64,000 bases of DNA from Streptomyces ruber (GTDB taxonomy: Bacteria; Actinomycetota; Actinomycetes; Streptomycetales; Streptomycetaceae): assembly GCF_014648075.1 (NCBI RefSeq), contig NZ_BMQK01000013.1, positions 62,001-126,000 on the forward strand, written 5' to 3'. Position 1 is the stretch's first letter; each line of letters opens with the position of its first letter. The translations under genes and the position numbers were made by a program. Shown here piece by piece: positions 1 to 64,000 of this stretch. The notes below the pieces were generated by a model that saw only the letters and a program-made list of their open reading frames with translations, was not told where the DNA came from and did not search any database.

Positions 1-631
1 GGAACGGCGTCCCGGGGTCCTCCATGGCGACCGTCCCGCCGCCCAGCACACGCGTGAGCAGGGCCAGCCCCTGTACGTAGCCCGAGGTGACGACGATCCG
101 CTCGGGAGGTGCGAGGACCCCGCGCGCCCGCCCCAGGTAGGCCGAGAGCGCCGTCCGCAGCTCGATGCGGCCGCGCGGATCGCCGTAGTCGTACGCCAGG
201 GAGGGCGCCGTCGCGATCGCGCGCCGCATCGCGCGCAGCCAGGACGCCGCCGGGAAGGTGCCCACGTCGGGGCTGCCTGGCCGCAGATCGAACCGGGGCG
301 CACGCGCGCGTGCGTCGTCGACGGGCGGTGGGACGGCGTCCGCGGGCAGCGGCGCCACCTCCGTGCCCGACCCCTGACGGGCCGTCAGATAGCCCTCGGC
401 GACCAGCTGGTCGTACGCGGCCTTGGCCGTCCCCCGGGACATACCGAGCTCGGCGGCGAGGCGCCGGGTCGCGGGCAGCCGGGTGCCCGGAGCCAGCCGC
501 CCCGCGCGCACGGCGTCCCTGAGCGTGCGCTCCAGCCCCGCCCTGCGCCCCGCGTCCGCGTGCGGCCCGCCCTGCAGCTCCCTCCCGACGCCGGACCAGA
601 AGTCCTCGGTGTGACCGGGTCCCCTGACCAC
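1..631 (-). CDS. MocR/PdxR-type GntR regulator with aminotransferase-like domain (3' part missing)
   Basis: Reading leftward from a GTG at 629-631, this encodes about 210 residues and runs off the left edge. A winged helix-turn-helix lies at roughly residues 20-85, with the GntR-type stretches LPATRRLAAELGMSRGT and YDQLVAEGYLTARQGSGT. After a linker comes the start of a fold-type I aminotransferase-like domain (FDLRPGSPDVGTFP, YGDPRG, VTSGYVQGL, EDPGTPF). These are hallmarks of MocR regulators, which sense PLP or an amine and control nearby genes. The PLP lysine would lie beyond the edge. The gene is downstream of pepP on the same strand, about 200 bp away. The start is inferred from the reading frame because no clear ribosome-binding site is visible. 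Confidence 0.85.
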   Translation of the reverse strand, partial: MVRGPGHTEDFWSGVGRELQGGPHADAGRRAGLERTLRDAVRAGRLAPGTRLPATRRLAAELGMSRGTAKAAYDQLVAEGYLTARQGSGTEVAPLPADAVPPPVDDARARAPRFDLRPGSPDVGTFPAASWLRAMRRAIATAPSLAYDYGDPRGRIELRTALSAYLGRARGVLAPPERIVVTSGYVQGLALLTRVLGGGTVAMEDPGTPF

Positions 632-832
632 AGAGAATCGCCCCCCTAGGCACATGAACAACCCAAGGGGACACGTGCCACCCCGGGTACACCAGTGGCC
701 GGGTACCCAGGAGGGCACCCGGCCATCAGTTTCGTATCCGTGTGCGGAACGCACCATAGGGCCTGGATCCGGCACCGTCCGCGGCGCGTGCGCACCGTCA
801 CGTCCGGGACGGGGTGCCGCCCTTCACGAACG

Positions 833-2296
833 TCATCCCTTCAGGGACGCCATCCACGCCTCGACCTCGTCGGAACGGCGGGGCAGGCCCGCGGACAGGT
901 TCCTGTTGCCGTCCTCGGTGACCAGGATGTCGTCCTCGATGCGGACGCCGATGCCGCGGTACTCCTCGGGCACGGTCAGGTCGTCGGCCTGGAAGTACAG
1001 GCCCGGCTCGACGGTGAGCACCATGCCGGGCTCCAGCGTGCCGTCCACGTACGTCTCGGTCCGCGCGGCCGCGCAGTCGTGGACGTCCATGCCGAGCATG
1101 TGCCCGGTGCCGTGCAGCGTCCAGCGGCGCTGGAGGCCCAGCTCCAGCACTCGCTCGACCGGGCCCTCGACCAGCCCCCACTCGACGAGCTTCTCGGTCA
1201 GCACGCGCTGCGCCGCGTCGTGGAAGTCGCGGTACTTGGCGCCCGGCCGCACGGCCGCGATACCGGCCTCCTGGGCCTCGTACACGGCGTCGTACACCTT
1301 CTTCTGGACGTCGCTGTACGTGCCGTCGACCGGCAGCGTGCGCGTGACGTCGGCCGTGTAGTACGTGTGCGTCTCGACGCCCGCGTCCAGCAGGAGCAGG
1401 TCCCCGGCGCGCACCGGGCCGTCGTTGCGCACCCAGTGCAGCGTGCAGGCGTGCGCGCCGGCGGCGGCGATGGTGCCGTAGCCGACGTCGTTGCCCTCCA
1501 CGCGCGCGCGGAGGAAGAACGTGCCCTCGATGTACCGCTCGGACGTGGCCTGTGCCTTGTCGAGGACCTTCACCACGTCCTCGAAGCCGCGCACGGTCGA
1601 GTCGACGGCCTTCTGCAGCTCGCCGATCTCGAAGTCGTCCTTCACCAGCCGTGCCTCGGAGAGGAAGACCCGCAGCTCCTCGTCGCGCTCGGCGGTCACC
1701 TTGTCGTGCAGCGCCGCCTCGATGCCGGCGTCGTACCCGCGCACGACCCGGACCGGGCCGGTGGCCTCCTTGAGCTTCTCGGGCAGCTCGCGGACGTCCG
1801 AGGCCGGGATGCCGTACAGCTTCTCGGCCTCGGTGAGGGAGTGGCGGCGGCCGACCCACAGCTCGCCCTGGCCGGAGAGCCAGAACTCGCCGTTCTCCCG
1901 GTCGGAGCGCGGCAGCAGGTAGATCGTCGCCCGGTGTCCCTCGTCCGTGGGCTCCAGCACCAGGACGCCGTCCTCGGTCTGGTTGCCGGTGAGGTACGCG
2001 TACTCGACCGAGGCGCGGAAGGGGTACTCGGTGTCGTTCGAGCGGGTCTTCAGGTTGCCCGAGGGGACGACGAGGCGCTCGCCCGGGAAGCGGGCGGAGA
2101 GGGCGGCGCGGCGGGCGGCCGTCTCGGCGGCCTGGGCGATCGGCGCCAGGTCGTACAGCTCCGTGTCGGCCCAGCCGGACTTCATGTTGTCGGCCAGCTC
2201 GTCGGACACGCCCGGGTACAGGCCGTTCTTGCGCTGCTTGATCGGCTCTTCCGACTCGTTCTCCGGGGTCTCCGGGAGCTCGTCCGTCACGGTCAT
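833..2296 (-). CDS. pepP: Aminopeptidase P (Xaa-Pro aminopeptidase, M24B)
   Basis: A cytoplasmic dinuclear metalloenzyme that removes an N-terminal residue preceding proline. The 487-residue product has the aminopeptidase P N-terminal domain (about 50-190) and a creatinase/pita-bread domain (about 235-470). All five metal ligands are visible: two Asp (LLLDAGVE and TADVTRTLP), His (GTGHMLGMDVHD) and two Glu (LTVEPGLYF and GVRIEDDILV). An AGGAGG abuts the ATG at 2296 directly, whereas the in-frame GTG at 2288-2290 sits 6 nt after it. The true start may therefore be that GTG, two codons later. The gene lies between the MocR-like gene and the PP2C gene, all on the minus strand, but with gaps of over 100 bp. 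Confidence 0.93.
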   Translation of the reverse strand: MTVTDELPETPENESEEPIKQRKNGLYPGVSDELADNMKSGWADTELYDLAPIAQAAETAARRAALSARFPGERLVVPSGNLKTRSNDTEYPFRASVEYAYLTGNQTEDGVLVLEPTDEGHRATIYLLPRSDRENGEFWLSGQGELWVGRRHSLTEAEKLYGIPASDVRELPEKLKEATGPVRVVRGYDAGIEAALHDKVTAERDEELRVFLSEARLVKDDFEIGELQKAVDSTVRGFEDVVKVLDKAQATSERYIEGTFFLRARVEGNDVGYGTIAAAGAHACTLHWVRNDGPVRAGDLLLLDAGVETHTYYTADVTRTLPVDGTYSDVQKKVYDAVYEAQEAGIAAVRPGAKYRDFHDAAQRVLTEKLVEWGLVEGPVERVLELGLQRRWTLHGTGHMLGMDVHDCAAARTETYVDGTLEPGMVLTVEPGLYFQADDLTVPEEYRGIGVRIEDDILVTEDGNRNLSAGLPRRSDEVEAWMASLKG

Positions 2297-2411
2297 CCTC
2301 CTCGTTACGGCACTGGACCTCCCCCATCGTACGGTCGTGTGTACGAACCGTCGGGGGGCGAAAACGCTTGCCGGAGCGGCTGCGGCGGGACGCTCCCGCT
2401 CGGCCGGCCGG

Positions 2412-3905
2412 TCAGTCGAAACGCGCCGCCAGCAGCACGACGTCCTCGTCGCGGTCGTTCCTCCGCCCCCGAGTCGGCGCCTGCCTCTGCCCGTGCCTCT
2501 GCTCGTCACCCTGCCCCGGCCTCGTCCCTCCGGGGAACGCGCCCGCCGGCTCGTCCAGCAGCACGGTGCGCAGCACGTGGTCGGCGACCGCCGCGGGGTC
2601 GGCGCGCACCGCCCGTGGCGCGCTCGCCGCAGCCGCGTGGAGCCGGGCGAAGGCGCGGTCGGCGGGGTCGCCGGTACGGCGCAGCAGTCCGTCGGTGTAG
2701 AGCAGCACGGTCTCGCCCGGCTCCAGGCTCAGCTCGACGCTCGGCGCCTCCCAGCAGGCCAGCATGCCGAGGGGGGCCGACAGGGAGGTCTCGACGAACT
2801 CCGTGCGCCGCTCGCCGGTCACCAGTGGCGGGCTGTGCCCGGCGCCGGCCAGCGTGATCCTGCGCAGGGCGGGCTCGCAGTACGCGAAGAGGGCGGTGGC
2901 GCAGCGGGCGGGTTCGGTGAGTCTGAGGAGCAGTTCCAGGTCGGACAGGACGGCGACGGGGTCCTCGCCCTCCATCACGGCGTACGCCCGCAACGACGCC
3001 CTCAGGCGGCCCATCGCGGCGACGGCGCTCGGCCCGGAGCCGGTGACGGAGCCGACGGCGAGGCCGAGCGCGGCGTCGGGCAGCGGCAGCGCGTCGTACC
3101 AGTCACCGCCGCCGCGCGGACCGGTGCGGTGGCGGGCGGCGAGCCGGACGCCGGCGACCCGGGGCAGCCGGGAGGGGAGCAGTTCCCCGGAGATCGTGGC
3201 CATGCACGCGCGCGTGCGCTCGATCTCCACGATCCGGGCCAGGTGCTCGCTCGCGTAGCGGGTGTAGAGGCCGATCAGGTGCCGCTGCCGCGCGGTCGGC
3301 CGGGCGGGCTCGTCGTAGAGCCAGACGGCCGCGCCGAGCCGGCCCGTCGCCGCCGTGCCGAGCAGCAGCGTGTGGCTGGCGGCGTAACCGAGGCGGGCGG
3401 CCACCTCGCGGTGGCGGGGGTCGAGCCCGTCCTCGGCGAACAGATCGGGGTGGGTGATCTCGACCTCGCCGTCCGGTGGCCCGTCCAGGATCCTGCCGTA
3501 CGACATGGAGGCGCGGGGAACGGTCTCGATGTGGCCGAGATCGGCCCGTCCGAGCCCGAGGCCGACGGTCGTGTCCGGACCGAGTCCGTCACCGGGCTCC
3601 AGCACGACGAGGCCGCGCCGGGCTCCGACGAGGGCGGCACCGGCACGCAGCAGCTCGTGCAGCGTCTCGCCGAGGACGGCCGTGCGGGCGAGGCGTTCGG
3701 TGAGCTCATGGAGGGTCGTGAGGTCGGACACCCAGCCCGCGAGCCGGTCCTGGAGGACGGTCCCGGGGGCGATGTGCGACGTGACCGACGGGGCGCCCGT
3801 GGTGGCGGGAACGGCGGGGGTGGCGGGAGCCGGTGCGACAGTCTGTGCGGGGGCTGGGACGGTGGAATCGATTCCGGCCACTTTCGGAAGGTGAGGGGTG
3901 TTCAT
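2412..3905 (-). CDS. GAF/PP2C (SpoIIE/RsbU-type) serine-threonine phosphatase
   Basis: A roughly 497-residue protein. After a Pro/Ala-rich N-terminus comes a GAF-like sensor region (about 60-240), then a PP2C/SpoIIE phosphatase domain (GGGDWYDALPLPDAALGL, YCEPALRRITLAGAGHSPP, LLYTDGLLRR, DEDVVLLAARF). Such proteins dephosphorylate anti-anti-sigma factors in partner-switching pathways, which Streptomyces has in number. Oddity: where relatives have the metal-binding Asp of a GDVxGHG motif, this protein has GSVTGSG, so one metal ligand appears to be missing and activity may be altered. The ATG at 3903-3905 has GAAAG 9 nt upstream; an in-frame ATG at 3941 is an alternative start. Confidence 0.82.
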   Translation of the reverse strand: MNTPHLPKVAGIDSTVPAPAQTVAPAPATPAVPATTGAPSVTSHIAPGTVLQDRLAGWVSDLTTLHELTERLARTAVLGETLHELLRAGAALVGARRGLVVLEPGDGLGPDTTVGLGLGRADLGHIETVPRASMSYGRILDGPPDGEVEITHPDLFAEDGLDPRHREVAARLGYAASHTLLLGTAATGRLGAAVWLYDEPARPTARQRHLIGLYTRYASEHLARIVEIERTRACMATISGELLPSRLPRVAGVRLAARHRTGPRGGGDWYDALPLPDAALGLAVGSVTGSGPSAVAAMGRLRASLRAYAVMEGEDPVAVLSDLELLLRLTEPARCATALFAYCEPALRRITLAGAGHSPPLVTGERRTEFVETSLSAPLGMLACWEAPSVELSLEPGETVLLYTDGLLRRTGDPADRAFARLHAAAASAPRAVRADPAAVADHVLRTVLLDEPAGAFPGGTRPGQGDEQRHGQRQAPTRGRRNDRDEDVVLLAARFD

Positions 3906-4501
3906 CGCATCCGGCTTTCGAGCCGGTGCATTTTGTTCCATAGCATCGCAAACCCCCATGTCATTTTGCGCCGCTAGCGGGTGCTCCACATGTACACGCA
4001 TGTGTACTGGAATGTCCAGCATTGTCCTGCTGGGATTCCTGGTGTCCGTGGGGCTGATGAGTCTCTTGCTTATTGATGAAGTTGACTGAAAACAGTCTCA
4101 GGGAACGGCGTATTGCGGTCGACTGTGCTCGTTCGACAGAGCGTCACAGCGGTTGTGATGGGTACGTACTCGGTGAAGGCCAGCGTGGCGGGGATCGCCC
4201 GGAACCTGGTGACCGAACCGGGCGTCTTAGCCACCGACGACCGTGCCCCATCCTTCCGTGGCGGAGGCGACGAGCAATAGCGGGACGGCAAAACGCCAGG
4301 CGTCGCCACCCCCACGCCATGCCCACGCTTTTGATAGACGCAGTATGGACGCGGACGCGGCCAACGCTCCGCCCATCGGGGTCCCCCTTGTCCGAGACAG
4401 GGGTGTGATGCGCCAGCGGGTACGCACAGTGAAGTGATCGACTCATGTTGTGATGTGGACCACAGTGTTGCCAGGCGTGCAACGGAAAGGAACGAGCGCT
4501 C
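3906..4501. other. Divergent intergenic region, no gene seen
   Basis: About 600 bp separate the minus-strand phosphatase gene from the plus-strand prim-pol-like gene. The first part (about 3905-4140) is unusually AT-rich for this genome and includes a GTACAC-GCAT-GTGTAC inverted repeat at 3992-4007 that could be an operator. Reading frames here show no family-like protein. The stretch probably holds both promoters and the upstream control regions. Confidence 0.6.
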
Positions 4502-5167
4502 ATGCGCGAGATCCTCGGAAGGCGACGCAGGCTCCTGTCCAGGCGAAACGGCGGAGAGCTCGAGATGCTGGAGCAGGCCCTGACGTTCGCGGCCGAATGG
4601 CAGTGGCCCGTGCTCCCGGGCGCGGCACCGGACCCGGAGAGCCGGTCCCGCTGCGCGTGCCCCGACCCGGAGTGCGTGGTGCCCGGTGCTCACCCCTTCG
4701 ACCCCGGTCTCCTCGCGGCCACCACCGATGAGCGCATGGTGCGCTGGTGGTGGACGAACCGCCCCTCGGCTCCCATCGTGCTGGCGACCGGAGGCACGGC
4801 GCCCTGCGCGGTGAGCCTGCCCGCCCTGGCGGCCGCACGTGCGCTCGGCGCGCTCGACCGCATGGGCATGCGTCTCGGACCGGTCGTCGCGACCCCCGCG
4901 CGCTGGTCGATCCTCGTCGCGCCCTACTCCATGGAGCAGTTGGGCGAGCTGCTGTACGCCAAGGACTTCGTGCCGGGATCGCTGCGGTTCCACGGTGAGG
5001 GCGGCTACCTGGCGTTGCCGCCGTCCGGCACCGGTCTCGGCGAGGTCCGCTGGGAGCGGGCCCCGCTGCCGGGCTCCGCGGCGCCCTGGGTGCCCGATGT
5101 GGAGGCCGTCGTCGACGCGGTGGTCGAGGCTCTCACTCGTACGGGTGTGAGCGCGCCCGAGATGTAG
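4502..5167 (+). CDS. Prim-pol-like protein (bifunctional DNA primase/polymerase N-terminal family), degenerate
   Basis: 221 residues resembling the small actinobacterial proteins annotated as bifunctional DNA primase/polymerase. Recognisable parts are EQALTFAAEWQWPVLPGA, a Cys-containing CACPDPECVVPGAHPFDP segment, MVRWWWTNRPSAPIVLATGG, and a C-terminal GGYLALPPSGT. The AEP catalytic DxD and the later His motif seen in the second prim-pol gene at 20213-21082 are not visible here, so it is probably not an active polymerase; this is inference. The ATG at 4502 follows GGAAAGGAACG, an acceptable ribosome-binding site. It stands alone, divergent from the phosphatase gene. Confidence 0.75.
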   Translation: MREILGRRRRLLSRRNGGELEMLEQALTFAAEWQWPVLPGAAPDPESRSRCACPDPECVVPGAHPFDPGLLAATTDERMVRWWWTNRPSAPIVLATGGTAPCAVSLPALAAARALGALDRMGMRLGPVVATPARWSILVAPYSMEQLGELLYAKDFVPGSLRFHGEGGYLALPPSGTGLGEVRWERAPLPGSAAPWVPDVEAVVDAVVEALTRTGVSAPEM

Positions 5168-5222
5168 GGGTGTCGGGCGCGCGGGGAACCGGGTGTCCGT
5201 TGTGGCTCGTTATCTTCCGTTC

Positions 5223-6038
5223 ATGCATCTTCACTCTGGGCGACACCGGGTCTCGTGGCCGTCGCACGGCGGGCCCGTCTCCCGACGGCGCCGCTTGGCG
5301 GCGCTGGCCGCCGTCGTGGTGGCCCTGGCCGCCCTCCCCCTGGCCATGGCGTCCGCAGGGCCCGTCGGTGACGCGGAACGCGCGACCGAACGGCTGACCG
5401 GACGCACCGACGACACGCCCCGGTCCGACGGCGACGCGAAACGGGAGAGCGGTCCGCACGGCGCCGGCGCGCGGGACGGCGGTACGCGGGGCGACGAGGC
5501 ACGCGGCGCGGGCGCACTCGAGCAGGCGGCGCCCGGTGGTGAGGGGCGCGCCGGCGGACCGGACGCCGCGGAGCAGCCCGGCGGTGGGCCGGACGCGAGC
5601 GGATCGGACGCGGACGGGCCGGACGTGGGCGGGCCGGGCCCCGACGGGCCGTCGGCCGGTGCGGTGTCGCCCGGGCTGCTCGACCTGGGGCTCGCCACCA
5701 CCGCCCGGTGCGGTTCCGCACTGTCCTCCCCCGGCGGCGTCGAGGCGCAGACCTGTGTGCTGAGGCAGGACGACGAGACCTGGGCGCGTGCCTACTACCG
5801 CAACGCCACCGGCAGGCGACTCAGCTCCGTGCTCAGTCTCATGAGCCCCGACGGGCGCTCGGTGCGGATGCACTGCACCGTGGGCGCGCAGGACGAGCCG
5901 GGGGTGTGCGAGACGCCCAAGGAGCGCGGCAAGGGCGGTCTGGAGGCGTACACGGCGGTCGCCGAGTTCGCCACCGCCGGGCCCGACGGCGCGGACACCG
6001 GTCGGGGGCCGCTGCTCCTGCGCGCGGGAAGCAACTGA
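5223..6038 (+). CDS. Membrane-anchored or secreted Gly/Asp/Pro-rich protein of unknown function
   Basis: About 271 residues: a short basic start, one hydrophobic segment (about 24-44, RRLAALAAVVVALAALPLAM) acting as signal or anchor, then roughly 110 low-complexity residues rich in Gly, Asp, Ala and Pro. A compact C-terminal domain (about 155-271) contains three or four Cys (TTARCGSALSS, AQTCVLRQDD, RMHCTVGAQ, GVCETP). I do not recognise the family. Conserved Cys and export suggest an extracytoplasmic role. The ATG was chosen because TATCTT at 5211-5216 ends 6 nt before it, the geometry of a leaderless transcript; an in-frame GTG at 5193 is the alternative. Confidence 0.7.
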   Translation: MHLHSGRHRVSWPSHGGPVSRRRRLAALAAVVVALAALPLAMASAGPVGDAERATERLTGRTDDTPRSDGDAKRESGPHGAGARDGGTRGDEARGAGALEQAAPGGEGRAGGPDAAEQPGGGPDASGSDADGPDVGGPGPDGPSAGAVSPGLLDLGLATTARCGSALSSPGGVEAQTCVLRQDDETWARAYYRNATGRRLSSVLSLMSPDGRSVRMHCTVGAQDEPGVCETPKERGKGGLEAYTAVAEFATAGPDGADTGRGPLLLRAGSN

Positions 6039-6125
6039 CCCGCGGCGCAGTGCGGTTGACGTTCGGAGCGGTTCCGTGCAGCTCGTCCCGCCCACGGCCC
6101 CGCGCGTGTTCCGCACATGGAAAGA

Positions 6126-6163
6126 CCCGGTTGCTGGCGACGGGGGATGCACCAGCAACCGGG
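6126..6163. ncRNA. Perfect 12-bp stem-loop with G5/C5 loop (candidate small RNA or terminator)
   Basis: CCCGGTTGCTGG at 6126-6137 pairs perfectly with 6152-6163 around a 14-nt loop that reads GGGGG on the plus strand and CCCCC on the minus strand. A second, 7-bp stem (GAGATCG and CGATCTC) follows at about 6183-6210, and further short inverted repeats lie at 6232-6256. The segment lies between convergent genes, which already have a separate strong terminator at 6274-6315. A C-rich hairpin loop recalls the actinobacterial 6C small-RNA family on the minus strand, but I cannot confirm membership. Confidence 0.4.
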
Positions 6164-6273
6164 CTACTGGAACGGTAACAAGAGATCGGCGGTTCGCAAA
6201 TTCGATCTCGGCTATTCGGACAGTGAATTCCCTGTCACAGCGTCGAGTTGTGACAGGAGTCACCCGTTCCGCA

Positions 6274-6315
6274 CGCTTTCCGGGGGCCGGTCGACCGGCC
6301 GGCCCCCGGAAAGCG
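6274..6315. terminator. Strong bidirectional terminator between convergent genes
   Basis: A perfect 17-bp inverted repeat (6274-6290 and 6299-6315) with an 8-nt loop starts 10 bp past the stop codon of the minus-strand DUF5926 gene and lies 236 bp past the plus-strand secreted-protein gene. Its length and GC content make it a strong candidate terminator. Confidence 0.85.
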
Positions 6316-6324
6316 CCCCGTCCG

Positions 6325-7314
6325 TCAGCTGAGCGTGACCTGCCGGTTGGTCAGCCCGCCGCGCGCCCGGCGCTCGTCCGCGGTGAGCGGCGCGTCCGAG
6401 GCCAGGGCGGTGGCGAGGCGCTCCGCGAACGCGGCCGCCGGCTCCTCGACGTCCTCCGCGCCGACGCCGGCGGGCAGGTCCCAGACCGGCACCGTGAGGC
6501 CGTGCGCACGGAACGAGCCCACCAGGCGCGTGTCCTCCCCGAGGCTCGACCGGCCCGCCGCGTGCAGCCGCGCGAGGGCGTCCAGAAGCTGCTCCTCGCC
6601 GTACGGCATGACCCAGCGCAGGTGGTTCTTCTCCGGCGTCTCGCACCAGTACGCGGCGTCGACGCCCTTGAGCTTCACGGTCGGGATGGCCGCGGCGTTG
6701 GCGCGCTCCAGGGACGCGGTCACCTCCGGCGTCGCGTTCTCCGCGTCCGGAACCCAGAATTCGAAGCCCGAGTGCACAACTGGCTCGAACGCGCCTTCGG
6801 GGTCGAGCAGATCCTGCAGTCGCGGACCGTCCACCGGGGCGCGACGGCCCTGCACCGGGGTGCCGGGCTTCGCGGTGAGCGCGCGCTGGAGCGTGTCGGC
6901 CAGGTCGCGGCTGATGTCACCGGACGCCGTGTCGTTCTGCAGACCGATCAGCACCGAGCCGTCGTCGCGGCGCAGCGCGGGCCACGCCATGGGCAGCACC
7001 GTGGCGAGCGTGACCGAGGGGACGTCCTCGGGCAGCGGTTCCCGCAGCGTCAGCTGCACGGTCGCGGCGGGCACCAGCTCGCGCAGCGCGACCCAGTCGC
7101 CCTCGCCCGGCAGCCCCTCGAAGGGGCGCTGCACCAGTTCGGTCGCCGCCTGCGCGGCGGCGCGGCCGTGGCACGCCTTGTACCGGCGGCCGCTGCCGCA
7201 CGGGCAGGGTTCGCGCGCGCCGACGACCGGGACCTGCCCGTCGGCGCCTGCGGCACCCGCCCGGTTGGTGGGCTGAGGCTTCCTGGCCTTCGTCTGGGGT
7301 CGCTTCTTGGCCAT
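6325..7314 (-). CDS. DUF5926 family protein with N-terminal SEC-C zinc motif
   Basis: 329 residues. A basic Lys/Arg/Gln N-terminus (MAKKRPQTKARKPQP) precedes a SEC-C metal-binding motif at about 36-50 (CPCGSGRRYKACHG), the module also found at the C-terminus of SecA. The rest matches the actinobacterial DUF5926 family (RPFEGLPGEGDW, FEFWVPD, HLRWVMPYGEEQLLDALARL, RARGGLTNRQVTL at the end). The role is unknown; the SEC-C motif suggests interaction with protein or ribosome surfaces. It is a single gene, bounded downstream by the terminator at 6274-6315. Confidence 0.88.
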   Translation of the reverse strand: MAKKRPQTKARKPQPTNRAGAAGADGQVPVVGAREPCPCGSGRRYKACHGRAAAQAATELVQRPFEGLPGEGDWVALRELVPAATVQLTLREPLPEDVPSVTLATVLPMAWPALRRDDGSVLIGLQNDTASGDISRDLADTLQRALTAKPGTPVQGRRAPVDGPRLQDLLDPEGAFEPVVHSGFEFWVPDAENATPEVTASLERANAAAIPTVKLKGVDAAYWCETPEKNHLRWVMPYGEEQLLDALARLHAAGRSSLGEDTRLVGSFRAHGLTVPVWDLPAGVGAEDVEEPAAAFAERLATALASDAPLTADERRARGGLTNRQVTLS

Positions 7315-7524
7315 CGTGGGGTCTCCCGGTTACGGCTCGTCTCGTACGGGCGCGAGCCTAGCCGCTCGTACGAGGACCGACGGGATCCTGTGGACAACGC
7401 ACCGAGTCGTCCCGGAACAGCCGGTTCCCGAGGGCCCGCCGCCGGCCCCGGGAACCCGGGGCGCCGGGTGCGTTTCGGCCGGAGGGCCGTGTCCGGATGT
7501 GCGCCGGGGTCCGCACGCGGAGCG

Positions 7525-8067
7525 TCAGTCCAGGTCCTTGAACGCGTCCGCGAAACGCAGGTCGGACATCACGGGCACCGAGGCGGCCGTGACGCGGGTG
7601 ACGAAGTCGTCGCGACGGCGCGTGCGGTACACGTCGTCCTGGACGACCACCCACACCGTGACCTCGCCGCAGACGTCGTTACGGACGCCCCAGTCGTGGG
7701 CCAGTGCCGTGATGATGTTGAGCCCACGGCCACCGCGCGCGGTGACCGAGGGCGTCGACGGAACCGGGCTCGTCGGACCACCCCCGTCCGTCACCTCGAT
7801 GATGAGGCGCCCCGAGGTGTCCACATGCCACGCGGCGCGTACGTCACCGTCGCCGGCCAGTGCGTCGCCCAGGGGCCTGCCGTGTTTGCAGGCATTGCTG
7901 AGCAGTTCGGAAAGAATGAGTACGGCATCGTCGATGACCGATTCCGTGACACCGCGGATGCGCAACTGATCCCGCATCCGGTGCCGTGCTTTCCCCACGC
8001 CCGCAGGGCCATGGGGTACGGCCATGCTCGACGACGTGGGCACCTCCTGTGCCACCACCAACGCCAC
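7525..8067 (-). CDS. RsbW-like ATP-binding (HATPase_c_2) regulatory protein
   Basis: About 180 residues forming a single GHKL ATPase domain. The N-box (LSELLSNACKHGRPLGD), the G1-type Asp motif (EVTDGGGP) and the glycine-rich lid (RGGRGLNIITALAHDWG) are visible. Streptomyces has many such stand-alone ATPases, related to anti-sigma kinases, that act in partner-switching or conservon-like regulation. The GTG at 8065-8067 was chosen because GGAGG lies 8 nt upstream; a longer frame to 8154 lacks such a site. No cognate anti-sigma antagonist is adjacent. Confidence 0.85.
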   Translation of the reverse strand: MALVVAQEVPTSSSMAVPHGPAGVGKARHRMRDQLRIRGVTESVIDDAVLILSELLSNACKHGRPLGDALAGDGDVRAAWHVDTSGRLIIEVTDGGGPTSPVPSTPSVTARGGRGLNIITALAHDWGVRNDVCGEVTVWVVVQDDVYRTRRRDDFVTRVTAASVPVMSDLRFADAFKDLD

Positions 8068-8250
8068 CCCCGAGACCTCCTTCGCCCCACGCCACGGTGT
8101 GAATGCCCCATTGGACTGGACTGGAAACCGGCCAGTCGCCGTCCGCTGACGCACTCGTAACGATCGGATACGGGCTGAACGCGCCGGTGCACACCCCGTG
8201 ATGTCAAGGGCTGGGGTGCCTCGGAGGTGTGTACGGAACGCCTCGTCGCC

Positions 8251-9060
8251 TCAGCGGCCGAGCTGACGCAGCACCGCGCGCGGGCGGTTGGTGATGATGG
8301 CGTCGACGCCCAGGCCGACGCAGAGGTCGACGTCCTGGGGATCGTTCACGGTCCACACGTGCACCTGGTGGCCGGCCTGCTTCAGGCGCCGGACGTACGC
8401 GGGGTGGTTGCGTACGACGCGGATCGAGGGGCCCGCGATCCGCACTCCCGCCGGGAGCCGGCCGTCGCGCAGCCGGGGGGAGACGAACTGCGTCAGGTAG
8501 ACCGTGGGCAGCGTCGGGGACGCGGCCCGGACGCGGTGCAGCGAACGCGCCGAGAAGCTCATGACCCGTACCCGCGAGGCGGCGGCCGACTCCGGGGAGT
8601 CCAGGCCGAACCGCTTCAGCAGGAGCAGCAGCCGCTCCTCCACCTGTCCCGCCCAGCGGGTCGGATGCTTGGTCTCGATGGCCAGTTCCACCCGGCGGCC
8701 CGCGTCGGCGACGAGTTCAAGGAGGCGTTCCAGGGTGAGGACGGAGGTGTCCTCCCGGTCCTCGGGCCGGTGTTCCCAGTCGGGTGCCTCCTCGTGGTTC
8801 CTCCAGGAGCCGAAGTCGAGAGCGGCGAGGTCGGCGAGTTCCAGCGCCGAGACCGCGCCGCGGCCGTTGGACGTGCGATTGACGCGGCGGTCGTGCACGC
8901 AGACGAGGTGGCCGTCCGCGGTCAGCCGCACATCGCACTCGAGGGCGTCCGCGCCGTCCTCGATCGCCTTCTTGTAGGCGGCCAGCGTGTGTTCGGGGGC
9001 CTCTTCGGAGGCGCCGCGGTGGGCGACGACCTGGATCGGGTGCTGTCGTGCGTGGGTCAC
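8251..9060 (-). CDS. Glycerophosphodiester phosphodiesterase
   Basis: About 269 residues of the GDPD TIM-barrel family, which hydrolyses glycerophosphodiesters to glycerol-3-phosphate and an alcohol. The signature is complete: VVAHRGASEEAPEHTLAAY with catalytic His, ALECDVRLTADGHLVCVHD with metal-binding Glu/Asp and second His, and the later AIETKHPTRW. The C-terminus has the typical VHVWTVNDP and GVDAIITNRP. No signal peptide is seen, so it is probably cytoplasmic. The GTG at 9058-9060 begins VTHARQHPIQVVAHRG, the usual distance before the motif. It is divergent from the HtrA-like gene. Confidence 0.92.
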   Translation of the reverse strand: MTHARQHPIQVVAHRGASEEAPEHTLAAYKKAIEDGADALECDVRLTADGHLVCVHDRRVNRTSNGRGAVSALELADLAALDFGSWRNHEEAPDWEHRPEDREDTSVLTLERLLELVADAGRRVELAIETKHPTRWAGQVEERLLLLLKRFGLDSPESAAASRVRVMSFSARSLHRVRAASPTLPTVYLTQFVSPRLRDGRLPAGVRIAGPSIRVVRNHPAYVRRLKQAGHQVHVWTVNDPQDVDLCVGLGVDAIITNRPRAVLRQLGR

Positions 9061-9342
9061 CGCGTCATGGTGCCACCGGGAGCGGGTAGGCGTGAGGACG
9101 GCCGTGCAGGGTCCGTCCATTTTGTCCGACAGGACCGAAGTAAGGAATGGCCCCGCACCCACAGCCTCCGTTTATGGTGCTCTGACGGTCCATGGGAAAA
9201 GCTGATGGCATACAAGAGCACATGACGAACGCATGCACAGATGCCCGGCTTCATGGCGCCGGACCGTAGCAGCATGATCAAGCGTGATTGAGTGCGACCG
9301 AGTGCGACCGAGAACAACCGCCGTGGACCGAGGAGAAGAGCT

Positions 9343-11007
9343 GTGAGCACCGAGAACGAGGGCAACGCGGTACCACCCGCCCCGCCCGCACCTCCCGTGC
9401 CGGCGGAGTCTCCTGCTGCCTCCACACCCGCCCCGGCGCCCGAGGCCGACGCCCACGCACCGGCCCCCGGCGCGCAGGGGGCCCCGACGGCCGCGATCCC
9501 GACGGTGCCCGCCCACCCCCCGCGGACCGGTCAGCAGGACCTGCCTCCCGCGGCGGGCGCTCCCGCGGGAGCACCTGCACCCGCACCCGGCGAGGGCCAG
9601 GCCGGGAACGCCTACGGACAGCAGGCCGCAGTCGACCGGAACGCGTACGACCACGGACAGGCGCCGGCCGGGCAGACGGCGAGCGGCGGCTACGCGCAGC
9701 CCGGAGGCGACCGGGACGCGTACGGTCGGGCTCCCTCTCCCGGCGTCTCCACGGCGCCCCCGCCCGCGGGCGCCGGGTCGCCCGTCCAGGCGGGCTGGCC
9801 GCCGCCCCCGCCGCCCGCCACCTCGTCGTACGCGGACGGCGGCGGCTTCGGGGCGGGCTGGGACGCCGCCAGCCAGCAGCCCGCGCCCAAGCCGCGCGGC
9901 AAGCGCGGCGGTCTGGTCGCCGCGGTCCTCGTGGCCGCTCTCGTCGCGGGGGGTGTCGGCGGCGGCATCGGCTACACGCTGGCCGACCGCAACGGCAGCG
10001 GCGGTTCCACCACCGTCTCCGCATCCGACAGCGGCGGGGACCTCAAGCGCGACTCCGGCACGGTCGCCGCCGTGGCCGCCGGGGCGCTGCCCAGCACGGT
10101 CACCATCGAGGCCGCGAGCAGCAACGGCGAGGGCGGCACCGGCACCGGCTTCGTCTTCGACAAGCAGGGCCACATCGTCACCAACAACCACGTGGTGGCG
10201 GGCGCCGTCAACGGCGGCAAGGTCACCGCCACCTTCCCGGACGGCGAGAGGTACGACGCCGAGGTCGTCGGCAACGCCCAGGGCTACGACGTGGCGGTCA
10301 TCAAGCTGCAGAACGCTCCGTCGGACCTGAAGCCCCTGACCCTCGGCGACTCCGACAAGGTGGCCGTCGGCGACTCGACCATCGCGATCGGCGCCCCCTT
10401 CGGTCTGTCCAACACGGTGACCACGGGCATCATCAGCGCCAAGAACCGCCCCGTGGCCTCGAGCGACGGCAGTTCCAGCAGCAAGGCCTCGTACATGAGC
10501 GCCCTGCAGACGGACGCCTCGATCAACCCGGGCAACTCCGGCGGCCCGCTCCTGGACGCGCAGGGCAACGTGATCGGCATCAACTCCGCGATCCAGTCCG
10601 CGAGCAACGGCCTCGGCGGCGCCGGCCAGGCCGGCTCGATCGGCCTCGGCTTCGCGATCCCGATCAACCAGGCGAAGAACGTCGCCCAGCAGCTGATCAG
10701 GACGGGCGAACCGGTCTACCCCGTGATCGGCGCCTCGGTGTCCCTGGAGGAGGGCTCGGGCGGCGCGAAGATCGTCGAGGGCGGCGGCGCCGAGTCGATC
10801 ACCCCGGACGGCCCCGCCGACAAGGCGGGCCTGCAGCCGGGAGACGTCATCACCAAGCTCGACGACACCCCGATCGACAGCGGCCCCACCCTCATCGGCG
10901 AGATCTGGACGCACGAGCCCGGCGACAAGGTGACCCTCACCTACACCCGCGACGGCAGAACCCGAACGGCCGAGCTCACCCTGGGCAAGCGCGAGGGCGA
11001 CAGCTAA
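9343..11007 (+). CDS. HtrA/DegP-like membrane serine protease with PDZ domain
   Basis: About 554 residues: a long Pro/Ala-rich cytoplasmic segment (1-200), one transmembrane helix (about 205-228), a trypsin-like protease domain (about 245-440) and a PDZ domain (about 455-545). The triad is visible: His in IVTNNHVVAG, Asp in GYDVAVIKL, Ser in NPGNSGGPLL. It is probably an extracytoplasmic quality-control protease, as in other actinomycete HtrA proteins. The GTG at 9343 follows GAGGAGAAGAGCT. The region just upstream contains a repeated GAGTGCGACCG. The stop lies 45 bp before tRNA-Ser. Confidence 0.93.
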   Translation: MSTENEGNAVPPAPPAPPVPAESPAASTPAPAPEADAHAPAPGAQGAPTAAIPTVPAHPPRTGQQDLPPAAGAPAGAPAPAPGEGQAGNAYGQQAAVDRNAYDHGQAPAGQTASGGYAQPGGDRDAYGRAPSPGVSTAPPPAGAGSPVQAGWPPPPPPATSSYADGGGFGAGWDAASQQPAPKPRGKRGGLVAAVLVAALVAGGVGGGIGYTLADRNGSGGSTTVSASDSGGDLKRDSGTVAAVAAGALPSTVTIEAASSNGEGGTGTGFVFDKQGHIVTNNHVVAGAVNGGKVTATFPDGERYDAEVVGNAQGYDVAVIKLQNAPSDLKPLTLGDSDKVAVGDSTIAIGAPFGLSNTVTTGIISAKNRPVASSDGSSSSKASYMSALQTDASINPGNSGGPLLDAQGNVIGINSAIQSASNGLGGAGQAGSIGLGFAIPINQAKNVAQQLIRTGEPVYPVIGASVSLEEGSGGAKIVEGGGAESITPDGPADKAGLQPGDVITKLDDTPIDSGPTLIGEIWTHEPGDKVTLTYTRDGRTRTAELTLGKREGDS

Positions 11008-11052
11008 CGGTTAGTCTTGTCCCCGCGCGCCTCACGATCGCGGGGCGCGCGG

Positions 11053-11137
11053 GGTGGGTTGCCCGAGCGGCCTAAGGGAACGGTCTTGAAAACCGTCGTG
11101 GCGCGAGTCACCGTGGGTTCAAATCCCACACCCACCG
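11053..11137 (+). tRNA. tRNA-Ser(UGA)
   Basis: An 85-nt class II tRNA. The acceptor stem GGTGGGT (11053-11059) pairs with ACCCACC (11130-11136). The anticodon stem ACGGT/ACCGT closes a CTTGAAA loop, giving anticodon TGA. A variable arm follows, with the T arm carrying GGTTCAAATCC. No CCA is encoded. The gene is intact, although its 3' part is the attL of the integrated element. Confidence 0.97.
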
Positions 11138-11138
11138 C
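11084..11138 (+). repeat. attL: left copy of 55-bp direct repeat
   Basis: This is the 3' part of tRNA-Ser from the anticodon loop to one base past the discriminator. It matches 20011-20065 at 54 of 55 positions; the single difference is G at 11105 against A at 20032. The left copy completes the functional tRNA. Confidence 0.95.
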
Positions 11139-11147
11139 GCAGGTTGA

Positions 11148-11180
11148 CGGCCTCTGACCAGGTAGATCGGTCAGGGGCCG
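11148..11180. terminator. Element-borne terminator for tRNA-Ser and the DUF6578 gene
   Basis: CGGCCTCTGACC (11148-11159) pairs with 11169-11180 with one mismatch around a 9-nt loop. It lies just inside the element, downstream of the tRNA, and overlaps the stop codon of the convergent DUF6578 gene. A near copy, GTGGCCTCTGACCGG, stands at the same distance past attR (20074-20108). The element thus supplies a substitute for the terminator it displaced. Confidence 0.75.
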
Positions 11181-11632
11181 TCGTGCTGCGTGCTGTCCGT
11201 GAGTGCCCGTCGTTCCCCGCGGTTTCCCGCTCGATCGGGCACGGCTGGGGCACGCCGGGCAGTCACCAAGTAGCCAGCGAAGCGAAGGCCTGGTCGGGCC
11301 TCTGCCCACTTGTCCGCTTCCCTGACTGGAACCAGAACGGTCGTGCCCGGAACTGGGTATTCCACATGGGCCGTGCTGGCTGGGGGCACCTCGTAACGGC
11401 AGTGCACCTCGGTAATGGTCAGCACCTCCAACCAGGTAGGTGTTAGCCGCTCCAGCCCCGGGCCGTGATGCTCCTCGCGGAAATCGATCTCAGTCGCACG
11501 TTCGCTACCCACAATGTCGGCGTAGTCCTCCGGGTCGGCCTCCAGGAGCCTCCACGAGACAACGCCTCCCGGCGTGAACTTCTGCCCGCAGCACTGCATC
11601 TGCCAGTCATCGACCCAAATCGTCAGCGTCAC
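11171..11632 (-). CDS. DUF6578-like protein carried by the AICE
   Basis: About 153 residues beginning VTLTIWVDDWQMQCCGQKF, which resembles the actinobacterial family annotated DUF6578 (WVDDWQMQCCG then a hydrophobic beta-rich domain, with WRLLEADPEDYADIVG and RYEVPPASTAHVEYPVPGT). The function is unknown. The GTG at 11632 has GGTGA about 11 nt upstream; an in-frame GTG at 11647 is possible. It is the only gene between attL and the noncoding palindrome block, so it is probably cargo. Its stop codon lies inside the terminator stem. Confidence 0.65.
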   Translation of the reverse strand: MTLTIWVDDWQMQCCGQKFTPGGVVSWRLLEADPEDYADIVGSERATEIDFREEHHGPGLERLTPTWLEVLTITEVHCRYEVPPASTAHVEYPVPGTTVLVPVREADKWAEARPGLRFAGYLVTARRAPAVPDRAGNRGERRALTDSTQHDGP

Positions 11633-12176
11633 GCTGCCATTGTTCACCGGGTGTCTGCGCTCACCAGGGCTGCCGCTCAACCTGCTACACCCCTCAGCCC
11701 ACCACTCACCCCAGCTCCCATCCCGTCCGCCGTCGACCCACACACCGTGGAGCGGGCGTGGTCCAGGGCGTCCAGGTGGAGCGCGCCACTGTACGAACGA
11801 CCTGGACGCCCTGGGCCGCGTCTGCTCGGCTCTGCCTGGGTCGACGGTGGACGGGATGGGAGCTCCCCGCGCACGCCACAATGTGCCCGCACTCGGCAAC
11901 GGCGCCCCCTCCATCCCGGTGCCGGCCGATCCCCCGCCGGAGGCACAGTCTCTGACCGGGCCGCGGTCGTGCGGTGCTCGCCACTCATAGCCCGGCCTCT
12001 TTCCCTCGTGGGCGTGCGTCGGCGCAGCGCCCGCAGCGCGGGCCGGAGGCAGGAGCGCGGAGGGCGGCGGAGCCGGGAGCACGCCCCGGCGGAGCGGAGC
12101 GCAGCCGGGCTTGATGAGGTAGAGAAACCTGTAACAGATCGCTTCTCGATGGTCGGGGCTGCCGCTTCGATGCGGG
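11633..12176. other. Noncoding block of the AICE, about 540 bp
   Basis: Reading frames on both strands here give Arg/Pro/Ser-rich products with no family-like features, and the strands encode similar peptides only because of the inverted repeat inside. The block separates the DUF6578 gene from ydcF. It is a candidate location for the cis-acting transfer locus (clt) or replication origin of the element, neither of which is otherwise accounted for. Confidence 0.6.
11713..11864. repeat. Long imperfect inverted repeat, 65-bp arms
   Basis: The arms are 11713-11777 and 11800-11864 with a 22-nt loop. The outer 28 bp match at 27 of 28 positions and the inner 15 bp (CCAGGGCGTCCAGGT) match exactly. 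Between them lie 22-nt segments of equal length that match at only about half the positions. The order is therefore 28-22-15, loop 22, 15-22-28. Equal spacing on both sides indicates one diverged inverted duplication and not a chance match. Confidence 0.85.
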
Positions 12177-12842
12177 TCAGGCCGAAGGCTCCTGGGTGGT
12201 GAGGAGTCGACTGGTGAACCCGTTGCGGCATAGTCGTTCGTATGCGTTGAGCACGTCATCCGGTACCTGCTGGCTGATCATGAAGCCTTGCTCCGGGTAG
12301 ACCAGCAGGCGCTGTAGCGCGCCTACGAGCATGTCGATCACCAAGCGCGCGTCCTGGATCGATTCGACGTACTCGCCGAGCGTCATTGGGGTGGAAGCGT
12401 TGACGACCTCGACCTCAGGCCAGAGCTTGCGGGCGGTGGCGTACGCCCGCCTCTCCTCGTACGGCTTGCTGATCAGGAGAACAGAGGACACGTCGACCTC
12501 GGCCTCCTCCAGGAGCTCTCTGGTGAAGCGGATGTTCTCGCCGGTGTTCCGGGCCCGTGGTTCAACGAGAACGGCGGAGTCGGGTACGCCCAGCTCGACT
12601 GCCCGCTCCCGGTAGTGGACGGCTTCGCCGCGCGGCATGCGATCCCGCGTCGTGGGGCTCGTCGCTCCGGTGAACACCAGCAGGGGCGCCATGCCGCGCT
12701 TGTACAGGTCTACCGCCGTATCAGCCACCCCTAGGTCATGGCTACCGAGTCCGACAGCAACCGAGCAAGGCCGGGGTGAGTGGCCGAGGTGGTGGTACTG
12801 CCACAGGCGCTCTGCATCCTCCCAGTCCTGCGCCGAGATCAC
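12177..12842 (-). CDS. YdcF/SanA-like protein (DUF218)
   Basis: About 221 residues of the DUF218 family (ElyC/SanA/YdcF). Features are an N-terminal beta-alpha core (VAVGLGSHDLGVADTAVDLY, LLVFTGATSPTTRDRMPRGEAVHY) and the family segment EPRARNTGENIRFTRELL, which contains the conserved Asn and Glu. Family members may bind nucleotides or act in envelope processes, but the biochemical role is unsettled. The GTG at 12842 overlaps the GntR stop codon (GTGA) and follows AGGAGGGACGGGA, so the two genes are translationally coupled. No transmembrane helix is seen. Confidence 0.85.
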   Translation of the reverse strand: MISAQDWEDAERLWQYHHLGHSPRPCSVAVGLGSHDLGVADTAVDLYKRGMAPLLVFTGATSPTTRDRMPRGEAVHYRERAVELGVPDSAVLVEPRARNTGENIRFTRELLEEAEVDVSSVLLISKPYEERRAYATARKLWPEVEVVNASTPMTLGEYVESIQDARLVIDMLVGALQRLLVYPEQGFMISQQVPDDVLNAYERLCRNGFTSRLLTTQEPSA

Positions 12843-13633
12843 TCCCGTCCCTCCTTGTTCTCCGCTGAGTCCGGCACCTTGAAGTCGTATTCCCAAGCGA
12901 AGCGTGAGGCCGCATGCACACCGATGGCGAACTCGACCACTGTCCCTGAGGCCGTGTAGGTCGTCCGGTGCAGCTCCACGACGGGCTCTCCGGGCGGCAG
13001 CTGGAGAAGTTTCGCCTCGTCCGGTGTGGCGGCACGGGCGAAGAGTGCTTCCTTCATGTGGTCGATCTCGTAGCCCGCGTCGTACAGCACCCGAAAACCG
13101 CCACCGCGTCCGGCCGGTCCTGGCGTCGGGTCCACCAGACGCGTGCCCTCGACATGCTCGGGCCGGTAGTAGCTGGTCAGGGTGTGCGTGGGCTGATCGC
13201 CCTCCTTCACCAGCCGCGCCCGCGCGTACACCTCCGCGCCCGCCGGCAGGCCATGAGCGGTGGCCACCTCGGGGGGCGCCTCCACGAGACTGACCGTCTG
13301 GGTCTGCTCGTTTCGGCGGTAGGAACGACCGGAGGCCACGCGGTCCGCGATGAACGCCACTTCGTCGCCGTCTCGCCACTTGGCCTTGTCGTACCGGGCA
13401 ATGCCGAGCCGTTTGAGGGGCACTTGCTGCCGGACGACGGTGCCGTGACCTCGCGTTGAGGTGACCAGGCCCTCCGCTTCCAGCGCCCTGTAGGCGGCGT
13501 GAACCGTGGCCTTGGACCCTTCGCCAGCTTCGACGAGCTCTCGGATGTGCGGCAACCGGTCGCCTGGCGTGTAGTCACCCCGCCTGATCTCCTCGGCCAG
13601 CCTGTCCGCCAGCTCTCGCCACTTGGGTGCCAT
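12839..13633 (-). CDS. GntR/UTRA-family repressor of the AICE (KorSA-like)
   Basis: 264 residues: a winged helix-turn-helix at 5-70 (LAEEIRRGDYTPGDRLPHI, GSKATVHAAYRALEAEGLV) and a UTRA ligand-binding domain at about 100-250 (YYRPEHVEGTRL, LLQLPPGEPVVELHRTTY). In pSAM2, the GntR protein KorSA silences transfer and replication genes. Here the gene is divergent from the transfer operon, with three identical palindromes between them, so the same role is likely. The ATG has GAGAGGAGTGCGAC upstream. It is coupled to ydcF downstream. Confidence 0.9.
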   Translation of the reverse strand: MAPKWRELADRLAEEIRRGDYTPGDRLPHIRELVEAGEGSKATVHAAYRALEAEGLVTSTRGHGTVVRQQVPLKRLGIARYDKAKWRDGDEVAFIADRVASGRSYRRNEQTQTVSLVEAPPEVATAHGLPAGAEVYARARLVKEGDQPTHTLTSYYRPEHVEGTRLVDPTPGPAGRGGGFRVLYDAGYEIDHMKEALFARAATPDEAKLLQLPPGEPVVELHRTTYTASGTVVEFAIGVHAASRFAWEYDFKVPDSAENKEGRE

Positions 13634-13667
13634 GTCGCACTCCTCTCGTCAGGTCAAGTCAAACACA

Positions 13668-13736
13668 GTCCTAGGACTAGTTGACAGTCCTAGGACAGCG
13701 TGGCACTGTCTTCTCAGTGGCTCGCAGTCCTAGGAC
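13668..13736. promoter_or_regulatory. Three GTCCTAGGAC operators and the divergent AICE promoters
   Basis: The perfect 10-bp palindrome GTCCTAGGAC occurs at 13668-13677, 13687-13696 and 13727-13736, spaced 19 and 40 bp apart, close to two and four helical turns. The second copy follows a consensus -35 TTGACA (13681-13686) directly, with a poor -10 (CACTGT) 17 bp later, so a bound repressor would cover the promoter of the plus-strand operon. The divergent GntR gene starts 35 bp from the first copy, which suggests autoregulation. Confidence 0.8.
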
Positions 13737-13797
13737 AGCAAGGGCTGATGAGGCTCTTCTTTGAGCTGCTTCGACATCAACACACCAAGGGGTACAG

Positions 13798-14124
13798 ATG
13801 CCTTCGTTCAAGATCGACACGTCGACTGCTGTGGTGTTCGTGGCGACCGCGCCCGAGCCGAAGGTGAAGAACTTCGCGACCGGTGAGCGGGCGCTGAACC
13901 CGGAGGGCAAGCCCCTGTCGACCGTGGGCCTGCTGGTCTCGGACGAGGGGGAGGGCAACCTCCTGAAGGTCACGGTGCCGGAGGACGGGTTCCCGGAGGG
14001 CCTGGTGCCGGGCATGCCGGTGCGGGTGGTCAGCCTGAAGGCCCGGGACTGGGAGAACGTCATCAAGGGCGAGAAGCGCTCGGGCATCTCCTTCAGCGCG
14101 GTCGCGATCACCCCGGCGGCCTGA
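13798..14124 (+). CDS. Conserved AICE protein of unknown function
   Basis: 108 residues, beta-rich, with no membrane segment (MPSFKIDTSTAVVFV, LSTVGLLVSDEGEGNLLKV, GLVPGMPVRVVSLKARDWE, KRSGISFSAVAI). Proteins of this size commonly open the transfer operon of pSAM2-type elements just before the FtsK-like gene. The strand pattern would suit a small OB-like fold, but that is a guess. It follows AAGGGGTACAG and is the first gene after the triple operator; the TraB gene starts 2 bp after its stop. Confidence 0.75.
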   Translation: MPSFKIDTSTAVVFVATAPEPKVKNFATGERALNPEGKPLSTVGLLVSDEGEGNLLKVTVPEDGFPEGLVPGMPVRVVSLKARDWENVIKGEKRSGISFSAVAITPAA

Positions 14125-14126
14125 TC

Positions 14127-15470
14127 ATGGCGGACTGGACGCTGTGGCTGGAGGCCACGGGAGCGCTCGCGGGGGCCGGTGGCCTCGGCTACGCCAAGGC
14201 GCGGGCCCCGCGGGTGTACTGGTCGCTGGTGGGGATGCCGGTCACCTGGGGCCGGTTCACCCTCTCCTACCGCTCCACGATGGACGTGTGCGGGCTGACG
14301 GTGCAGCCCTCGGGCCTGCGGGCGTTCATGACCCGCAACGTCGCCCGCCGCGAGGTACAGCCGGTCCCGCCGAAGATCCGCCGGGTCCGGGGCACCTCGA
14401 CCGGCTTGCGGGTCACCCTGCGGCTCCCGGCCGGGCTGGAACCCCACGACGTGATCGCCACCTCGGAGCGGCTCCGGCACGCCTGGGGCGTGCACTCGGT
14501 CACCGTCACCGAGACCAAGCCCGGATACGTGGAACTGCGGATGACCGGCTATGACGTGCTGCGCCGGGTGCGGATGCCACGCAAGGCCCGACCGCACGAC
14601 CTGATCGTCCCGGTGGCACTGCGGGAGGACGGGACCGCCTGGGAGCGGGACTACCGGGCGGCCCCGATGGCGCTCACCCTGGGCGCGAACCACTCGGGCA
14701 AGTCGATGTATCAGCGAAACCTGATCAAGGGGCTGGCGCAGTTGCCGGTGGCGCTGGTGGGCATCGACTGCAAGCGCGGGGTGGAACAGACCGCCTACGC
14801 CCCGCGGCTGTCGGCGCTGGCCACCACCCCGGACGATGCCGCCTCCCTCCTCGCCGTCCTGGTCGCGGAGATGGAGGACCGGTTCGACCTGCTGAAGCGG
14901 CACGGCGTCTCCGAAGTGTGGGAGCTCCCCGCGGCTGAGCGGCCGGTGCCGGTCGTGGTCCTGGTGGACGAGGTCGCCGAGCTGATCCTGATCTCCTCCA
15001 AGAAGGACGAGGAGCGCCGGGAGCGGATCGTCACGGGGTTAATCCGCCTGGCGCAGATGGCCCGCGCGGTCGGGATCCACCTGGAGATCTGCGGGCAGCG
15101 CTTCGGCTCGGACCTGGGCAAGGGCGCCACCATGCTCCGGGCCCAGCTCACCGGCCGGGTGGTGCACCGCGTCAACGACAAGCAGACCGCCGAAATGGGC
15201 CTGGCCGACGTGGCACCGGATTCGGTCGCGGTGGCCAGCCTCATCCCGATGGAGCGCCCCGGCACGGCGGTGGTGGCCGATGCCTCCGGCGGCTGGTCGA
15301 AGATCCGCACCCCGGAGACCTCCCGCGAGGAGGTGGCGGCGGTCTGCCGGGCCCACGCCCACCTCGTCCCGGACCTCCCCGCCCTCGAACCGTTCCGCCC
15401 GTTCGTACCCGCGCAGGAGGTGCCGGCCGCTGGGCCGTCGCTGGTCAAGCCCCGCCCGGTCACCGACTGA
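14127..15470 (+). CDS. TraB/TraSA-type FtsK-SpoIIIE DNA translocase
   Basis: 447 residues. An N-terminal region with one possible membrane segment (about 8-25) precedes the FtsK ATPase domain (about 165-400). Walker A is GANHSGKSM, Walker B is VPVVVLVDEVAEL, and GIHLEICGQRFGSDLGKG and LTGRVVHRVNDKQTAEMGL match the later FtsK motifs. In AICEs this single hexameric pump moves double-stranded element DNA between mycelia by recognising short repeats in clt. No C-terminal winged helix is obvious; the last 45 residues are Pro-rich. It probably forms an operon with the genes on both sides. Confidence 0.95.
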   Translation: MADWTLWLEATGALAGAGGLGYAKARAPRVYWSLVGMPVTWGRFTLSYRSTMDVCGLTVQPSGLRAFMTRNVARREVQPVPPKIRRVRGTSTGLRVTLRLPAGLEPHDVIATSERLRHAWGVHSVTVTETKPGYVELRMTGYDVLRRVRMPRKARPHDLIVPVALREDGTAWERDYRAAPMALTLGANHSGKSMYQRNLIKGLAQLPVALVGIDCKRGVEQTAYAPRLSALATTPDDAASLLAVLVAEMEDRFDLLKRHGVSEVWELPAAERPVPVVVLVDEVAELILISSKKDEERRERIVTGLIRLAQMARAVGIHLEICGQRFGSDLGKGATMLRAQLTGRVVHRVNDKQTAEMGLADVAPDSVAVASLIPMERPGTAVVADASGGWSKIRTPETSREEVAAVCRAHAHLVPDLPALEPFRPFVPAQEVPAAGPSLVKPRPVTD

Positions 15471-15493
15471 TTCCCCAGAAGGGAGGTGTCCTC

Positions 15494-16192
15494 ATGCTCC
15501 GCTCGATCCGCCCGGACGCCGTACTCGTACAGGCGGTGATCGCCGGTGCGCTGTCTTTCGCCCACCTGCACGACCTCGCCGAAGCAGCCGGACAGACCGG
15601 CTGGAAAGCCTGGGCCTACCCGGTCTCCGTCGACCTGCTCCTGGTCGCCGCCTGGCGTCGGCTGCGCACGGCCCGGCGAGACCGCTCGGCCTGGACCTGG
15701 TTCGTGATCGCGCTGTGCGCCTCGCTCGGCGCGAACGTCGCCACCGCCGGGCTCCTCGACCTCAACGCGGTACCCGACTGGCTGTGCATCCTCGTCGCCG
15801 GATGGCCCGCCCTGGCCTTCCTTGGCGGAACGCTCCTGGTCCACTCGCCCACCGGCAAGGCCAAACCGCCCGCTAATCCGGTGGACGACGCCGAGGACGA
15901 ATTGGCCGCGCCGGAAGTCGAGATGCACCGCACCGACGAACCCGCCCCCGTCCCCGAGCCGCCTTCGACCGTTCCGGAACTGGCCCCGGCCGCACCGGAG
16001 CCTCCGGCCGTGCCTGAGCCCCCGGCCAGCGCCCCGGCGGTGCCTGCCGCGCTGCTCGATCACGCCCGGAAGCTCGCCGACGCACACCAGGCCTCCACCG
16101 GCACACCAATGCCCGCGGCTGACCTGTCCGCCCGGCTCGGCCTGCCCGCCCCGATGACCAACGCGATCACCGCCGAACTCCAGCTCACCTGA
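15494..16192 (+). CDS. DUF2637 membrane protein (spread-type)
   Basis: 232 residues. The N-terminal half has four hydrophobic segments (about 8-25, 40-55, 66-85, 92-115), as in DUF2637 proteins of actinomycete plasmids and AICEs (ALSFAHLHDLAEAAGQTGW, AWAYPVSVDLLLVAAWRRL). A Pro/Glu/Ala-rich linker (about 120-185) leads to a short helical C-terminus that looks like a helix-turn-helix (PAADLSARLGLPAPMTNAI). Such proteins are associated with intramycelial spread, but direct function is not established. It has a good GGGAGG site. Confidence 0.85.
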   Translation: MLRSIRPDAVLVQAVIAGALSFAHLHDLAEAAGQTGWKAWAYPVSVDLLLVAAWRRLRTARRDRSAWTWFVIALCASLGANVATAGLLDLNAVPDWLCILVAGWPALAFLGGTLLVHSPTGKAKPPANPVDDAEDELAAPEVEMHRTDEPAPVPEPPSTVPELAPAAPEPPAVPEPPASAPAVPAALLDHARKLADAHQASTGTPMPAADLSARLGLPAPMTNAITAELQLT

Positions 16193-16212
16193 CCCACAGG
16201 AAGGGATCACCC

Positions 16213-16401
16213 GTGACCGTGTACCGCCGCTTCCGCGACCGCATCCGCATCGGCCCCGTGCAGGCCGCCACCTACTACGACGGCCGGGGCCGCGAGATGC
16301 ACACCGCCGCCTGTACCGCCCCCGGCTGCGGCTTCTCCACCGACTACCGCGACCGCGCCGCCGCCGAGCTGGCCGCCCGCACTCACCGCTGCAAGGCGTA
16401 G
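16213..16401 (+). CDS. Small Cys/His mobile-element transfer protein
   Basis: 62 residues with a compact CTAPGC...HRC pattern (two Cys near 35-41, His-Arg-Cys near 57-59) that could bind one zinc. Short proteins of this type occur in the spd region of Streptomyces conjugative elements. GTG start after AAGGGATCACCC. The gene lies between the DUF2637 gene and a 51-residue membrane protein, with short spacers, so it is cotranscribed. Confidence 0.75.
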   Translation: MTVYRRFRDRIRIGPVQAATYYDGRGREMHTAACTAPGCGFSTDYRDRAAAELAARTHRCKA

Positions 16402-16415
16402 GAGGACACCCCGCC

Positions 16416-16571
16416 ATGGACGTTCCGCTCTGGCTCGCACTGCTCGTCGTCGGCTTCCTCGGCATCAAGCTCATCCGTCCGCCCTGGTGGCTGGTCGCCG
16501 TGCTCCTCCTGGGCGGCTACCTCGTCGCAGACAGCTTCCTCGGCCCCGCCGTCGGCGCGGTCGTCAAGTAA
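16416..16571 (+). CDS. 51-residue membrane protein of the spd region
   Basis: ATG at 16416, preceded by GTAGGAGGACACC, opens a 51-codon frame ending TAA. The product has two hydrophobic helices (about 4-20 and 24-44) separated by IRPPWW. Its place between two transfer genes, the ribosome-binding site and the clean stop support a real gene. It resembles the tiny Spd membrane proteins that help plasmid spread, but I cannot name a family. Confidence 0.75.
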   Translation: MDVPLWLALLVVGFLGIKLIRPPWWLVAVLLLGGYLVADSFLGPAVGAVVK

Positions 16572-16591
16572 CCACCGAAGGGACACCGTCC

Positions 16592-16894
16592 GTGCTCACC
16601 CCGAAGTACCCACCCCCGGCCACCGCCCCGGTCTCCGTCATCCCGGCCCCGGTCACCGATGCGCCGGCACCCGCCGCACCCGCCCAGGCCCCGGCTGCTC
16701 CGGTGTCGAAGCGGCCGACCGTACAGCTGACCCCGGGCAGCGCGCTCGCCCTCGCTGCGGGCGGTGGCGCCGTGGTCCTGGTCGTCGGCGCGGTCCTCGT
16801 CTCCATGCTCCTGGCGGTCGCCATCACCGGCATTTCCGTCGCCGTGGTCGCCGTCGTCCTGCGCCTGCTGCTCAAGGACCTCGACAAGCGCTGA
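16592..16894 (+). CDS. SpdD-like spread protein
   Basis: 100 residues starting at GTG 16592: a Pro/Ala-rich N-terminal half (VLTPKYPPPATAPVSVIPAP) and a C-terminal double hydrophobic stretch (about 52-92) ending in KDLDKR. This layout matches proteins annotated SpdD in Streptomyces plasmids. It is probably membrane-bound with its N-terminus in the cytoplasm. It lies 20 bp after the 51-residue gene. Confidence 0.8.
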   Translation: MLTPKYPPPATAPVSVIPAPVTDAPAPAAPAQAPAAPVSKRPTVQLTPGSALALAAGGGAVVLVVGAVLVSMLLAVAITGISVAVVAVVLRLLLKDLDKR

Positions 16895-16984
16895 CGGCCC
16901 CCGGAGCGGCCTCAACCGCCAAGTATCCGCCGCTCCGGGCGCCTGCACCACTTCCAGATCCAACGGACCCGAAAGGGAAGCTCC

Positions 16985-17173
16985 ATGATGCCCGAGCACG
17001 CCCCGAACACGCGCGTCTGCCGTGAATGTGACGGCTTTGCCACGGCCACGATCAGCACCGGCGCCCGCCACCGCGACGGCACCCGCGCCACCCTTACCGT
17101 CGCCTGCCCGGCCTGCAAGGGCACCGGCCGCACTCACCGCACCACCCCCGCGCTCCAGCGCGCCGGACGGTGA
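16985..17173 (+). CDS. Small zinc-ribbon-like protein
   Basis: 62 residues with two Cys pairs, VCRECDGF and CPACKGTG, in the CxxCxG arrangement of DnaJ-type zinc fingers, about 28 residues apart. Probably a single zinc-binding module. It starts with a double ATG after GGGAAGCTCC and ends 7 bp before the Rep gene, so translation of the two is likely linked. Function unknown; its position suggests a link to replication or transfer. Confidence 0.75.
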   Translation: MMPEHAPNTRVCRECDGFATATISTGARHRDGTRATLTVACPACKGTGRTHRTTPALQRAGR

Positions 17174-17180
17174 CCCGCCC

Positions 17181-18578
17181 ATGAGCAACGCCGCCACCAT
17201 GGCGGGCCTGGACCCGGCCACCCTCGCCGACGTGCTGAGGCTGGCCGGGTCCACCGGCTTCGACCGCATCCAGGACCAGATCCGCCGCACCGGCGGCTGC
17301 ACCGACCCGATCCACCTGACCGGCTCCACCGTCACCCGCGACAAGGCCACCGGCCAGGTCCTCCACTCCTACTCCACCGACACCGAACCCGGCGGGCGGC
17401 TCCGCGTGGCCTGCGGCAACCGCCGGGCCTCCCGCTGCCCCTCCTGCGCCTGGACCTACGCGGGCGACACCTACCACCTGATCCGCGCCGGACTCGTCGG
17501 CGACCCCGCCAAGGGCACCCCGGACACCATCCGCGAGCACCCGCGGGTCTTCGCCACCCTCACCGCGCCATCCTTCGGCCGGGTCCACAACAGGCCCGGC
17601 AACCGGCCGTGCGCCTGCGGCACCCACCACCAGGAGGACGCGCCCGAACTCGGCACCGCCCTCGACCCGGCCACGTACGACTACGCGGGCGCGGTGCTGT
17701 GGAACAACCACGCCTCCGACCTGTGGCGCTACTTCACGATCTACCTCCGCCGCGAGATCGCCAAGCGGGCCGGACTCACTCAGAAAGCCGCGCACGAGCA
17801 GTCCCGGGTCGCCTTCGGCAAGGTCGCCGAGTACCAGAAGCGCGGGGCCGTGCACTTCCACGCAGTGATCCGCTTCGACGGCCCCGAGGGACCGGACAGC
17901 CCGCCCCCGGCCTGGGCCACCCTCGACCTGCTGACCGACGCCATCCACGCCGCAGCCGCCCGCGTCGCGGTCGACGTGCCCGCGGCCGGGGACCAGCCCG
18001 CCCGCACCCTGCGCTGGGGCACCCAGCTCGACGTGCAACCCATCGGCGCCTTCGGCAACGGCGAGGACATCACCGAACAGGCCGTGGCCTCCTACGTCGC
18101 CAAGTACGCCACCAAGGCCGCTGAGACCACCGGCACCATCGACCGCCGCATCGGCAACAAAGAGGCCCTGGTCCTGCTCGGCGTCTCCGACCATCCCGCC
18201 CGGCTCATCGCCGCGTGCCTGGACCTGCACGCCCTCTACCCGGACCGCAAGCTCCGCGACTGGGCTCACATGCTCGGCTTCCGCGGCCACTTCTCCACCA
18301 AGTCCCGCCGCTACTCCACCACCCTCGGCGCCCTGCGCCAGGTCCGCGCCGACTACCGCGCCGCCCAGCAACGCGAAGCCCTCGGCCTGCCCGACCCCGA
18401 CGACACCCCAGAAGCGACCACGCTCACTCTCGCCCACTGGGCCTACGCCGGACACGGCCACACCCCCGGCGAAAGCTGGCTCGCCGCCAACATCCGCCGC
18501 GACATCCAGCACAACCGCGAGATGGCCCGCGAAGCCATGGCCGACCTGCAAGCACACGAGATCACGGGGGAGTGGTGA
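17181..18578 (+). CDS. RepSA-type replication initiator (HUH)
   Basis: 465 residues. The segment RGAVHFHAVIRFDG holds the HUH-like metal motif (HFH) of rolling-circle initiators, and a downstream segment YVAKYATKAAE carries the Tyr of the active site (YxxKYxxK pattern). N-terminal Cys motifs (GNRRASRCPSCAWTYAGD, RPCACGTHH) resemble the zinc-binding part of RepSA proteins. It drives replication of the excised circular element. ATG at 17181 is supported by the family start and by its closeness to the preceding stop. Confidence 0.92.
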   Translation: MSNAATMAGLDPATLADVLRLAGSTGFDRIQDQIRRTGGCTDPIHLTGSTVTRDKATGQVLHSYSTDTEPGGRLRVACGNRRASRCPSCAWTYAGDTYHLIRAGLVGDPAKGTPDTIREHPRVFATLTAPSFGRVHNRPGNRPCACGTHHQEDAPELGTALDPATYDYAGAVLWNNHASDLWRYFTIYLRREIAKRAGLTQKAAHEQSRVAFGKVAEYQKRGAVHFHAVIRFDGPEGPDSPPPAWATLDLLTDAIHAAAARVAVDVPAAGDQPARTLRWGTQLDVQPIGAFGNGEDITEQAVASYVAKYATKAAETTGTIDRRIGNKEALVLLGVSDHPARLIAACLDLHALYPDRKLRDWAHMLGFRGHFSTKSRRYSTTLGALRQVRADYRAAQQREALGLPDPDDTPEATTLTLAHWAYAGHGHTPGESWLAANIRRDIQHNREMAREAMADLQAHEITGEW

Positions 18579-18580
18579 CC

Positions 18581-18790
18581 ATGGAACGACTGCTCGACGT
18601 GCACCAGGTCGCCGAGCTGCTCGGCACCACCGTGCGCTTCCCGCGGCGCCTCATCGAGGAACGCCGCATCGCCTTCGTCAAGGTCGGACGACACGTCCGC
18701 ATCCCTGAGAGCGCCATAGAGGCGTACGTGACGGCCAACACCGTGGAGCCGATCGTCCTGCGACCGATGAACCTCCGGAGGGTTGCCTGA
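18581..18790 (+). CDS. xis: Excisionase (MerR-like DNA-binding helix-turn-helix)
   Basis: 69 residues with an excisionase-type winged helix (LLDVHQVAELLGTTVRFPRRLIEERRIAF split into helix 1, turn and recognition helix, then FVKVGRHVRIPESAIEAYV). It bends att DNA to favour excision by the integrase. It starts 2 bp after the Rep stop codon with GGGGGAG upstream; in-frame GTGs at 18572 and 18575 overlap rep. The stop overlaps the int ATG by one base. Confidence 0.92.
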   Translation: MERLLDVHQVAELLGTTVRFPRRLIEERRIAFVKVGRHVRIPESAIEAYVTANTVEPIVLRPMNLRRVA

Positions 18791-19971
18791 TGGCTGGCAA
18801 GCGCAAGTCCTCCCGCCGGGCCTTCGGCCGTATCCGGAAGCTCCCCTCCGGCCGCTTCCAGGCTCGGTACCCGGGCCCTGACGGCGTGCTCCGGCCTGCG
18901 GACCGGACGTTCGCCACGTCGACGGATGCGGACCGGTGGCTACAGCGGAAGCGCATCGAGATAGAAGAGGGGCGCTGGCTCGACCCGGCCGAGGGACAGA
19001 CCACCGTGCGCGACTGGGCGGCTCGCTGGCTCGCCGCTGTCTCCCCGCAGCTGAAGCACAAGACACAGGCGACGTACCGGTCCCTGATCAACTCGCTGAT
19101 CAATCCGGCGCTCGGGGACCGTGAGTTGTCGACCCTGCGCCCGATCACGATCGCTGAGTGGGTCGGTGGGATGAGTACGAAGGGGCTCAGCGCTTCGCGC
19201 ATCCGGCAGGCGTACCGGGTCCTGTCGCAGATCATGCGGGCGGCCGTCGACAACGACATGATCCCGCAGACGCCCTGCAGGGGCGTGCGGCTTCCCCGGA
19301 TGCCGCAGACAGAGCCGCACATCCTGACGCCGCTGGAAGCCTCCCGGATCGTCCGGAGTGCCGCCAAGCCCCATGACCTGCTGATCGCGCTGCTCGCGTA
19401 CGCGGGCCTCCGGGTCGGTGAAGCCTTCGCGCTCCGACGCGCAGACATCGATGCGGCCGGCGGCATCGTCCTGGTCGACGAGAACCTCGCCGAGGCCAAC
19501 GGCACCTTGGTCTTCGACACCCCCAAGTCACACCAGAAGAGGCTCCTCCGCGTCGGTCCGTCCCTTGCGAAGCGGCTCGGGCAGTACCTCGAGGAGCTGC
19601 CCGGCGGTGATGACGCGCTGCTGTTCACCACGCCCGCGGGGAAGCCGCTGCGCTACAACCAGTGGCGCAAGGCGTACTTCGACCCGGCGGTGTCGGCGGC
19701 CGGGCTGACCGACGTGACCCCGCACGATCTGCGAGCCTCGCACGGGACCTGGGTCGCCGACCGGTACGGCGTGATGACCGCCGCTCATCGGCTCGGCCAC
19801 TCGAATGCGAGCGTGACGACCCGGCACTACGCTCGACCTGTCGCCGGTCGTGACGACCAGGTGGCCAAGGCTGCGGACTCCTGGCTCGACGGGCACGATG
19901 ATGACCATGGGGCACGTAGCGGGCACGGCGACAATGACGACGGCTCCTCCGGGGCGCTCACACCCGTCTGA
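18790..19971 (+). CDS. int: Tyrosine integrase of the AICE
   Basis: 393 residues: an N-terminal arm-binding AP2-like domain (GRFQARYPGPDGVLRPADRT), a SAM-like core-binding domain (about 75-165) and a catalytic domain (about 180-375). Catalytic residues visible: Arg in YAGLRVGEAF, His-x-x-Arg in TPHDLRASHG, His in LGHSNASV, and nucleophile Tyr in TTRHYARP. It mediates recombination between attP and the tRNA-Ser 3' end. It ends 39 bp before attR, the usual AICE arrangement, and is coupled to xis. Confidence 0.96.
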   Translation: MAGKRKSSRRAFGRIRKLPSGRFQARYPGPDGVLRPADRTFATSTDADRWLQRKRIEIEEGRWLDPAEGQTTVRDWAARWLAAVSPQLKHKTQATYRSLINSLINPALGDRELSTLRPITIAEWVGGMSTKGLSASRIRQAYRVLSQIMRAAVDNDMIPQTPCRGVRLPRMPQTEPHILTPLEASRIVRSAAKPHDLLIALLAYAGLRVGEAFALRRADIDAAGGIVLVDENLAEANGTLVFDTPKSHQKRLLRVGPSLAKRLGQYLEELPGGDDALLFTTPAGKPLRYNQWRKAYFDPAVSAAGLTDVTPHDLRASHGTWVADRYGVMTAAHRLGHSNASVTTRHYARPVAGRDDQVAKAADSWLDGHDDDHGARSGHGDNDDGSSGALTPV

Positions 19972-20010
19972 CCTGCGGTGCAGCGGCCACCCGGGCTGAT
20001 CGCCGAGAGA

Positions 20011-20065
20011 TCTTGAAAACCGTCGTGGCGCAAGTCACCGTGGGTTCAAATCCCACACCCACCGC
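20011..20065 (+). repeat. attR: right copy of 55-bp direct repeat
   Basis: This copies the tRNA-Ser 3' part from the anticodon loop onward (see attL) with one base change. It is not a tRNA gene because the 5' half is absent; the sequence just before it does not match the tRNA. Confidence 0.95.
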
Positions 20066-20073
20066 CTAGTTGA

Positions 20074-20108
20074 GTGGCCTCTGACCGGCTTGCCCGGTCA
20101 GAGGCCAC
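20074..20108. terminator. Original chromosomal terminator of tRNA-Ser
   Basis: A perfect 15-bp inverted repeat (20074-20088 and 20094-20108, 5-nt loop) directly past attR. Before integration it would have followed the tRNA by about the same distance that the element's own copy does now. Confidence 0.8.
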
Positions 20109-20212
20109 TTCCGTGCGTGGGGTATGGGGCCTCGGGCCCGGTTCCTGTTCCTGTTCCGGTTCGCCGCTGGGCTGGTCGTCCCTGTGCTTCGGCTGCGTAT
20201 CGGGTCGCAGGG

Positions 20213-21082
20213 CTACGGCGGCCGCTGCCCCGTCATCCGTGCCGCCGAGGTGATCGTCGAGCGGGCCTCGCGTTCCGTCAGGCCCGTGCGGAGGGCGGCC
20301 TCGACGAGGGCGGGGGTGAGTTCGGGGCCGATGCCGTTCTCGTAGGCGCGGCAGGCGGCCCAGAAGAGGCGGGTGTTGCGCTGGCCCTCGTGGGCGGCCA
20401 GGACGAACTGGACGAGGCCCTGGCCGCGGTGGAGCGTGGACGAGGCCGGTGCGGGGCGTGTGCGCGGCGGAGGCAGCAGCAGGCGCAGCAGGGCCGGCGG
20501 GCAGGGGGCGGGTGTGAGGTGGCCCGTGCCCGGGGCGGTGCTGTAGACGCCGTGCTCGGTGCGCGAGCCGGGGCCGACCAGGTAGCCGCCGGCGCCCCTG
20601 ATGTCGATGCCCGGGGCCAGGCGGCCCGCCGAGTTGGGTACGGCCACGTCCGGCGGTCCGGTCAGCCACAGGTGACGGCCGCCGCTGGGGGTCAGGACGA
20701 CGACGGTCTCGGGGATCGTGAAGAGGTGGCGCAGCGCCAGCTCGCGCAGGGCCGCCGACGCGTCCGTACCGGACTTCGTGTCGAGGTCGACGCCGATCAG
20801 ATGGTGCGGGGGCAGGCCGCAGGCGATGCCGTAACCGGTGGCCCGGGGTGCCGCGGCGAACAGCGCGCGGATGCGGTGCGGGTCGGTGGAGGCGTCGTAC
20901 ACGCCGTGCCCGAAGCGTCCGCACTCGCCGTGGCACGGCGTGGGCGAGGGGGCGTCGCGGTGCGGGGAGCGCAGGGCCGGGAGCTTCGTGCGGGACAGGG
21001 GGATCACCGCGAGTCCGCGTTCGGCCGCGGACAGGGCGTACGCCAGGGCCATGGTCGTGGCCTGCCGGTCGGGGGTGGCCAT
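20213..21082 (-). CDS. Bifunctional DNA primase/polymerase (prim-pol, AEP fold)
   Basis: About 289 residues. The archaeo-eukaryotic primase motifs are intact: IGVDLDTKSG (DxD metal site), TPSGGRHLWLTG (His motif) and GIDIRGAGGYLVGPGS. The N-terminus (ALAYALSAAERGLAVIPL) and Cys/His segment (CHGECGRFGHGVYDAS) match prim-pol domains of actinobacterial mobile elements. The C-terminal part (about 205-285) is a helical region typical of the family. It lies just outside attR, 148 bp from it. ATG at 21080-21082 is preferred over 21091. This type of gene often replicates integrative elements, so it may be a relic or neighbour of another element. Confidence 0.88.
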   Translation of the reverse strand: MATPDRQATTMALAYALSAAERGLAVIPLSRTKLPALRSPHRDAPSPTPCHGECGRFGHGVYDASTDPHRIRALFAAAPRATGYGIACGLPPHHLIGVDLDTKSGTDASAALRELALRHLFTIPETVVVLTPSGGRHLWLTGPPDVAVPNSAGRLAPGIDIRGAGGYLVGPGSRTEHGVYSTAPGTGHLTPAPCPPALLRLLLPPPRTRPAPASSTLHRGQGLVQFVLAAHEGQRNTRLFWAACRAYENGIGPELTPALVEAALRTGLTEREARSTITSAARMTGQRPP

Positions 21083-21467
21083 GCCCTTCATTTTCGTACG
21101 GGTGTTCGAGGAAAGGAAGGGGGTGGATACGGAGTGACTCGGCCGTCCGGGTGGCGCGGAGCTCGCCGGGTGTGCCGCGGAGGAACGTTTCGTTGCCTGG
21201 GGCGCTTGGGTGTGGGCCGTGTTGCGGTCGTTGATGTGCGGTGTTCTCGGGGCTGAGGTGGTTTATCGACATAGTCGTCACGCTTCAGTGCGAAGAGTGG
21301 CGATAGGGGTGGTTCGCGGAGATTCGGTGAGTGATTCTGAAGCCGCGACGTCGAGCTCGGCTCCGGGGCGGTCGGCCAACCGCCCGGTACTGCTTCGTAC
21401 TTCGCACGCGCGGCCCCGGAGGGCCGGTGCGTACTTCGCACTCCGTACTCGGTTCTGGAGGTTCATC
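21083..21467. promoter_or_regulatory. Divergent upstream region with CGTACTTCGCAC repeats
   Basis: About 385 bp between the prim-pol and secreted-protein genes, with no credible reading frame. The 12-mer CGTACTTCGCAC is repeated at 21396-21407 and 21430-21441, 34 bp apart, shortly before the secreted-protein start. This suggests an activator or sigma-factor site, but I do not recognise a consensus. Confidence 0.45.
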
Positions 21468-21812
21468 ATGGCAAGCATCCGTACCGCCCGTGTCGTCGCC
21501 GCCGTAGCGGCTCTGCCCCTCGCGGTCGCCCTCTTCTCCGGCGTCGCCGCAGCGGACGGCGCCCCCGCGGAGCACGGGAAGCACGGGTCGAACGAGGGCG
21601 TGGCGAGCGCCGTCGGCGCGATCGGCAAGCACCAGGACGGCAACTTCTCCACGGTGCTGCAGCAGGCGGTGGGCTCCGGCGCCCTGAACCAGAACAACAC
21701 CACCCAGTTCAAGGGGTCCAAGATCGCGTTCATCGATCAGTCGAAGGGCAACGTCTTCATCCACCTGACTCCGGGTGTGGGGCCGAAGGCGCATGAGCGC
21801 CATCGTCCCTGA
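21468..21812 (+). CDS. Small secreted protein of unknown function
   Basis: 114 residues. Signal peptide at 1-29 (twin basic start, hydrophobic core AAVAALPLAVALFSGVAAA), leaving a mature protein of about 85 residues rich in Gly, Asn, Gln and Lys (FSTVLQQAVGSGALNQNN, FIDQSKGNVFIHLTPG). There is no Cys. Size, export and Asn/Gln-rich surface recall small developmentally regulated secreted proteins, but it is neither a chaplin nor a rodlin by sequence. TGGAGGTTCATC before the ATG is a good ribosome-binding site. A hairpin terminator follows at 21912-21947. Confidence 0.8.
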   Translation: MASIRTARVVAAVAALPLAVALFSGVAAADGAPAEHGKHGSNEGVASAVGAIGKHQDGNFSTVLQQAVGSGALNQNNTTQFKGSKIAFIDQSKGNVFIHLTPGVGPKAHERHRP

Positions 21813-21911
21813 GGTCCCGAGGGTCTGAGGCCGTACGGTCCTGAGGGGCCCATGACGTCTCCGTCGACGTCCCGTAAGGGATGAGCGGTGTGCCTCGTGG
21901 GTGCACGAGGT

Positions 21912-21947
21912 GTCGGCGCGGCGGTACTCCGGTACCGTCGCGCCGAC
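21912..21947. terminator. Terminator after the secreted-protein gene
   Basis: A 16-bp inverted repeat with one mismatch (21912-21927 and 21932-21947) around TCCG, 100 bp past the stop codon. Confidence 0.75.
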
Positions 21948-22094
21948 GCGTGCGAGGGACGCACCCGCAGTGTCTGGGGGCCGCCCGTCCACCTTCAGGA
22001 GGTGGGGCCTGCACGCCACCTACAACCTGAGGGGGACTCCCCTTCGCGACCTGCGGCCGATCCGCCGGAAGAACGGCGCTCCTAGCGTGGAGCC

Positions 22095-22649
22095 ATGACC
22101 ACTCCCGTCTGCACCAGCGCTTCGAACGCCGCGACGACAGGGCGTCCGACCCTCACGTACCCGTCGTTCTCGTCGTACGTGAGGGCCCGCCGGTCGGTGC
22201 TGCTGCGCACCGCCCGGTCGCTGACCGCGAACCGGAGTGACGCGGAGGACCTGTTGCAGACGGCGCTCACCAAGACGTACGTGGCCTGGGACCGGATCGA
22301 GGACCACCGGGCCCTCGACGGGTACGTGCGCCGCGCCCTGCTCAACACGCGGACGTCCCAGTGGCGCAAGCGCAAGGTGGACGAGTTCGCGTGCGAGGAG
22401 ATGCCGGAGCCGCAGGTGGTCCCGGCCGGTGATCCCGCGGAGCAGCAGGCGCTGCACGACGCGATGTGGCGGGCGATCATGCGCCTGCCGGCCCGGCAGC
22501 GGGCGATGGTCGTCCTCAGGTACTACGAGGACCTGAGCGAGGTGCAGACGGCCGAGGTGCTCGGGGTGTCGGTGGGCACGGTGAAGTCGGCGGTGTCGCG
22601 GGCGCTGGGCAAGCTGCGGGAGGATCCCGAGCTGGGGCCCGTGCGGTAG
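22095..22649 (+). CDS. ECF sigma factor, SigE/SigE-like family
   Basis: 184 residues. Region 2 at about 28-95 (TARSLTANRSDAEDLLQTALTK, YVAWDRIEDHRALDGYVRR) and region 4 at about 125-175 (LPARQRAMVVLRYYEDLSEVQ, LGVSVGTVKSAVSRALGKL). This is the SigE-family ECF type common in Streptomyces, transcribing a small stress or developmental regulon. No anti-sigma gene is adjacent. TAGCGT (22083-22088) ends 6 nt before the ATG, so the mRNA may be leaderless; GGAG is also present. Confidence 0.92.
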   Translation: MTTPVCTSASNAATTGRPTLTYPSFSSYVRARRSVLLRTARSLTANRSDAEDLLQTALTKTYVAWDRIEDHRALDGYVRRALLNTRTSQWRKRKVDEFACEEMPEPQVVPAGDPAEQQALHDAMWRAIMRLPARQRAMVVLRYYEDLSEVQTAEVLGVSVGTVKSAVSRALGKLREDPELGPVR

Positions 22650-22806
22650 GGCGGGCCACAGTGGGCACGCGCGACGGCCACCCGTGCGGCGGATTGCGCG
22701 CCGATCACCGTGCCGGGCCGGTGCGTGTTCCCGGTGCCGCGCCCTCACACCGCCCAGCGGCTTATCGGCCGGCGCTCTTCCTGATCGATCATTCCGGCGG
22801 CTAGTG

Positions 22807-22824
22807 ACATACCACGCGGTATGT
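22807..22824. promoter_or_regulatory. 18-bp palindromic operator upstream of the acyl-CoA ligase
   Basis: ACATACCACGCGGTATGT is a perfect 7-bp inverted repeat with a 4-bp spacer, 58 bp before the ligase start codon. Its form suits a TetR-type repressor responding to acyl-CoA, but no regulator gene is adjacent. Confidence 0.6.
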
Positions 22825-22882
22825 GCGCAGAATCAGCGCAACCCTTACCACCGCGTAGGCAGAGTCGCCCCGGGAGGACGCC

Positions 22883-24538
<1,656 letters not shown>

Positions 24539-24562
24539 CGTTGACGCCGGTGCTTCGGGGGC

Positions 24563-24594
24563 GGGGGCACTGTTTCACGTGGAACAGTGCCCCC
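24563..24594. terminator. Terminator hairpin containing a parS-like centre
   Basis: GGGGGCACTGTT (24563-24574) pairs with 24583-24594, giving a 12-bp GC-capped stem between the convergent acyl-CoA ligase and PAS/receiver genes. The middle of the palindrome is the parS motif described separately, so one short sequence serves both purposes. Confidence 0.75.
24572..24585. other. parS site (ParB binding)
   Basis: GTTTCACGTGGAAC matches the 14-bp parS core GTTTCACGTGAAAC with one change (G for A), a variant I recall as common in Streptomyces. ParB loads here and spreads to segregate chromosomes during sporulation. It was the only match noticed in the window. Confidence 0.8.
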
Positions 24595-24641
24595 GATGTG
24601 TGCCGTGCCGCTGCTGTCGTGCTGCCCGGCGGCCGCCGCGC

Positions 24642-27600
24642 TCAGTTCGTGCCGATGCGGGCCAGCAGGTCCACTATCCGGGCCTGCACCTCCGGGCTCG
24701 TCGAGCGCTCCGCGAGGAACAGGACCGTCTCCCCGGAAGCCAGACGCGGAAGTTCGGCCTCGTCGACGGCGGCGGTGTAGACGACCAGCGGGGTGCGATT
24801 CAACTGGCCGTTGGCACGCAGCCAGTCGACGATCCCGGCCCGGCGGCGGCGTACCTGGAGCAGATCCATCACCACGAGGTTGGGCCGCATCTGTGCGGCG
24901 AGGGTGACCGCGTCCGCGTCGGAGGCCGCCCGCGCCACCTGCATGCCCCGCCGCTCCAGCGTCGCGGTGAGGGCCAGCGCGATCTCCGCGTGCTCCTCGA
25001 TCAGCAGGACCCGCGGCGGATGCTGCTCGGAGTCACGCGGTGCGAGGGCCTTCAGCAGTACGGCGGGGTCGGCGCCGTACGCCGCGTCCCGCGAGGCCTG
25101 TCCGAGGCCGGCCGTCACGAGTACCGGAACCTCGGCGGCCACGGCCGCCTGGCGCAGGGACTGCAGGGCAGTCCGCGTGATCGGACCGGTCAGCGGGTCG
25201 ACGAACAGCGCGGCCGGGAAGGCGGCGATCTGTGCGTCGACCTCCTCGCGCGAGTTGACGATGACGGGCCGGTAGCCCCGGTCGCTCAGCGCCTGCTGAG
25301 TGGTGACGTCGGGCGCGGGCCAGACGAGGAGACGCCGCGGATTGTCCAACGGCTCCGGCGGCAGCTCGTCGTCCAGCGGCTGCGGCTGCGGCTGGTCGGA
25401 GACCTCCACCGCACCACCGGGGCCGTCGAGCGGCTCTGGACCTTCGTCGGCGTTCTCGTCCGGTGCTCCTATGGCGTACGAGCGGCCGGCGCCCTCGGAG
25501 GCCCCGCCCGGGCGCGCCTGCGCCGGTACGGGAGGGGCGGAGGGAGCGGTAGCGGGGGAGGGCGTGGGCGAGGGCGCCTGTGGGCCCGGCTGGGCCTGTC
25601 CCGGCTGAGGGTGCGGGCGCGCCGACGCCTCCTGACGCGCGGCCGGCTCAGGCGGCGTGCCCAGCTTGCGCCGCCGACCGGAACCACTGGACTGCTGAGG
25701 CGGCGGTGTGGCGCCCGGCTGGGGCTGGCGCGCGAACGGCACTCCCTGACCGAGCGTACGCACGTTGATCGCACGTCCCTGGGTCGAGTTGGGGTCGACG
25801 GGAGTGGCGGCCTCGGCGGGCAGCGGCTGTGCGACGCGTGCTGGTACCGGTTGTGCCGGTTGCTGCGGCGGTGCGGCCTGCTGGGGCTGTTCGGGCGGCA
25901 GCGGTGTACCGGCCCCCGACGTGTCCTGCGCGCCCGGCCAGGTCCGGGGCACGGGCGGTACGGCGCTTCCCGCGGCCGGTGCGTCGCCTGCGGGAGCGGC
26001 CGGCCCGGGGACGGCCTGGGCGGGGCCGGTCACTCCGGGAGCGCCCTGGGCTGCGGGGCCGGGCTGAGCCAGTGGGGCCGGAGCGGGTGCGCCCTGGCCG
26101 GGCACCTGGACGGCGGCGGGGGCGCCGGTGACGCCTTGAGCGGGCACGGGCTGGGCGGCGGCCGGGATGCCCTGGGCGGGCACCGGCTGCTGTGCCGGGA
26201 CGGGCTGTGCCGTCCCCGGCACGCCCTGGGGAGGTACGGGATGGGGCGGCACGGCGTGGGGTGCGACCGGCACGCCCTGGGCGGGCACGGGCTGCTGTGC
26301 CGGGGCGACGGCGGGCTGCTGCACGGGGCCGGGGGCGCCGTGTGCGGCGGCAGTCTGCGTGGCCGGAGCGGCGACGTCCTGCGGAGCGACGGGCTGTCCG
26401 GGAACGGGCTGCCCGGGAACCTGCTGTCCCGGAACCTGGTGTACGGCAGCGGGCCGGCCGGGAACGGGCTGCCCCGGAGCAGGCTGTCCGGGAACGATGT
26501 GCCCAGGGACGGGGTGAGCGGGCTGCTCGGGGGTCGGCAGCGCCTGCGCCGGTTGCCCGGGACCGGCCTGTACCGGAGCGACTGCGGGGTCCGGCACGCC
26601 TGTTCCCGTACCTGTACTCACGCCCGTACCCGTACTCACACCGGGAAGCGCCGCCTGGCCGGCCGGAACCTGGTCGGCCGGAACCTGGTCGGCAGGAACC
26701 TGGCCGGCAGCCGACTGGCCCGCCGGGACGGCCTGGGGAACGGTAGCGGCCCCCTGAACCGGAGAACCGGGTGTGGCGTCGCCCTGGACAGGACCCTGGG
26801 CCGGGACTCCCTGAGCGGCGGCGGGCGTCATCGTCGCGTCGTCCTGCTCCGGGGCGGGACGGGCCCGACGGCGGCCCGTCGGCGCGGTCACGGGGTGCGG
26901 CTGGGGCGGCGTGTGGACGTCCGCCGGGTCCTGCAGCGCCGCATCATGACGCCCGTCGCCGGTCTGCCCGGAGCCGTGCACAGGCACAGCACCTGCACCG
27001 GCACCAACGGCTTGACCGGGAGGGACAGGAGCCGTGCCGAGCCCGGGAGCCACGCCCTGCCCGGAAGCCGGGCCCTGCCCGGGCGTCATGGCGGCACCCG
27101 GAGCCATGGCCGCGGCGTTCGCAGGAACCGCTCCCGGAGGCACACCGGGTCCGTCGGCGGTCGGAACCGCGGGCGCACCGGGCAGGCCAGGCCCAGGGGC
27201 AGGCACCGCGGGCGGCTCGGCCACAGGAGTCGGCGCGCCCACGCCCGTGCCCGGAACCGGAGCCGTGCCCGGAGCCTCGTACCCGGCGGAAGCCGCCGTC
27301 CGATCGGCCGCCGCGGGCGGCAGCGCGAAGACGGCGCGCCCCGCCGACTGCTGTTGCTGTTGCTGTGCGGCGGCGCGCTCTTCGGCTTTGGCCAGGGCCC
27401 GACGGCGCCGTCCGGTCGGCTGGGTCTGCGCCGCGTCTCCCGTACCGGAGGCTCCCTGCTCGCCCTGGAGCGCGGGCAGGGCAGGCGGCAGCGCGTGCTG
27501 CTCGGCGCCGCCGTGCCGTGCGCGCCGTCCGCCGGGCGCGGGCACACCCTGCGGAGGCACCGTCTCCCCCAGCCCCATGGCAGGGGCGCCCGCCGCATGC

Positions 27601-29846
27601 TCGGCGGCGGTGACGACCGCGCCCTCGGCGACGCCCTGGGCACCGTTCTCCGCGGGACTCGGCCGCCCTCGGCGTCGTCCGTTGCCGCCCGTGTCAGCGA
27701 CGGCAGCACCATCACCGGCATCGCCGACAGCACCGTCATCACCACCGGTCCCATCGGGCTCACCGGTCCCACCAGCTTCAGCGGCTCCACCGGCGTCCGT
27801 TCCGCTTCCGGCAACCGGGGCGCCCTCGCCCTGCGCGTGACCCGGTACGGGCTCCGCGTCCGCGGCTTCCGCACGTCGCCTGCGCCGCCCGGTGGGTGCG
27901 GCAGCCGCCGCGGCCTCCGCCGGCTCGGCGCCCTCCCCGCTCCCCAGGAACGCGTCCACCGACGACCGCCGGGCCCGCCGCCGGCCGCCGGAGGCCTGCG
28001 CAGGGGCCGGCTCGGGCAACGCGACCTCCGCACCGATCCCCGCACCGGCTCCCGCCCCGCCGAGTTCCGCGCCGCCCGGCTCGGCGGCAGGGGCAGCGGG
28101 GGCGCCAGGGACAGGGGCAGCGGGGGCAGCAGGAGAGGCGGAGACAGCACCGGCCGCGGGCCGCTGCCGGTCCGTGACCGCACCGGCGCCGACACCGATC
28201 GGCACCTCCAGCACGTACGCGCTGCCGCTCATCCCCGGCACCTCGTGCGTCTGCAGCACCCCGCCGTGCGCCCGCACGATCCCGCGCACGATCGGCTGGT
28301 GCACCGGGTCTCCCCCGGCGTACGGGCCGCGTACCTCGATGCGGACGACCTCGCCGCGCTGTGCGGCCGCCACGACGACCGTGTTGTCCATGTAGCCGCC
28401 GGCGGAGACGGGCGAGTTGCCCGTGGCGTCGACGCCCGCGACGTCCGCGATGAGATGCGCGAGCGCGGCCGCGAGCCGCCGCTGGTCCACCTCGGCCTCG
28501 ATGGGCGGCGCGTGCACGGCGAACTGCACACGCCCCGGCCCGATCAGTTCGACGGCCCCGTCGACACCGGCCGCCACGACCGCGTCGAGCATGACCGCCG
28601 TCCGTACGAGCTCGTCGTCGCAGGCGTCGAGGCGCTGGTAGCCGAGGACGTTGTCGATGAGCGTGGTGATGCGCGAGTAACCGGCGGACAGGTGGTGCAG
28701 GACCTGGTTGGCCTCGGGCCACAGCTGGCCCGCGTCGTCGGCGGCGAGTTTCCCGAGCTCGCCGCGGAGCTGCTCGAGCGGGCCGCGCAGGGAGTGCCCG
28801 AGCACGGCGAAGAGCTGCTCGTGCCGGGCGGCGAGCGCCTCGTAGCGGTCCTTCTCGCGCTCGCCGAGCGCCGCGTACCGCTCGTCGCCCGCCGCCAGTT
28901 CCTCCGCGTGCCGCTCGCGTAGTTCGTCGAGGTCCGCGGCGTGCTGCGCGCGCAGCTTCTCCAGTTCCTCGGCATGCTCCCGCCGGGCCCGCTCGAGCTC
29001 CTCGACGTGCTGGGCGGCCTCGGCCTTCAGTTCCTCGGCGAGCGCGTCGTACGGCCGCCGGTCGGTGAAGGTCATGACGGCGCCGACGAGCTGGTCCCCG
29101 TCGCGCACGGGCGCGGTGGTCAGGTCGACCGGCACCTTGTCGCCGCTCTTGGACCACAGCACTTGTCCGCGCACCCGGTGCTTGCGCCCGGAGCGCAGGG
29201 TGTCCGCCAGGGGCGACTCCGCGTACGGGAACGGCGAGCCGTCGTCCCGGGAGTGCAGTACGAGGGTGTGGAGCTCCCGTCCGCCGAGGTCGCTGGCGCG
29301 GTAGCCCAGTATCTGGGCGGCGGCCGGGTTGACGAGCACGATGCGCCCGTCGGTGTCCGTGCCCACCACGCCCTCGGCGGCGGCACGCAGGATCATCTCG
29401 GTCTGCCGTTGTGAACGCGCCAGCTCGGCCTCGGTGTCGACGGTGCCCGACAGGTCGCGTACGACCAGCATGAGCAGCTCGTCACCGGTGTAGCCGGAAC
29501 TGTCGTACGCCTGCTGGCCGTTCTCCAGGTTCGCGCTGGTGACCTCGACCGGGAACTCGCTGCCGTCGGTGCGCCGGGCCGTCATGCGGGTCGGCTTGGT
29601 CCGCCCGCGCGGATCGATGGAGTCCGGGCGCCGCATGGAACCGGGGATGAGCCGAGAGTCGAACTCGGGCAGCAGATCGAGCAAGCCGCGCCCCACCAGG
29701 GCGGTCCCGGGCGCCTCGAAGGCCTCGAGCGCGATGGTGTTCGCGTTGACGACGGTCCCGTTGGCGTTGACCAGGACCAACGCATCGGGAAGCGCGTCGA
29801 GTATGGCTGCGAGGCGAGCAGCGCCTCGGGATGGCCTGCTGCTCAC
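24642..29846 (-). CDS. Giant PAS-GHKL-like-receiver protein with long low-complexity linker
   Basis: 1,734 residues. Two PAS domains (about 12-135 and 145-265), a Glu/Arg coiled coil (about 270-345), a histidine-kinase-like core (about 350-548), a Pro/Ala/Gly/Gln/Val-rich linker (about 550-1500), a receiver-like domain (about 1504-1610) and a C-terminal receiver (about 1611-1734, Asp in NLVVMDLLQ). The kinase core looks degenerate: the H-box reads GHSLRGPLEQL in place of HELRTP, and the usual N-box Asn and DxGxG are not evident. The GTG at 29844-29846 has GGGAGG 9 nt upstream. It is likely a cytoplasmic signalling scaffold; no partner is adjacent. Confidence 0.85.
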   Translation of the reverse strand: MSSRPSRGAARLAAILDALPDALVLVNANGTVVNANTIALEAFEAPGTALVGRGLLDLLPEFDSRLIPGSMRRPDSIDPRGRTKPTRMTARRTDGSEFPVEVTSANLENGQQAYDSSGYTGDELLMLVVRDLSGTVDTEAELARSQRQTEMILRAAAEGVVGTDTDGRIVLVNPAAAQILGYRASDLGGRELHTLVLHSRDDGSPFPYAESPLADTLRSGRKHRVRGQVLWSKSGDKVPVDLTTAPVRDGDQLVGAVMTFTDRRPYDALAEELKAEAAQHVEELERARREHAEELEKLRAQHAADLDELRERHAEELAAGDERYAALGEREKDRYEALAARHEQLFAVLGHSLRGPLEQLRGELGKLAADDAGQLWPEANQVLHHLSAGYSRITTLIDNVLGYQRLDACDDELVRTAVMLDAVVAAGVDGAVELIGPGRVQFAVHAPPIEAEVDQRRLAAALAHLIADVAGVDATGNSPVSAGGYMDNTVVVAAAQRGEVVRIEVRGPYAGGDPVHQPIVRGIVRAHGGVLQTHEVPGMSGSAYVLEVPIGVGAGAVTDRQRPAAGAVSASPAAPAAPVPGAPAAPAAEPGGAELGGAGAGAGIGAEVALPEPAPAQASGGRRRARRSSVDAFLGSGEGAEPAEAAAAAAPTGRRRRRAEAADAEPVPGHAQGEGAPVAGSGTDAGGAAEAGGTGEPDGTGGDDGAVGDAGDGAAVADTGGNGRRRGRPSPAENGAQGVAEGAVVTAAEHAAGAPAMGLGETVPPQGVPAPGGRRARHGGAEQHALPPALPALQGEQGASGTGDAAQTQPTGRRRRALAKAEERAAAQQQQQQSAGRAVFALPPAAADRTAASAGYEAPGTAPVPGTGVGAPTPVAEPPAVPAPGPGLPGAPAVPTADGPGVPPGAVPANAAAMAPGAAMTPGQGPASGQGVAPGLGTAPVPPGQAVGAGAGAVPVHGSGQTGDGRHDAALQDPADVHTPPQPHPVTAPTGRRRARPAPEQDDATMTPAAAQGVPAQGPVQGDATPGSPVQGAATVPQAVPAGQSAAGQVPADQVPADQVPAGQAALPGVSTGTGVSTGTGTGVPDPAVAPVQAGPGQPAQALPTPEQPAHPVPGHIVPGQPAPGQPVPGRPAAVHQVPGQQVPGQPVPGQPVAPQDVAAPATQTAAAHGAPGPVQQPAVAPAQQPVPAQGVPVAPHAVPPHPVPPQGVPGTAQPVPAQQPVPAQGIPAAAQPVPAQGVTGAPAAVQVPGQGAPAPAPLAQPGPAAQGAPGVTGPAQAVPGPAAPAGDAPAAGSAVPPVPRTWPGAQDTSGAGTPLPPEQPQQAAPPQQPAQPVPARVAQPLPAEAATPVDPNSTQGRAINVRTLGQGVPFARQPQPGATPPPQQSSGSGRRRKLGTPPEPAARQEASARPHPQPGQAQPGPQAPSPTPSPATAPSAPPVPAQARPGGASEGAGRSYAIGAPDENADEGPEPLDGPGGAVEVSDQPQPQPLDDELPPEPLDNPRRLLVWPAPDVTTQQALSDRGYRPVIVNSREEVDAQIAAFPAALFVDPLTGPITRTALQSLRQAAVAAEVPVLVTAGLGQASRDAAYGADPAVLLKALAPRDSEQHPPRVLLIEEHAEIALALTATLERRGMQVARAASDADAVTLAAQMRPNLVVMDLLQVRRRRAGIVDWLRANGQLNRTPLVVYTAAVDEAELPRLASGETVLFLAERSTSPEVQARIVDLLARIGTN

Positions 29847-30237
29847 GAAACGCTTCCTCCCTGTTACCGCACCTTGCCGACCGCGGGGCCATCTTGCCAA
29901 CGGGCCCGCCACGTGTCACGCGAGGGAGTCTACGGGCAGAGGTTGCGTCGGCGATGCCGGATGAGAGGCAGGTCGCACGCGGATCTCCGCACGCATGTGA
30001 CCGGGGTGCGACCGTCCCGCGGTGGTGAACAGATGGTGAATCCACGGCTCCGCGCCTGTGACCGCGCGTTTCGCTCCGTGAGGATCACCGGCGGCCGCGG
30101 GCTGCGGGCGTACGTCGCGCGGAAGGTCGCGGGCGGTCGCCGGGCGGTGGTCGCCCGGCGGGTGGGTGACAGTGAGCCCGACGGGTGCCGAGCGCCCGAC
30201 CCTGTTCTCCCGCCCGCCTCTTCCGTCTGCCGGTTCC
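29847..30237. other. Intergenic region, no gene seen
   Basis: About 390 bp between the giant signalling gene and the protease-inhibitor gene, both on the minus strand. It should contain the promoter of the signalling gene and the 3' end signal of the inhibitor. Short GC-rich inverted repeats are present around 30120-30170. No family-like reading frame. Confidence 0.55.
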
Positions 30238-30825
30238 TCACCTGTGCCTGTGGACGGCGGGCAGTACCGGCACGAGCGCGTCCCAGCGGGCGATCTCGCA
30301 GCCGTTCCTCCGGTCGAACGACGCGTCCACGGGGCGGCCGGCCCAGGTGCCGGTGATGCGCGCGGTGGCGGGCCCGCCGTACTGCATCGTGCACACGGTG
30401 CCGGGTGGCACGGGGGTGAAGGGGGACCTGCTCCAGGTGGTGTTCCGGTCGAGCCTGCCGCACGCCCCGCGCGCGTCCGGGTGACTCCCGCCATGGGGGT
30501 GGCACTTCAGCTCGTACGTACCGTCGGCGCGGCCCGCGCCGCGGACGGTGACGGTCAGCCGGTCCACCGCGCCGGGCGTCGTGACGGGCGTCGTGACGGG
30601 AGCGGGCAGGGGCATCGCGACGGCGCCCTCGGCGTGCGCCACCGGGAATCCTGCCGACGCGAGGCCGGTGACCGCGGTGAGCGAGGCGGCGGCGCCGAGG
30701 AGGAGTCGGCGACAGACGGCCGGGACGACCGAGGAGGTGGCCACCGGTGACCGGAGCGGCACCGGTGACGGAGGAGGCACCGGCGACGGAGATGACGTCG
30801 GCGACAGGGGGGAGGCCTTCAACAT
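30238..30825 (-). CDS. SSI-type subtilisin/trypsin protease inhibitor
   Basis: About 195 residues with a long N-terminal extension before the signal peptide core (RRLLLGAAASLTAVTGLASA, cleavage near AHA). The mature part has the four SSI cysteines in order: ELKCHPHGGSHP, ARGACGRL, GTVCTMQYGG and RRNGCEIARW. By alignment with the classical inhibitor, the reactive P1 residue is Met in CTMQY, which suits subtilisin-like or chymotrypsin-like targets. Such inhibitors are secreted at high level and control Streptomyces extracellular proteases during development. ATG at 30823-30825 is the best start; no strong ribosome-binding site is seen. Confidence 0.9.
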   Translation of the reverse strand: MLKASPLSPTSSPSPVPPPSPVPLRSPVATSSVVPAVCRRLLLGAAASLTAVTGLASAGFPVAHAEGAVAMPLPAPVTTPVTTPGAVDRLTVTVRGAGRADGTYELKCHPHGGSHPDARGACGRLDRNTTWSRSPFTPVPPGTVCTMQYGGPATARITGTWAGRPVDASFDRRNGCEIARWDALVPVLPAVHRHR

Positions 30826-31145
30826 GACCTGACTAACGTGAGGGCGCCCCAGCGGTTGCGCCCTGCCCCGCACGGCCTACGCCCCACAGCGACCCAACAG
30901 CGGTCCGGAGCGGCCGGCGGGTGATCCAGCGACGAGTCGAGGGCGGGCCGTGGGCGGGCCGGCGGACGTTCCCAGGAGTGATCCACAAGCACGGGGGGAG
31001 GGCTCCCCGCCCGGACGCTCCGAACCGCAATACGGCTTTGCCCTGCGGGCTCTTCGCCTAGTACCGTGGGAGGCGATTGGTGACACCGCGCTCGTCTGTG
31101 TCATCATCTGCACGCACCACTCGCGCTCGCGCGGGGGGTTGTGCT
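30826..31145. promoter_or_regulatory. Divergent region before tRNA-Ser(GCU)
   Basis: About 320 bp without a credible gene. TAGTAC at 31059-31064, with a TTGCC-like element upstream at shorter than usual spacing, is a possible promoter for the tRNA about 80 bp downstream. The inhibitor promoter should lie on the other strand. Confidence 0.45.
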
Positions 31146-31236
31146 GGAGGCGTCGCCTAGTCCGGTCTATGGCGCCGCACTGCTAATGCGGTTTGGGCCT
31201 TAAAGCCCATCGAGGGTTCAAATCCCTCCGCCTCCG
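31146..31236 (+). tRNA. tRNA-Ser(GCU)
   Basis: A 91-nt class II tRNA. Acceptor GGAGGCG (31146-31152) pairs with CGCCTCC (31229-31235). Anticodon stem CCGCA/TGCGG closes CTGCTAA, anticodon GCT. The long variable arm (TTTGGGCCTTAAAGCCCATC) is typical of serine tRNAs. No encoded CCA. Confidence 0.96.
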
Positions 31237-31245
31237 CACTCTGTT

Positions 31246-31277
31246 CGAAGCCCCGGTCGTTCACGACCGGGGCTTCG
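31246..31277. terminator. Terminator of tRNA-Ser(GCU)
   Basis: A perfect 14-bp inverted repeat (31246-31259 and 31264-31277) with loop TTCA, starting 10 nt after the tRNA. Confidence 0.85.
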
Positions 31278-31570
31278 GCGTTTGCGGCCGACGAGGCCCT
31301 GTCGTCAGTGACCGGCCACGCATCGTACGCCGACGGTTCTCCTCCAGGGCTGGTCTTTCGGCCGGTTCCGGAGCTCACGAGGACGTCCGACGGTCCGGTC
31401 CACTCCGCCGTCCCCCGCCCCACCCATGCGCTGCCCTCCATGTTTCCGCAGGTCAGAGGGGGTGTGGCAATCGGATTTCGCCTCACGGCGACAGTCATGT
31501 AATGTTGTTCCCGCAACGCCGACCGGGCAGAAAAAACCGGAAGGAAGAGCGACTACAACAGAACACACAA
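31278..31570. other. Spacer between two tRNA genes
   Basis: About 290 bp with no protein-like frame. TGTAAT around 31498-31503 within AGTCATGTAATGTTG is a plausible -10 for tRNA-Arg. AT content rises just before that tRNA. Confidence 0.45.
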
Positions 31571-31643
31571 GCACTCGTAGCTTAACGGATAGAGCATCTG
31601 ACTACGGATCAGAAGGTTGCAGGTTCGAATCCTGCCGAGTGCA
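31571..31643 (+). tRNA. tRNA-Arg(ACG)
   Basis: 73 nt. Acceptor GCACTCG (31571-31577) pairs with CGAGTGC (31636-31642). Anticodon stem TCTGA/TCAGA closes CTACGGA, anticodon ACG; its A34 would be deaminated to inosine by TadA, encoded at 53153-53608. T arm GGTTCGAATCC. No encoded CCA. Confidence 0.97.
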
Positions 31644-31650
31644 CAGCGGA

Positions 31651-31686
31651 CCAGGGGCCCTGTGGAGCGATCCACGGGGCCCCTGG
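31651..31686. terminator. Terminator of tRNA-Arg
   Basis: A 16-bp stem with one G-T pair (31651-31666 and 31671-31686), loop GCGA, 7 nt after the tRNA. Confidence 0.85.
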
Positions 31687-31761
31687 CTCATGTCGTGACG
31701 ACAGTAAGCCACGGCAACCGCTTCGGGGCCTGCGGTGGAGGGCTTGAAGCGGCCGTTGTGC

Positions 31762-32148
31762 TCAGACCAAGGTCGAAATGCAGAACGGGTGGCCGGCGGG
31801 GTCCAGCAGGACCCGCCACCTGTCGGGATCCGGTTGGAACTCGGGTGCGACGGCTCCCAGGGTGAGCAGCCGGGCCTGAGCGGCATCCAGGTCATCGACG
31901 CCCAGCTCGATGTGGGCCTGCTTCTCCTGGGTCGGGTCCGGCCAGGTGGGACGGCGGTGGTCGGTCAGCCGGTTGAAGCCCAGTCCGGCCGCGCCCTCCT
32001 GGCCGAGCAGGACGAAGTGGTCGCTGGAGTAGACGACGGGCAGGCCGAGAACGTCGCCGTAGAAGCGGGCCAGCTCGGCGGGGTCGGGGCAGTCGAAGGT
32101 GACGGCCGAGTAGCGGAACGTGGGTGCGGCAGGAGTTTCCGTGCTCAT
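31762..32148 (-). CDS. VOC family (glyoxalase-like) protein
   Basis: 128 residues, one vicinal-oxygen-chelate domain of paired beta-alpha-beta-beta-beta units (FRYSAVTFDCPDPAELARFY, KQAHIELGVDDLDAAQARLL, VLLDPAGHPFCI). His in QAHIELGV and the FCI end region occupy usual metal-ligand positions, but the substrate cannot be predicted; members include resistance and isomerase-like proteins. It is divergent from the WYL regulator gene with 63 bp between starts, so it may be its target. Confidence 0.85.
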   Translation of the reverse strand: MSTETPAAPTFRYSAVTFDCPDPAELARFYGDVLGLPVVYSSDHFVLLGQEGAAGLGFNRLTDHRRPTWPDPTQEKQAHIELGVDDLDAAQARLLTLGAVAPEFQPDPDRWRVLLDPAGHPFCISTLV

Positions 32149-32211
32149 GGAGAGGACGCTACGGCGGGATGCGGACGGATCCGGTCCTGGTCACGTGGAA
32201 GACTGCAGCAC

Positions 32212-33180
32212 GTGCTCAGCGCCTCCGCCCGCCTGCTGCGACTGGTCTCCCTGTTGGCCGCCCGGCCGTCATGGACTTCCGGTGAGCTGGCCGCGCGGAT
32301 GACGGTCACCGAGCGCACGGTGCGGCGGGACATCGCCAAGCTCCGTGAACTCGGCTACGCCATCGAGTCCGATCCCGGGCCCTGGGGCGGTTACCGTCTC
32401 CGCGCCGGATCCCGGGTGCCGCCGCTGATCCTCGACGACGAGGAAGCACTCGCCGTGGCCGTCGGGCTGCGCGAGGCGGCGCTGAGCGGCGCTCTGGGAG
32501 GGGACCAGGCCGCCCTGTCGGCGCTGCTGAAACTGCGGCAGGTGCTGCCGCCGCGGATCGCGGGCCGGCTGGGCGAGATGGACGCCGCCTTCGTGCACAC
32601 CCCCAGGCCCGACGAGCCGCAGATCACCCCCGGCATGCTGCTGGAGCTGGCCGCCGCGTGCCGTCGGGGTGAGCGCGCCCGGCTGGCGTACCGGGACTGG
32701 GAGGGAAGACCCACCGTCCGGGAGGTCGACCCGTACCGTCTGGTCCACACCGGCCGCCGGTGGTACTTCGTCGCCCGGGACGTGGCACGGGACCAGTGGC
32801 GCACCTTCCGGGCCGACCGGGTTGACCGGCTGCAGCCGACCGGGCACCCGGTGGAGCTCATCGACCCGCCTGACCCGGCGCTGCTCGTCTCCCGTTCCGT
32901 CGCGACCGGCCCTTACCCGCTCTACGCGACGATCCGCCTCCCGCTGCCCATGGACCGATCGCTGAGGCTGATCCCGTCGACGGTCGGCAGTCACCGCCCC
33001 GAAGGCCCCGACGCCACCATCGTCGACGTCGGCGGCCCCGACGCGGACGGACTCGCCAGGTATCTCCTCGGCCTGGGCACGCCCCTGCGCGTCCTCGCAC
33101 CGGACGTCGTCCGGGACGCCCTGTTGCGCCGAGTCCGCGATCTCCTGCAGGACAACGCGAACGATCACTTGCCGGGATGA
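32212..33180 (+). CDS. YafY-type transcriptional regulator with WYL domain
   Basis: About 322 residues. An N-terminal helix-turn-helix of the HTH_11 type (LAARPSWTSGELAARMTVTE, TVRRDIAKLRELGYAIES) is followed by the linker GPWGGYRLRAG and a WYL domain at about 135-225, with DPYRLVHTGRRWYFVARD holding the family's W-Y region, and a C-terminal WCX-like domain. WYL regulators sense nucleic acids or small ligands. The GTG at 32212 gives a start a few residues before the helix-turn-helix. The neighbouring divergent VOC gene is the likely target. Confidence 0.9.
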   Translation: MLSASARLLRLVSLLAARPSWTSGELAARMTVTERTVRRDIAKLRELGYAIESDPGPWGGYRLRAGSRVPPLILDDEEALAVAVGLREAALSGALGGDQAALSALLKLRQVLPPRIAGRLGEMDAAFVHTPRPDEPQITPGMLLELAAACRRGERARLAYRDWEGRPTVREVDPYRLVHTGRRWYFVARDVARDQWRTFRADRVDRLQPTGHPVELIDPPDPALLVSRSVATGPYPLYATIRLPLPMDRSLRLIPSTVGSHRPEGPDATIVDVGGPDADGLARYLLGLGTPLRVLAPDVVRDALLRRVRDLLQDNANDHLPG

Positions 33181-33276
33181 CGTCGCTCACGCAAGCACCG
33201 GTCCGCTGAGCGTTGCCATCGGCCGTATCCGCTGGTCAGCGTGCGTTGTCAGGGGTGGGGCCTAGTCTCGTGGGCG

Positions 33277-34167
33277 ATGGGACGGGTGGCATGGAGATGT
33301 ACGGGGCTGCGGTGGGGCGCCGCGGGGCCCGTGCTGGTCTGGGCAGGAGGGCGCGGGAGCGCTCTGCCACGGGGGAAGAGGGTCGCCTTTGGGGTGGTGA
33401 GGGAGAAGGCGCGGGCGTGTGTCGGCGCGCGGGGGAACTCGTGTCCGGTTCGGGCCGAGGTCTCGGGGCGGAGTACCGGGGCGCGATGTGATGAGTGTGC
33501 GCGGCTGGACCGGGCGCATTCCGTGGCCGCCGACACCATGACGGACGATCCGCGGCCGTACCACGTGTATCTGGCGTGGTTCGGGCCCGGAATGGTGAAG
33601 GTGGGGATCACCGCGGTCGAGCGCGGGCACGCCCGGCTGCTGGAGCAGGGGGCCGTCTGTTTCAGCTGGCTGGGGCGCGGGCCGCTGATGGCCGCGCGGC
33701 GGACCGAGGAGGTGCTGCGAGCCGCGCTCCGGGTGCCGGACAGGATTCCGTACGCCGAGAAGAGGGCCGTACGGGCAGCCTTGCCGGCGGTGGGGGAGCG
33801 GGGAGCGGAGCTGGTGGAGCTGCACGGACGGGCGGTGGCGCTCGACGGCTGGCCGGAGTCGCTGGAGCGGTTGCCGTGCCTGCCGGTGGATCACGGCGAG
33901 GTGTTCGGGCTGGGCGCCCTGCGGAGCGTCGACGGGGTGGTGGGCGAGCTGGTCGCGGGCGGGGTCGTGGGCGGTGAGGTGCTCGCGGTCGCCGGGCCGG
34001 ATGTCCATCTGGCCACCGGGCGCGGGGCCGTCGTCCTCGACACGCGGCTGATGACCGGGTGGGAGCTGACCGCGGTCGAGGGGAGCGACCGGGACGTCCG
34101 GGACGTACTCACCGTGCCCGTACGTGCCCTGGGAGGGGACGGAAGCGTCCAGCAGGGGCTCTTCTGA
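33277..34167 (+). CDS. DUF2797 family protein
   Basis: About 296 residues. Basic Trp/Cys-rich start (WRCTGLRW), Cys-containing NSCPVRAE and GARCDECARLDRAH, then a GIY-YIG-like stretch (YHVYLAWFGPGMVKVGITAVERGHARLLEQGA) typical of DUF2797. The zinc-ribbon plus GIY-YIG-like arrangement suggests nucleic-acid binding; activity is unknown. ATG at 33277 was chosen because TAGTCT at 33263-33268 lies 8 nt before it (leaderless geometry). In-frame GTGs at 33241 and just after are alternatives. Confidence 0.8.
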   Translation: MGRVAWRCTGLRWGAAGPVLVWAGGRGSALPRGKRVAFGVVREKARACVGARGNSCPVRAEVSGRSTGARCDECARLDRAHSVAADTMTDDPRPYHVYLAWFGPGMVKVGITAVERGHARLLEQGAVCFSWLGRGPLMAARRTEEVLRAALRVPDRIPYAEKRAVRAALPAVGERGAELVELHGRAVALDGWPESLERLPCLPVDHGEVFGLGALRSVDGVVGELVAGGVVGGEVLAVAGPDVHLATGRGAVVLDTRLMTGWELTAVEGSDRDVRDVLTVPVRALGGDGSVQQGLF

Positions 34168-34460
34168 GGGTGGCGAAGGGCAGGGCGAAGGGCAGGGCGG
34201 GGGCGGCAGGAACCGGGGAGGGGTGGGAGGGAGGAGGGGAGGCGGTGCAGTCGGTGGAGGGAATCGGAGGAAGTCGGGGCGTGCGGCGGCTCGGGCTGCC
34301 CGGGGCACCCGCCGCCACCGCCCCCGCTCCCCGACCTTTCCAGCCCCACCGCCCCGGCAGACCGTTCCCAGCAGTTGCCTGAGAGGCGCCTGCGTGTTTC
34401 TCAGGGAAATCACAGGTTGTCGAAAGGGGGCTCTCAGAGGGGGGCGACAGGGTGTGCGGC
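34168..34460. promoter_or_regulatory. Upstream region of the two-component operon
   Basis: About 290 bp. Close to the response-regulator start are three related CTCAG elements: an inverted pair CCTGAGA (34378-34384) and TCTCAGG (34399-34405), and a third CTCTCAGAGG near 34430. They may be autoregulatory binding sites. The first 150 bp are purine-rich with no credible gene. Confidence 0.45.
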
Positions 34461-35210
34461 ATGGCCACGACCTCGCCCCAGGGGCGCACCGAACTGCTGA
34501 GGCCGGACGGGAGCCCCGTCCGAGTGCTTGTGGTGGACGACGAGCTGTCGATCACCGAACTGCTGTCCATGGCCCTCCGTTACGAGGGCTGGCAGATCCG
34601 CACGGCGGGGGACGGGCAGGGAGCGCTCCGGACGGCGCGCGAGCTCCGGCCCGACGCCGTCGTGCTGGACATGATGCTGCCGGACATGGACGGGCTGAGC
34701 GTGCTCGGGCGGCTGCGGCGTGAGCTGCCCGACGTGCCCGTGCTGTTCCTGACCGCCAAGGACGCGGTCGAGGACCGTATCGCGGGACTGACCGCCGGCG
34801 GGGACGACTACGTGACGAAGCCGTTCAGCCTGGAGGAGGTCGTCGCGCGGCTGCGCGGGCTGATCCGGCGGTCCGGTGCCGCGGACCGGCGCTCCGACTC
34901 CGTGCTGGTCGTCGGGGACCTCATGCTGGACGAGGACAGCCACGAGGTGTCGCGGGGCGGGGACAACATCCACCTCACGGCCACCGAGTTCGAACTGCTG
35001 CGGTTCCTGATGCGCAACCCGCGGCGCGTGCTCAGCAAGGCGCAGATCCTCGACCGTGTGTGGTCGTACGACTTCGGCGGCCAGGCCAACGTGGTCGAGC
35101 TCTACATCTCGTATCTGCGCCGGAAGATCGACGCGGGCCGGGAGCCGATGATCCACACGCGGCGCGGCGCCGGTTACCTGATCAAGGCCGCAGTGCCCGC
35201 CGCCGCATGA
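34461..35210 (+). CDS. OmpR/PhoB-type response regulator
   Basis: 249 residues. Receiver domain at about 20-135 (VRVLVVDDELSITELLSMAL with the acidic pair, phosphoacceptor Asp in AVVLDMMLPDMDG, Thr/Lys in FLTAKDA and VTKPFS) and a winged-helix output domain at about 150-245 (LTATEFELLRFLMRNPRRVLS cut short, VVELYISYLRRKID, HTRRGAGYLI). Its stop overlaps the kinase start (ATGA), so the pair is coupled. ATG at 34461; a GTG three codons upstream is possible. Confidence 0.94.
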   Translation: MATTSPQGRTELLRPDGSPVRVLVVDDELSITELLSMALRYEGWQIRTAGDGQGALRTARELRPDAVVLDMMLPDMDGLSVLGRLRRELPDVPVLFLTAKDAVEDRIAGLTAGGDDYVTKPFSLEEVVARLRGLIRRSGAADRRSDSVLVVGDLMLDEDSHEVSRGGDNIHLTATEFELLRFLMRNPRRVLSKAQILDRVWSYDFGGQANVVELYISYLRRKIDAGREPMIHTRRGAGYLIKAAVPAAA

Positions 35211-36859
35211 GCGGACGGCGACGGCCGCGGACGCAGGACCGGGCGCAGGGGCGACGGCAACCGCGCACGCTGCGAACGCGGCTCGTCGTCGCGTCCATGG
35301 TGCTGATCGCCGTGGTGTGCGCGGTGATCGGCACGGTGACGACCCTCGCGTTGCGGTCGCACCTGTACGAGCAACTGGACGGGAAGCTGAGAGAGGTCGC
35401 CGCGGCGGTGCGCGCGTCGGGCCCGCCCGGCCAGACGCAGGACGGGCTCCGGGGGCCCGGCGCCGAGCCGCTCGACATCGCCGGCTTCGTCACCCGCGGC
35501 CCGCTGCCCGGCCGTACCATCGCGGCGCGGGTGGAGGACGGCACCGTCACCGACGCCCAGTACGGCGACAAGTCCGACGCCTACGAGATGAGCGCCGAGG
35601 AGCTCGACGAGACCCAGATCTCCGTGCTCGGCGCCGTCGCCCGGGACGGGGCCGCGCACACCGTAGACCTCCCCGGCCTCGGCGAGTACCGCGTCACGTA
35701 CACGACCGGCCCCAACGGTGACTACTACGTCGCCGTCCCGACCACGGACGTCGACAACACCGTCAACACCCTCGTCGTCGTCGAGGCCAGCGTCACCGCG
35801 GCCGGTCTCATCGCCGCCGGTATCGCGGGCTCGGTCCTCGTCGGGGTCGCCACGCGCCCGCTGCGCAAGGTCGCCGCCACCGCCACCCGGGTGTCCGAGA
35901 TCCCGCTGCACTGCGGCGAGGTCGTCCTCAACGAGCGCGTCCCCGAGTCCGAGACCGATCCGCACACGGAGGTCGGGCAGGTCGGTGCGGCCCTCAACCG
36001 CCTGCTCGACCATGTGCACGGCGCCCTGCACGCGCGGCAGCAGAGCGAGATGCGGGTACGGCAGTTCGTCGCCGACGCGAGTCACGAGCTGCGCACCCCG
36101 CTGGCCTCGATCCGCGGGTACGCCGAGCTGACGCGACGCGGCCGGGAGGAGATCGGCCCCGACACGCGGCACGCCCTCACCCGCATCGAGTCCGAGTCCG
36201 GACGGATGACGCTGCTCGTGGAGGATCTGCTGCTGCTCGCGCGGCTCGACGCCGGCCGGCCGCTCCGGTTCGCGCACACGGACCTCGTGCCGCTCGTCGT
36301 GGACACCGTCAGCGACGCGCGCGCGGCCGGCCGCGGCCACACCTGGCGGCTCGACCTGCCCGACGAGCCCGCGCCGGTCGCGGCGGACGCGGCCCGGCTG
36401 CAACAGGTCCTCGTCAACCTGCTCGCCAACGCCCGTACGCACACACCACCCGGTACGACGGTCACCGCGCGGGTGCGGCACAGCGGGCCGTGGCTGTGCG
36501 TGGACGTCGAGGACAACGGGCAGGGCATCCCGCCCGAGCTGCTCCCGCATGTCTTCGAACGGTTCGCGCGCGGCGACTCCGCGCGCTCCCGCACCACCGG
36601 TTCGACCGGTCTCGGGCTCGCGATCGTGCAGGCCGTCGCCGCGGCGCACGGCGGTGCGGTGACCGTCGACAGCGTGCCCGGGCGGACCGTGTTCACGGTG
36701 CACCTGCCCGCGCTCGCCGTGCGGTGGCCCGAGCTCGGCGGCTCCCCGCGCGACCCCGGCCCCGGCCCCGCGTACGGCCGTGCGACGCCCGGAACATACC
36801 GGCAACCGGACTCACAGGCGCACCACAGTTCGACCACATGGGCACAACAGGGGGTCTGA
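35207..36859 (+). CDS. Membrane sensor histidine kinase
   Basis: 550 residues. TM1 at about 24-48, an extracytoplasmic domain of about 135 residues, TM2 at about 188-212, HAMP (about 213-270), HisKA (ADASHELRTPLASIRGYAEL, His near 295) and HATPase (NLLANARTH, DVEDNGQGIPPEL, GSTGLGLAIVQAV). The final 60 residues are Pro/Gly-rich and dispensable-looking. It phosphorylates the regulator encoded just upstream. The sensed signal is unknown; the operon partners suggest envelope status. Confidence 0.94.
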   Translation: MSGRRRPRTQDRAQGRRQPRTLRTRLVVASMVLIAVVCAVIGTVTTLALRSHLYEQLDGKLREVAAAVRASGPPGQTQDGLRGPGAEPLDIAGFVTRGPLPGRTIAARVEDGTVTDAQYGDKSDAYEMSAEELDETQISVLGAVARDGAAHTVDLPGLGEYRVTYTTGPNGDYYVAVPTTDVDNTVNTLVVVEASVTAAGLIAAGIAGSVLVGVATRPLRKVAATATRVSEIPLHCGEVVLNERVPESETDPHTEVGQVGAALNRLLDHVHGALHARQQSEMRVRQFVADASHELRTPLASIRGYAELTRRGREEIGPDTRHALTRIESESGRMTLLVEDLLLLARLDAGRPLRFAHTDLVPLVVDTVSDARAAGRGHTWRLDLPDEPAPVAADAARLQQVLVNLLANARTHTPPGTTVTARVRHSGPWLCVDVEDNGQGIPPELLPHVFERFARGDSARSRTTGSTGLGLAIVQAVAAAHGGAVTVDSVPGRTVFTVHLPALAVRWPELGGSPRDPGPGPAYGRATPGTYRQPDSQAHHSSTTWAQQGV

Positions 36860-36873
36860 CGAGGGTTCGTGCC

Positions 36874-38382
36874 ATGCGAACCGACTCTTCCCCCGGCTCC
36901 CTGCCGGCGCGGGAGCACCTCCCGGCCGGACACGCCGCGACGCCTGTCCTGGACGTAGTGATCCCCGTCTACAACGAGGAGAAGGACCTCCGGCCGTGCG
37001 TCCTCCGACTGCACGAACACCTCGCGCGCACCTTCCCGTACGCGTTCCGCATCACGATCGCGGACAACGCGTCCACGGACACCACCCCGCAGGTGGCCGC
37101 GCGGCTGGAGGCGGAGCTTGCGGAGGTCACCTCCTTCCGCCTTGAGCAGAAGGGGCGCGGGCGGGCGCTCAGGACGGTGTGGTCCGCCTCCGACGCGCCC
37201 GTCCTCGCCTACATGGACGTCGACCTGTCCACCGACCTCAACGCACTGCTGCCGCTGGTGGCCCCGCTGATCTCCGCCCACTCCGACCTGGCGATCGGCT
37301 CCCGGCTCGCCCGGACCTCCCGCGTGGTGCGCGGCCCCAAGCGGGAGTTCATCAGCCGCGCGTACAACCTGATCCTGCGGGGCTCGCTGCAGGCCCGTTT
37401 CTCCGACGCGCAGTGCGGCTTCAAGGCGATCCGCCGTGACGTCGCCCAGGTGCTGCTGCCGCTGGTGGAGGACACCGGCTGGTTCTTCGACACGGAGCTG
37501 CTGGTGCTCGCCGAGCGTGCGGACCTGCGCATCCACGAGGTGCCGGTCGACTGGGTCGACGACCCCGACTCGACGGTGCACATCGTGAAGACCGCGACCG
37601 ACGACCTCATGGGGGTGTGGCGGGTGGGCAAGGCGCTGGCCACCGGTTCGCTGCCGCTGGACCGGCTCGCCCGGCCCTTCGGGGACGACCCGCGCGACCG
37701 CGAGATCGAGGACGTACCGCGCGGCCTCGCCCGCCAGCTCGTGGGGTTCGCCGCCGTGGGTGTCCTGTCGACGCTCCTCTACCTGCTGCTCTACAGCGTC
37801 TTCCGGACGTTCTCGGGCTCGCAGCCGGCCAACGCGCTCGCCCTGCTCGTCTCGGCGGTCGCCAACACGGCGGCGAACCGGCGCCTGACCTTCGGGGTGC
37901 GCGGCCGGGACCGTGCCGTGCGGCACCAGGCGCAGGGCCTGGTGGTGTTCGGCATCGGACTCGCGCTCACCAGCGGGTCGCTCGCCGCGCTCAACGCCGC
38001 GTCGAGCAGCCCCGCGCACTCCACGGAACTGGCCGCCCTCATCGCCGCCAACCTCGCGGCGACCGTGCTGCGGTTCCTGCTCTTCCGGGCCTGGGTGTTC
38101 CCGGACCGGCGCGGGGACGCCTCCGGCGCGTCGTACGAGGTCAGCGCACCCCAGCAGGCGACGGCGCACCCGCCGTCGTACCCGACGGGGGCGCACGCCA
38201 CCACGCACCGGCGCATCACCGATCCGCGCACCACCAACTCGCCCGCCACCAACCTGCCCACCATCGACCCGCACAACGAGTTCCGCGCCGGTGACGCCGC
38301 GGACCGCACCTGGGGGGACGCGACCGAACGGCTGCAGCCGGTGCGTCCGCACGACGAGCACGATGCGAGGAACCCGCGATGA
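36874..38382 (+). CDS. GT2 glycosyltransferase fused to GtrA-like membrane domain
   Basis: 502 residues. GT-A catalytic domain at about 25-245 (LDVVIPVYNEEKDL, IADNASTDTTPQVA, and DxD in AYMDVDLSTD, QCGFKAIRRDVAQ). It is followed by four hydrophobic helices at about 290-410 like GtrA flippase proteins (QLVGFAAVGVLSTLLYLLLY, NTAANRRLTFG), then an 80-residue Thr/Pro/His-rich tail. It probably makes and flips polyprenyl-phosphate sugar. ATG 14 bp after the kinase stop; its stop overlaps the next ATG (ATGA), so the four genes likely form one operon. Confidence 0.9.
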   Translation: MRTDSSPGSLPAREHLPAGHAATPVLDVVIPVYNEEKDLRPCVLRLHEHLARTFPYAFRITIADNASTDTTPQVAARLEAELAEVTSFRLEQKGRGRALRTVWSASDAPVLAYMDVDLSTDLNALLPLVAPLISAHSDLAIGSRLARTSRVVRGPKREFISRAYNLILRGSLQARFSDAQCGFKAIRRDVAQVLLPLVEDTGWFFDTELLVLAERADLRIHEVPVDWVDDPDSTVHIVKTATDDLMGVWRVGKALATGSLPLDRLARPFGDDPRDREIEDVPRGLARQLVGFAAVGVLSTLLYLLLYSVFRTFSGSQPANALALLVSAVANTAANRRLTFGVRGRDRAVRHQAQGLVVFGIGLALTSGSLAALNAASSSPAHSTELAALIAANLAATVLRFLLFRAWVFPDRRGDASGASYEVSAPQQATAHPPSYPTGAHATTHRRITDPRTTNSPATNLPTIDPHNEFRAGDAADRTWGDATERLQPVRPHDEHDARNPR

Positions 38383-40628
38383 CGACCCATTCCGACACGA
38401 CCCACCAGGAGGGCGCGGGCCTCGCCTGGGGCCCACCGCCCGCCCCACCGGCGGGCGACGAAAGCGCCGGTGAGCCCAGGCAGCCGCTGGTGCGCCGTGC
38501 GTGGCGGGGCCGGCCCGAGGACCCGAGCTGGGTACGCCCCGTCTTCCTCCTCACCCTGCTGGTGATCGGCGGCCTGTACACCTGGAACCTCTCGGCCTCC
38601 GGGTACGCCAACTCCTTCTACTCCGCGGCCGTGCAGGCGGGCAGCCAGTCCTGGAAGGCGTTCTTCTTCGGCTCGCTGGACGCCGCGAACGCCATCACCG
38701 TCGACAAGCCGCCGGCCTCGCTGTGGCCGATGGCGCTGTCGGTCAGGGTCTTCGGCCTGAACAGCTTCGCGATCCTGTTCCCGCAGGTCCTGATGGCCGT
38801 CGCCACGGCCGGTGTGCTCTGGGCCTCCGTACGCCGCCGGTTCGGCGCCGGGGCCGGGTTCCTCACCCTGGCGGCCTTCGCGCTCACCCCGGTCGCCGCG
38901 CTGATGTTCCGCTTCAACAACCCGGACGCGGCCCTCGCGCTGCTGATGGTCACCGCGGTGTACTGCACGCTCCGCGCGCTGGAGAAGGCGCGGACGAAGT
39001 GGCTGGTATGGGCGGGCGCCGCGATCGGCCTCGCCTTCCTGGTGAAGACCCTCCAGGCCTTCCTGATCCTGCCGGTGCTCGCGCTGGTGTACGTCGTCCT
39101 CGCGCCGGCACCCCTGAAGAAGCGCATCGGCCAGGTACTGCTCGCCGGTCTCGCGACGGTCGTCGCGGGCGGCTGGTGGGTGGCGATCGTCGAGCTGTGG
39201 CCGGCGTCCTCCCGGCCGTACATCGGCGGCTCGCAGGACAACTCCTTCCTGGAGCTGACCTTCGGCTACAACGGCCTCGGCCGCATCAACGGCGAGGAGA
39301 CCGGCAGCGTCGGCGGCGGTGGCGGTCCGGGCGGCGGTGGCGGCTGGGGCGAGACCGGCTGGGACCGCATGTTCGGCTCCAGCATCGGCGGCCAGATCTC
39401 CTGGCTGATCCCGGCGGCGCTGATCCTGCTCGTCGCCGCGCTGGTGCTGCTGCGGAAGACCGGACGGACCGACACCGCCCGCGCCGCGTTCCTGCTCTGG
39501 GGCGGCTCGCTGCTGATCACCATGGCGATCTTCAGCTTCATGCAGGGCATCTTCCACGAGTACTACACCGTGGCCCTCGCCCCCTACATCGCACCGCTGA
39601 CCGGCATGGGCACCGCCCTGCTGTGGCGGGAGCGCGGCCGGGCCCGGGCGGCGCTGACGCTGGCGGGCGCCGTGACGGCGACCGCGGCCTGGGGGTACGT
39701 CCTGCTCGACCGGTCCTCCGGCTACGTGCCCTGGGTGAAGTGGGTCGTGCTGGTCGGCGGTCTCGCCGCCGCGCTGGGTCTGGTCTTCGTCGCGAAGCTC
39801 GGTCGCCGGCTGGTCCTCGCTGTCGCGGCGCTGGGTGTCGTCGCCTCGCTCGCCGGTCCGACGGCGTACACCCTGACGACTCTGAACGAGGGTCACAGCG
39901 GCTCCATCGTCACGGCCGGACCGGCCGTCTCGGGCGGCCGCGGCGGCCCGGGCGGCGGGGGTTTCCCGGGTGGCGGGGACGGCCCGGGCGGCGGTGGCTT
40001 CCCGGGCGGCGGCCAGAACCGGCAGGGTCAGGGCCAGGGGAACCAGCAGGACGGTCAGAACGGCCGGCCCCCGACGGGCGGCTTCGGCGGTGGCTTCCCT
40101 GGCGGCAACCAGAACCAGCAGGGGCAGCAGGGGCAGCAGGGGCAACAGGGCCAGGGCCAGCAGGGCCAGCAGGGCCAAGGCCAGGGCCAGCAGGGCGGCC
40201 CCGGCGGCCGGACCGGGGAAGGCCGCATGGGCGGCGGTATGGCCGGCGGCGGCATGGGCGGCCTGCTGAACGGCGCCGACGTCGACGACGAGGCCAAGGA
40301 GCTGCTGGAGAAGAACGCCGGTGACTACACCTGGGCCGCCGCGGCCATCGGCTCCCAGAACGCGGCGAGCTACCAGCTCTCCACCGGCGAGCCCGTCATG
40401 GCGATCGGCGGCTTCAACGGCACCGACCCGTCCCCGACGCCGGCCCAGTTCAAGGAGTACGTGGCGGAAGGGAAGATCCATTACTTCATCGCCGGCGGCA
40501 TGGGCGGTGGCGGCACGGGCGGCGACAGCAACACGTCCGCCCAGATCAGCGAGTGGGTCCAGGAGAACTTCGAGGAGGTCACGGCGGGCAGCGCCACCTT
40601 CTACGACCTGACCCGGCCGACGAGCTGA
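38379..40628 (+). CDS. GT39/ArnT-like (YkcA/YkcB-type) mannosyltransferase
   Basis: 749 residues, 11-13 hydrophobic segments (about 52-500), with the PMT/ArnT-like first loop acidic-Lys motif (NAITVDKPPASLWPMA) and RFNNPDAALALLMV. A Gly loop (SVGGGGGPGGGGGWG, about 308-325) interrupts the membrane part. After the last helix comes a 115-residue Gly/Gln/Asn-rich stretch (about 515-630), and then a conserved extracytoplasmic C-terminal domain (WAAAAIGSQNAASYQLSTGE, KIHYFIAGGMG). It would transfer sugars from polyprenyl donors to envelope acceptors. It is translationally coupled to the GT2 gene that may make the donor. Confidence 0.9.
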   Translation: MTTHSDTTHQEGAGLAWGPPPAPPAGDESAGEPRQPLVRRAWRGRPEDPSWVRPVFLLTLLVIGGLYTWNLSASGYANSFYSAAVQAGSQSWKAFFFGSLDAANAITVDKPPASLWPMALSVRVFGLNSFAILFPQVLMAVATAGVLWASVRRRFGAGAGFLTLAAFALTPVAALMFRFNNPDAALALLMVTAVYCTLRALEKARTKWLVWAGAAIGLAFLVKTLQAFLILPVLALVYVVLAPAPLKKRIGQVLLAGLATVVAGGWWVAIVELWPASSRPYIGGSQDNSFLELTFGYNGLGRINGEETGSVGGGGGPGGGGGWGETGWDRMFGSSIGGQISWLIPAALILLVAALVLLRKTGRTDTARAAFLLWGGSLLITMAIFSFMQGIFHEYYTVALAPYIAPLTGMGTALLWRERGRARAALTLAGAVTATAAWGYVLLDRSSGYVPWVKWVVLVGGLAAALGLVFVAKLGRRLVLAVAALGVVASLAGPTAYTLTTLNEGHSGSIVTAGPAVSGGRGGPGGGGFPGGGDGPGGGGFPGGGQNRQGQGQGNQQDGQNGRPPTGGFGGGFPGGNQNQQGQQGQQGQQGQGQQGQQGQGQGQQGGPGGRTGEGRMGGGMAGGGMGGLLNGADVDDEAKELLEKNAGDYTWAAAAIGSQNAASYQLSTGEPVMAIGGFNGTDPSPTPAQFKEYVAEGKIHYFIAGGMGGGGTGGDSNTSAQISEWVQENFEEVTAGSATFYDLTRPTS

Positions 40629-40643
40629 GCCGGTTTCCGTCGA

Positions 40644-40678
40644 GGCGGGGCCCGGGGTGACACGCCCAGGGCCCCGCC
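40644..40678. terminator. Terminator of the glycosyltransferase operon
   Basis: GGCGGGGCCC (40644-40653) pairs perfectly with 40669-40678 and is followed by CTTTCC on the plus strand, 16 bp past the stop codon. Confidence 0.75.
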
Positions 40679-40700
40679 CTTTCCGTCCTCCGCACAGCGC

Positions 40701-40717
40701 CTTGTACGGCGTACAAG
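40701..40717. promoter_or_regulatory. Palindromic operator/-35 region upstream of the MFS gene
   Basis: CTTGTACGGCGTACAAG is a perfect 7-bp inverted repeat with a 3-bp centre. Its TTGTAC could serve as a -35 with TACGGT (40726-40731) as -10 at 18 bp. The TetR gene two steps downstream is the obvious candidate to bind it. A related half-site TACGCTGTATA lies at about 40750-40760. Confidence 0.65.
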
Positions 40718-40781
40718 AGCTGGCCTACGGTAAGGGGGCAAGCCTTCCCATACGCTGTATAAGGATCCCGGAGGGGCACCC

Positions 40782-42416
40782 ATGCCGGCGCCGACGACCA
40801 CCGACACCCCGTCCGCCCACCAGGGACAACAAGGGCATCCGCGGCGCTGGCTGATCCTCGGCGTCATCTGCCTCGCCCAGCTCACCGTGCTGCTCGACAA
40901 CACCGTGCTGAACGTGGCGATCCCCTCCCTCACCCAGGAGCTGGGCGCCGCCACCGCCGACATCCAGTGGATGATCAACGCGTACTCGCTCGTGCTGTCC
41001 GGGCTGCTGCTCACCGCGGGATCCGCCGCCGACCGCTACGGGCGCAAGAAGATGCTGCTCACGGGCCTGGCCCTGTTCGGCGTCGGCTCGCTGGCCGCCG
41101 GACTCGCCGGGTCCACCGGCCAGTTGATCGCCGCACGGGCCGGCATGGGCGTCGGCGGCGCGCTGCTGCTCACCACCACCCTCGCCGTGGCGATGCAGGT
41201 CTTCGCGCCCGCCGAGCACCCCAAGGCCATCGGCATCTGGAGCGCGGTCAACGCCCTCGGCTTCGCCGCCGGCCCCCTGCTCGGCGGTTTCATGCTCGAG
41301 CACTTCCGGTGGGGCGCGATCTTCCTGATCAACCTGCCCGTGGTGGCCCTGGGCCTGGTGGCCGTGGTGGTGCTGGTACCCGAGTCGAGGAACCCCCGTG
41401 GTGACCGTCCCGACCTCCTGGGCGCGCTGCTGTCGACCGTCGGCATGGCCTCGCTCGTGTTCGCGATCATCTCCGGTCCCGAGCACGGCTGGACGTCCGG
41501 GCGGGTACTGGCGACCGCGGCCGTGGCGGTGGCCGTGCTGGCCGCCTTCGCGTACTGGGAGAACCGGGTCCCGTACCCCATGCTCGACATCGGCTTCTTC
41601 CGGAACCGTCAGTTCACGGGTGCGGTCGCCGGCGCCGTACTCATCACCTTCGGCATGGGCGGCGCGCTGTTCCTGCTGACGCAGCACCTGCAGTTCGTGC
41701 TCGGGTACGAGGCGCTGGAGGCCGGGCTGCGGATCGCCCCGCTGGCGCTCACGGTCGTCGTGCTCAACTTCTCGGGGCTGTCGGCGAAGTGGATGGCGAA
41801 ACTGGGGCTGCCGTTCTCGATCGCGGTGGGCATGGTGCTGATGTCGGGCGGACTCGTGGCGATCGCGACGCTGACGCGGCACGGGTACGCCGGCACGCTG
41901 CTCGGGCTGCTGCTCATCGGCGGAGGCTGCGCGATCGCGAACCCGGCCATGGCGCACGCCATCATGAGCGCGATCCCGCGGGAGAAGGCGGGCGTGGGCG
42001 CCGGTGTCAACGGCACGCTCGCCGAACTCGGCACCGGGCTGGGCGTGGCCGTGCTCGGCGCGGTCCTCAACTCGCGTTTCGCCGCGCTGGTTCCAGTGGC
42101 GGCGGCGAGCTCCCTGCCGGCGGCCCTGGCGGCGGCCGGCTCGGACGGGGAGCGCGAACGGATCACGGACGCGTTCTCCTCCGGGCTGGAGACGAGCCAG
42201 CTGGTGGGGGCGGTGGCCGTGCTGCTGGGTGGCCTGCTGGCGGCGGCGTTGCTACGGCGGGCCGGGCGGACGGAGCCGACGGAGCTGACGGCATCGACGG
42301 CATCGACGGCATCGACGGCATCGACGAAGTCGACGGAGCAGACGAAGTCGACGGAGCCGGAAGGTCCGGAAGATCCGGCGCACGGGCCGGATTCTCCCGT
42401 GGGCGCAGCGGGGTAA
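40782..42416 (+). CDS. MFS drug efflux transporter (DHA2, 14-TM)
   Basis: 544 residues. Motif A-like loop GSAADRYGRKKML, motif C region (NALGFAAGPLLGGFML), the DHA2 N-terminal LLDNTVLNVAIPSL and about 14 hydrophobic segments. It is probably a proton-driven exporter of cationic or hydrophobic drugs. The C-terminus ends with an in-frame nine-base repeat (near 42288-42325) encoding TAST repeats, a low-complexity cytoplasmic tail. It follows CGGAGGGGCACCC. A TetR gene starts 66 bp downstream on the same strand. Confidence 0.93.
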   Translation: MPAPTTTDTPSAHQGQQGHPRRWLILGVICLAQLTVLLDNTVLNVAIPSLTQELGAATADIQWMINAYSLVLSGLLLTAGSAADRYGRKKMLLTGLALFGVGSLAAGLAGSTGQLIAARAGMGVGGALLLTTTLAVAMQVFAPAEHPKAIGIWSAVNALGFAAGPLLGGFMLEHFRWGAIFLINLPVVALGLVAVVVLVPESRNPRGDRPDLLGALLSTVGMASLVFAIISGPEHGWTSGRVLATAAVAVAVLAAFAYWENRVPYPMLDIGFFRNRQFTGAVAGAVLITFGMGGALFLLTQHLQFVLGYEALEAGLRIAPLALTVVVLNFSGLSAKWMAKLGLPFSIAVGMVLMSGGLVAIATLTRHGYAGTLLGLLLIGGGCAIANPAMAHAIMSAIPREKAGVGAGVNGTLAELGTGLGVAVLGAVLNSRFAALVPVAAASSLPAALAAAGSDGERERITDAFSSGLETSQLVGAVAVLLGGLLAAALLRRAGRTEPTELTASTASTASTASTKSTEQTKSTEPEGPEDPAHGPDSPVGAAG

Positions 42417-42482
42417 GGGCCCACATAGCATCGATGGTCAGGACCGTAGCGGTTCGTGATGTGGTTCCGAGGAAGGTGCGCC

Positions 42483-43268
42483 ATGGTGAGGGCAGCCGAC
42501 CGGACGAGACGTCCGGCGCGGGCCAGCGTCTGGCTGGAGGACGGGGCGCGGGCCGAGCGGGGCGGGCAGCCGTCGGGGCTCGACCGGGAGCGGATCACCG
42601 CGACGGCGGTACGGCTGCTCGACGCGCAGGGGGCGGCGAAGTTCTCCATGCGGAAGCTGGCCACCGAGCTGAACGTGACCGCGATGTCCGTGTACTGGTA
42701 CGTCGAGACCAAGGACGACCTGCTCGAACTGGCGCTCGACCGGGTGTTCGGCGAGATGCGGGTGCCGACGGACGACTCCGCGGACCGGGCCGGCGAGGAC
42801 TGGCGCGATCAGTTGCGGGCGCTGGCGGCGCAGTACCGGGAGTTGCTGGTGCGGCATCCCTGGGTGTCGCCGCTCGTCGGCACGTACCTCAACATCGGGC
42901 CGCACGCGCTCGGCTTCTCGCGGGCCGTGCAGCGGGTGATCCGGCGGACGGGCCTGCCGGTGCACGGGCAGGCCGGGGCCCTCGCCGCGGTCTTCCAGTT
43001 CGTGTACGGATTCGGCACGATCGAGGGCCACTTCATGGAGCGGTGCGCGGCTGCCGGGGTGAGCCGGGACGAGTACTTCAGCGAGGCCATGACGGCGGTG
43101 ACACGGACACCGCGGACGTCACGGGCCGGCGAGGCGATCGAGACGACGAGGGCGCTGATGAGCGCTCGCGGGGGCGACACGGTGACCGAGATGTACGAAC
43201 GTGACTTCACCATGGCGCTGGACATCGTGATCGCCGGGATAGAGACGATGGTGGCGCGGCTGCGTTGA
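42483..43268 (+). CDS. TetR family regulator with TetR_C-type ligand domain
   Basis: 261 residues. N-terminal helix-turn-helix at about 35-80 (RITATAVRLLDAQGAAKFSM, LNVTAMSVYWYVETKDDLL) and a helical ligand domain with the TetR_C pattern (RELLVRHPWVSPLVGTYL, FQFVYGFGTIEGHF). It is likely the local repressor of the MFS gene immediately upstream, binding the palindrome at 40701-40717. ATG at 42483 has GAGGAAGG 6 nt upstream. Confidence 0.9.
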   Translation: MVRAADRTRRPARASVWLEDGARAERGGQPSGLDRERITATAVRLLDAQGAAKFSMRKLATELNVTAMSVYWYVETKDDLLELALDRVFGEMRVPTDDSADRAGEDWRDQLRALAAQYRELLVRHPWVSPLVGTYLNIGPHALGFSRAVQRVIRRTGLPVHGQAGALAAVFQFVYGFGTIEGHFMERCAAAGVSRDEYFSEAMTAVTRTPRTSRAGEAIETTRALMSARGGDTVTEMYERDFTMALDIVIAGIETMVARLR

Positions 43269-43305
43269 GCCGCCGCGCCGAACCGCCGCGCCACCACCGC
43301 CCGGC

Positions 43306-43779
43306 TCAGTCCTGCGGTGCGGCCAGCCGCGCCGGGAAACCACCCGTCGCCACGGGTCCCCACCGGGTGGGCGTGACACGGATGATCGACTTGCCCTGCT
43401 TGAGCATGGCCGCGCGGTACTCGTCCCAGTCCGGGTGCTCCCCGGCGATGTTGCGGTAGTACTCCACCAGCGGCTCGACCGAGTCGGGGGAGTCGATGAC
43501 CTCCGCCGTGCCGTCGACCTGTACCCAGGGGCCGTTCCACTCGTCGCTGAGGACGATCAGGCTGACGCGGTCGTCCCGCTTGGCGTTACGGGTCTTGGCG
43601 CGCTCCGGATAGGTGGAGGCGACGATGCGGCCCGAGTCGTCGACGCCGCAGGTCAGGGGCGAGCCCTGGGGGCTGCCGTCGGCGCGTCGGGTGAGCAGGA
43701 TCGCGCGGTGGCGGGGGCGTACGAAGTCCAGCAGTTCGGGCAGGGACACGGCGGTGTTGGTCGCGATCTGGGGTGCCAT
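43306..43779 (-). CDS. PPOX-class F420-dependent oxidoreductase-like protein
   Basis: 157 residues with a split beta-barrel flavin/F420-binding fold (LLDFVRPRHRAILLTRRADG, SPLTCGVDDSGRIVASTYPE, KTRNAKRDDRVSLIVLS, WVQVDGTAEVID, WDEYRAAMLKQGKSIIRVTP). It matches the family annotated PPOX class F420-dependent enzyme in actinobacteria, which reduce quinones or other substrates; the cofactor is not proven by sequence. Its upstream region contains six phased palindromes. Confidence 0.88.
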   Translation of the reverse strand: MAPQIATNTAVSLPELLDFVRPRHRAILLTRRADGSPQGSPLTCGVDDSGRIVASTYPERAKTRNAKRDDRVSLIVLSDEWNGPWVQVDGTAEVIDSPDSVEPLVEYYRNIAGEHPDWDEYRAAMLKQGKSIIRVTPTRWGPVATGGFPARLAAPQD

Positions 43780-44110
43780 GGCGGCAGCGTACGGGGTGCC
43801 GCGACCCTCAGGGTGTCCCTGCCGGGATCAGGCTGCCGGAGTGTCCCGCCCGGAACGGTCCCGGGCCGGTACCGGACGGTCTCGGGCCGGTACCGGACGG
43901 TCTCGGGCCGGTACCGGACAGTCCTTGACGGTCCTGGGCCGGTACCGGACGGTCCCTGACGGTCCTGGGCCGGTACCGGACGGTCCCATACCGGTCTCGG
44001 GCCGGTACCGGACAGTCCCTGACGGTCCCGGAACGGTCCCTGACGGTCCCGGAACGGTCCCGGGTGGGCCCGGGCTGGCCGGAGCAGCCCGCGAGATCAC
44101 GCACGCGAGA
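43780..44110. other. Intergenic region holding the palindrome array
   Basis: About 330 bp between the PPOX start and the yceI stop, both minus strand. It is dominated by repeats of GGTCCCGG/GGTCTCGG and CCGGTACCGG. There is no credible protein frame; the reading frames translate to simple repeats. Confidence 0.65.
43863..44013. repeat. Six GGGCCGGTACCGGAC repeats, helically phased
   Basis: The 15-mer occurs at 43863, 43884, 43905, 43936, 43967 and 43999 (start positions). Each contains the perfect 10-bp palindrome CCGGTACCGG. Spacings are 21, 21, 31, 31 and 32 bp, close to two or three DNA turns. Related units without the core (CTGACGGTCC) fill the gaps and continue to about 44060. Confidence 0.9.
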
Positions 44111-44929
44111 TCAGGCTTGCGGCAGCTCCCCCTGTACCGCCTGGATGTCCAGTTCGATCTTCAGGGTGGTGCCGACGGCGGCGATGCCCGCCTGGAGGAC
44201 CTCGTTGTACTTGATGGCGAAGTCGTCGCGGCGCAGTTCGGCGGTGGCGCGGAAGGCGGCGCGGGTGGCGCCGTAGGAGTCGGGGCCGGTGCCGAGGTAG
44301 GTCAGGTCCAGGTCGACCGGGCGGACCACGCCGTTCAGGGTCAGCTCGCCGTGCACGAACCAGCGGTCGGTGCCGATCGCCGTGAGGCCCGAGGACACGT
44401 AGGTGATCTGGGGGTGGTTCTCGGCGTCGAGGAAGTCGGGCGACCTGAGGTGGCCGTCGCGCAGGCGGTTGCCCGTGTCGATGGAGGCCGAGGTGATGGC
44501 GGCCTCGACGCGGGACTTGGCCACGTCGTCGGGCGCGATCTCGATCCGGCCCGCGAACTCGTCGAACCGGCCGCGGATGCTCGCGAAGCCGAGGTGCTGG
44601 GCGACCGCAGTGACGGAGGAGTGGACCGGGTCGATGGACCAGAGGCCGGGCGGCGGCAGTTCGGTGCCGCCCTGGCGGGTCAGGGTCACGGCGCCGATCT
44701 CGGCGCGGCCGCTCGCCGTGACGAACGCGGTGGCGGCGGCGGGGGCGTAACCCACCGCGGTCACGATCGCGGTGTACGCGCCGGGCGTCAGGACCGTCGC
44801 GTCCTGGACGACGCCGTCGTCGTTCGCCTCGGCCCGCAGGACCTGGGAGCCGGTCATGTCGGTCAGGGTGACGACCGCGTGCGACACGGCCCAGCCGTCA
44901 CGGGTACGGATCTTCGCGGTCAGTGGCAT
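44111..44929 (-). CDS. YceI family protein with N-terminal carboxypeptidase-regulatory-like domain
   Basis: About 272 residues. Residues 1-90 form an Ig-like carboxypeptidase-regulatory domain (VVTLTDMTGSQVLRAEANDD, LTPGAYTAIVTAVGYAPAA) and residues 95-270 a YceI lipocalin-like domain (WSIDPVHSSVTAVAQHLGF, RGRFDEFAGRIEIAPDD, RDGHLRSPDFLDAENHPQI, VRPVDLDLTYLG). YceI proteins bind isoprenoid-like lipids; no signal peptide is seen here. AAGGAG lies 10 nt before ATG 44929. The extra domain resembles those on the neighbouring MFS protein. Confidence 0.9.
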   Translation of the reverse strand: MPLTAKIRTRDGWAVSHAVVTLTDMTGSQVLRAEANDDGVVQDATVLTPGAYTAIVTAVGYAPAAATAFVTASGRAEIGAVTLTRQGGTELPPPGLWSIDPVHSSVTAVAQHLGFASIRGRFDEFAGRIEIAPDDVAKSRVEAAITSASIDTGNRLRDGHLRSPDFLDAENHPQITYVSSGLTAIGTDRWFVHGELTLNGVVRPVDLDLTYLGTGPDSYGATRAAFRATAELRRDDFAIKYNEVLQAGIAAVGTTLKIELDIQAVQGELPQA

Positions 44930-44985
44930 GGTGGCGCAGCTCCTTGTGGGTGGTGCCGAGGCGTGGGGTGGCCGGACGTGGGCCG

Positions 44986-45058
44986 GAAGAAAGAGAGACA
45001 GAGAATAAAAAGGCAGGAAGACAAAGAGGCGGAAGCAAGGGTAAAACGGGCGGAAGTG
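44986..45058. other. Polypurine tract in the yceI leader
   Basis: About 70 bp almost free of pyrimidines on the plus strand (gaagaaagagagacagaga then ataaaaaggcaggaag and similar), markedly lower in GC than the surroundings. On the minus strand it is a pyrimidine-rich leader of yceI mRNA just downstream of the MFS terminator. Confidence 0.6.
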
Positions 45059-45061
45059 GAA

Positions 45062-45108
45062 CCGGCCCGTGGAGCGCGTGTCCGCTCTGCACGCGCTCCA
45101 CGGGCCGG
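45062..45108. terminator. Strong terminator after the MFS fusion gene
   Basis: A perfect 19-bp inverted repeat (45062-45080 and 45090-45108) with a 9-nt loop, starting 9 bp after the stop codon of the minus-strand gene. Confidence 0.85.
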
Positions 45109-45116
45109 GGACCGGG

Positions 45117-47663
45117 TTACTCGCCGGGGTGGGCGAGCTCGATGTCGTGGTCGTCGACACCGCGGCCGGTGACCGTCAGTGCCGTCGCCACCGGCGGGTA
45201 GCCCGTCGCGATGACGGTGTACTCGCCGCCGTCCAGGTCGGAGAAGGCGTACGCGCCGTCCGCGCCGGTCGTGGCCGTGCCGACCACGTTGCCCGCCGCG
45301 TCGACCAGGGTGACCCGGGCGTCCCCGAGGGGACCGCCGGCCGCCCGGACGACTCCCTGGAGCAGGGCGCCGGAGCGCAGGTCGATCTCGATGCGGGTGA
45401 CACCGGTACCGCCGACCTCGACCGGGAGGGCCTGGGGGCGGTGGCCCTGCGCGTTGACCGCGACCGTGACCGTGCCGGGCACCAGCTCGGCGAAGTGGAA
45501 CTCGCCCTGCTCACCGGTGGTCCCGGTGGCGAGCACATCGCCGCGCACATCGGTGACGACGACCATCGCGTCCTTGACCGGCGTACCGGCCTCGGCGTCC
45601 CGGACCAGGCCGTTCAGCCCGCTCGTACCGCTGAGGAGGATGTCGTACGCGACCGGCTCGGCGCCGTTCACGACGATCGTGGACGCCTGCGGCTGGAAGC
45701 CGTCGGCGGCGGCGATCAGGACGTACGACCCGGCGCCGGGCGCGTGCACCGTGTAGGCACCGTCGCCCTGGGCCACCGAGCGGCCGAGCTGGCGTCCGCC
45801 GAGGGAGATCAGCGTGACGGCGGCCTGCGGCACGGGAGCCTGCTCGGCACCGCGGACGAAGCCGTGGACCGGGATACCGCCGGCCGCGGAGCCGGACTGT
45901 CCGGACGCCGGCGTCGCCGCCGAGGCGACCGCGGCCAGCCGCTGCGTGCCCTCGGGACCCGGCGCGCTGACGGAGGACGCCATGGCCGGCACCTTCTCCT
46001 CGGCGACCGGAGCCGCACCCTGCGCCGCGGCCGGGGCCTCGGCGGGAGAGGGCGTGCCGGCGGAGGTCTCGGCGGCCTGCGCCAGGGCACCGCTGGTGCG
46101 CAGCGGCACCTCCTTGATGAACAGGGTCACGATGAAGGCGAGGAGGGCGATCGGCGCGACGTACAGGAAGATGTCGGCGATGCCGTGCCCGTAGGCGCTC
46201 TCCAGCCACTCGCGGATGCCCGGGGGCAGCGCGTCCATGTCGGGGATGGCGCCGCCGCCGGAGGCCTGTCCGGCCGCCTGCTGCTCCTGCGGGCTGAGCG
46301 AGCCGATGGTGTCCGAGGCGTAGTGGCTGATCCGCGTGGACATCACGGAGCCGAGCACCGAGACGCCCACCGCACCGCCGAGGGACCGGAAGAAGGTCAC
46401 CACGGAGGAGGCGGAACCGAGGTCGCTCGGGGCCACCTGGTTCTGCGTGCAGAGCACCAGGTTCTGCATCATCATGCCGACGCCGAGGCCCATCAGCGCC
46501 ATGAAGATGGCGATGTGCCAGTACGCGGTGTCGTAGCGCATGGTCGACAGCAGGCCCAGACCCGCGGTCAGCAGCACGCCGCCGGCCAGCAGCCACGCCT
46601 TCCACTTGCCGGTCTTGGTGATGATCATGCCGGAGGCCGTGGACGACACGAACAGGCCGCCGATCATCGGGATGGTCATCACGCCCGACATGGTCGGGGA
46701 CTTGTCCCGGGCCAGCTGGAAGTACTGGCTGAAGTAGACCGTGCCCGCGAACATCGCAATACCGACGAACAGCGAGGCGAGCGAGGCCAGGGTGATGGTG
46801 CGGTTCCTGAACAGGCGCAGCGGGATGATCGGCTCGCTGGCCTTGGACTCGACGAAGACGAAGATCAGCGCGAGCAGGACCGAGCCGCCGACCATGACGG
46901 CCGTCTGCCAGGACAGCCAGTCGTACTTGTCGTCGGCGAAGGTGACCCAGATCAGCAGCAGGCAGACGGCCGCGGTGATGAAGAAGGCACCGGCCCAGTC
47001 GACCTTGACCTTGCGCTTGACGGTCGGCAGGTGCAGCGTCTTCTGCAGCACGATCAGGGCGATGACCGCGAACGGCACGCCGACGTAGAGGCACCAGCGC
47101 CAGCCGAGCCAGCTGGTGTCGGTGATGACACCGCCGAGCAGCGGACCGCCGACGGTCGCGACGGCGAAGGTCGCGCCCAGGTAGCCGGAGTAACGGCCAC
47201 GCTCACGCGGAGAGATCATCGCGGCCATGATGATCTGCGCCAGGGCGGACAGACCGCCGGCGCCCAGACCCTGGATGACACGCGCGCTGATCAGCATCGC
47301 GGGGTTCTGCGCCAGACCCGCGACGACGGAACCTATGACGTAGATGACCAGGCCCGCCTGGACCAGGATTTTCTTGTCGACCAGGTCCGCCAGCTTGCCC
47401 CACAGGGGGGTGGAGGCGGTCATCGCCAGCAGTGAGGCGGTGACGACCCAGGTGTAGGCGCTCTGGCCGCCGCCGAGGTCGTTGACGATCTCGGGCAGTG
47501 CGTTGGTGACGATCGTCGAGGAGAGGATGGCGGCGAACATGCCGAGCAAGAGCCCGGAGAGCGCCTCCATGATCTGCCGGTGTGTCATCGGAGCGCCGCT
47601 GTCGGGAGCGGCGCCCCCGTGCTTCGCGTGGGCCCGCACACCGGCTGGTGTGGTTGTTGCCAT
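45117..47663 (-). CDS. MFS transporter (DHA2) fused to three carboxypeptidase-regulatory-like domains
   Basis: 848 residues. Residues 25-560 are a 14-TM DHA2 transporter (ILSSTIVTNALPEIVNDLGG, GKLADLVDKKILVQAGLVIY, GGPLLGGVITDTSWLGWRW cut at 20). A Pro/Ala linker (about 530-595) leads to three Ig-like domains at about 596-681, 682-764 and 765-848 (QGDGAYTVHAPGAGSYVLIA, TGEQGEFHFAELVPGTVTVA, TGADGAYAFSDLDGGEYTVI). The fusion is unusual but known in actinomycetes. AAGGAAGCCC precedes ATG 47663. It lies 23 bp after marR on the same strand, so it is probably repressed by MarR. Confidence 0.93.
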   Translation of the reverse strand: MATTTPAGVRAHAKHGGAAPDSGAPMTHRQIMEALSGLLLGMFAAILSSTIVTNALPEIVNDLGGGQSAYTWVVTASLLAMTASTPLWGKLADLVDKKILVQAGLVIYVIGSVVAGLAQNPAMLISARVIQGLGAGGLSALAQIIMAAMISPRERGRYSGYLGATFAVATVGGPLLGGVITDTSWLGWRWCLYVGVPFAVIALIVLQKTLHLPTVKRKVKVDWAGAFFITAAVCLLLIWVTFADDKYDWLSWQTAVMVGGSVLLALIFVFVESKASEPIIPLRLFRNRTITLASLASLFVGIAMFAGTVYFSQYFQLARDKSPTMSGVMTIPMIGGLFVSSTASGMIITKTGKWKAWLLAGGVLLTAGLGLLSTMRYDTAYWHIAIFMALMGLGVGMMMQNLVLCTQNQVAPSDLGSASSVVTFFRSLGGAVGVSVLGSVMSTRISHYASDTIGSLSPQEQQAAGQASGGGAIPDMDALPPGIREWLESAYGHGIADIFLYVAPIALLAFIVTLFIKEVPLRTSGALAQAAETSAGTPSPAEAPAAAQGAAPVAEEKVPAMASSVSAPGPEGTQRLAAVASAATPASGQSGSAAGGIPVHGFVRGAEQAPVPQAAVTLISLGGRQLGRSVAQGDGAYTVHAPGAGSYVLIAAADGFQPQASTIVVNGAEPVAYDILLSGTSGLNGLVRDAEAGTPVKDAMVVVTDVRGDVLATGTTGEQGEFHFAELVPGTVTVAVNAQGHRPQALPVEVGGTGVTRIEIDLRSGALLQGVVRAAGGPLGDARVTLVDAAGNVVGTATTGADGAYAFSDLDGGEYTVIATGYPPVATALTVTGRGVDDHDIELAHPGE

Positions 47664-47686
47664 GGGCTTCCTTTTCTTCTTACTGC

Positions 47687-48190
47687 TTATGCGGGTGTAC
47701 GGGTTGTGTCGTCGTCCGCAGCGACGGATGCCGCCTGCTGTGCCTGCGCCCGCGGACCGATCCGGCAGTCGCCGAAGCTCTCCCGCAGCCGGGCCATGAG
47801 CTCGGTCAGCCGCCGGAGCTCGTCCTCCGGCCAGTCGCTCAGCCGGTCGGCGAGCAGCTGGGTGGTGCATGCGTTGAGCACGTCCATCTGTGCCAGGCCC
47901 GCAGGGGTCAGGCGGAGGATGCGCGAACGTTTGTCCGCGGGATCGGGCATCCGCTCGATCCAGCCGCGCTCGGCGACGTGGGCGACGTGACGGCTGGTGA
48001 CCGACATGTCCACGGCGAGCAGCTCCGCGAGCCGGCTCATCCGCATGTCGCCGTGCCGGCCGAGCAGTGTCAGCACGCCGGCCGAGCCGGCCGGACAGTC
48101 GGACGGCAGTGTCCGGCCCATCTCGCGCTTCACGACCCCGATGGCACTGAGCTGGCGGGCCAGCTCCTCGTACTGCGCGGTTTCCGCCAT
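47687..48190 (-). CDS. MarR family regulator
   Basis: 167 residues, a winged helix-turn-helix with dimerisation helices (MRMSRLAELLAVDMSVTSRH, VAERGWIERMPDPADKRSRI with the wing, LTPAGLAQMDVL). First gene of a marR-MFS pair, likely autoregulated through the inverted repeats at 48219-48251. The last 15 residues are unstructured (ASVAADDDTTRTPA). ATG at 48190 with GGAGGCGCG upstream. Confidence 0.93.
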   Translation of the reverse strand: MAETAQYEELARQLSAIGVVKREMGRTLPSDCPAGSAGVLTLLGRHGDMRMSRLAELLAVDMSVTSRHVAHVAERGWIERMPDPADKRSRILRLTPAGLAQMDVLNACTTQLLADRLSDWPEDELRRLTELMARLRESFGDCRIGPRAQAQQAASVAADDDTTRTPA

Positions 48191-48218
48191 CGCGCCTCCA
48201 GCATTCGTTGCTTAGGAC

Positions 48219-48251
48219 AACCATAGGGTTTGATGGTTGCTGCAGGCAACC
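48219..48251. promoter_or_regulatory. Candidate MarR operators
   Basis: Two overlapping inverted repeats: AACCAT (48219-48224) with ATGGTT (48233-48238), and GGTTGC (48235-48240) with GCAACC (48246-48251). They lie 29-61 bp before the marR start codon, where an autorepressor would bind. Confidence 0.55.
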
Positions 48252-48544
48252 GAAAAGGAGCATTCGGAGCTAAAAGCTTGGCAAAGGCAAGCATTGGCGA
48301 ACGTAAACTCGCTGGTGAGGTGAGGGAGGGGCGGGTGTGCGGGACGGTCGGTCGGAGGACCGGAGGACCGGAGGACCGGAGGACGGTCGGGCCGGAGGAC
48401 GGTCGGGTCGGCGGACGGTCGGGCCGGGAGGGCCCGGGGGTACTGCGGGAACCCGCCCGAAAGGCCCCGTACCGGTGGTACCGGCCCGCTCAACACAGGC
48501 CCCGCGCTTGGGCGGACCCCTCGGATTCGCTAGGGTCCGGGGGC
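48252..48544. other. Divergent region with GGAGGACCG repeats and a leaderless promoter
   Basis: GGAGGACCG-type 9-bp units repeat near 48355-48385, followed by ACGGTCGGG units. TTGGGC (48508-48513) and TAGGGT (48531-48536), 17 bp apart, form a good promoter 8 nt before the ATG of the small membrane protein. Confidence 0.6.
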
Positions 48545-48742
48545 ATGGCTAACACCCAGGGCCCCCAGGGCAACTACGATCCCGCCGGCAGCACCCAGAT
48601 GTTCCGTGCCTTCGTCGACGACGAGACGTCCCAGGGCCGTCAGCAGGCACCCGCGTCCGCGGGGCCGCGCGTCGGCCTCATCGTCGGCGTCGTCGTCGCC
48701 GTCGTGGTCGTCGCCGCCGTCGCCTGGCTCGCGCTGAAGTAG
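48545..48742 (+). CDS. 65-residue single-pass membrane protein
   Basis: A hydrophilic N-terminal half (MANTQGPQGNYDPAGSTQMF, VDDETSQGRQQ) and a C-terminal transmembrane helix (about 43-63, VGLIVGVVVAVVVVAAVAWL) ending in ALK. It is a tail-anchored layout. I do not recognise the family, but similar small proteins are common in Streptomyces. The start is fixed by the promoter 8 nt upstream. Confidence 0.78.
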   Translation: MANTQGPQGNYDPAGSTQMFRAFVDDETSQGRQQAPASAGPRVGLIVGVVVAVVVVAAVAWLALK

Positions 48743-49218
48743 CGGTCGGCGCGGCCGCCGCGGCCGCGACCACCGCGCGACGCCCCTTCGCCGCTCGGGC
48801 GGCGCACAGGGAGGTGCCGCTTCCCGGCGGCACGCGAAGAGGTGCCGTTTCCCGGCGGCACACGGAAGAACCGCCGAGGTGCTGCACGCAGCGCCCCGGC
48901 GGCCACTTGCCGTTCGGTCGGCTTCTTGCCGTCTGACCGGTCTCTTGCCGTCTGACCGGTCTCTTGCCGTCTGACCGGTCTCTTGCCGTCTGACCGGTCT
49001 CTTGCCGTCTGACCGGCGGTCTTTCGTCGTTCGGCGGACATCCCGTTTCGGCGGGCATCCCGTCCTTCGACCGGTAAGTCCTCACCTCGTCGTCGCCCCG
49101 CCCGGCGCGTCGCGCCGGTACGGCCGGTGACCCGTCGGACCGTCCGCGTGTCGCGGGTGGTGCCGTGATCGGGACGACGACGGGAGCGATACGGCTCCGT
49201 CCGTGCGACCGGTCCGGC
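48743..49218. other. Noncoding repeat-rich region, about 475 bp
   Basis: It holds two near-identical hairpins (48813-48833 and 48841-48861; GTGCCG paired with CGGCAC) that could terminate the small membrane gene, and then the 19-bp tandem repeat at 48925-49016. No credible protein frame. The 3' end of sigN lies at its right border. Confidence 0.6.
48925..49016. repeat. 19-bp tandem repeat, about 4.8 copies
   Basis: The unit CTTGCCGTCTGACCGGTCT starts at 48925, 48944, 48963, 48982 and 49001 with no visible divergence; the last copy is cut after 16 bases. It is a likely variable-number locus. Confidence 0.92.
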
Positions 49219-50121
49219 TCAGTCCGAGATCAGACCCTCCCGCAGCTGGGCCAGCGTCCTGGTCAGCAGGCGGGACACGTGCATCTGGGAGATGCCGACC
49301 TCCTCGCCGATCTGCGACTGCGTCATGTTCGCGAAGAAGCGCAGCATGATGATCCGGCGCTCACGCGGCGGCAGCTTGGCCAGCAGGGGCTTCAGGGACT
49401 CCCGGTACTCCACGCCCTCCAGCGCGCTGTCCTCGTAGCCGAGGCGGTCGGCCAGGGAACCCTCGCCGCCGTCGTCCTCGGGGGCCGGGGAGTCGAGCGA
49501 GGAGGCCGTGTAGGCGTTGCCGACCGCGAGGCCGTCGACCACGTCGTCCTCGGAGACGCCCAGGACGCCGGCGAGCTCGGTGACCGTCGGGGACCGGTCG
49601 AGTTTCTGGGAGAGCTCGTCGCTCGCCTTGGTCAGGGCCAAGCGCAGCTCCTGGAGCCGGCGCGGCACCCGCACCGACCACGAGGTGTCGCGGAAGAACC
49701 GCTTGATCTCCCCCACGACCGTGGGCATCGCGAACGTCGGGAACTCCACGCCCCGTTCGCAGTCGAAACGGTCGATCGCCTTGATCAGACCGATCGTTCC
49801 GACCTGGACGATGTCCTCCATGGGTTCGTTGCGCGACCGGAAACGAGCGGCGGCGTAGCGCACCAGCGGGAGGTTGAGTTCAATGAGGGTGTCGCGGACG
49901 TAGGCGCGCTCGGGGCTGTTCTCGTCGAGTGCGGCGAGCCGCAGGAACAGGGAGCGGGACAGGGTCCGGGTGTCGATGGACTCCGTGGCCGGGAAGGCCA
50001 GCTCGGGGACGGGCAGGTCCTGAGGGGCCTGAAGTTCCTGAGCGGCGGCCTGGAGAGCTTCGGGCGCGGGCTCGCTCTTCGCGAGCGTGAGCACCTTCGG
50101 GCTGCCCTGGTCTGCGGACAT
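49219..50121 (-). CDS. sigN: SigB/SigF-family sigma factor, probable SigN
   Basis: 300 residues. Region 2 ([57 protein letters not shown]), region 3 ([20 protein letters not shown]) and region 4 ([38 protein letters not shown]). This group in Streptomyces acts in stress and late development. The pair order with the next gene matches the known sigN-sigF pair of S. coelicolor, recalled from memory. ATG at 50121 follows AAAGGGGGTGGC. No anti-sigma gene is adjacent. Confidence 0.8.
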
Positions 50122-50735
50122 GCCACCCCCTTTGGGTCGCGGACGGTTGCGGCGCTCCCGTCGTAAGGAACGCAGCCTCCACCTGAATACCGGAGGCGGG
50201 GCTGCGGCAAACGCGCTTCCCGCAGAATGTCACATGTCGGCAACACGCTGTAGTGACATGTCGACATGACCGAGAGGAATCGGCCCAGGAAAGAGGGGTT
50301 CTGGCGGAATATCGGCCCAGAACTGTCGGAAAGAGCGGCGATAGACGATTCGCTCCCAGCGGTGACGCGTCGAGCTTTCATTCGGTTGCACGCCGTGGCC
50401 TGCGAAGCTGTGGCGGGACCCCAATCTGTGCGCCCCATCTGCTGTCGTGCGCCCCGCGTGCCCCACCCACGCGGTGCATAAGCCTCCGCGTGCCCGGATG
50501 CACGGGCCGCCGCGGCCCGCGGCGCTCGAACCCGACGGGGCCGTACCCGCGGAATGTCCGTCGGCGGAGTCGGTGGAGACGGCGGAAATGCGGGCCGGTC
50601 GGGCGGATGAATGCCGGTGGGTCCCGAAGTGCGTGGAGTGTGGCCGCCCCGGCCCGTCCGGGGTGTTCGGGCCGCTTCGGTATTTCGCCGGGTGTGCGCG
50701 CTGTGCCCGGTTCGGTGTTCGGTTCAGTGGCCGGC
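50122..50735. promoter_or_regulatory. sigN upstream region, about 610 bp
   Basis: No credible gene. Around 50228-50268 there is an inverted repeat TGTCAC/GTGACA and three CATGTCG elements (two direct at 50233 and 50257, one inverted at 50262-50268), 110-150 bp before sigN. GGCCGATATTCC on the minus strand near 50310 resembles the -10 of a WhiG-type promoter, but the matching -35 is absent. Multiple promoters are plausible. Confidence 0.5.
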
Positions 50736-51851
50736 TCAGGCTTCGATTCTGTTGGCCGAACGCAAACGCGCGAAGCTACGGGCGAGCAGCCGGGACACGT
50801 GCATCTGCGAGACGCCGAGTTCCGCGCTGATCTGCGACTGGGTGAGATTGCTGTAGTACCGCAGGAGCAGAATGCGCTGCTCGCGTTCCGGGAGCTGGAC
50901 GAGGAGGTGGCGTACGAGGTCCCGGTGCTCCACGCCGTCGAGGGCCGGGTCCTCGTAGCCGAGCCGGTCCAGCAGCCCCGGCAGCCCGTCGCCCTCCTGG
51001 GCCGCCTCCAGCGAGGTCGCGTGGTACGAGCGGCCGGCCTCGATGCAGGAGAGGACCTCCTCCTCGGAGATGCGCAGCCGCCCGGCGATCTCGGCGGTCG
51101 TGGGGGAGCGGCCCAGCGACGTCGTGAGGTCCTCGGTCGCGCTGTTCACCTGCACCCACAGCTCGTGCAGGCGGCGCGGGACGTGGACGGTGCGGACGTT
51201 GTCGCGGAAGTACCGCTTGATCTCGCCCACCACGGTCGGCATCGCGAAGGTCGGGAACTGCACCCCGCGGTCCGGGTCGAACCGGTCGATCGCGTTGATC
51301 AGCCCGATCGTGCCGACCTGGACCACGTCCTCCATCGGCTCGTTGCGGCTGCGGAAGCGGGCGGCGGCGTACCGCACGAGGGGGAGGTTGGCCTCGATGA
51401 GCGCACCGCGCACCCGGCCGTGCTCGGACGTCCCGGGCTCAAGCTGCTTCAGCTCGGCGAAGAGGACCTGGGTCAGCGCCCGGGTGTCGGCACCGCGGCG
51501 CTTGTCGGCGGGGGGCCTGAGCGCGGGCTCGGACGCGGGGGAGGGGGGGAAGGCGGGACCGGGAGCGGATACGGAGGGCGACGCGGGTTCGGAAGCGGGC
51601 GTGGGTTCGGAAGCGGGCGTGGGGTCGGAAGCGGGCGTGGGGTCGGAAGCGGGCGTGGGGTCGGACGGCGGTGACGGCAGTGCGGATTCCGGGGGTGGTG
51701 CGGATCTGGAAACCGGAGCCGGTGCGAGGCCGGAAGTGAGGCCATGGGCCGGTGCGGGGCCGGGGGCCGGGGCCGGGGCCGGGGGTCCGGGGTCCCGGGG
51801 TGGTGGGGCCTCGGTGTGGGGCAGGGCCTGAGGGGCGGTACTGGCCGGCAC
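50736..51851 (-). CDS. sigF: Late-sporulation sigma factor SigF
   Basis: About 371 residues; the C-terminal 260 form a SigB/SigF-type sigma factor ([96 protein letters not shown]). The N-terminal 110 residues are Pro/Ala/Ser-rich and include five in-frame repeats of SDPTPA or SEPTPA (51590-51665). SigF acts in spore maturation. The GTG at 51849-51851 begins VPASTAPQA with GGAG 6 nt upstream and matches the SigF N-terminus as I recall it; a GTG nine codons upstream is possible. The extension is longer than in the classical protein. Confidence 0.82.
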
Positions 51852-52056
51852 GGTCAACTCCACCTCTTGCTCCGTCAACTCGCTCCGTCAACGCATCCGT
51901 AACTCATCCCTCAAAAGCGGTCATAGCATCACAAGACATCCGCACCGTGCGCAAGCACCGCACCCCTCCGTGTTGAGGAGCGCCGGAGCCCCCCGCCATC
52001 CTGGCGAGGGGCTCCGTACGCGTGCGGCGCTGTGCTCCGGCCGGGCGGAGCGCGGA

Positions 52057-52350
52057 TCAGAACGGGTAGTCGGCGATCACCCAGGTCGCGAACTCACGCC
52101 ACAGGGCGACGCCCGCCTGGTGCGCCGGGTGCTCCAGGTACCGCTGGAGGGCGTCCATGTCGTCGACCGCAGAGTTGATCGCGAAGTCGTACGCGATGGG
52201 CCGGTCGGAGACGTTCCAGGCGCATTCCCAGAAGCGCAGCTCGTCGATCTGCCCGCCGAGGGCGCGGAAGGCTTCGACGCCCTTCACGACGCGCGGGTCG
52301 TCGCGCTCGACACCCTCGTCGAGCTTGAAGAGGACCAGGTGGCGGATCAT
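52057..52350 (-). CDS. Dabb family (stress-responsive alpha/beta-barrel) protein
   Basis: 97 residues, one dimeric alpha-beta barrel domain (MIRHLVLFKLDEGVERDDPR, YDFAINSAVDDMDALQRYLE, HPAHQAGVALWREFATWVIA). Members range from stress proteins to cyclases; no activity can be assigned. ATG with GGGAGCGCCCC upstream. It stands between sigF and a small membrane gene, all minus strand. Confidence 0.88.
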   Translation of the reverse strand: MIRHLVLFKLDEGVERDDPRVVKGVEAFRALGGQIDELRFWECAWNVSDRPIAYDFAINSAVDDMDALQRYLEHPAHQAGVALWREFATWVIADYPF

Positions 52351-52402
52351 GGGGCGCTCCCAGGGGGCACGGCGACGGTGGCGTGCCGGCGGTCCCGGAG
52401 GG

Positions 52403-52579
52403 TCACTTGCCCCCGTTGGCGATCCACGTCATGAAGTCGCCGATGGCCCCGGCGGCACTGGAGATGCCCTCGAACCCTATCTGGACGTAGTCGGCGGCCT
52501 TCTCCGGATCCGTGATGATCACGTAGAGGACGAAGACCACGACCACGAACAGCGCGATCTTCTTGGCGTGCACCGCCAC
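52403..52579 (-). CDS. 58-residue membrane protein
   Basis: A GTG at 52577-52579, 6 nt after GGAGG, opens a frame for a protein with a hydrophobic helix (AKKIALFVVVVFVLYVIIT, about 5-23), and a short amphipathic tail (ADYVQIGFEGISSAAGAIGD) ending MTWIANGGK. A second GTG two codons later is possible. The layout suggests a single-pass protein with its C-terminus outside. Unknown family. The good ribosome-binding site and clean frame support it. Confidence 0.72.
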   Translation of the reverse strand: MAVHAKKIALFVVVVFVLYVIITDPEKAADYVQIGFEGISSAAGAIGDFMTWIANGGK

Positions 52580-52666
52580 CCGCGGCCTCCCCGTCTGCTG
52601 CGCCCGATGGGCCCCCTGTTGCCGGCGGCGAGTGTATCCCGAGCGCGTGTTCGCGGGAACGAACGA

Positions 52667-52855
52667 TCACACGAGTCTGCCGCGATCGGCGGTCCGGACG
52701 TCGTCGCCCCGCTCCCCCTCCGCCTGGGAGGGCTGGGTCCTGGGCACCTGCCGGTGCTGCGGCGCCGTACGCTCACCCGCCTCGTCCCGCTCGCCCTCGG
52801 CCTGCGACGGCGTCTCCGAGTACCACGTGTCGTACTGCGAGGGTCCCGATGCCAT
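52667..52855 (-). CDS. 62-residue hydrophilic protein with internal repeat
   Basis: ATG at 52855 follows AAGGAGGCCCGTC, an excellent site. The protein contains TPSQAEGERDE and TQPSQAEGERGD, a repeated PSQAEGER octapeptide 30 residues apart, and ends at GRLV. There is no membrane segment or Cys. Short disordered proteins with this repeat occur in Streptomyces, function unknown. Confidence 0.7.
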   Translation of the reverse strand: MASGPSQYDTWYSETPSQAEGERDEAGERTAPQHRQVPRTQPSQAEGERGDDVRTADRGRLV

Positions 52856-52950
52856 GACGGGCCTCCTTCGGTCGCTCCCCTCCATGCTCACCCCGCACGG
52901 GGACGGCGGCATTTTTTCGAGGCCGCTCCGGACGGGTCGGCCGGACAGCA

Positions 52951-52983
52951 CGAAGGGCCCGGTCCAACGGACCGGGCCCTTCG
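52951..52983. terminator. Terminator of tRNA-Ser(CGA)
   Basis: A perfect 15-bp inverted repeat (52951-52965 and 52969-52983) with a 3-nt loop, 8 bp beyond the 3' end of the minus-strand tRNA. Confidence 0.85.
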
Positions 52984-52990
52984 TCTTCTG

Positions 52991-53075
52991 CGGTAGCGGA
53001 GGGATTTGAACCCTCGGTGACTTGCGCCACACTCGCTTTCGAGGCGAGCTCCTTCGGCCGCTCGGACACGCTACC
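52991..53075 (-). tRNA. tRNA-Ser(CGA)
   Basis: 85-nt class II tRNA on the minus strand. Acceptor GGTAGCG pairs with CGCTACC; anticodon stem CTCGC/GCGAG closes CTCGAAA, anticodon CGA. T arm GGTTCAAATCC. Its variable arm and T arm closely match the tRNA-Ser(UGA) used by the AICE, but the anticodon region differs. Confidence 0.96.
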
Positions 53076-53152
53076 GAGGGAGACCCTACCCCAAGGTGGG
53101 CCGTGGTCCGAAATCGGTATCCGGAGACACCGTCCGGGGGCGCCGTCGCGGG

Positions 53153-53608
53153 TCAGCGGGCGCGGAAGAAGCCGGTGAGGAGGCGGGCGCATTCGTCGGC
53201 GAGTACGCCCTCGATCACCTCGGGCCGGTGGTTGAGGCGCCGGTCGCGTACCACGTCCCACAGGGACCCCGTAGCGCCGGCCTTCTCGTCGCGTGCGCCG
53301 TAGACGACCCGGTCGACCCGGGACTGCACGAGGGCGCCCGCGCACATCGTGCAGGGCTCCAGGGTGACGACGAGCGTGCAGCCGGTGAGCCGCCACTCGC
53401 CCAGTGCCGCGGCGGCCCGGCGGATCGCCAGCACCTCCGCGTGGGCCGTCGGATCGCCGGTCGCCTCGCGCTCGTTGTGCCCGGTGGACAGGACGGTCGT
53501 ACCGTCCGCGGCCAGGACGAGCGCGCCGACCGGGACGTCGCCGCCCGTGGCCGCGCGCCCGGCCTCGTCCAGGGCGAGCCGCATCGCGGTCCGCCAGCGG
53601 TCCCGCAC
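53153..53608 (-). CDS. tadA: tRNA adenosine(34) deaminase
   Basis: 151 residues of the cytidine-deaminase fold. Zinc and catalytic residues: PTAHAEVLAIRRA (His-Ala-Glu) and LEPCTMCAGALVQSR (Pro-Cys-x-x-Cys), with the TadA ending FFRAR. It converts A34 to inosine in tRNA-Arg(ACG), present at 31571-31643. GTG at 53608; an ATG at 53584 is possible. It is the second gene of a pair with its associated protein, 83 bp upstream on the same strand. Confidence 0.93.
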   Translation of the reverse strand: MRDRWRTAMRLALDEAGRAATGGDVPVGALVLAADGTTVLSTGHNEREATGDPTAHAEVLAIRRAAAALGEWRLTGCTLVVTLEPCTMCAGALVQSRVDRVVYGARDEKAGATGSLWDVVRDRRLNHRPEVIEGVLADECARLLTGFFRAR

Positions 53609-53691
53609 CGGGTCCGGGGCGGGCGCGTCGCCCGCCTGCCGGACCCGGCGGAAACCGTTCTGTGCGTCGGGTGCGTCGGGTGCGTCAGGCT

Positions 53692-54240
53692 TCAGCGGAC
53701 CGTCTCCAGGACCTCCGAGGCACCCAGCGCCTCGGCGATCGAGCTGAGCGCGTCGTCCGCGTCGAGGGAGCGCAGCTCCTTCTCGCCCACGCCGAGGTCG
53801 TCGAGGACCTCCCGGTCGCCGACCGGGCCGTGCGGCACCGCGCCGTCGGCGGCCGCGCCGTCGTCGTCGCTATCCGGCTCACCGTCCTCGGTGCCGTCGA
53901 GGTCGAGGGAGTCCAGGTCGGCGCCGTCGTCGCCGGGCTCCCTCCCGAGCAGCTCGTCCGTGAGCAGGATCTCGCCGTACGAGCTGCGGGCTGCCGCGGC
54001 GGCGTCCGAGACGTAGATACGAGGGTCGTCCTCGCCGTCCACGCGGACGACGCCGAACCACGCGTCCTCCTGCTCGATGAGTACGAGCACCGTGTCCTCG
54101 TCGACCGAGGCGTCGCGGGCCAGGTCGGTCAGATCCGACAGGGTCTCCACATCGTCGAGCTCTGTGTCGCTCGCTTCCCACCCGTCTTCGGTGCGCGCGA
54201 GCAGTGCGGCGAAGTACACCGTGACTCTCCCACTGGTCAT
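53692..54240 (-). CDS. TadA-associated protein
   Basis: 182 residues, acidic, with no Cys and no membrane segment. It opens VTVYFAALLARTEDGWEASD (after MTSGR), then LVLIEQEDAWFGVVRVDGED and IYVSDAAAAARSSYGEILLT, an Asp/Gly-rich insertion at about 108-140, and a C-terminal helix (DDALSSIAEALGASEVL). It matches the actinobacterial family annotated as tRNA adenosine deaminase-associated protein by its consistent place before tadA. Role unknown. Confidence 0.85.
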   Translation of the reverse strand: MTSGRVTVYFAALLARTEDGWEASDTELDDVETLSDLTDLARDASVDEDTVLVLIEQEDAWFGVVRVDGEDDPRIYVSDAAAAARSSYGEILLTDELLGREPGDDGADLDSLDLDGTEDGEPDSDDDGAAADGAVPHGPVGDREVLDDLGVGEKELRSLDADDALSSIAEALGASEVLETVR

Positions 54241-54697
54241 AGGTGTGCCGGTCGGGGGTCCCCCCGGCGGAGGTTGCGGGCGAGGAGTGCGTTCTCCGAG
54301 CCCCGCCCACTCGGAATCGTGGCAGAAACAAGGCGCTCAGGGGACGTCTTCGCCGCCCTGTGTCCCTTCCCCTTTCGAGATCGCTCGTTCGTCTCCGGGA
54401 CGCGGGAGCCCGCACCGGGACACCGGTCGTGCCCGACCCCCCTCAGTGGGGCGCGTGCGCTCCGGCTTCCGACGCAGGCGCGCCCCTTCGGCTCGCTCGC
54501 CCCGCGAGGGGTCGGTCGCGCGCTTGGTGCCGCCAGATGGTGATCGTACGCGGCTCGGGCGCCGCTTCCGTACGCGGTCGGCCCGTGGCGGTGCGTTGCC
54601 GCCGGATGCCGTAGCGGGGCCGGGGCGGGCCGGAACGGGTACGGCGACCGCGTCGCCCGCGGCCGGACGGCGGCCCTGGGCGGGGAGCGCGGCGGGA
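54241..54697. other. Intergenic region, about 455 bp, nothing recognised
   Basis: Lies between two minus-strand genes. Reading frames give only Arg/Pro/Ser-rich products on all strands. Two TACGCGG motifs occur near 54547 and 54575. The promoter of the TadA-associated gene should be here. Confidence 0.5.
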
Positions 54698-54880
54698 CTA
54701 CCAGCGGAAAGTGCGCATGCGCATCTGCCGGCGCAGCCGCGCCGTCTTGGCGCGGCGCGGCTGGACCCGGGCGCGCAGCTCACGGGCCTCCGCCAGCTCC
54801 CGCAGGAACTGGGCCCGGCGCCTTCTGCGCTCGGCCTCGGTCTCCGGCTCCTCCGGCGATCCCTCGTCCACGTCCGGCAT
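54698..54880 (-). CDS. 60-residue basic/acidic helical protein
   Basis: An acidic start (MPDVDEGSPEEPETEAERRR) is followed by an Arg/Ala/Leu helix (RAQFLRELAEARELRARVQP) and a strongly basic tail rich in Arg (RLRRQMRMRTFRW). It looks like a small nucleic-acid-binding or ribosome-associated helix; unknown family. ATG at 54880 is the only start that excludes the upstream low-complexity frame. It is divergent from upp, 138 bp apart. Confidence 0.68.
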   Translation of the reverse strand: MPDVDEGSPEEPETEAERRRRRAQFLRELAEARELRARVQPRRAKTARLRRQMRMRTFRW

Positions 54881-55005
54881 AGGCACACCACCCCACCTAG
54901 GTTCTTGCCACTTTCCCCCTGACGGGGGGTTTGACGCCAACGAGCGGGTGATTCCCCTGGCAGCGCCCGGTCCGGCGGGGCGGCGGCGGGCACCGGCGGC
55001 CCGGA

Positions 55006-55011
55006 TACCCT
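55006..55011 (+). promoter_or_regulatory. -10 element of a probable leaderless upp transcript
   Basis: TACCCT ends 7 nt before the upp ATG, so transcription would start at or next to the start codon. The -35 region is weak. Confidence 0.5.
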
Positions 55012-55018
55012 GGTGGAC

Positions 55019-55654
55019 ATGCGTCTCCACGTCGTCGACCACCCCCTGGTCGCTCACAAGCTCACCACCCTGCGCGACCAGCGCACCGACTCCCCGACCT
55101 TCCGCCGGCTGGCCGACGAGCTCGTCACCCTCCTCGCCTACGAGGCCACCCGGGACGTGCGCACCGAACAGGTCGACATCGACACCCCGGTCGCCCGGAC
55201 CACGGGCGTCAAGCTCTCCCACCCGCGTCCCCTGGTGGTGCCGATCCTCCGGGCGGGCCTCGGCATGCTCGACGGCATGGTGCGGCTGCTGCCGACCGCC
55301 GAGGTGGGCTTCCTGGGCATGGTGCGCAACGAGGAGACGCTCCAGGCGTCCACGTACGCCACCCGCATGCCGGACGACCTGTCCGGGCGCCAGGTGTACG
55401 TCCTCGACCCGATGCTGGCCACCGGCGGCACCCTGGTCGCGGCGATCAAGGAGCTGATCGAGCGCGGCGCCGACGACGTGACGGCCGTGGTGCTCCTCGC
55501 CGCCCCCGAGGGCGTCGAGGTCGTGGAGCGCGAGCTGGCGGGCACCCCGGTGACCGTCGTGACGGCGTCCGTGGACGAGCGCCTCAACGAGCAGGGGTAC
55601 ATCGTGCCGGGCCTGGGCGACGCCGGGGACCGGATGTACGGGGCGGCCGAGTAG
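55019..55654 (+). CDS. upp: Uracil phosphoribosyltransferase
   Basis: 211 residues. It salvages uracil to UMP with PRPP in the cytoplasm. Signatures: [35 protein letters not shown], the PRPP loop [15 protein letters not shown], and [17 protein letters not shown] at the end. Full length. ATG at 55019 is the family start; a GTG two codons upstream is also in frame. Confidence 0.96.
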
Positions 55655-55780
55655 CACCGCTGGTACCGCGGTCGCTGGCGGTGGAGGCCCCGGCGGACGG
55701 CTGTCGGCTGTCGACGGGCCCGGTCGGCGGCCGGCGGTGGCCCCCGGGCAGGGCAGGAGGCCGTGGTCGGCCGGGCGCGG

Positions 55781-56425
55781 TCAGCAGGTGCGCGTCGGTG
55801 CCGGCGTCGGCTGCGGTGCGGTCAGCCGGGCCATCGCCTTGTCGGCGTCCGCCTGCGCCGCCAGGTTCTTGAACCCGTCGCCGATGATGAAGTCGAGTTC
55901 GGCGGGCTTCGCGCGGGCGTCGGTCTTCAGCTCCGCGCCCGGCAGCTGGGTGCCCAGGACGGGCAGCGCCGTGCCGGTGGCGGCCTTGGCGCCCAGCAGG
56001 ACCGCGGGGCTGCCGACCTTCTTGTCGTACTCCTTGGAGGCGTTGGCCACCTCGCCGATGCGGAAACCGCGCTTCTTCAGCTCGTCCGCGGTGGACTTGG
56101 CGAGACCGCTGCGCTCGGTCGCGTTGAACACGTTGACCGTGATCTGGTCCGGCTTCGGCAGGGACTTCGCGGCCGCCGTGGGGGAGGGAGCGGCCCGCGG
56201 GCGCGTCGTGCAGTCCGGCCGCGCGCTCGCCGTCGTGGCGCTGCCGCCGCCCGAGAAGACATCGATGAGCTGCAGGGTCCCCCAGCCGATGAGCCCGACC
56301 ACCAGTACGGACGCCACGATCGCGAGCACGAACTTGGGGCGCCTCGGAGGCCGGCGCATTCGCGGGTATTTGTCCCCCGTGATCCGGTACTCGCCGCCCA
56401 TGCCGGGAGGGGTCAGCATGCTCAT
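55781..56425 (-). CDS. LytR C-terminal domain (LytR_C) membrane protein
   Basis: About 214 residues. A basic cytoplasmic start (RMRRPPRRPK), one TM helix (about 30-52, FVLAIVASVLVVGLIGWGTL), a linker and a LytR_C domain (about 95-190: ITVNVFNATERSGLAKSTAD, GFRIGEVANASKEY, FIIGDGFKNL). It is like the mycobacterial Cei protein; a role at the cell envelope is likely. ATG at 56425 has TACGCT 6 nt upstream (leaderless geometry); an ATG two codons later is possible. Confidence 0.87.
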   Translation of the reverse strand: MSMLTPPGMGGEYRITGDKYPRMRRPPRRPKFVLAIVASVLVVGLIGWGTLQLIDVFSGGGSATTASARPDCTTRPRAAPSPTAAAKSLPKPDQITVNVFNATERSGLAKSTADELKKRGFRIGEVANASKEYDKKVGSPAVLLGAKAATGTALPVLGTQLPGAELKTDARAKPAELDFIIGDGFKNLAAQADADKAMARLTAPQPTPAPTRTC

Positions 56426-56522
56426 GGGCGCAGCGTAGTGCGCCGGGGCGGCGATGCCTACTAGATGATCATTGGCGCGTGCGCGCGCCAACCCGAAAGG
56501 GCCAACGGGCCGGGCAGGTGCC

Positions 56523-56819
56523 TCAGTCGAGTTCGAGGACGCGCGCGTGCAGCACCTGGCGCTGCTGGAGCGCGGCGCGAACGGCGCGGTGGAGACCGTC
56601 CTCCAGGTACAGATCGCCCTGCCACTTCACGACGTGGGCGAACAGGTCGCCGTAGAACGTCGAGTCCTCGGCCAGGAGTGTCTCCAGGTCGAGCTGCTGC
56701 TTGGTGGTGACGAGCTGATCGAGGCGGACCGGGCGCGGTGCGACGTCCGCCCACTGCCGGGTGCTTTCCCGGCCGTGGTCGGGGTACGGCCGGCCGTTTC
56801 CGATGCGCTTGAAGATCAC
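56523..56819 (-). CDS. Small conserved protein, often annotated VapB-type antitoxin
   Basis: 98 residues: MIFKRIGNGRPYPDHGREST, ADVAPRPVRLDQLVTTK, DSTFYGDLFAHVVKW and YLEDGLHRAVRAALQQRQV. I recall this highly conserved actinobacterial protein being annotated as a VapB-family antitoxin. The RPVRLDQLVTT...DGLHR pattern is also reminiscent of a ParB-like fold. No toxin gene is adjacent, so a toxin-antitoxin role is doubtful. Confidence 0.8.
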   Translation of the reverse strand: MIFKRIGNGRPYPDHGRESTRQWADVAPRPVRLDQLVTTKQQLDLETLLAEDSTFYGDLFAHVVKWQGDLYLEDGLHRAVRAALQQRQVLHARVLELD

Positions 56820-57317
56820 ACGGAAAGCCTACCGGTCCCGGCGTTCCGGGCGCAGCCATGGCGACGGAGTGCGACGCCGGAAAAGACGTGACAAATGGGC
56901 GTCAACCGGTCTAATCGCACAGGGGGCGACGGAGGCGTCCGGAGCGTTCGGGGGGTCCGGACAGCGGAACGGGCGCCGGGGACGCGCGGAGGACGCGCGG
57001 AGGACGCGCGCGGGGGACGCGTGGGGGAGCCCGGCCGGCCGGCCGAAGCAGCCCCGGGCCGTGGCCCGGATCGGGCGGCTGTTTCGCCCGAAAGGAGGCG
57101 GTGATCCTTGCCGCGCCCGCCTGTCGCCCGCCCCGACGGCCGGTTGCCGGGATCCCCCGTGGTGTGCGCGGCCGAGCGTGCGCAGGGCCGGGTGGGCCTC
57201 CCGCACGCTCGGCCGCGGCTCGGTGCGGCGGTTGATGTGTCCGCCGCGCCCGGTGTTCCTGTCCCGATCTGTGTTTCTGTGTCGGTCGTGGTCGTTGTGA
57301 CGGTCGTGGTCGGTGTG
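56820..57317. other. Intergenic region, about 500 bp, with long stem-loop
   Basis: No credible gene. GGACGCGCGGA units repeat at about 56982-57010. A perfect 16-bp inverted repeat at 57167-57182 and 57202-57217 (19-nt loop) is a candidate terminator for the minus-strand gene at 57318-57473. The last 80 bp are GT-rich with GGTCGTGGTC repeats. Confidence 0.55.
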
Positions 57318-57473
57318 TCAGCTGTGGTCGGCGGCCTTGCGGGGGCGTCGCGCCTTCGGGCGGTCGGTCGTCGGGACCGCTGTCGGGTCCGTGTCCGGGG
57401 ACGGCTTGGACGTACTGCGGGCCGCCTCCGCCCTGAGGAGGGCGCGCAGGACGGCGTAGGGGTCGTTCGGCAT
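57318..57473 (-). CDS. 51-residue basic protein
   Basis: A short helical start (MPNDPYAVLRALLRAEAARS) then a Thr/Pro/Asp region ending in a basic cluster (RPKARRPRKAADHS). GGGAAGAGCC precedes ATG 57473. It lies 62 bp after a putative secreted protein gene on the same strand. Unknown family. Confidence 0.6.
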   Translation of the reverse strand: MPNDPYAVLRALLRAEAARSTSKPSPDTDPTAVPTTDRPKARRPRKAADHS

Positions 57474-57535
57474 GGCTCTTCCCTGCTGTGTGCTGGGTGG
57501 TGGTCGGTCGTCGCCGCTGGGGGCCGGACCGTCCG

Positions 57536-57874
57536 TCAGCAGCGCAGCACCACCGAGCGCCGGGTGAGCAGGGAGTACGGGGCGCAGCCGGCGGGGGGCG
57601 GCACCGGGAGGGGCGCGGCGCCGGCGGGCGGGTGCGCCCCGGCCGGGGCGGGGCGCGGACGGGCCGCGGGACGGTGGGCCTGGCGGGCCGGGAGGCGGAG
57701 GGCGGACTCCAGGAGGTCCTGATCGGCCGTCTCCGCGGTGACGGCGATCCCGGGCGCCACGTCCGCCGCGGCGTGGGCGGCCGGCAGGAACAGGGCGAGG
57801 AGCAGGACGAGGACCCGCGGCCAGACGCAACGGCACCGGCGTACGGTGCGTGGGGCGTGCCGAGCGGACCTCAT
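57536..57874 (-). CDS. Small secreted or anchored protein
   Basis: About 112 residues: a basic Arg-rich start, a hydrophobic signal core (VLVLLLALFLPAAHAAADVA, about 20-38), then a Pro/Ala/Arg-rich mature part ending in CAPYSLLTRRSVVLRC with two Cys near the C-terminus that could form a disulfide. ATG at 57874 with GGAGAGAGCACC upstream. It is divergent from the cupin gene. Unknown family; low complexity makes it less certain. Confidence 0.55.
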   Translation of the reverse strand: MRSARHAPRTVRRCRCVWPRVLVLLLALFLPAAHAAADVAPGIAVTAETADQDLLESALRLPARQAHRPAARPRPAPAGAHPPAGAAPLPVPPPAGCAPYSLLTRRSVVLRC

Positions 57875-57980
57875 GAGAGGTGCTCTCTCCGGCCCGGGTG
57901 CGGAACTCATCCTGTTACCCCGGGAAATCGCCCGTTCGGTGCAGCTGTTCGGACGCCGGGGGGTCGGTAGCGTGGTCCGG

Positions 57981-58460
57981 GTGACTCCCGACGACCTCGT
58001 CGCCCACTACGGGCTGGAGCCGATCCCCCGCGAAGGCGGCCGTTTCCGTCAGACCTGGGCCGGACCCGAGCGCCCCGACGGCAGGCCGGAGGGCACCGCG
58101 ATCATCGCCCTCCTCACCGGCGAACCGGACGACTTCTCGGCACTGCACCGGCTGCCCACCGACGAGGTGTGGCACTTCCACCTCGGTGACCCGCTCGAAC
58201 TGCTGCTGCTCGCCCCCGACGGCTCGTCGCGCACCGCCGTGCTGGGGCCGGACGTGCTCGGCGGCCAGTTCGTGCAGCACGTCGTGCCCGCGGGGACCTG
58301 GATGGGCGCGCGGGTCGTCGCGGGCGGCGCGTGGACGCTGTTCGGGTGCACGATGGCGCCCGGATTCACGTACGGCGGGTACGAGCACGGGGACGCGGCG
58401 GAGCTGAGCGCGCGGTACCCGGCGGAGGCGGACCGCATCGCCGGGCTGTGCCGGCCGTGA
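57981..58460 (+). CDS. Cupin (DUF985) family protein
   Basis: 159 residues: VTPDDLVAHYGLEPIPREGG, TAIIALLTGEPDDFSALHRL, DEVWHFHLGDPLELLLLAPD (the HxH metal motif), WTLFGCTMAPGFTYGGYEHG. It matches DUF985 cupins, a metal-binding fold of unknown reaction. The GTG at 57981 is 7 nt after TAGCGT (57968-57973), so a leaderless mRNA is likely. Its stop overlaps the next start (GTGA), indicating translational coupling with the SDR gene. Confidence 0.88.
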   Translation: MTPDDLVAHYGLEPIPREGGRFRQTWAGPERPDGRPEGTAIIALLTGEPDDFSALHRLPTDEVWHFHLGDPLELLLLAPDGSSRTAVLGPDVLGGQFVQHVVPAGTWMGARVVAGGAWTLFGCTMAPGFTYGGYEHGDAAELSARYPAEADRIAGLCRP

Positions 58461-59329
58461 GGGAAGAAGACGTGAGAGCAGAAGGCGTGGGAGAAGAAGG
58501 CGTAGGAGAAGGAGGCGGGGAGGAGGAAGGCGCGGAGGAGGAAGGAAGGCCGCGCGGAACCGGCGACGGGCTGCTCGCCGGGCAGGTCGCCCTGGTGACG
58601 GGCGCCGGTGGCGGCATCGGCCGGGGCATCGCGCTGCGGTTCGCCGAGGAGGGCGCGGCGGTGGCGCTGCACCACCGCACGCGGGGCGTCGGCGAACTGG
58701 TCGAACGGGTACGGGACCTGGGCGGGCGAGCCGTCGCCCTGCACGCCGACCTGAGGGACGAGGACGCCTGCCGCCGACTGGTGCACGAGGCGGCCGAGTG
58801 GGGCGGCGGTCGGCTGACGGCGCTGGTCAACAACGCCGGGGTGCAGCCGACGCGGGCGCTGCCCGGGATGACGCTCGCACAGTGGCGGGAGGTCGTGGAC
58901 ATGCACCTGTCGTCGGTGTTCACCTGCACGCAGGCGGCCGCCGAGGTGATGGGGACGCACCGCGGCGGTGGCGGCGGGTCCGTCACGCACATCGCCTCCA
59001 TCGAGGCGGGGAACCCGGCGGCCCTGCACGCCCACTACAGCGCGGCCAAGGCGGCCGTCGTCATGCACGCCCGGTCCGCGGCCCTGGAGTACGGGCCGTA
59101 CGGGCTCCGGGTGAACACCGTCTCGCCGGGGCTGATCGGCCGGGACGGCCTGGCGGAGGACTGGCCGGACGGGGTGCGCCGCTGGCGGGAGGCCGTGCCG
59201 ACCGGGCGGCTCGGCCGGCCCGAGGACGTCGGGGACGCCTGTGTCTTCCTCGCCTCGCCGCTCGCCTCCTGGGTCACGGGACACGACCTCGTGGTGGACG
59301 GCGGAGTGTCCGCGCGGCCCACCTGGTGA
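58457..59329 (+). CDS. SDR oxidoreductase (3-oxoacyl-ACP reductase-like) with acidic N-terminal extension
   Basis: About 290 residues. Residues 1-35 are a Glu/Gly run from purine-rich DNA repeats; the SDR domain follows: TGAGGGIGRG cofactor loop, NNAGVQPTRAL, catalytic Ser in HIASIEAG and Tyr/Lys in HYSAAKAAVV, and GHDLVVDGGVSARPTW at the end. It likely reduces a keto group with NADPH; substrate unknown. GTG at 58457 overlaps the cupin stop. The real start might be later, since the extension is unusual. Confidence 0.88.
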   Translation: MREEDVRAEGVGEEGVGEGGGEEEGAEEEGRPRGTGDGLLAGQVALVTGAGGGIGRGIALRFAEEGAAVALHHRTRGVGELVERVRDLGGRAVALHADLRDEDACRRLVHEAAEWGGGRLTALVNNAGVQPTRALPGMTLAQWREVVDMHLSSVFTCTQAAAEVMGTHRGGGGGSVTHIASIEAGNPAALHAHYSAAKAAVVMHARSAALEYGPYGLRVNTVSPGLIGRDGLAEDWPDGVRRWREAVPTGRLGRPEDVGDACVFLASPLASWVTGHDLVVDGGVSARPTW

Positions 59330-59439
59330 CCTCCGCCGCACCGTCGTGAACGGCGGCAGTCCCGCATCCGTACCCCTGCCGGGGCCGAGAAGCAGAACAC
59401 AGGCCGGGCCAGGGCCAGGTACGGATCCGGAGACGCGAC

Positions 59440-61230
59440 GTGGGCGAAGGACTGCGAGACGGACTGCGGCGTCCGGTGCGGCCGGCCGCCGTACCGGTCC
59501 TGTTCCTCCTCCCCTCCCTCTTGCTTTTCCTCCTCCTCGTCCTCCTCGGTGGGGCCGGACCGGCGTCCGCGCACGCCGCGCTCAAGGAGAGCGACCCCCG
59601 GGACGGCACCGTCCTCAAGACCGCTCCCCGGCAGGTCACCCTCGCCTTCACCGAGTCGGTGAGCCTCCTCGACGACTCCCTCCGCGTCCTCGACCCGGAC
59701 AACCGGCCCCTGCGGACCGGGGAGACGGGCCGCGCGGACGGCCGCTCCAGCACGGTGCGCACCACCCTGCCCCCCGGCCTGGCACGGGGCACGTACACGA
59801 TCGCCTGGCGGGTCGTCTCCGCCGACAGCCATCCGGTCTCCGGAGCCCTGCTCTTCTCGGTCGGCGAGCCCTCGGCCACCGAGGCCCCGCCCACCGCCCC
59901 GGCGGAGGACCCGGCCACCACCTCGCTGTACAACCTCGTCCGCTACGTCGCCTACGGCGGACTGGCGCTCCTCATCGGCGTGTTCGTCTTCACCGCGCTG
60001 CTCGGCGGTGTCGGCGCGCCGCTCCACGGGCTGCTGTGGGCCGGCTGGTGGGCGCTGACCGCCGCCACGGCGCTGCTGCTCCTGCTGCGCGGCCCGTACG
60101 AGCGGGGCTCGGGCCTCGCGGACGCCCTCGATCCGTCCGTACTGGCACAGACGGCGACAAGCAGGCCGGGCATCGCGCTGCTCGCCCGGCTGGGGCTGCT
60201 GGCGGGGGCGTACCTCCTCGTACGCCGGTCCGGTGCGGTGGACGGGCGAGGGCCAGGGCGAGCGGCCCTCGGCGGCGGTGTCGCCCTCTCCGCCGGGCTG
60301 GCCCTCACCTGGGCCGTCGCCGAGCACGCCTCCGCCGGTATCCAGGTGTCCGTGGCCATGGCCTCGTCCGTGCTGCACCTGCTCGCCATGGCGGTCTGGC
60401 TGGGCGGCCTCACGGCCCTGCTCACCGTCCTCCACCGCGCCCCCGGTGCGCTCACGGCCACCGGGGTCGCCCGCTTCTCCCGGCTCGCTCTCGGCGCGGT
60501 GACCGTGCTGGCCGGCACCGGTGTCTACCAGTCGTGGCGGGGCCTCGGCTCCTGGGACGCGTTCACGGCGACGACGTACGGCAGGCTGCTGCTGGCCAAG
60601 ACCGGTGCGGTGCTGCTGCTCCTGGCCGCCGCGGGCCTCTCCCGGCGCTGGACGGCGCGGTGGCTGGAGAAGGAGAAGGAGGAGGGAGAGGGGGAGGGGG
60701 AGGGGAAGGAGAAGGGCGCGGACGACCGCCACCGGGGTCACCTGCGTCGCTCCGTCCTCGCCGAGTCCACGGTCGCCGTCGTGGTCCTCGTCGTCACCAC
60801 CGTGCTCACCGGCACCCTGCCAGGCCGGGCGGAGGCCGAGTCGGCCGCGGCGGCACCGGCGGCCGGAACCGCGGCACCCGGCGAACCCACCGCCTCCAGC
60901 AACGTCGTCCCCTTCGACGTCGGCACGCCGAACGGACACGGCGAGGTGCAGATCGACCTGGGGCCCGGCCGCGTCGGCACGAACTCCGTGCAGGCCGTGG
61001 TCTTCGGGCCCGACGGCGGTATCTCGACCGTCCCGGAGGTCCGCCTCACCTTCACGCTGCGCGCCCAGGACGTGGGCCCGATCGACGCCCGGCTGGAGAA
61101 CAAGGGCGGCTACTGGGGGACCGAGGGCCTCCGCCTCCCGCTGCCCGGCACCTGGACGATGAGGATCACCGTCCGGACGACGGAGATCGACCAGGTGACG
61201 GTGGAGAAGGACGTACGGGTCGGTCAGTGA
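59440..61230 (+). CDS. CopC-CopD fusion (YcnJ-like) copper protein with C-terminal YtkA-like domain
   Basis: 596 residues. Signal helix (about 18-42), CopC domain (about 45-145) beginning at the mature His (SAHAALKESDPRDGTVLK cut, ADSHPVSGALLFSVGEPS), a CopD membrane domain (about 160-430, eight helices, with VAEHASAGI and MAVWLGGL), a Lys/Glu-rich loop (LEKEKEEGEGEGEGKEKG) and a C-terminal YtkA/FixH-like domain (about 490-596). It imports or handles copper at the membrane. GTG at 59440. It overlaps the convergent DUF72 gene by 7 bp. Confidence 0.92.
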   Translation: MGEGLRDGLRRPVRPAAVPVLFLLPSLLLFLLLVLLGGAGPASAHAALKESDPRDGTVLKTAPRQVTLAFTESVSLLDDSLRVLDPDNRPLRTGETGRADGRSSTVRTTLPPGLARGTYTIAWRVVSADSHPVSGALLFSVGEPSATEAPPTAPAEDPATTSLYNLVRYVAYGGLALLIGVFVFTALLGGVGAPLHGLLWAGWWALTAATALLLLLRGPYERGSGLADALDPSVLAQTATSRPGIALLARLGLLAGAYLLVRRSGAVDGRGPGRAALGGGVALSAGLALTWAVAEHASAGIQVSVAMASSVLHLLAMAVWLGGLTALLTVLHRAPGALTATGVARFSRLALGAVTVLAGTGVYQSWRGLGSWDAFTATTYGRLLLAKTGAVLLLLAAAGLSRRWTARWLEKEKEEGEGEGEGKEKGADDRHRGHLRRSVLAESTVAVVVLVVTTVLTGTLPGRAEAESAAAAPAAGTAAPGEPTASSNVVPFDVGTPNGHGEVQIDLGPGRVGTNSVQAVVFGPDGGISTVPEVRLTFTLRAQDVGPIDARLENKGGYWGTEGLRLPLPGTWTMRITVRTTEIDQVTVEKDVRVGQ

Positions 61231-62144
61231 GCGGCGGGTGACGGGACGAGCAGCCGGCGCATGGCCTCGGCGGCGCGTACGGCGGCGTCCCCGCAGCAGT
61301 TGTTGAAGAGCACGTGCAGCTCGTCGGCCTGCTCGGCCGCGCGCCGCAACCGCGGCACCCACGCCCCGAGTTCGGACGGGGAGTACGCATGGCGGAAACG
61401 GTCCTCCTTGCTCCCGGTCCCCCACGCGGCGCTCCGGCCGTGGAACCGTACGACGGCGAGGGCGGGGCGGGTGACGGGTACGAGCGGCGGGAGCGAGCCG
61501 GACAGGCCCTGGGCCATGTCCACGCCCACGGCACTCGCGCCGAGCGCGGAGAGCAACGCGCAGGTGGCGCCGTACTGTTCGGCGGCCCACCACCCGGGGT
61601 GCCGGAACTCCACGGAGAGGGGCCAGCCGGACGTCCGCGCCGCGCACTCCTGGAGCGCCGCCTCGGCCCCCGGACCGGGGGCGAACCACGGCGGGAACTG
61701 GAACAGCACGGCCCCGAGCCGCCCGGCCTCCCGGAGCGGCTCCACGGCCTGCGCGAACCGCTCCCAGACCTCGCCGAGGAGCCCCTCCGGCCCGCGTCCG
61801 CGCCGTACGGCGGCGAGCTCCCGCTCACCGAGCCGCGACCGCAGGTCGGCGGGCAGCGCCTCCGCGCGCGTGGGATGCCCCGTCAGCAGCGAGAACGCCT
61901 TGACGTCGAACCGGAAGCCCTCGGGCGTCCGCTCCACCCACAGCAGGCTGTTGCGGCGGCTGGGCAACGCGTAGTACGAGGCGTCCACTTCCACGACGGG
62001 GAACCGGGACGCGTAGTACCGCAGCCGTCCCTCGGCGTCCCGCGCCCCGCGCGGGTACCACCCGCTGCCGACCAGCGCGCGGTCGGTCCACGAGCACACC
62101 CCGACCCGGATGCCGGCACCTTCACCACTCTCAGCAGCAGTCAT
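61224..62144 (-). CDS. DUF72 (YecE-like) protein
   Basis: 306 residues of the DUF72 TIM-barrel family: VGVCSWTDRALVGSGWYP, FPVVEVDASYYALPS, GFRFDVKAFSLLTGH, LSVEFRHPGWW, and HVLFNNCCGDAAVRAAEAM near the end. The activity is unknown in the family. ATG at 62144. Its 3' end overlaps the CopC-CopD gene, so the two mRNAs are complementary at their ends and there is no terminator between them. Confidence 0.92.
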   Translation of the reverse strand: MTAAESGEGAGIRVGVCSWTDRALVGSGWYPRGARDAEGRLRYYASRFPVVEVDASYYALPSRRNSLLWVERTPEGFRFDVKAFSLLTGHPTRAEALPADLRSRLGERELAAVRRGRGPEGLLGEVWERFAQAVEPLREAGRLGAVLFQFPPWFAPGPGAEAALQECAARTSGWPLSVEFRHPGWWAAEQYGATCALLSALGASAVGVDMAQGLSGSLPPLVPVTRPALAVVRFHGRSAAWGTGSKEDRFRHAYSPSELGAWVPRLRRAAEQADELHVLFNNCCGDAAVRAAEAMRRLLVPSPAAH

Positions 62145-62209
62145 GGGGGCCGGTTACCCCGGGAGACGGAGCTCTGTCCCGCCGTCTCCCGGGTCCGGGC
62201 GGAAGCCGC

Positions 62210-64000
62210 CTACTCGGCCGGGTCCGTCGCCGTGGGCCGGCGCGAGGCGGCCATCGCCCCGTCCACGCCGGTCAGCGGACGCAGCCGGTAGCTGTACGCG
62301 TAGTCACGGCTCGCGGGGAGCTTGAACTCGTCGTGCGTGTGCGCGCCCCAGCTGTTGTCGCCGCCCACGCCCATCTGCCGGTGGTTCACCCGCAGGACGA
62401 CCTCCTCACGCGGGGTGAGCTGGTAGTCGTGCCGCACCCCGGCCGACAGGTCCTCCGGGGTGAAGTGCGAGGCGTTGACCTCCAGCAGCGGCGCGTCGGA
62501 GAGCGGGTCGCCGGAGACGAGCAGCCCGCTGCCGTCACGGCCGGTCAGCGCGATCCAGCGGACGTCGGTCCTGTTGCCGTTCTCCTGCGGGCGGATGTAC
62601 GGGGTCCACTGCCCGGAGACGGTGCCGGAGTACACGCCCACGTCGGTGCCGGTGTTGCGGTCCCAGTGGTTCTCCTCGGGGCCGCGCCCGTACCAGCGCA
62701 GCCGGTCGAGGCGGCCCGGCAGGAACAGCAGCGTGCCGACCTCCGGGAGGTACGGCAGGCTCGCCGCACCCGGGCGCACGGTGTTGTCGACCTTGATCTC
62801 GCCGTTGCCGAACACCGTGTACGTGGTCGTGAAGGACGAGGTGACGGTGGTCGGCAGCGTGCCGCCGACCTCGATCACGACGGCCCGGTCGCCGAGGGCC
62901 CGCACGCGTACGTCCGTCACCTCGCGCCGGGCGCCCGCGTCGCGCCAGGTCTGGTTGCGGGTGTGCTGGCCGTTGCCCCGGTCGTTGTCGGTCGGCGCGC
63001 GCCAGAAGTTCGGCACGGGTCCGGTCTCGATCAGCCGGGCGCCCCGGGCCTCGTACGACGTGATGACGCCGCTGCCCTTGTCGACGGTGACCGAGAAGCC
63101 CCTGCCCCGGACGGTGACGGACGCGTCGCCGTCCTCGTACCGCAGCGCCGGGACGTCCGCGAGCGGTACGGGCTCGACGGGCGGGACGCCCGCGTCCACC
63201 GGGAGCTGTGCCCCGGCCACCTCGAAGCCGGCCTTCGCCCACTTGGTGGGCTCCTTGGTGGTGAAGGACAGCTCCAGGAAGAACTCGGTGCCCGGCGCCG
63301 GGCGGTCCGGCAGCCGGTACGGCACGGTGATCCGCTTGCTGGACAGCGGCTTCACGTCCAGCTGGGCGCGGGTCAGCTTCCCGCTCCGCACCACCTCGCC
63401 GTCGGCGACGAGCGACCACCGGCCGTCGAACTCCCGGAGGTCGGTGAAGAGGTTCTCGTTGGTGAGGGTGACGTCGCGGGCTGTGGCGGTGAGGGTGCCG
63501 GAGGCGGGTACGGCACTGATCGTCTGGTAGACCCGCTTCACCTCCGCCGCCTTCCCGGTGTGGCCGCGGTCGGCGGTGACGACGCCGTCCGCGACGAACG
63601 CCCCGTCGTTGGGGTTGTCGCCCCAGTCGCCGCCGTACGCGAAGAAGGAGCGCTCGCGGGCCCGCTTCTCGGCGGTCTTCACGGTGGCCGCGTCGAACCA
63701 GAACCGCACGCCCTCGTCGCCGGGACCACGGCGGTCGGAGGCCAGTTCGGCGGCGGTCAGCGCGCGGGCGTACACGCGGGCCCGCCGGATCGTGCCGCTG
63801 AACTCGCGGGTCGGGTTGTCGACGTCGGTGGCGAGCGAGAGCGGCGCCGTGTTGACGTCGGGCCCCCGGGTGGTGGTCCGCACGGCCCTGACCTGGCCGT
63901 CGACATGGAGGGTGAGGGTGCCCGCGGCCGCGTCGTACACCCCCGCGACGTGGTGCTCGCGGCCCGTCCAGTCGTCGGGGAGCGCCCAGCTCGCGGTGGT
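62210..64000 (-). CDS. GH2 beta-galactosidase with LamG-like domain (5' part missing)
   Basis: About 597 residues visible, continuing past the right edge, so the N-terminus and catalytic barrel are outside. The visible part begins in a LamG/concanavalin-like domain (LTLHVDGQVRAV, FSGTIRRARVYARALTAAEL), then GH2 domain 4 (NENLFTDLREFDGRWSLVAD) and the beta-galactosidase small-chain domain (FWRAPTDNDRGNG, RWYGRGPEENHWDRNTG, YIRPQENGNRTDVRW). It would hydrolyse beta-galactosides, probably outside the cell. An inserted LamG module inside a large enzyme suggests binding to polysaccharide. Confidence 0.9.
   Translation of the reverse strand, partial: TTASWALPDDWTGREHHVAGVYDAAAGTLTLHVDGQVRAVRTTTRGPDVNTAPLSLATDVDNPTREFSGTIRRARVYARALTAAELASDRRGPGDEGVRFWFDAATVKTAEKRARERSFFAYGGDWGDNPNDGAFVADGVVTADRGHTGKAAEVKRVYQTISAVPASGTLTATARDVTLTNENLFTDLREFDGRWSLVADGEVVRSGKLTRAQLDVKPLSSKRITVPYRLPDRPAPGTEFFLELSFTTKEPTKWAKAGFEVAGAQLPVDAGVPPVEPVPLADVPALRYEDGDASVTVRGRGFSVTVDKGSGVITSYEARGARLIETGPVPNFWRAPTDNDRGNGQHTRNQTWRDAGARREVTDVRVRALGDRAVVIEVGGTLPTTVTSSFTTTYTVFGNGEIKVDNTVRPGAASLPYLPEVGTLLFLPGRLDRLRWYGRGPEENHWDRNTGTDVGVYSGTVSGQWTPYIRPQENGNRTDVRWIALTGRDGSGLLVSGDPLSDAPLLEVNASHFTPEDLSAGVRHDYQLTPREEVVLRVNHRQMGVGGDNSWGAHTHDEFKLPASRDYAYSYRLRPLTGVDGAMAASRRPTATDPAE

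Follow-up and report, generated by a model that had tools for sequence, protein, structure and literature searches.

A very long + strand hairpin upstream of a putative double-strand origin as a probable single-strand origin, with exchangeable alternatives, of a Streptomyces AICE

Results

The window, i.e. the entire 64-kb stretch of Streptomyces ruber DNA analysed here, holds a complete pSAM2-type AICE that extends from 11084 to about 20065 and has its att site in tRNA-Ser. The genes of this element are arranged in the order GntR/UTRA, FtsK-type Tra, DUF2637, RepSA, Xis and integrase. A long hairpin is located about 560 bp inward of the attL end and in the same direction as rep. It is contained in a noncoding gap between the DUF6578 and DUF218 genes that measures 526 bp, in agreement with the block of about 540 bp described in the first-pass annotation. 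The features of the locus are listed here by position in the window.

11084..11138, + strand: attL, the 3' part of tRNA-Ser(TGA), from the att repeat; attR copy at 20011 to about 20065
11258-11650, - strand: DUF6578 gene, bordering the noncoding gap on its 5' side
11693..11955, + strand: entire noncoding block that is conserved (C-rich leader at the 5' end, long hairpin and ~90-nt 3' tail); its edges are sharp in the 51-sequence alignment
11713..11740, + strand: outer stem, 5' arm, 28 nt (covariation)
11741..11762, + strand: middle segment, 5' side, a sequence-conserved internal loop followed by a G.T-rich stem (most positions paired)
11763..11777, + strand: inner stem, 5' arm, 15 nt (pairing, covariation)
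11774..11803, + strand: apical loop with its closing pairs, motif AGGTGGAGCnCnCCnCTGnnnGAACGACCT (near-invariant columns in alignment A1)
11800..11814, + strand: inner stem, 3' arm (pairing, covariation)
11815..11836, + strand: middle segment, 3' side (pairing, covariation)
11837..11864, + strand: outer stem, 3' arm (pairing, covariation)
11865..11955, + strand: 3' tail, conserved in the alignment, in which CATCCCGG recurs (11912-11919) and a small hairpin, GCC-GGA-GGC, starts at 11936
12008..12109, + strand: GC-rich region of repeats and inverted repeats ahead of the nick motif (putative dso binding region)
12110..12136, + strand: putative double-strand origin (dso) core, nick-like motif CTTGATGAGGTAGAGAAACCTGTAACA, CTTG^ATGAGGTAGAGAAACCTGTAACA (profile match, conservation)
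Stop at 12177, - strand: DUF218 gene, bordering the noncoding gap on its 3' side
14127..15470, + strand: FtsK/TraB-type DNA translocase (PF01580, E 9.7e-30)
17022..18578, + strand: RepSA rolling-circle initiator (PF20199, E 1.2e-153)
18581..18790, + strand: Xis-like HTH_17 protein
18790..19971, + strand: tyrosine integrase

A coding function of the block was rejected: the ORF on the + strand has no Pfam family, and indels among the copies disrupt its frame. 'Int' matches at +40 to +85 derive from a spurious ORF across the hairpin and were disregarded.

The inverted repeat spans 11713-11864. As first described, its two arms of 65 nt (11713-11777 and 11800-11864; 83% complementary) flank a 22-nt loop and match at 27/28 positions in the outer module and 15/15 in the inner module; in the middle segment they match at 12/22. 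The repeat is real and far above chance expectation, with a gapped palindrome score of 80 that is the highest in the window and a maximum of 40 among 60 first-order Markov resamples of the window. The second-ranked palindrome of the window, at 43860-44074, has a score of 52.

The alignment of 51 sequences consists of the window and 50 copies, the flanks of which are unrelated. In alignment A1, the 22-nt apical loop and its closing pairs are nearly invariant, and the conserved mismatched columns on the 5' side of the middle segment are columns 32-40. The sequence element GAACGACC is part of the hairpin loop. The 3' tail is retained in the Micromonospora AICE pMR2 and in non-Streptomyces copies. 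CATCCCG at the base of the 5' arm (11719-11726) recurs in the tail (11912-11919), also in distant copies, and the tail copy could form an alternative fold by pairing with the 3' arm. In one hairpin copy (L078:11092-11249), the middle segments have become almost perfect complements of each other, a state that would result from copying one arm onto the other.

The two arms covary strongly. Among 19 divergent copies, double changes that preserve the pair were found at 31 of the 65 pairs, double-change cells numbered 86 as opposed to 23 in shuffles, and 90.1% of the cells were paired compared to 34-45% when the partners were slid. These compensating changes in the stem modules bear out the initial proposal that the paired modules are under selection. 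By contrast, the 22-nt segments between the modules are not the unconserved spacers that had been expected. While their divergence between the arms stands, they form Watson-Crick and G.T pairs on the + strand around an internal loop of conserved sequence, and their remaining positions are mostly paired rather than having merely drifted.

Outside the internal loop, the + strand has 122 G.T cells and 3 A.C cells among 23 non-redundant copies, where cells are not independent events and the comparison applies alike to single-stranded DNA and RNA. Because selection on a palindrome as double-stranded DNA would yield G.T and A.C at equal levels, this asymmetry argues that the + strand itself folds. 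Folded as single-stranded DNA, the + strand reaches -92.1 kcal/mol (z -7.3) and the - strand -82.5 kcal/mol (z -4.0). Judged by its pattern of variation, the folding strand is the + strand, and the folded single strand raised as a possibility in the first-pass annotation is supported by the covariation together with this one-strand folding.

Of 150 Streptomyces genomes, 107 contain a homologue of the hairpin. There are three in the host genome: the present copy, a copy carried by a second AICE (L007), and a relic about 100 bp long. The RepSA of this second AICE (G000:C1:265020-266264, near L007) has one in-frame TAG. Among plasmid records, the hairpin was found in pMR2 about 255 bp downstream of int. 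The exact loop motif alone occurs in at least 118 public contig stretches from at least eight actinomycete genera, which among the matches listed are Streptomyces, Actinacidiphila, Virgisporangium, Actinomadura, Acrocarpospora, Geodermatophilus, Nonomuraea and Actinoallomurus. In a phylum sample of 396 genomes, all nine with the loop motif encode RepSA compared to 33/396 overall, a comparison that is confounded in that most of the nine are Streptomyces. Phage records gave no match to the hairpin, and Rfam gave no family, with only chance microRNA matches to the long hairpin. As far as its distribution in sequence records indicates, the hairpin is an old conserved element; related elements carry it, and it is not a random duplication confined to one strain.

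On the same strand and about 335 nt 3' of the hairpin loop lies the nick-like motif, which is unique within the window. This motif was reached by an unguided k-mer scan of RepSA loci, and the dso is predicted from its conservation; guessing CTTGATA-type nick sites across all loci gave no clear position. The motif at 12110-12136 resembles the nick site of pC194 and phiX174, CTTG^AT. A profile of the dso region matches 57 of 63 RepSA loci (E < 0.05) on the Rep strand. A dso-like profile match lies downstream of 118 of the 144 hairpin copies for which the sequence extends far enough, in 118/118 cases on the same strand, and CTTGATGA occurs 75 times on the + strand and never on the - strand, at a median distance of 335 nt. 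In an independent set, the downstream genes, where found, are also on the same strand (RepSA 25/25, FtsK 36/36, korS-like 37/37). No exact CTTGATGA is present near L007, and several non-Streptomyces hairpin copies have no recognisable dso or AICE genes nearby.

When loci were sampled by RepSA instead of by hairpin, 5 of 40 carried the present hairpin sequence, and the hairpin was rejected as a universal AICE part. The exact hairpin is present in some related elements; many RepSA AICEs lack it, most of them with a different conserved element in the same slot, often a long hairpin, and in several cases one that folds better on the + strand. In 14 of 30 non-type-A slots, the + strand folds better than any background window, and because only these 14 do so, some AICEs seem to be without a comparable hairpin.

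In closely related pairs of elements, whose Reps are 99% identical, there is an abrupt switch at about 90 nt 5' of the nick. For instance, L067 (present type) and L112 (type B) have 99% identical Rep and share 98.6% identity over the 2.6 kb that begin at -85 and run past the nick, and their cassettes differ; in L046/L100 and L068/L115, identity breaks at about -100. Across 24 loci, Rep identity correlates with that of the dso core (Mantel r 0.71, p 0.0005) and not with that of the hairpin (r 0.08, p 0.26), and in pairs with Rep below 60% the identity of the hairpin block is still 87%. The Tra comparison gives the same pattern (hairpin versus TraB/FtsK, r 0.19, p 0.14). From these comparisons, AICEs appear to exchange unrelated hairpins in this slot.

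In other RepSA AICEs, the slot, at about 125-315 nt upstream of the nick motif (L112, L107, L106, L110, L117, L102 and others), is filled by one of at least two additional conserved hairpins, B and B2, or by type C, which is less structured (L101, L113, L116, L085). Upstream of the dso, the type C loci share the conserved motifs GAAAGTCAGCCACGACGG and CCTCAGCCACGCT as well as a repeated TCAGCCACG, and these may be protein-binding or clt repeats. A fourth long hairpin of different sequence (L092:7072-7226, - strand), with 65-66-nt arms and a 23-nt loop, lies upstream of a RepSA gene.

Discussion

We suggest that the hairpin together with its tail is probably the single-strand (lagging-strand) origin (sso) of the AICE, that it is recognised by host factors, and that it represents a new, very long type of sso with exchangeable alternatives. 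According to the papers cited here, ssos in general are orientation-specific and stem-loop-forming (PMC5037232 citing Khan 2005; PMC4595007; PMC5714925), are generally located immediately upstream of the dso with some known exceptions (PMC5037232 citing Khan 2005; PMC4595007), and rely on host enzymes and not on Rep (PMC5037232 citing Khan 2005; PMC4595007; PMC5714925). To the extent that sequence can address these features, the hairpin shows the stem-loop, the orientation and the location. It is noncoding and, by covariation and folds, a stem-loop that would form as a single strand; at the sequence level, the excess of G.T over A.C and the invariably same-strand dso-like matches point to the displaced strand and to one orientation; and its loop lies just upstream of the candidate dso, the core of which is conserved, contains a CTTG^AT-type nick motif and tracks Rep. 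In other words, a hairpin that covaries and folds on one strand adjoins a candidate dso, in support of the replication-origin (oriV) role that had been proposed for it.

From these features, we infer a series of events that would consist of nicking at the 12110 motif, folding of the single strand in vivo, and recognition and priming by the host. After excision, RepSA would cut the + strand within CTTG^AT, between 12113 and 12114, and the + strand would then be displaced by leading-strand synthesis. The putative sso sits directly upstream of the putative dso and would therefore be exposed last: the hairpin, directly 5' of the nick, would be the last part to become single-stranded and would fold on the + strand. 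The folded hairpin would offer its conserved apical and internal loops to the priming enzymes of the host, either primase or RNA polymerase. These enzymes would begin the complementary strand, and the single-stranded form would be copied back to double strand. The hairpin would be one among several interchangeable cassettes in the slot before the AICE dso.

Two properties would also be expected if the hairpin were an accessory part of the dso: its spacing from the nick motif hardly varies (median 335 nt), and in RepSA loci it is always accompanied by a dso. Such a part could be, e.g., a terminator acting with RepSA on the leading strand, or a hairpin that binds or loads Rep. We consider this unlikely because the nick core tracks Rep identity while the hairpin does not, and because unrelated hairpins work with 99%-identical Reps. 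Moreover, the dso core is kept in elements without the hairpin, and the hairpin is present in pMR2, the RepSA of which belongs to another subfamily (PMC3218068).

The covariation and the tolerance of G.T on the + strand suit RNA as well as single-stranded DNA, and the hairpin could be a structured non-coding RNA from the + strand, e.g. one that regulates excision, copy number or incompatibility. This appears quite improbable given that the conserved block begins about 20 nt before the stem without a conserved promoter, that consensus searches found neither a sigma-70-like promoter nor a terminator, and that Rfam has no such family. The flanking genes are both on the - strand, and it is the dso, and not a promoter, that sets spacing and orientation.

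It is very unlikely that the hairpin or the adjoining GC-rich repeats are a clt bound by TraB/FtsK, as the first-pass annotation had offered as an alternative. The location is noncoding, imperfect inverted repeats have been reported in the clt of pIJ101, pJV1 and pWTY27 (PMC3583192), and no clt has been described for pSAM2 (PMC9513070). However, the region 11956-12176 near the hairpin has a single two-copy direct repeat instead of an array of short repeats for recognition, the hairpin tracks TraB/FtsK weakly and without significance, and no preference for G.T over A.C would be expected of a double-strand site. Finally, a non-autonomous MITE-like mobile palindrome inserting into AICEs is scarcely credible despite up to 10 BLAST matches per genome (both strands counted), relic copies outside intact AICEs and sharp block edges: slot and orientation are constant in every intact RepSA AICE examined, the inverted repeat does not mark the ends of the unit because the tail belongs to it, other hairpins replace it with no insertion into an empty site, and the compensatory changes show function.

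In the open-licence literature searched, which does not include the original 1993-94 pSAM2 replication papers, we found no description of an sso of an AICE, that of pSAM2 included, or of the conversion of the single-stranded replication form of AICEs to double strand; the conversion of transferred ICE DNA in general is likewise stated to be undescribed (PMC4595007). The sso reading makes the hairpin and its natural swaps a 263-bp testable part, the loop motif could be used as a handle for finding the host factor, and sso and dso together could serve as a marker for locating AICE origins in genome sequences. As a tentative generalisation, for which the case is nearly balanced, we speculate that AICEs across Actinomycetota carry an undescribed set of ssos: very long hairpins of several sequence-unrelated types with their own conserved loops, exchanged as cassettes before a common dso and read by an actinomycete host priming system that works without known sso signals.

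The ssos of Gram-positive rolling-circle plasmids (ssoA, ssoU, ssoT, ssoW) are, like the hairpin, noncoding, orientation-specific stem-loops on the displaced strand, located just 5' of the dso and exchangeable between replicons. By contrast, the AICE element is a single very long hairpin with 65-bp arms and its own loop motif, and no sequence relation to these ssos was seen. The CS-6 motif TAGCGT is the type-specific sequence of ssoA; this was the sso-type motif searched for, and TAGCG is absent from 11693-11955. Among Streptomyces plasmids, an sso (sti) is known in pIJ101, and priming independent of RNA polymerase has been reported for pSN22 (PMC4170104). The sti/sso of pIJ101 and its relatives resembles what is proposed here in that it serves as the lagging-strand origin for conjugative rolling-circle elements, and these belong to the same genus; pIJ101 (NC_001387) has none of the loop motifs and no comparable palindrome (best score 32 versus 80). 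With regard to the dso, the likeness is to the replication origin of pSAM2, which has a RepSA-type initiator and for which a pC194-type nick site has been reported (PMC3218068). Sso1 of ICEBs1 is likewise an orientation-specific sso made of stem-loops in an integrative conjugative element (PMC4595007). However, it consists of three stem-loops downstream of oriT/dso in a relaxase/T4SS element, whereas the hairpin described here lies upstream of the putative dso in a RepSA/TraB element.
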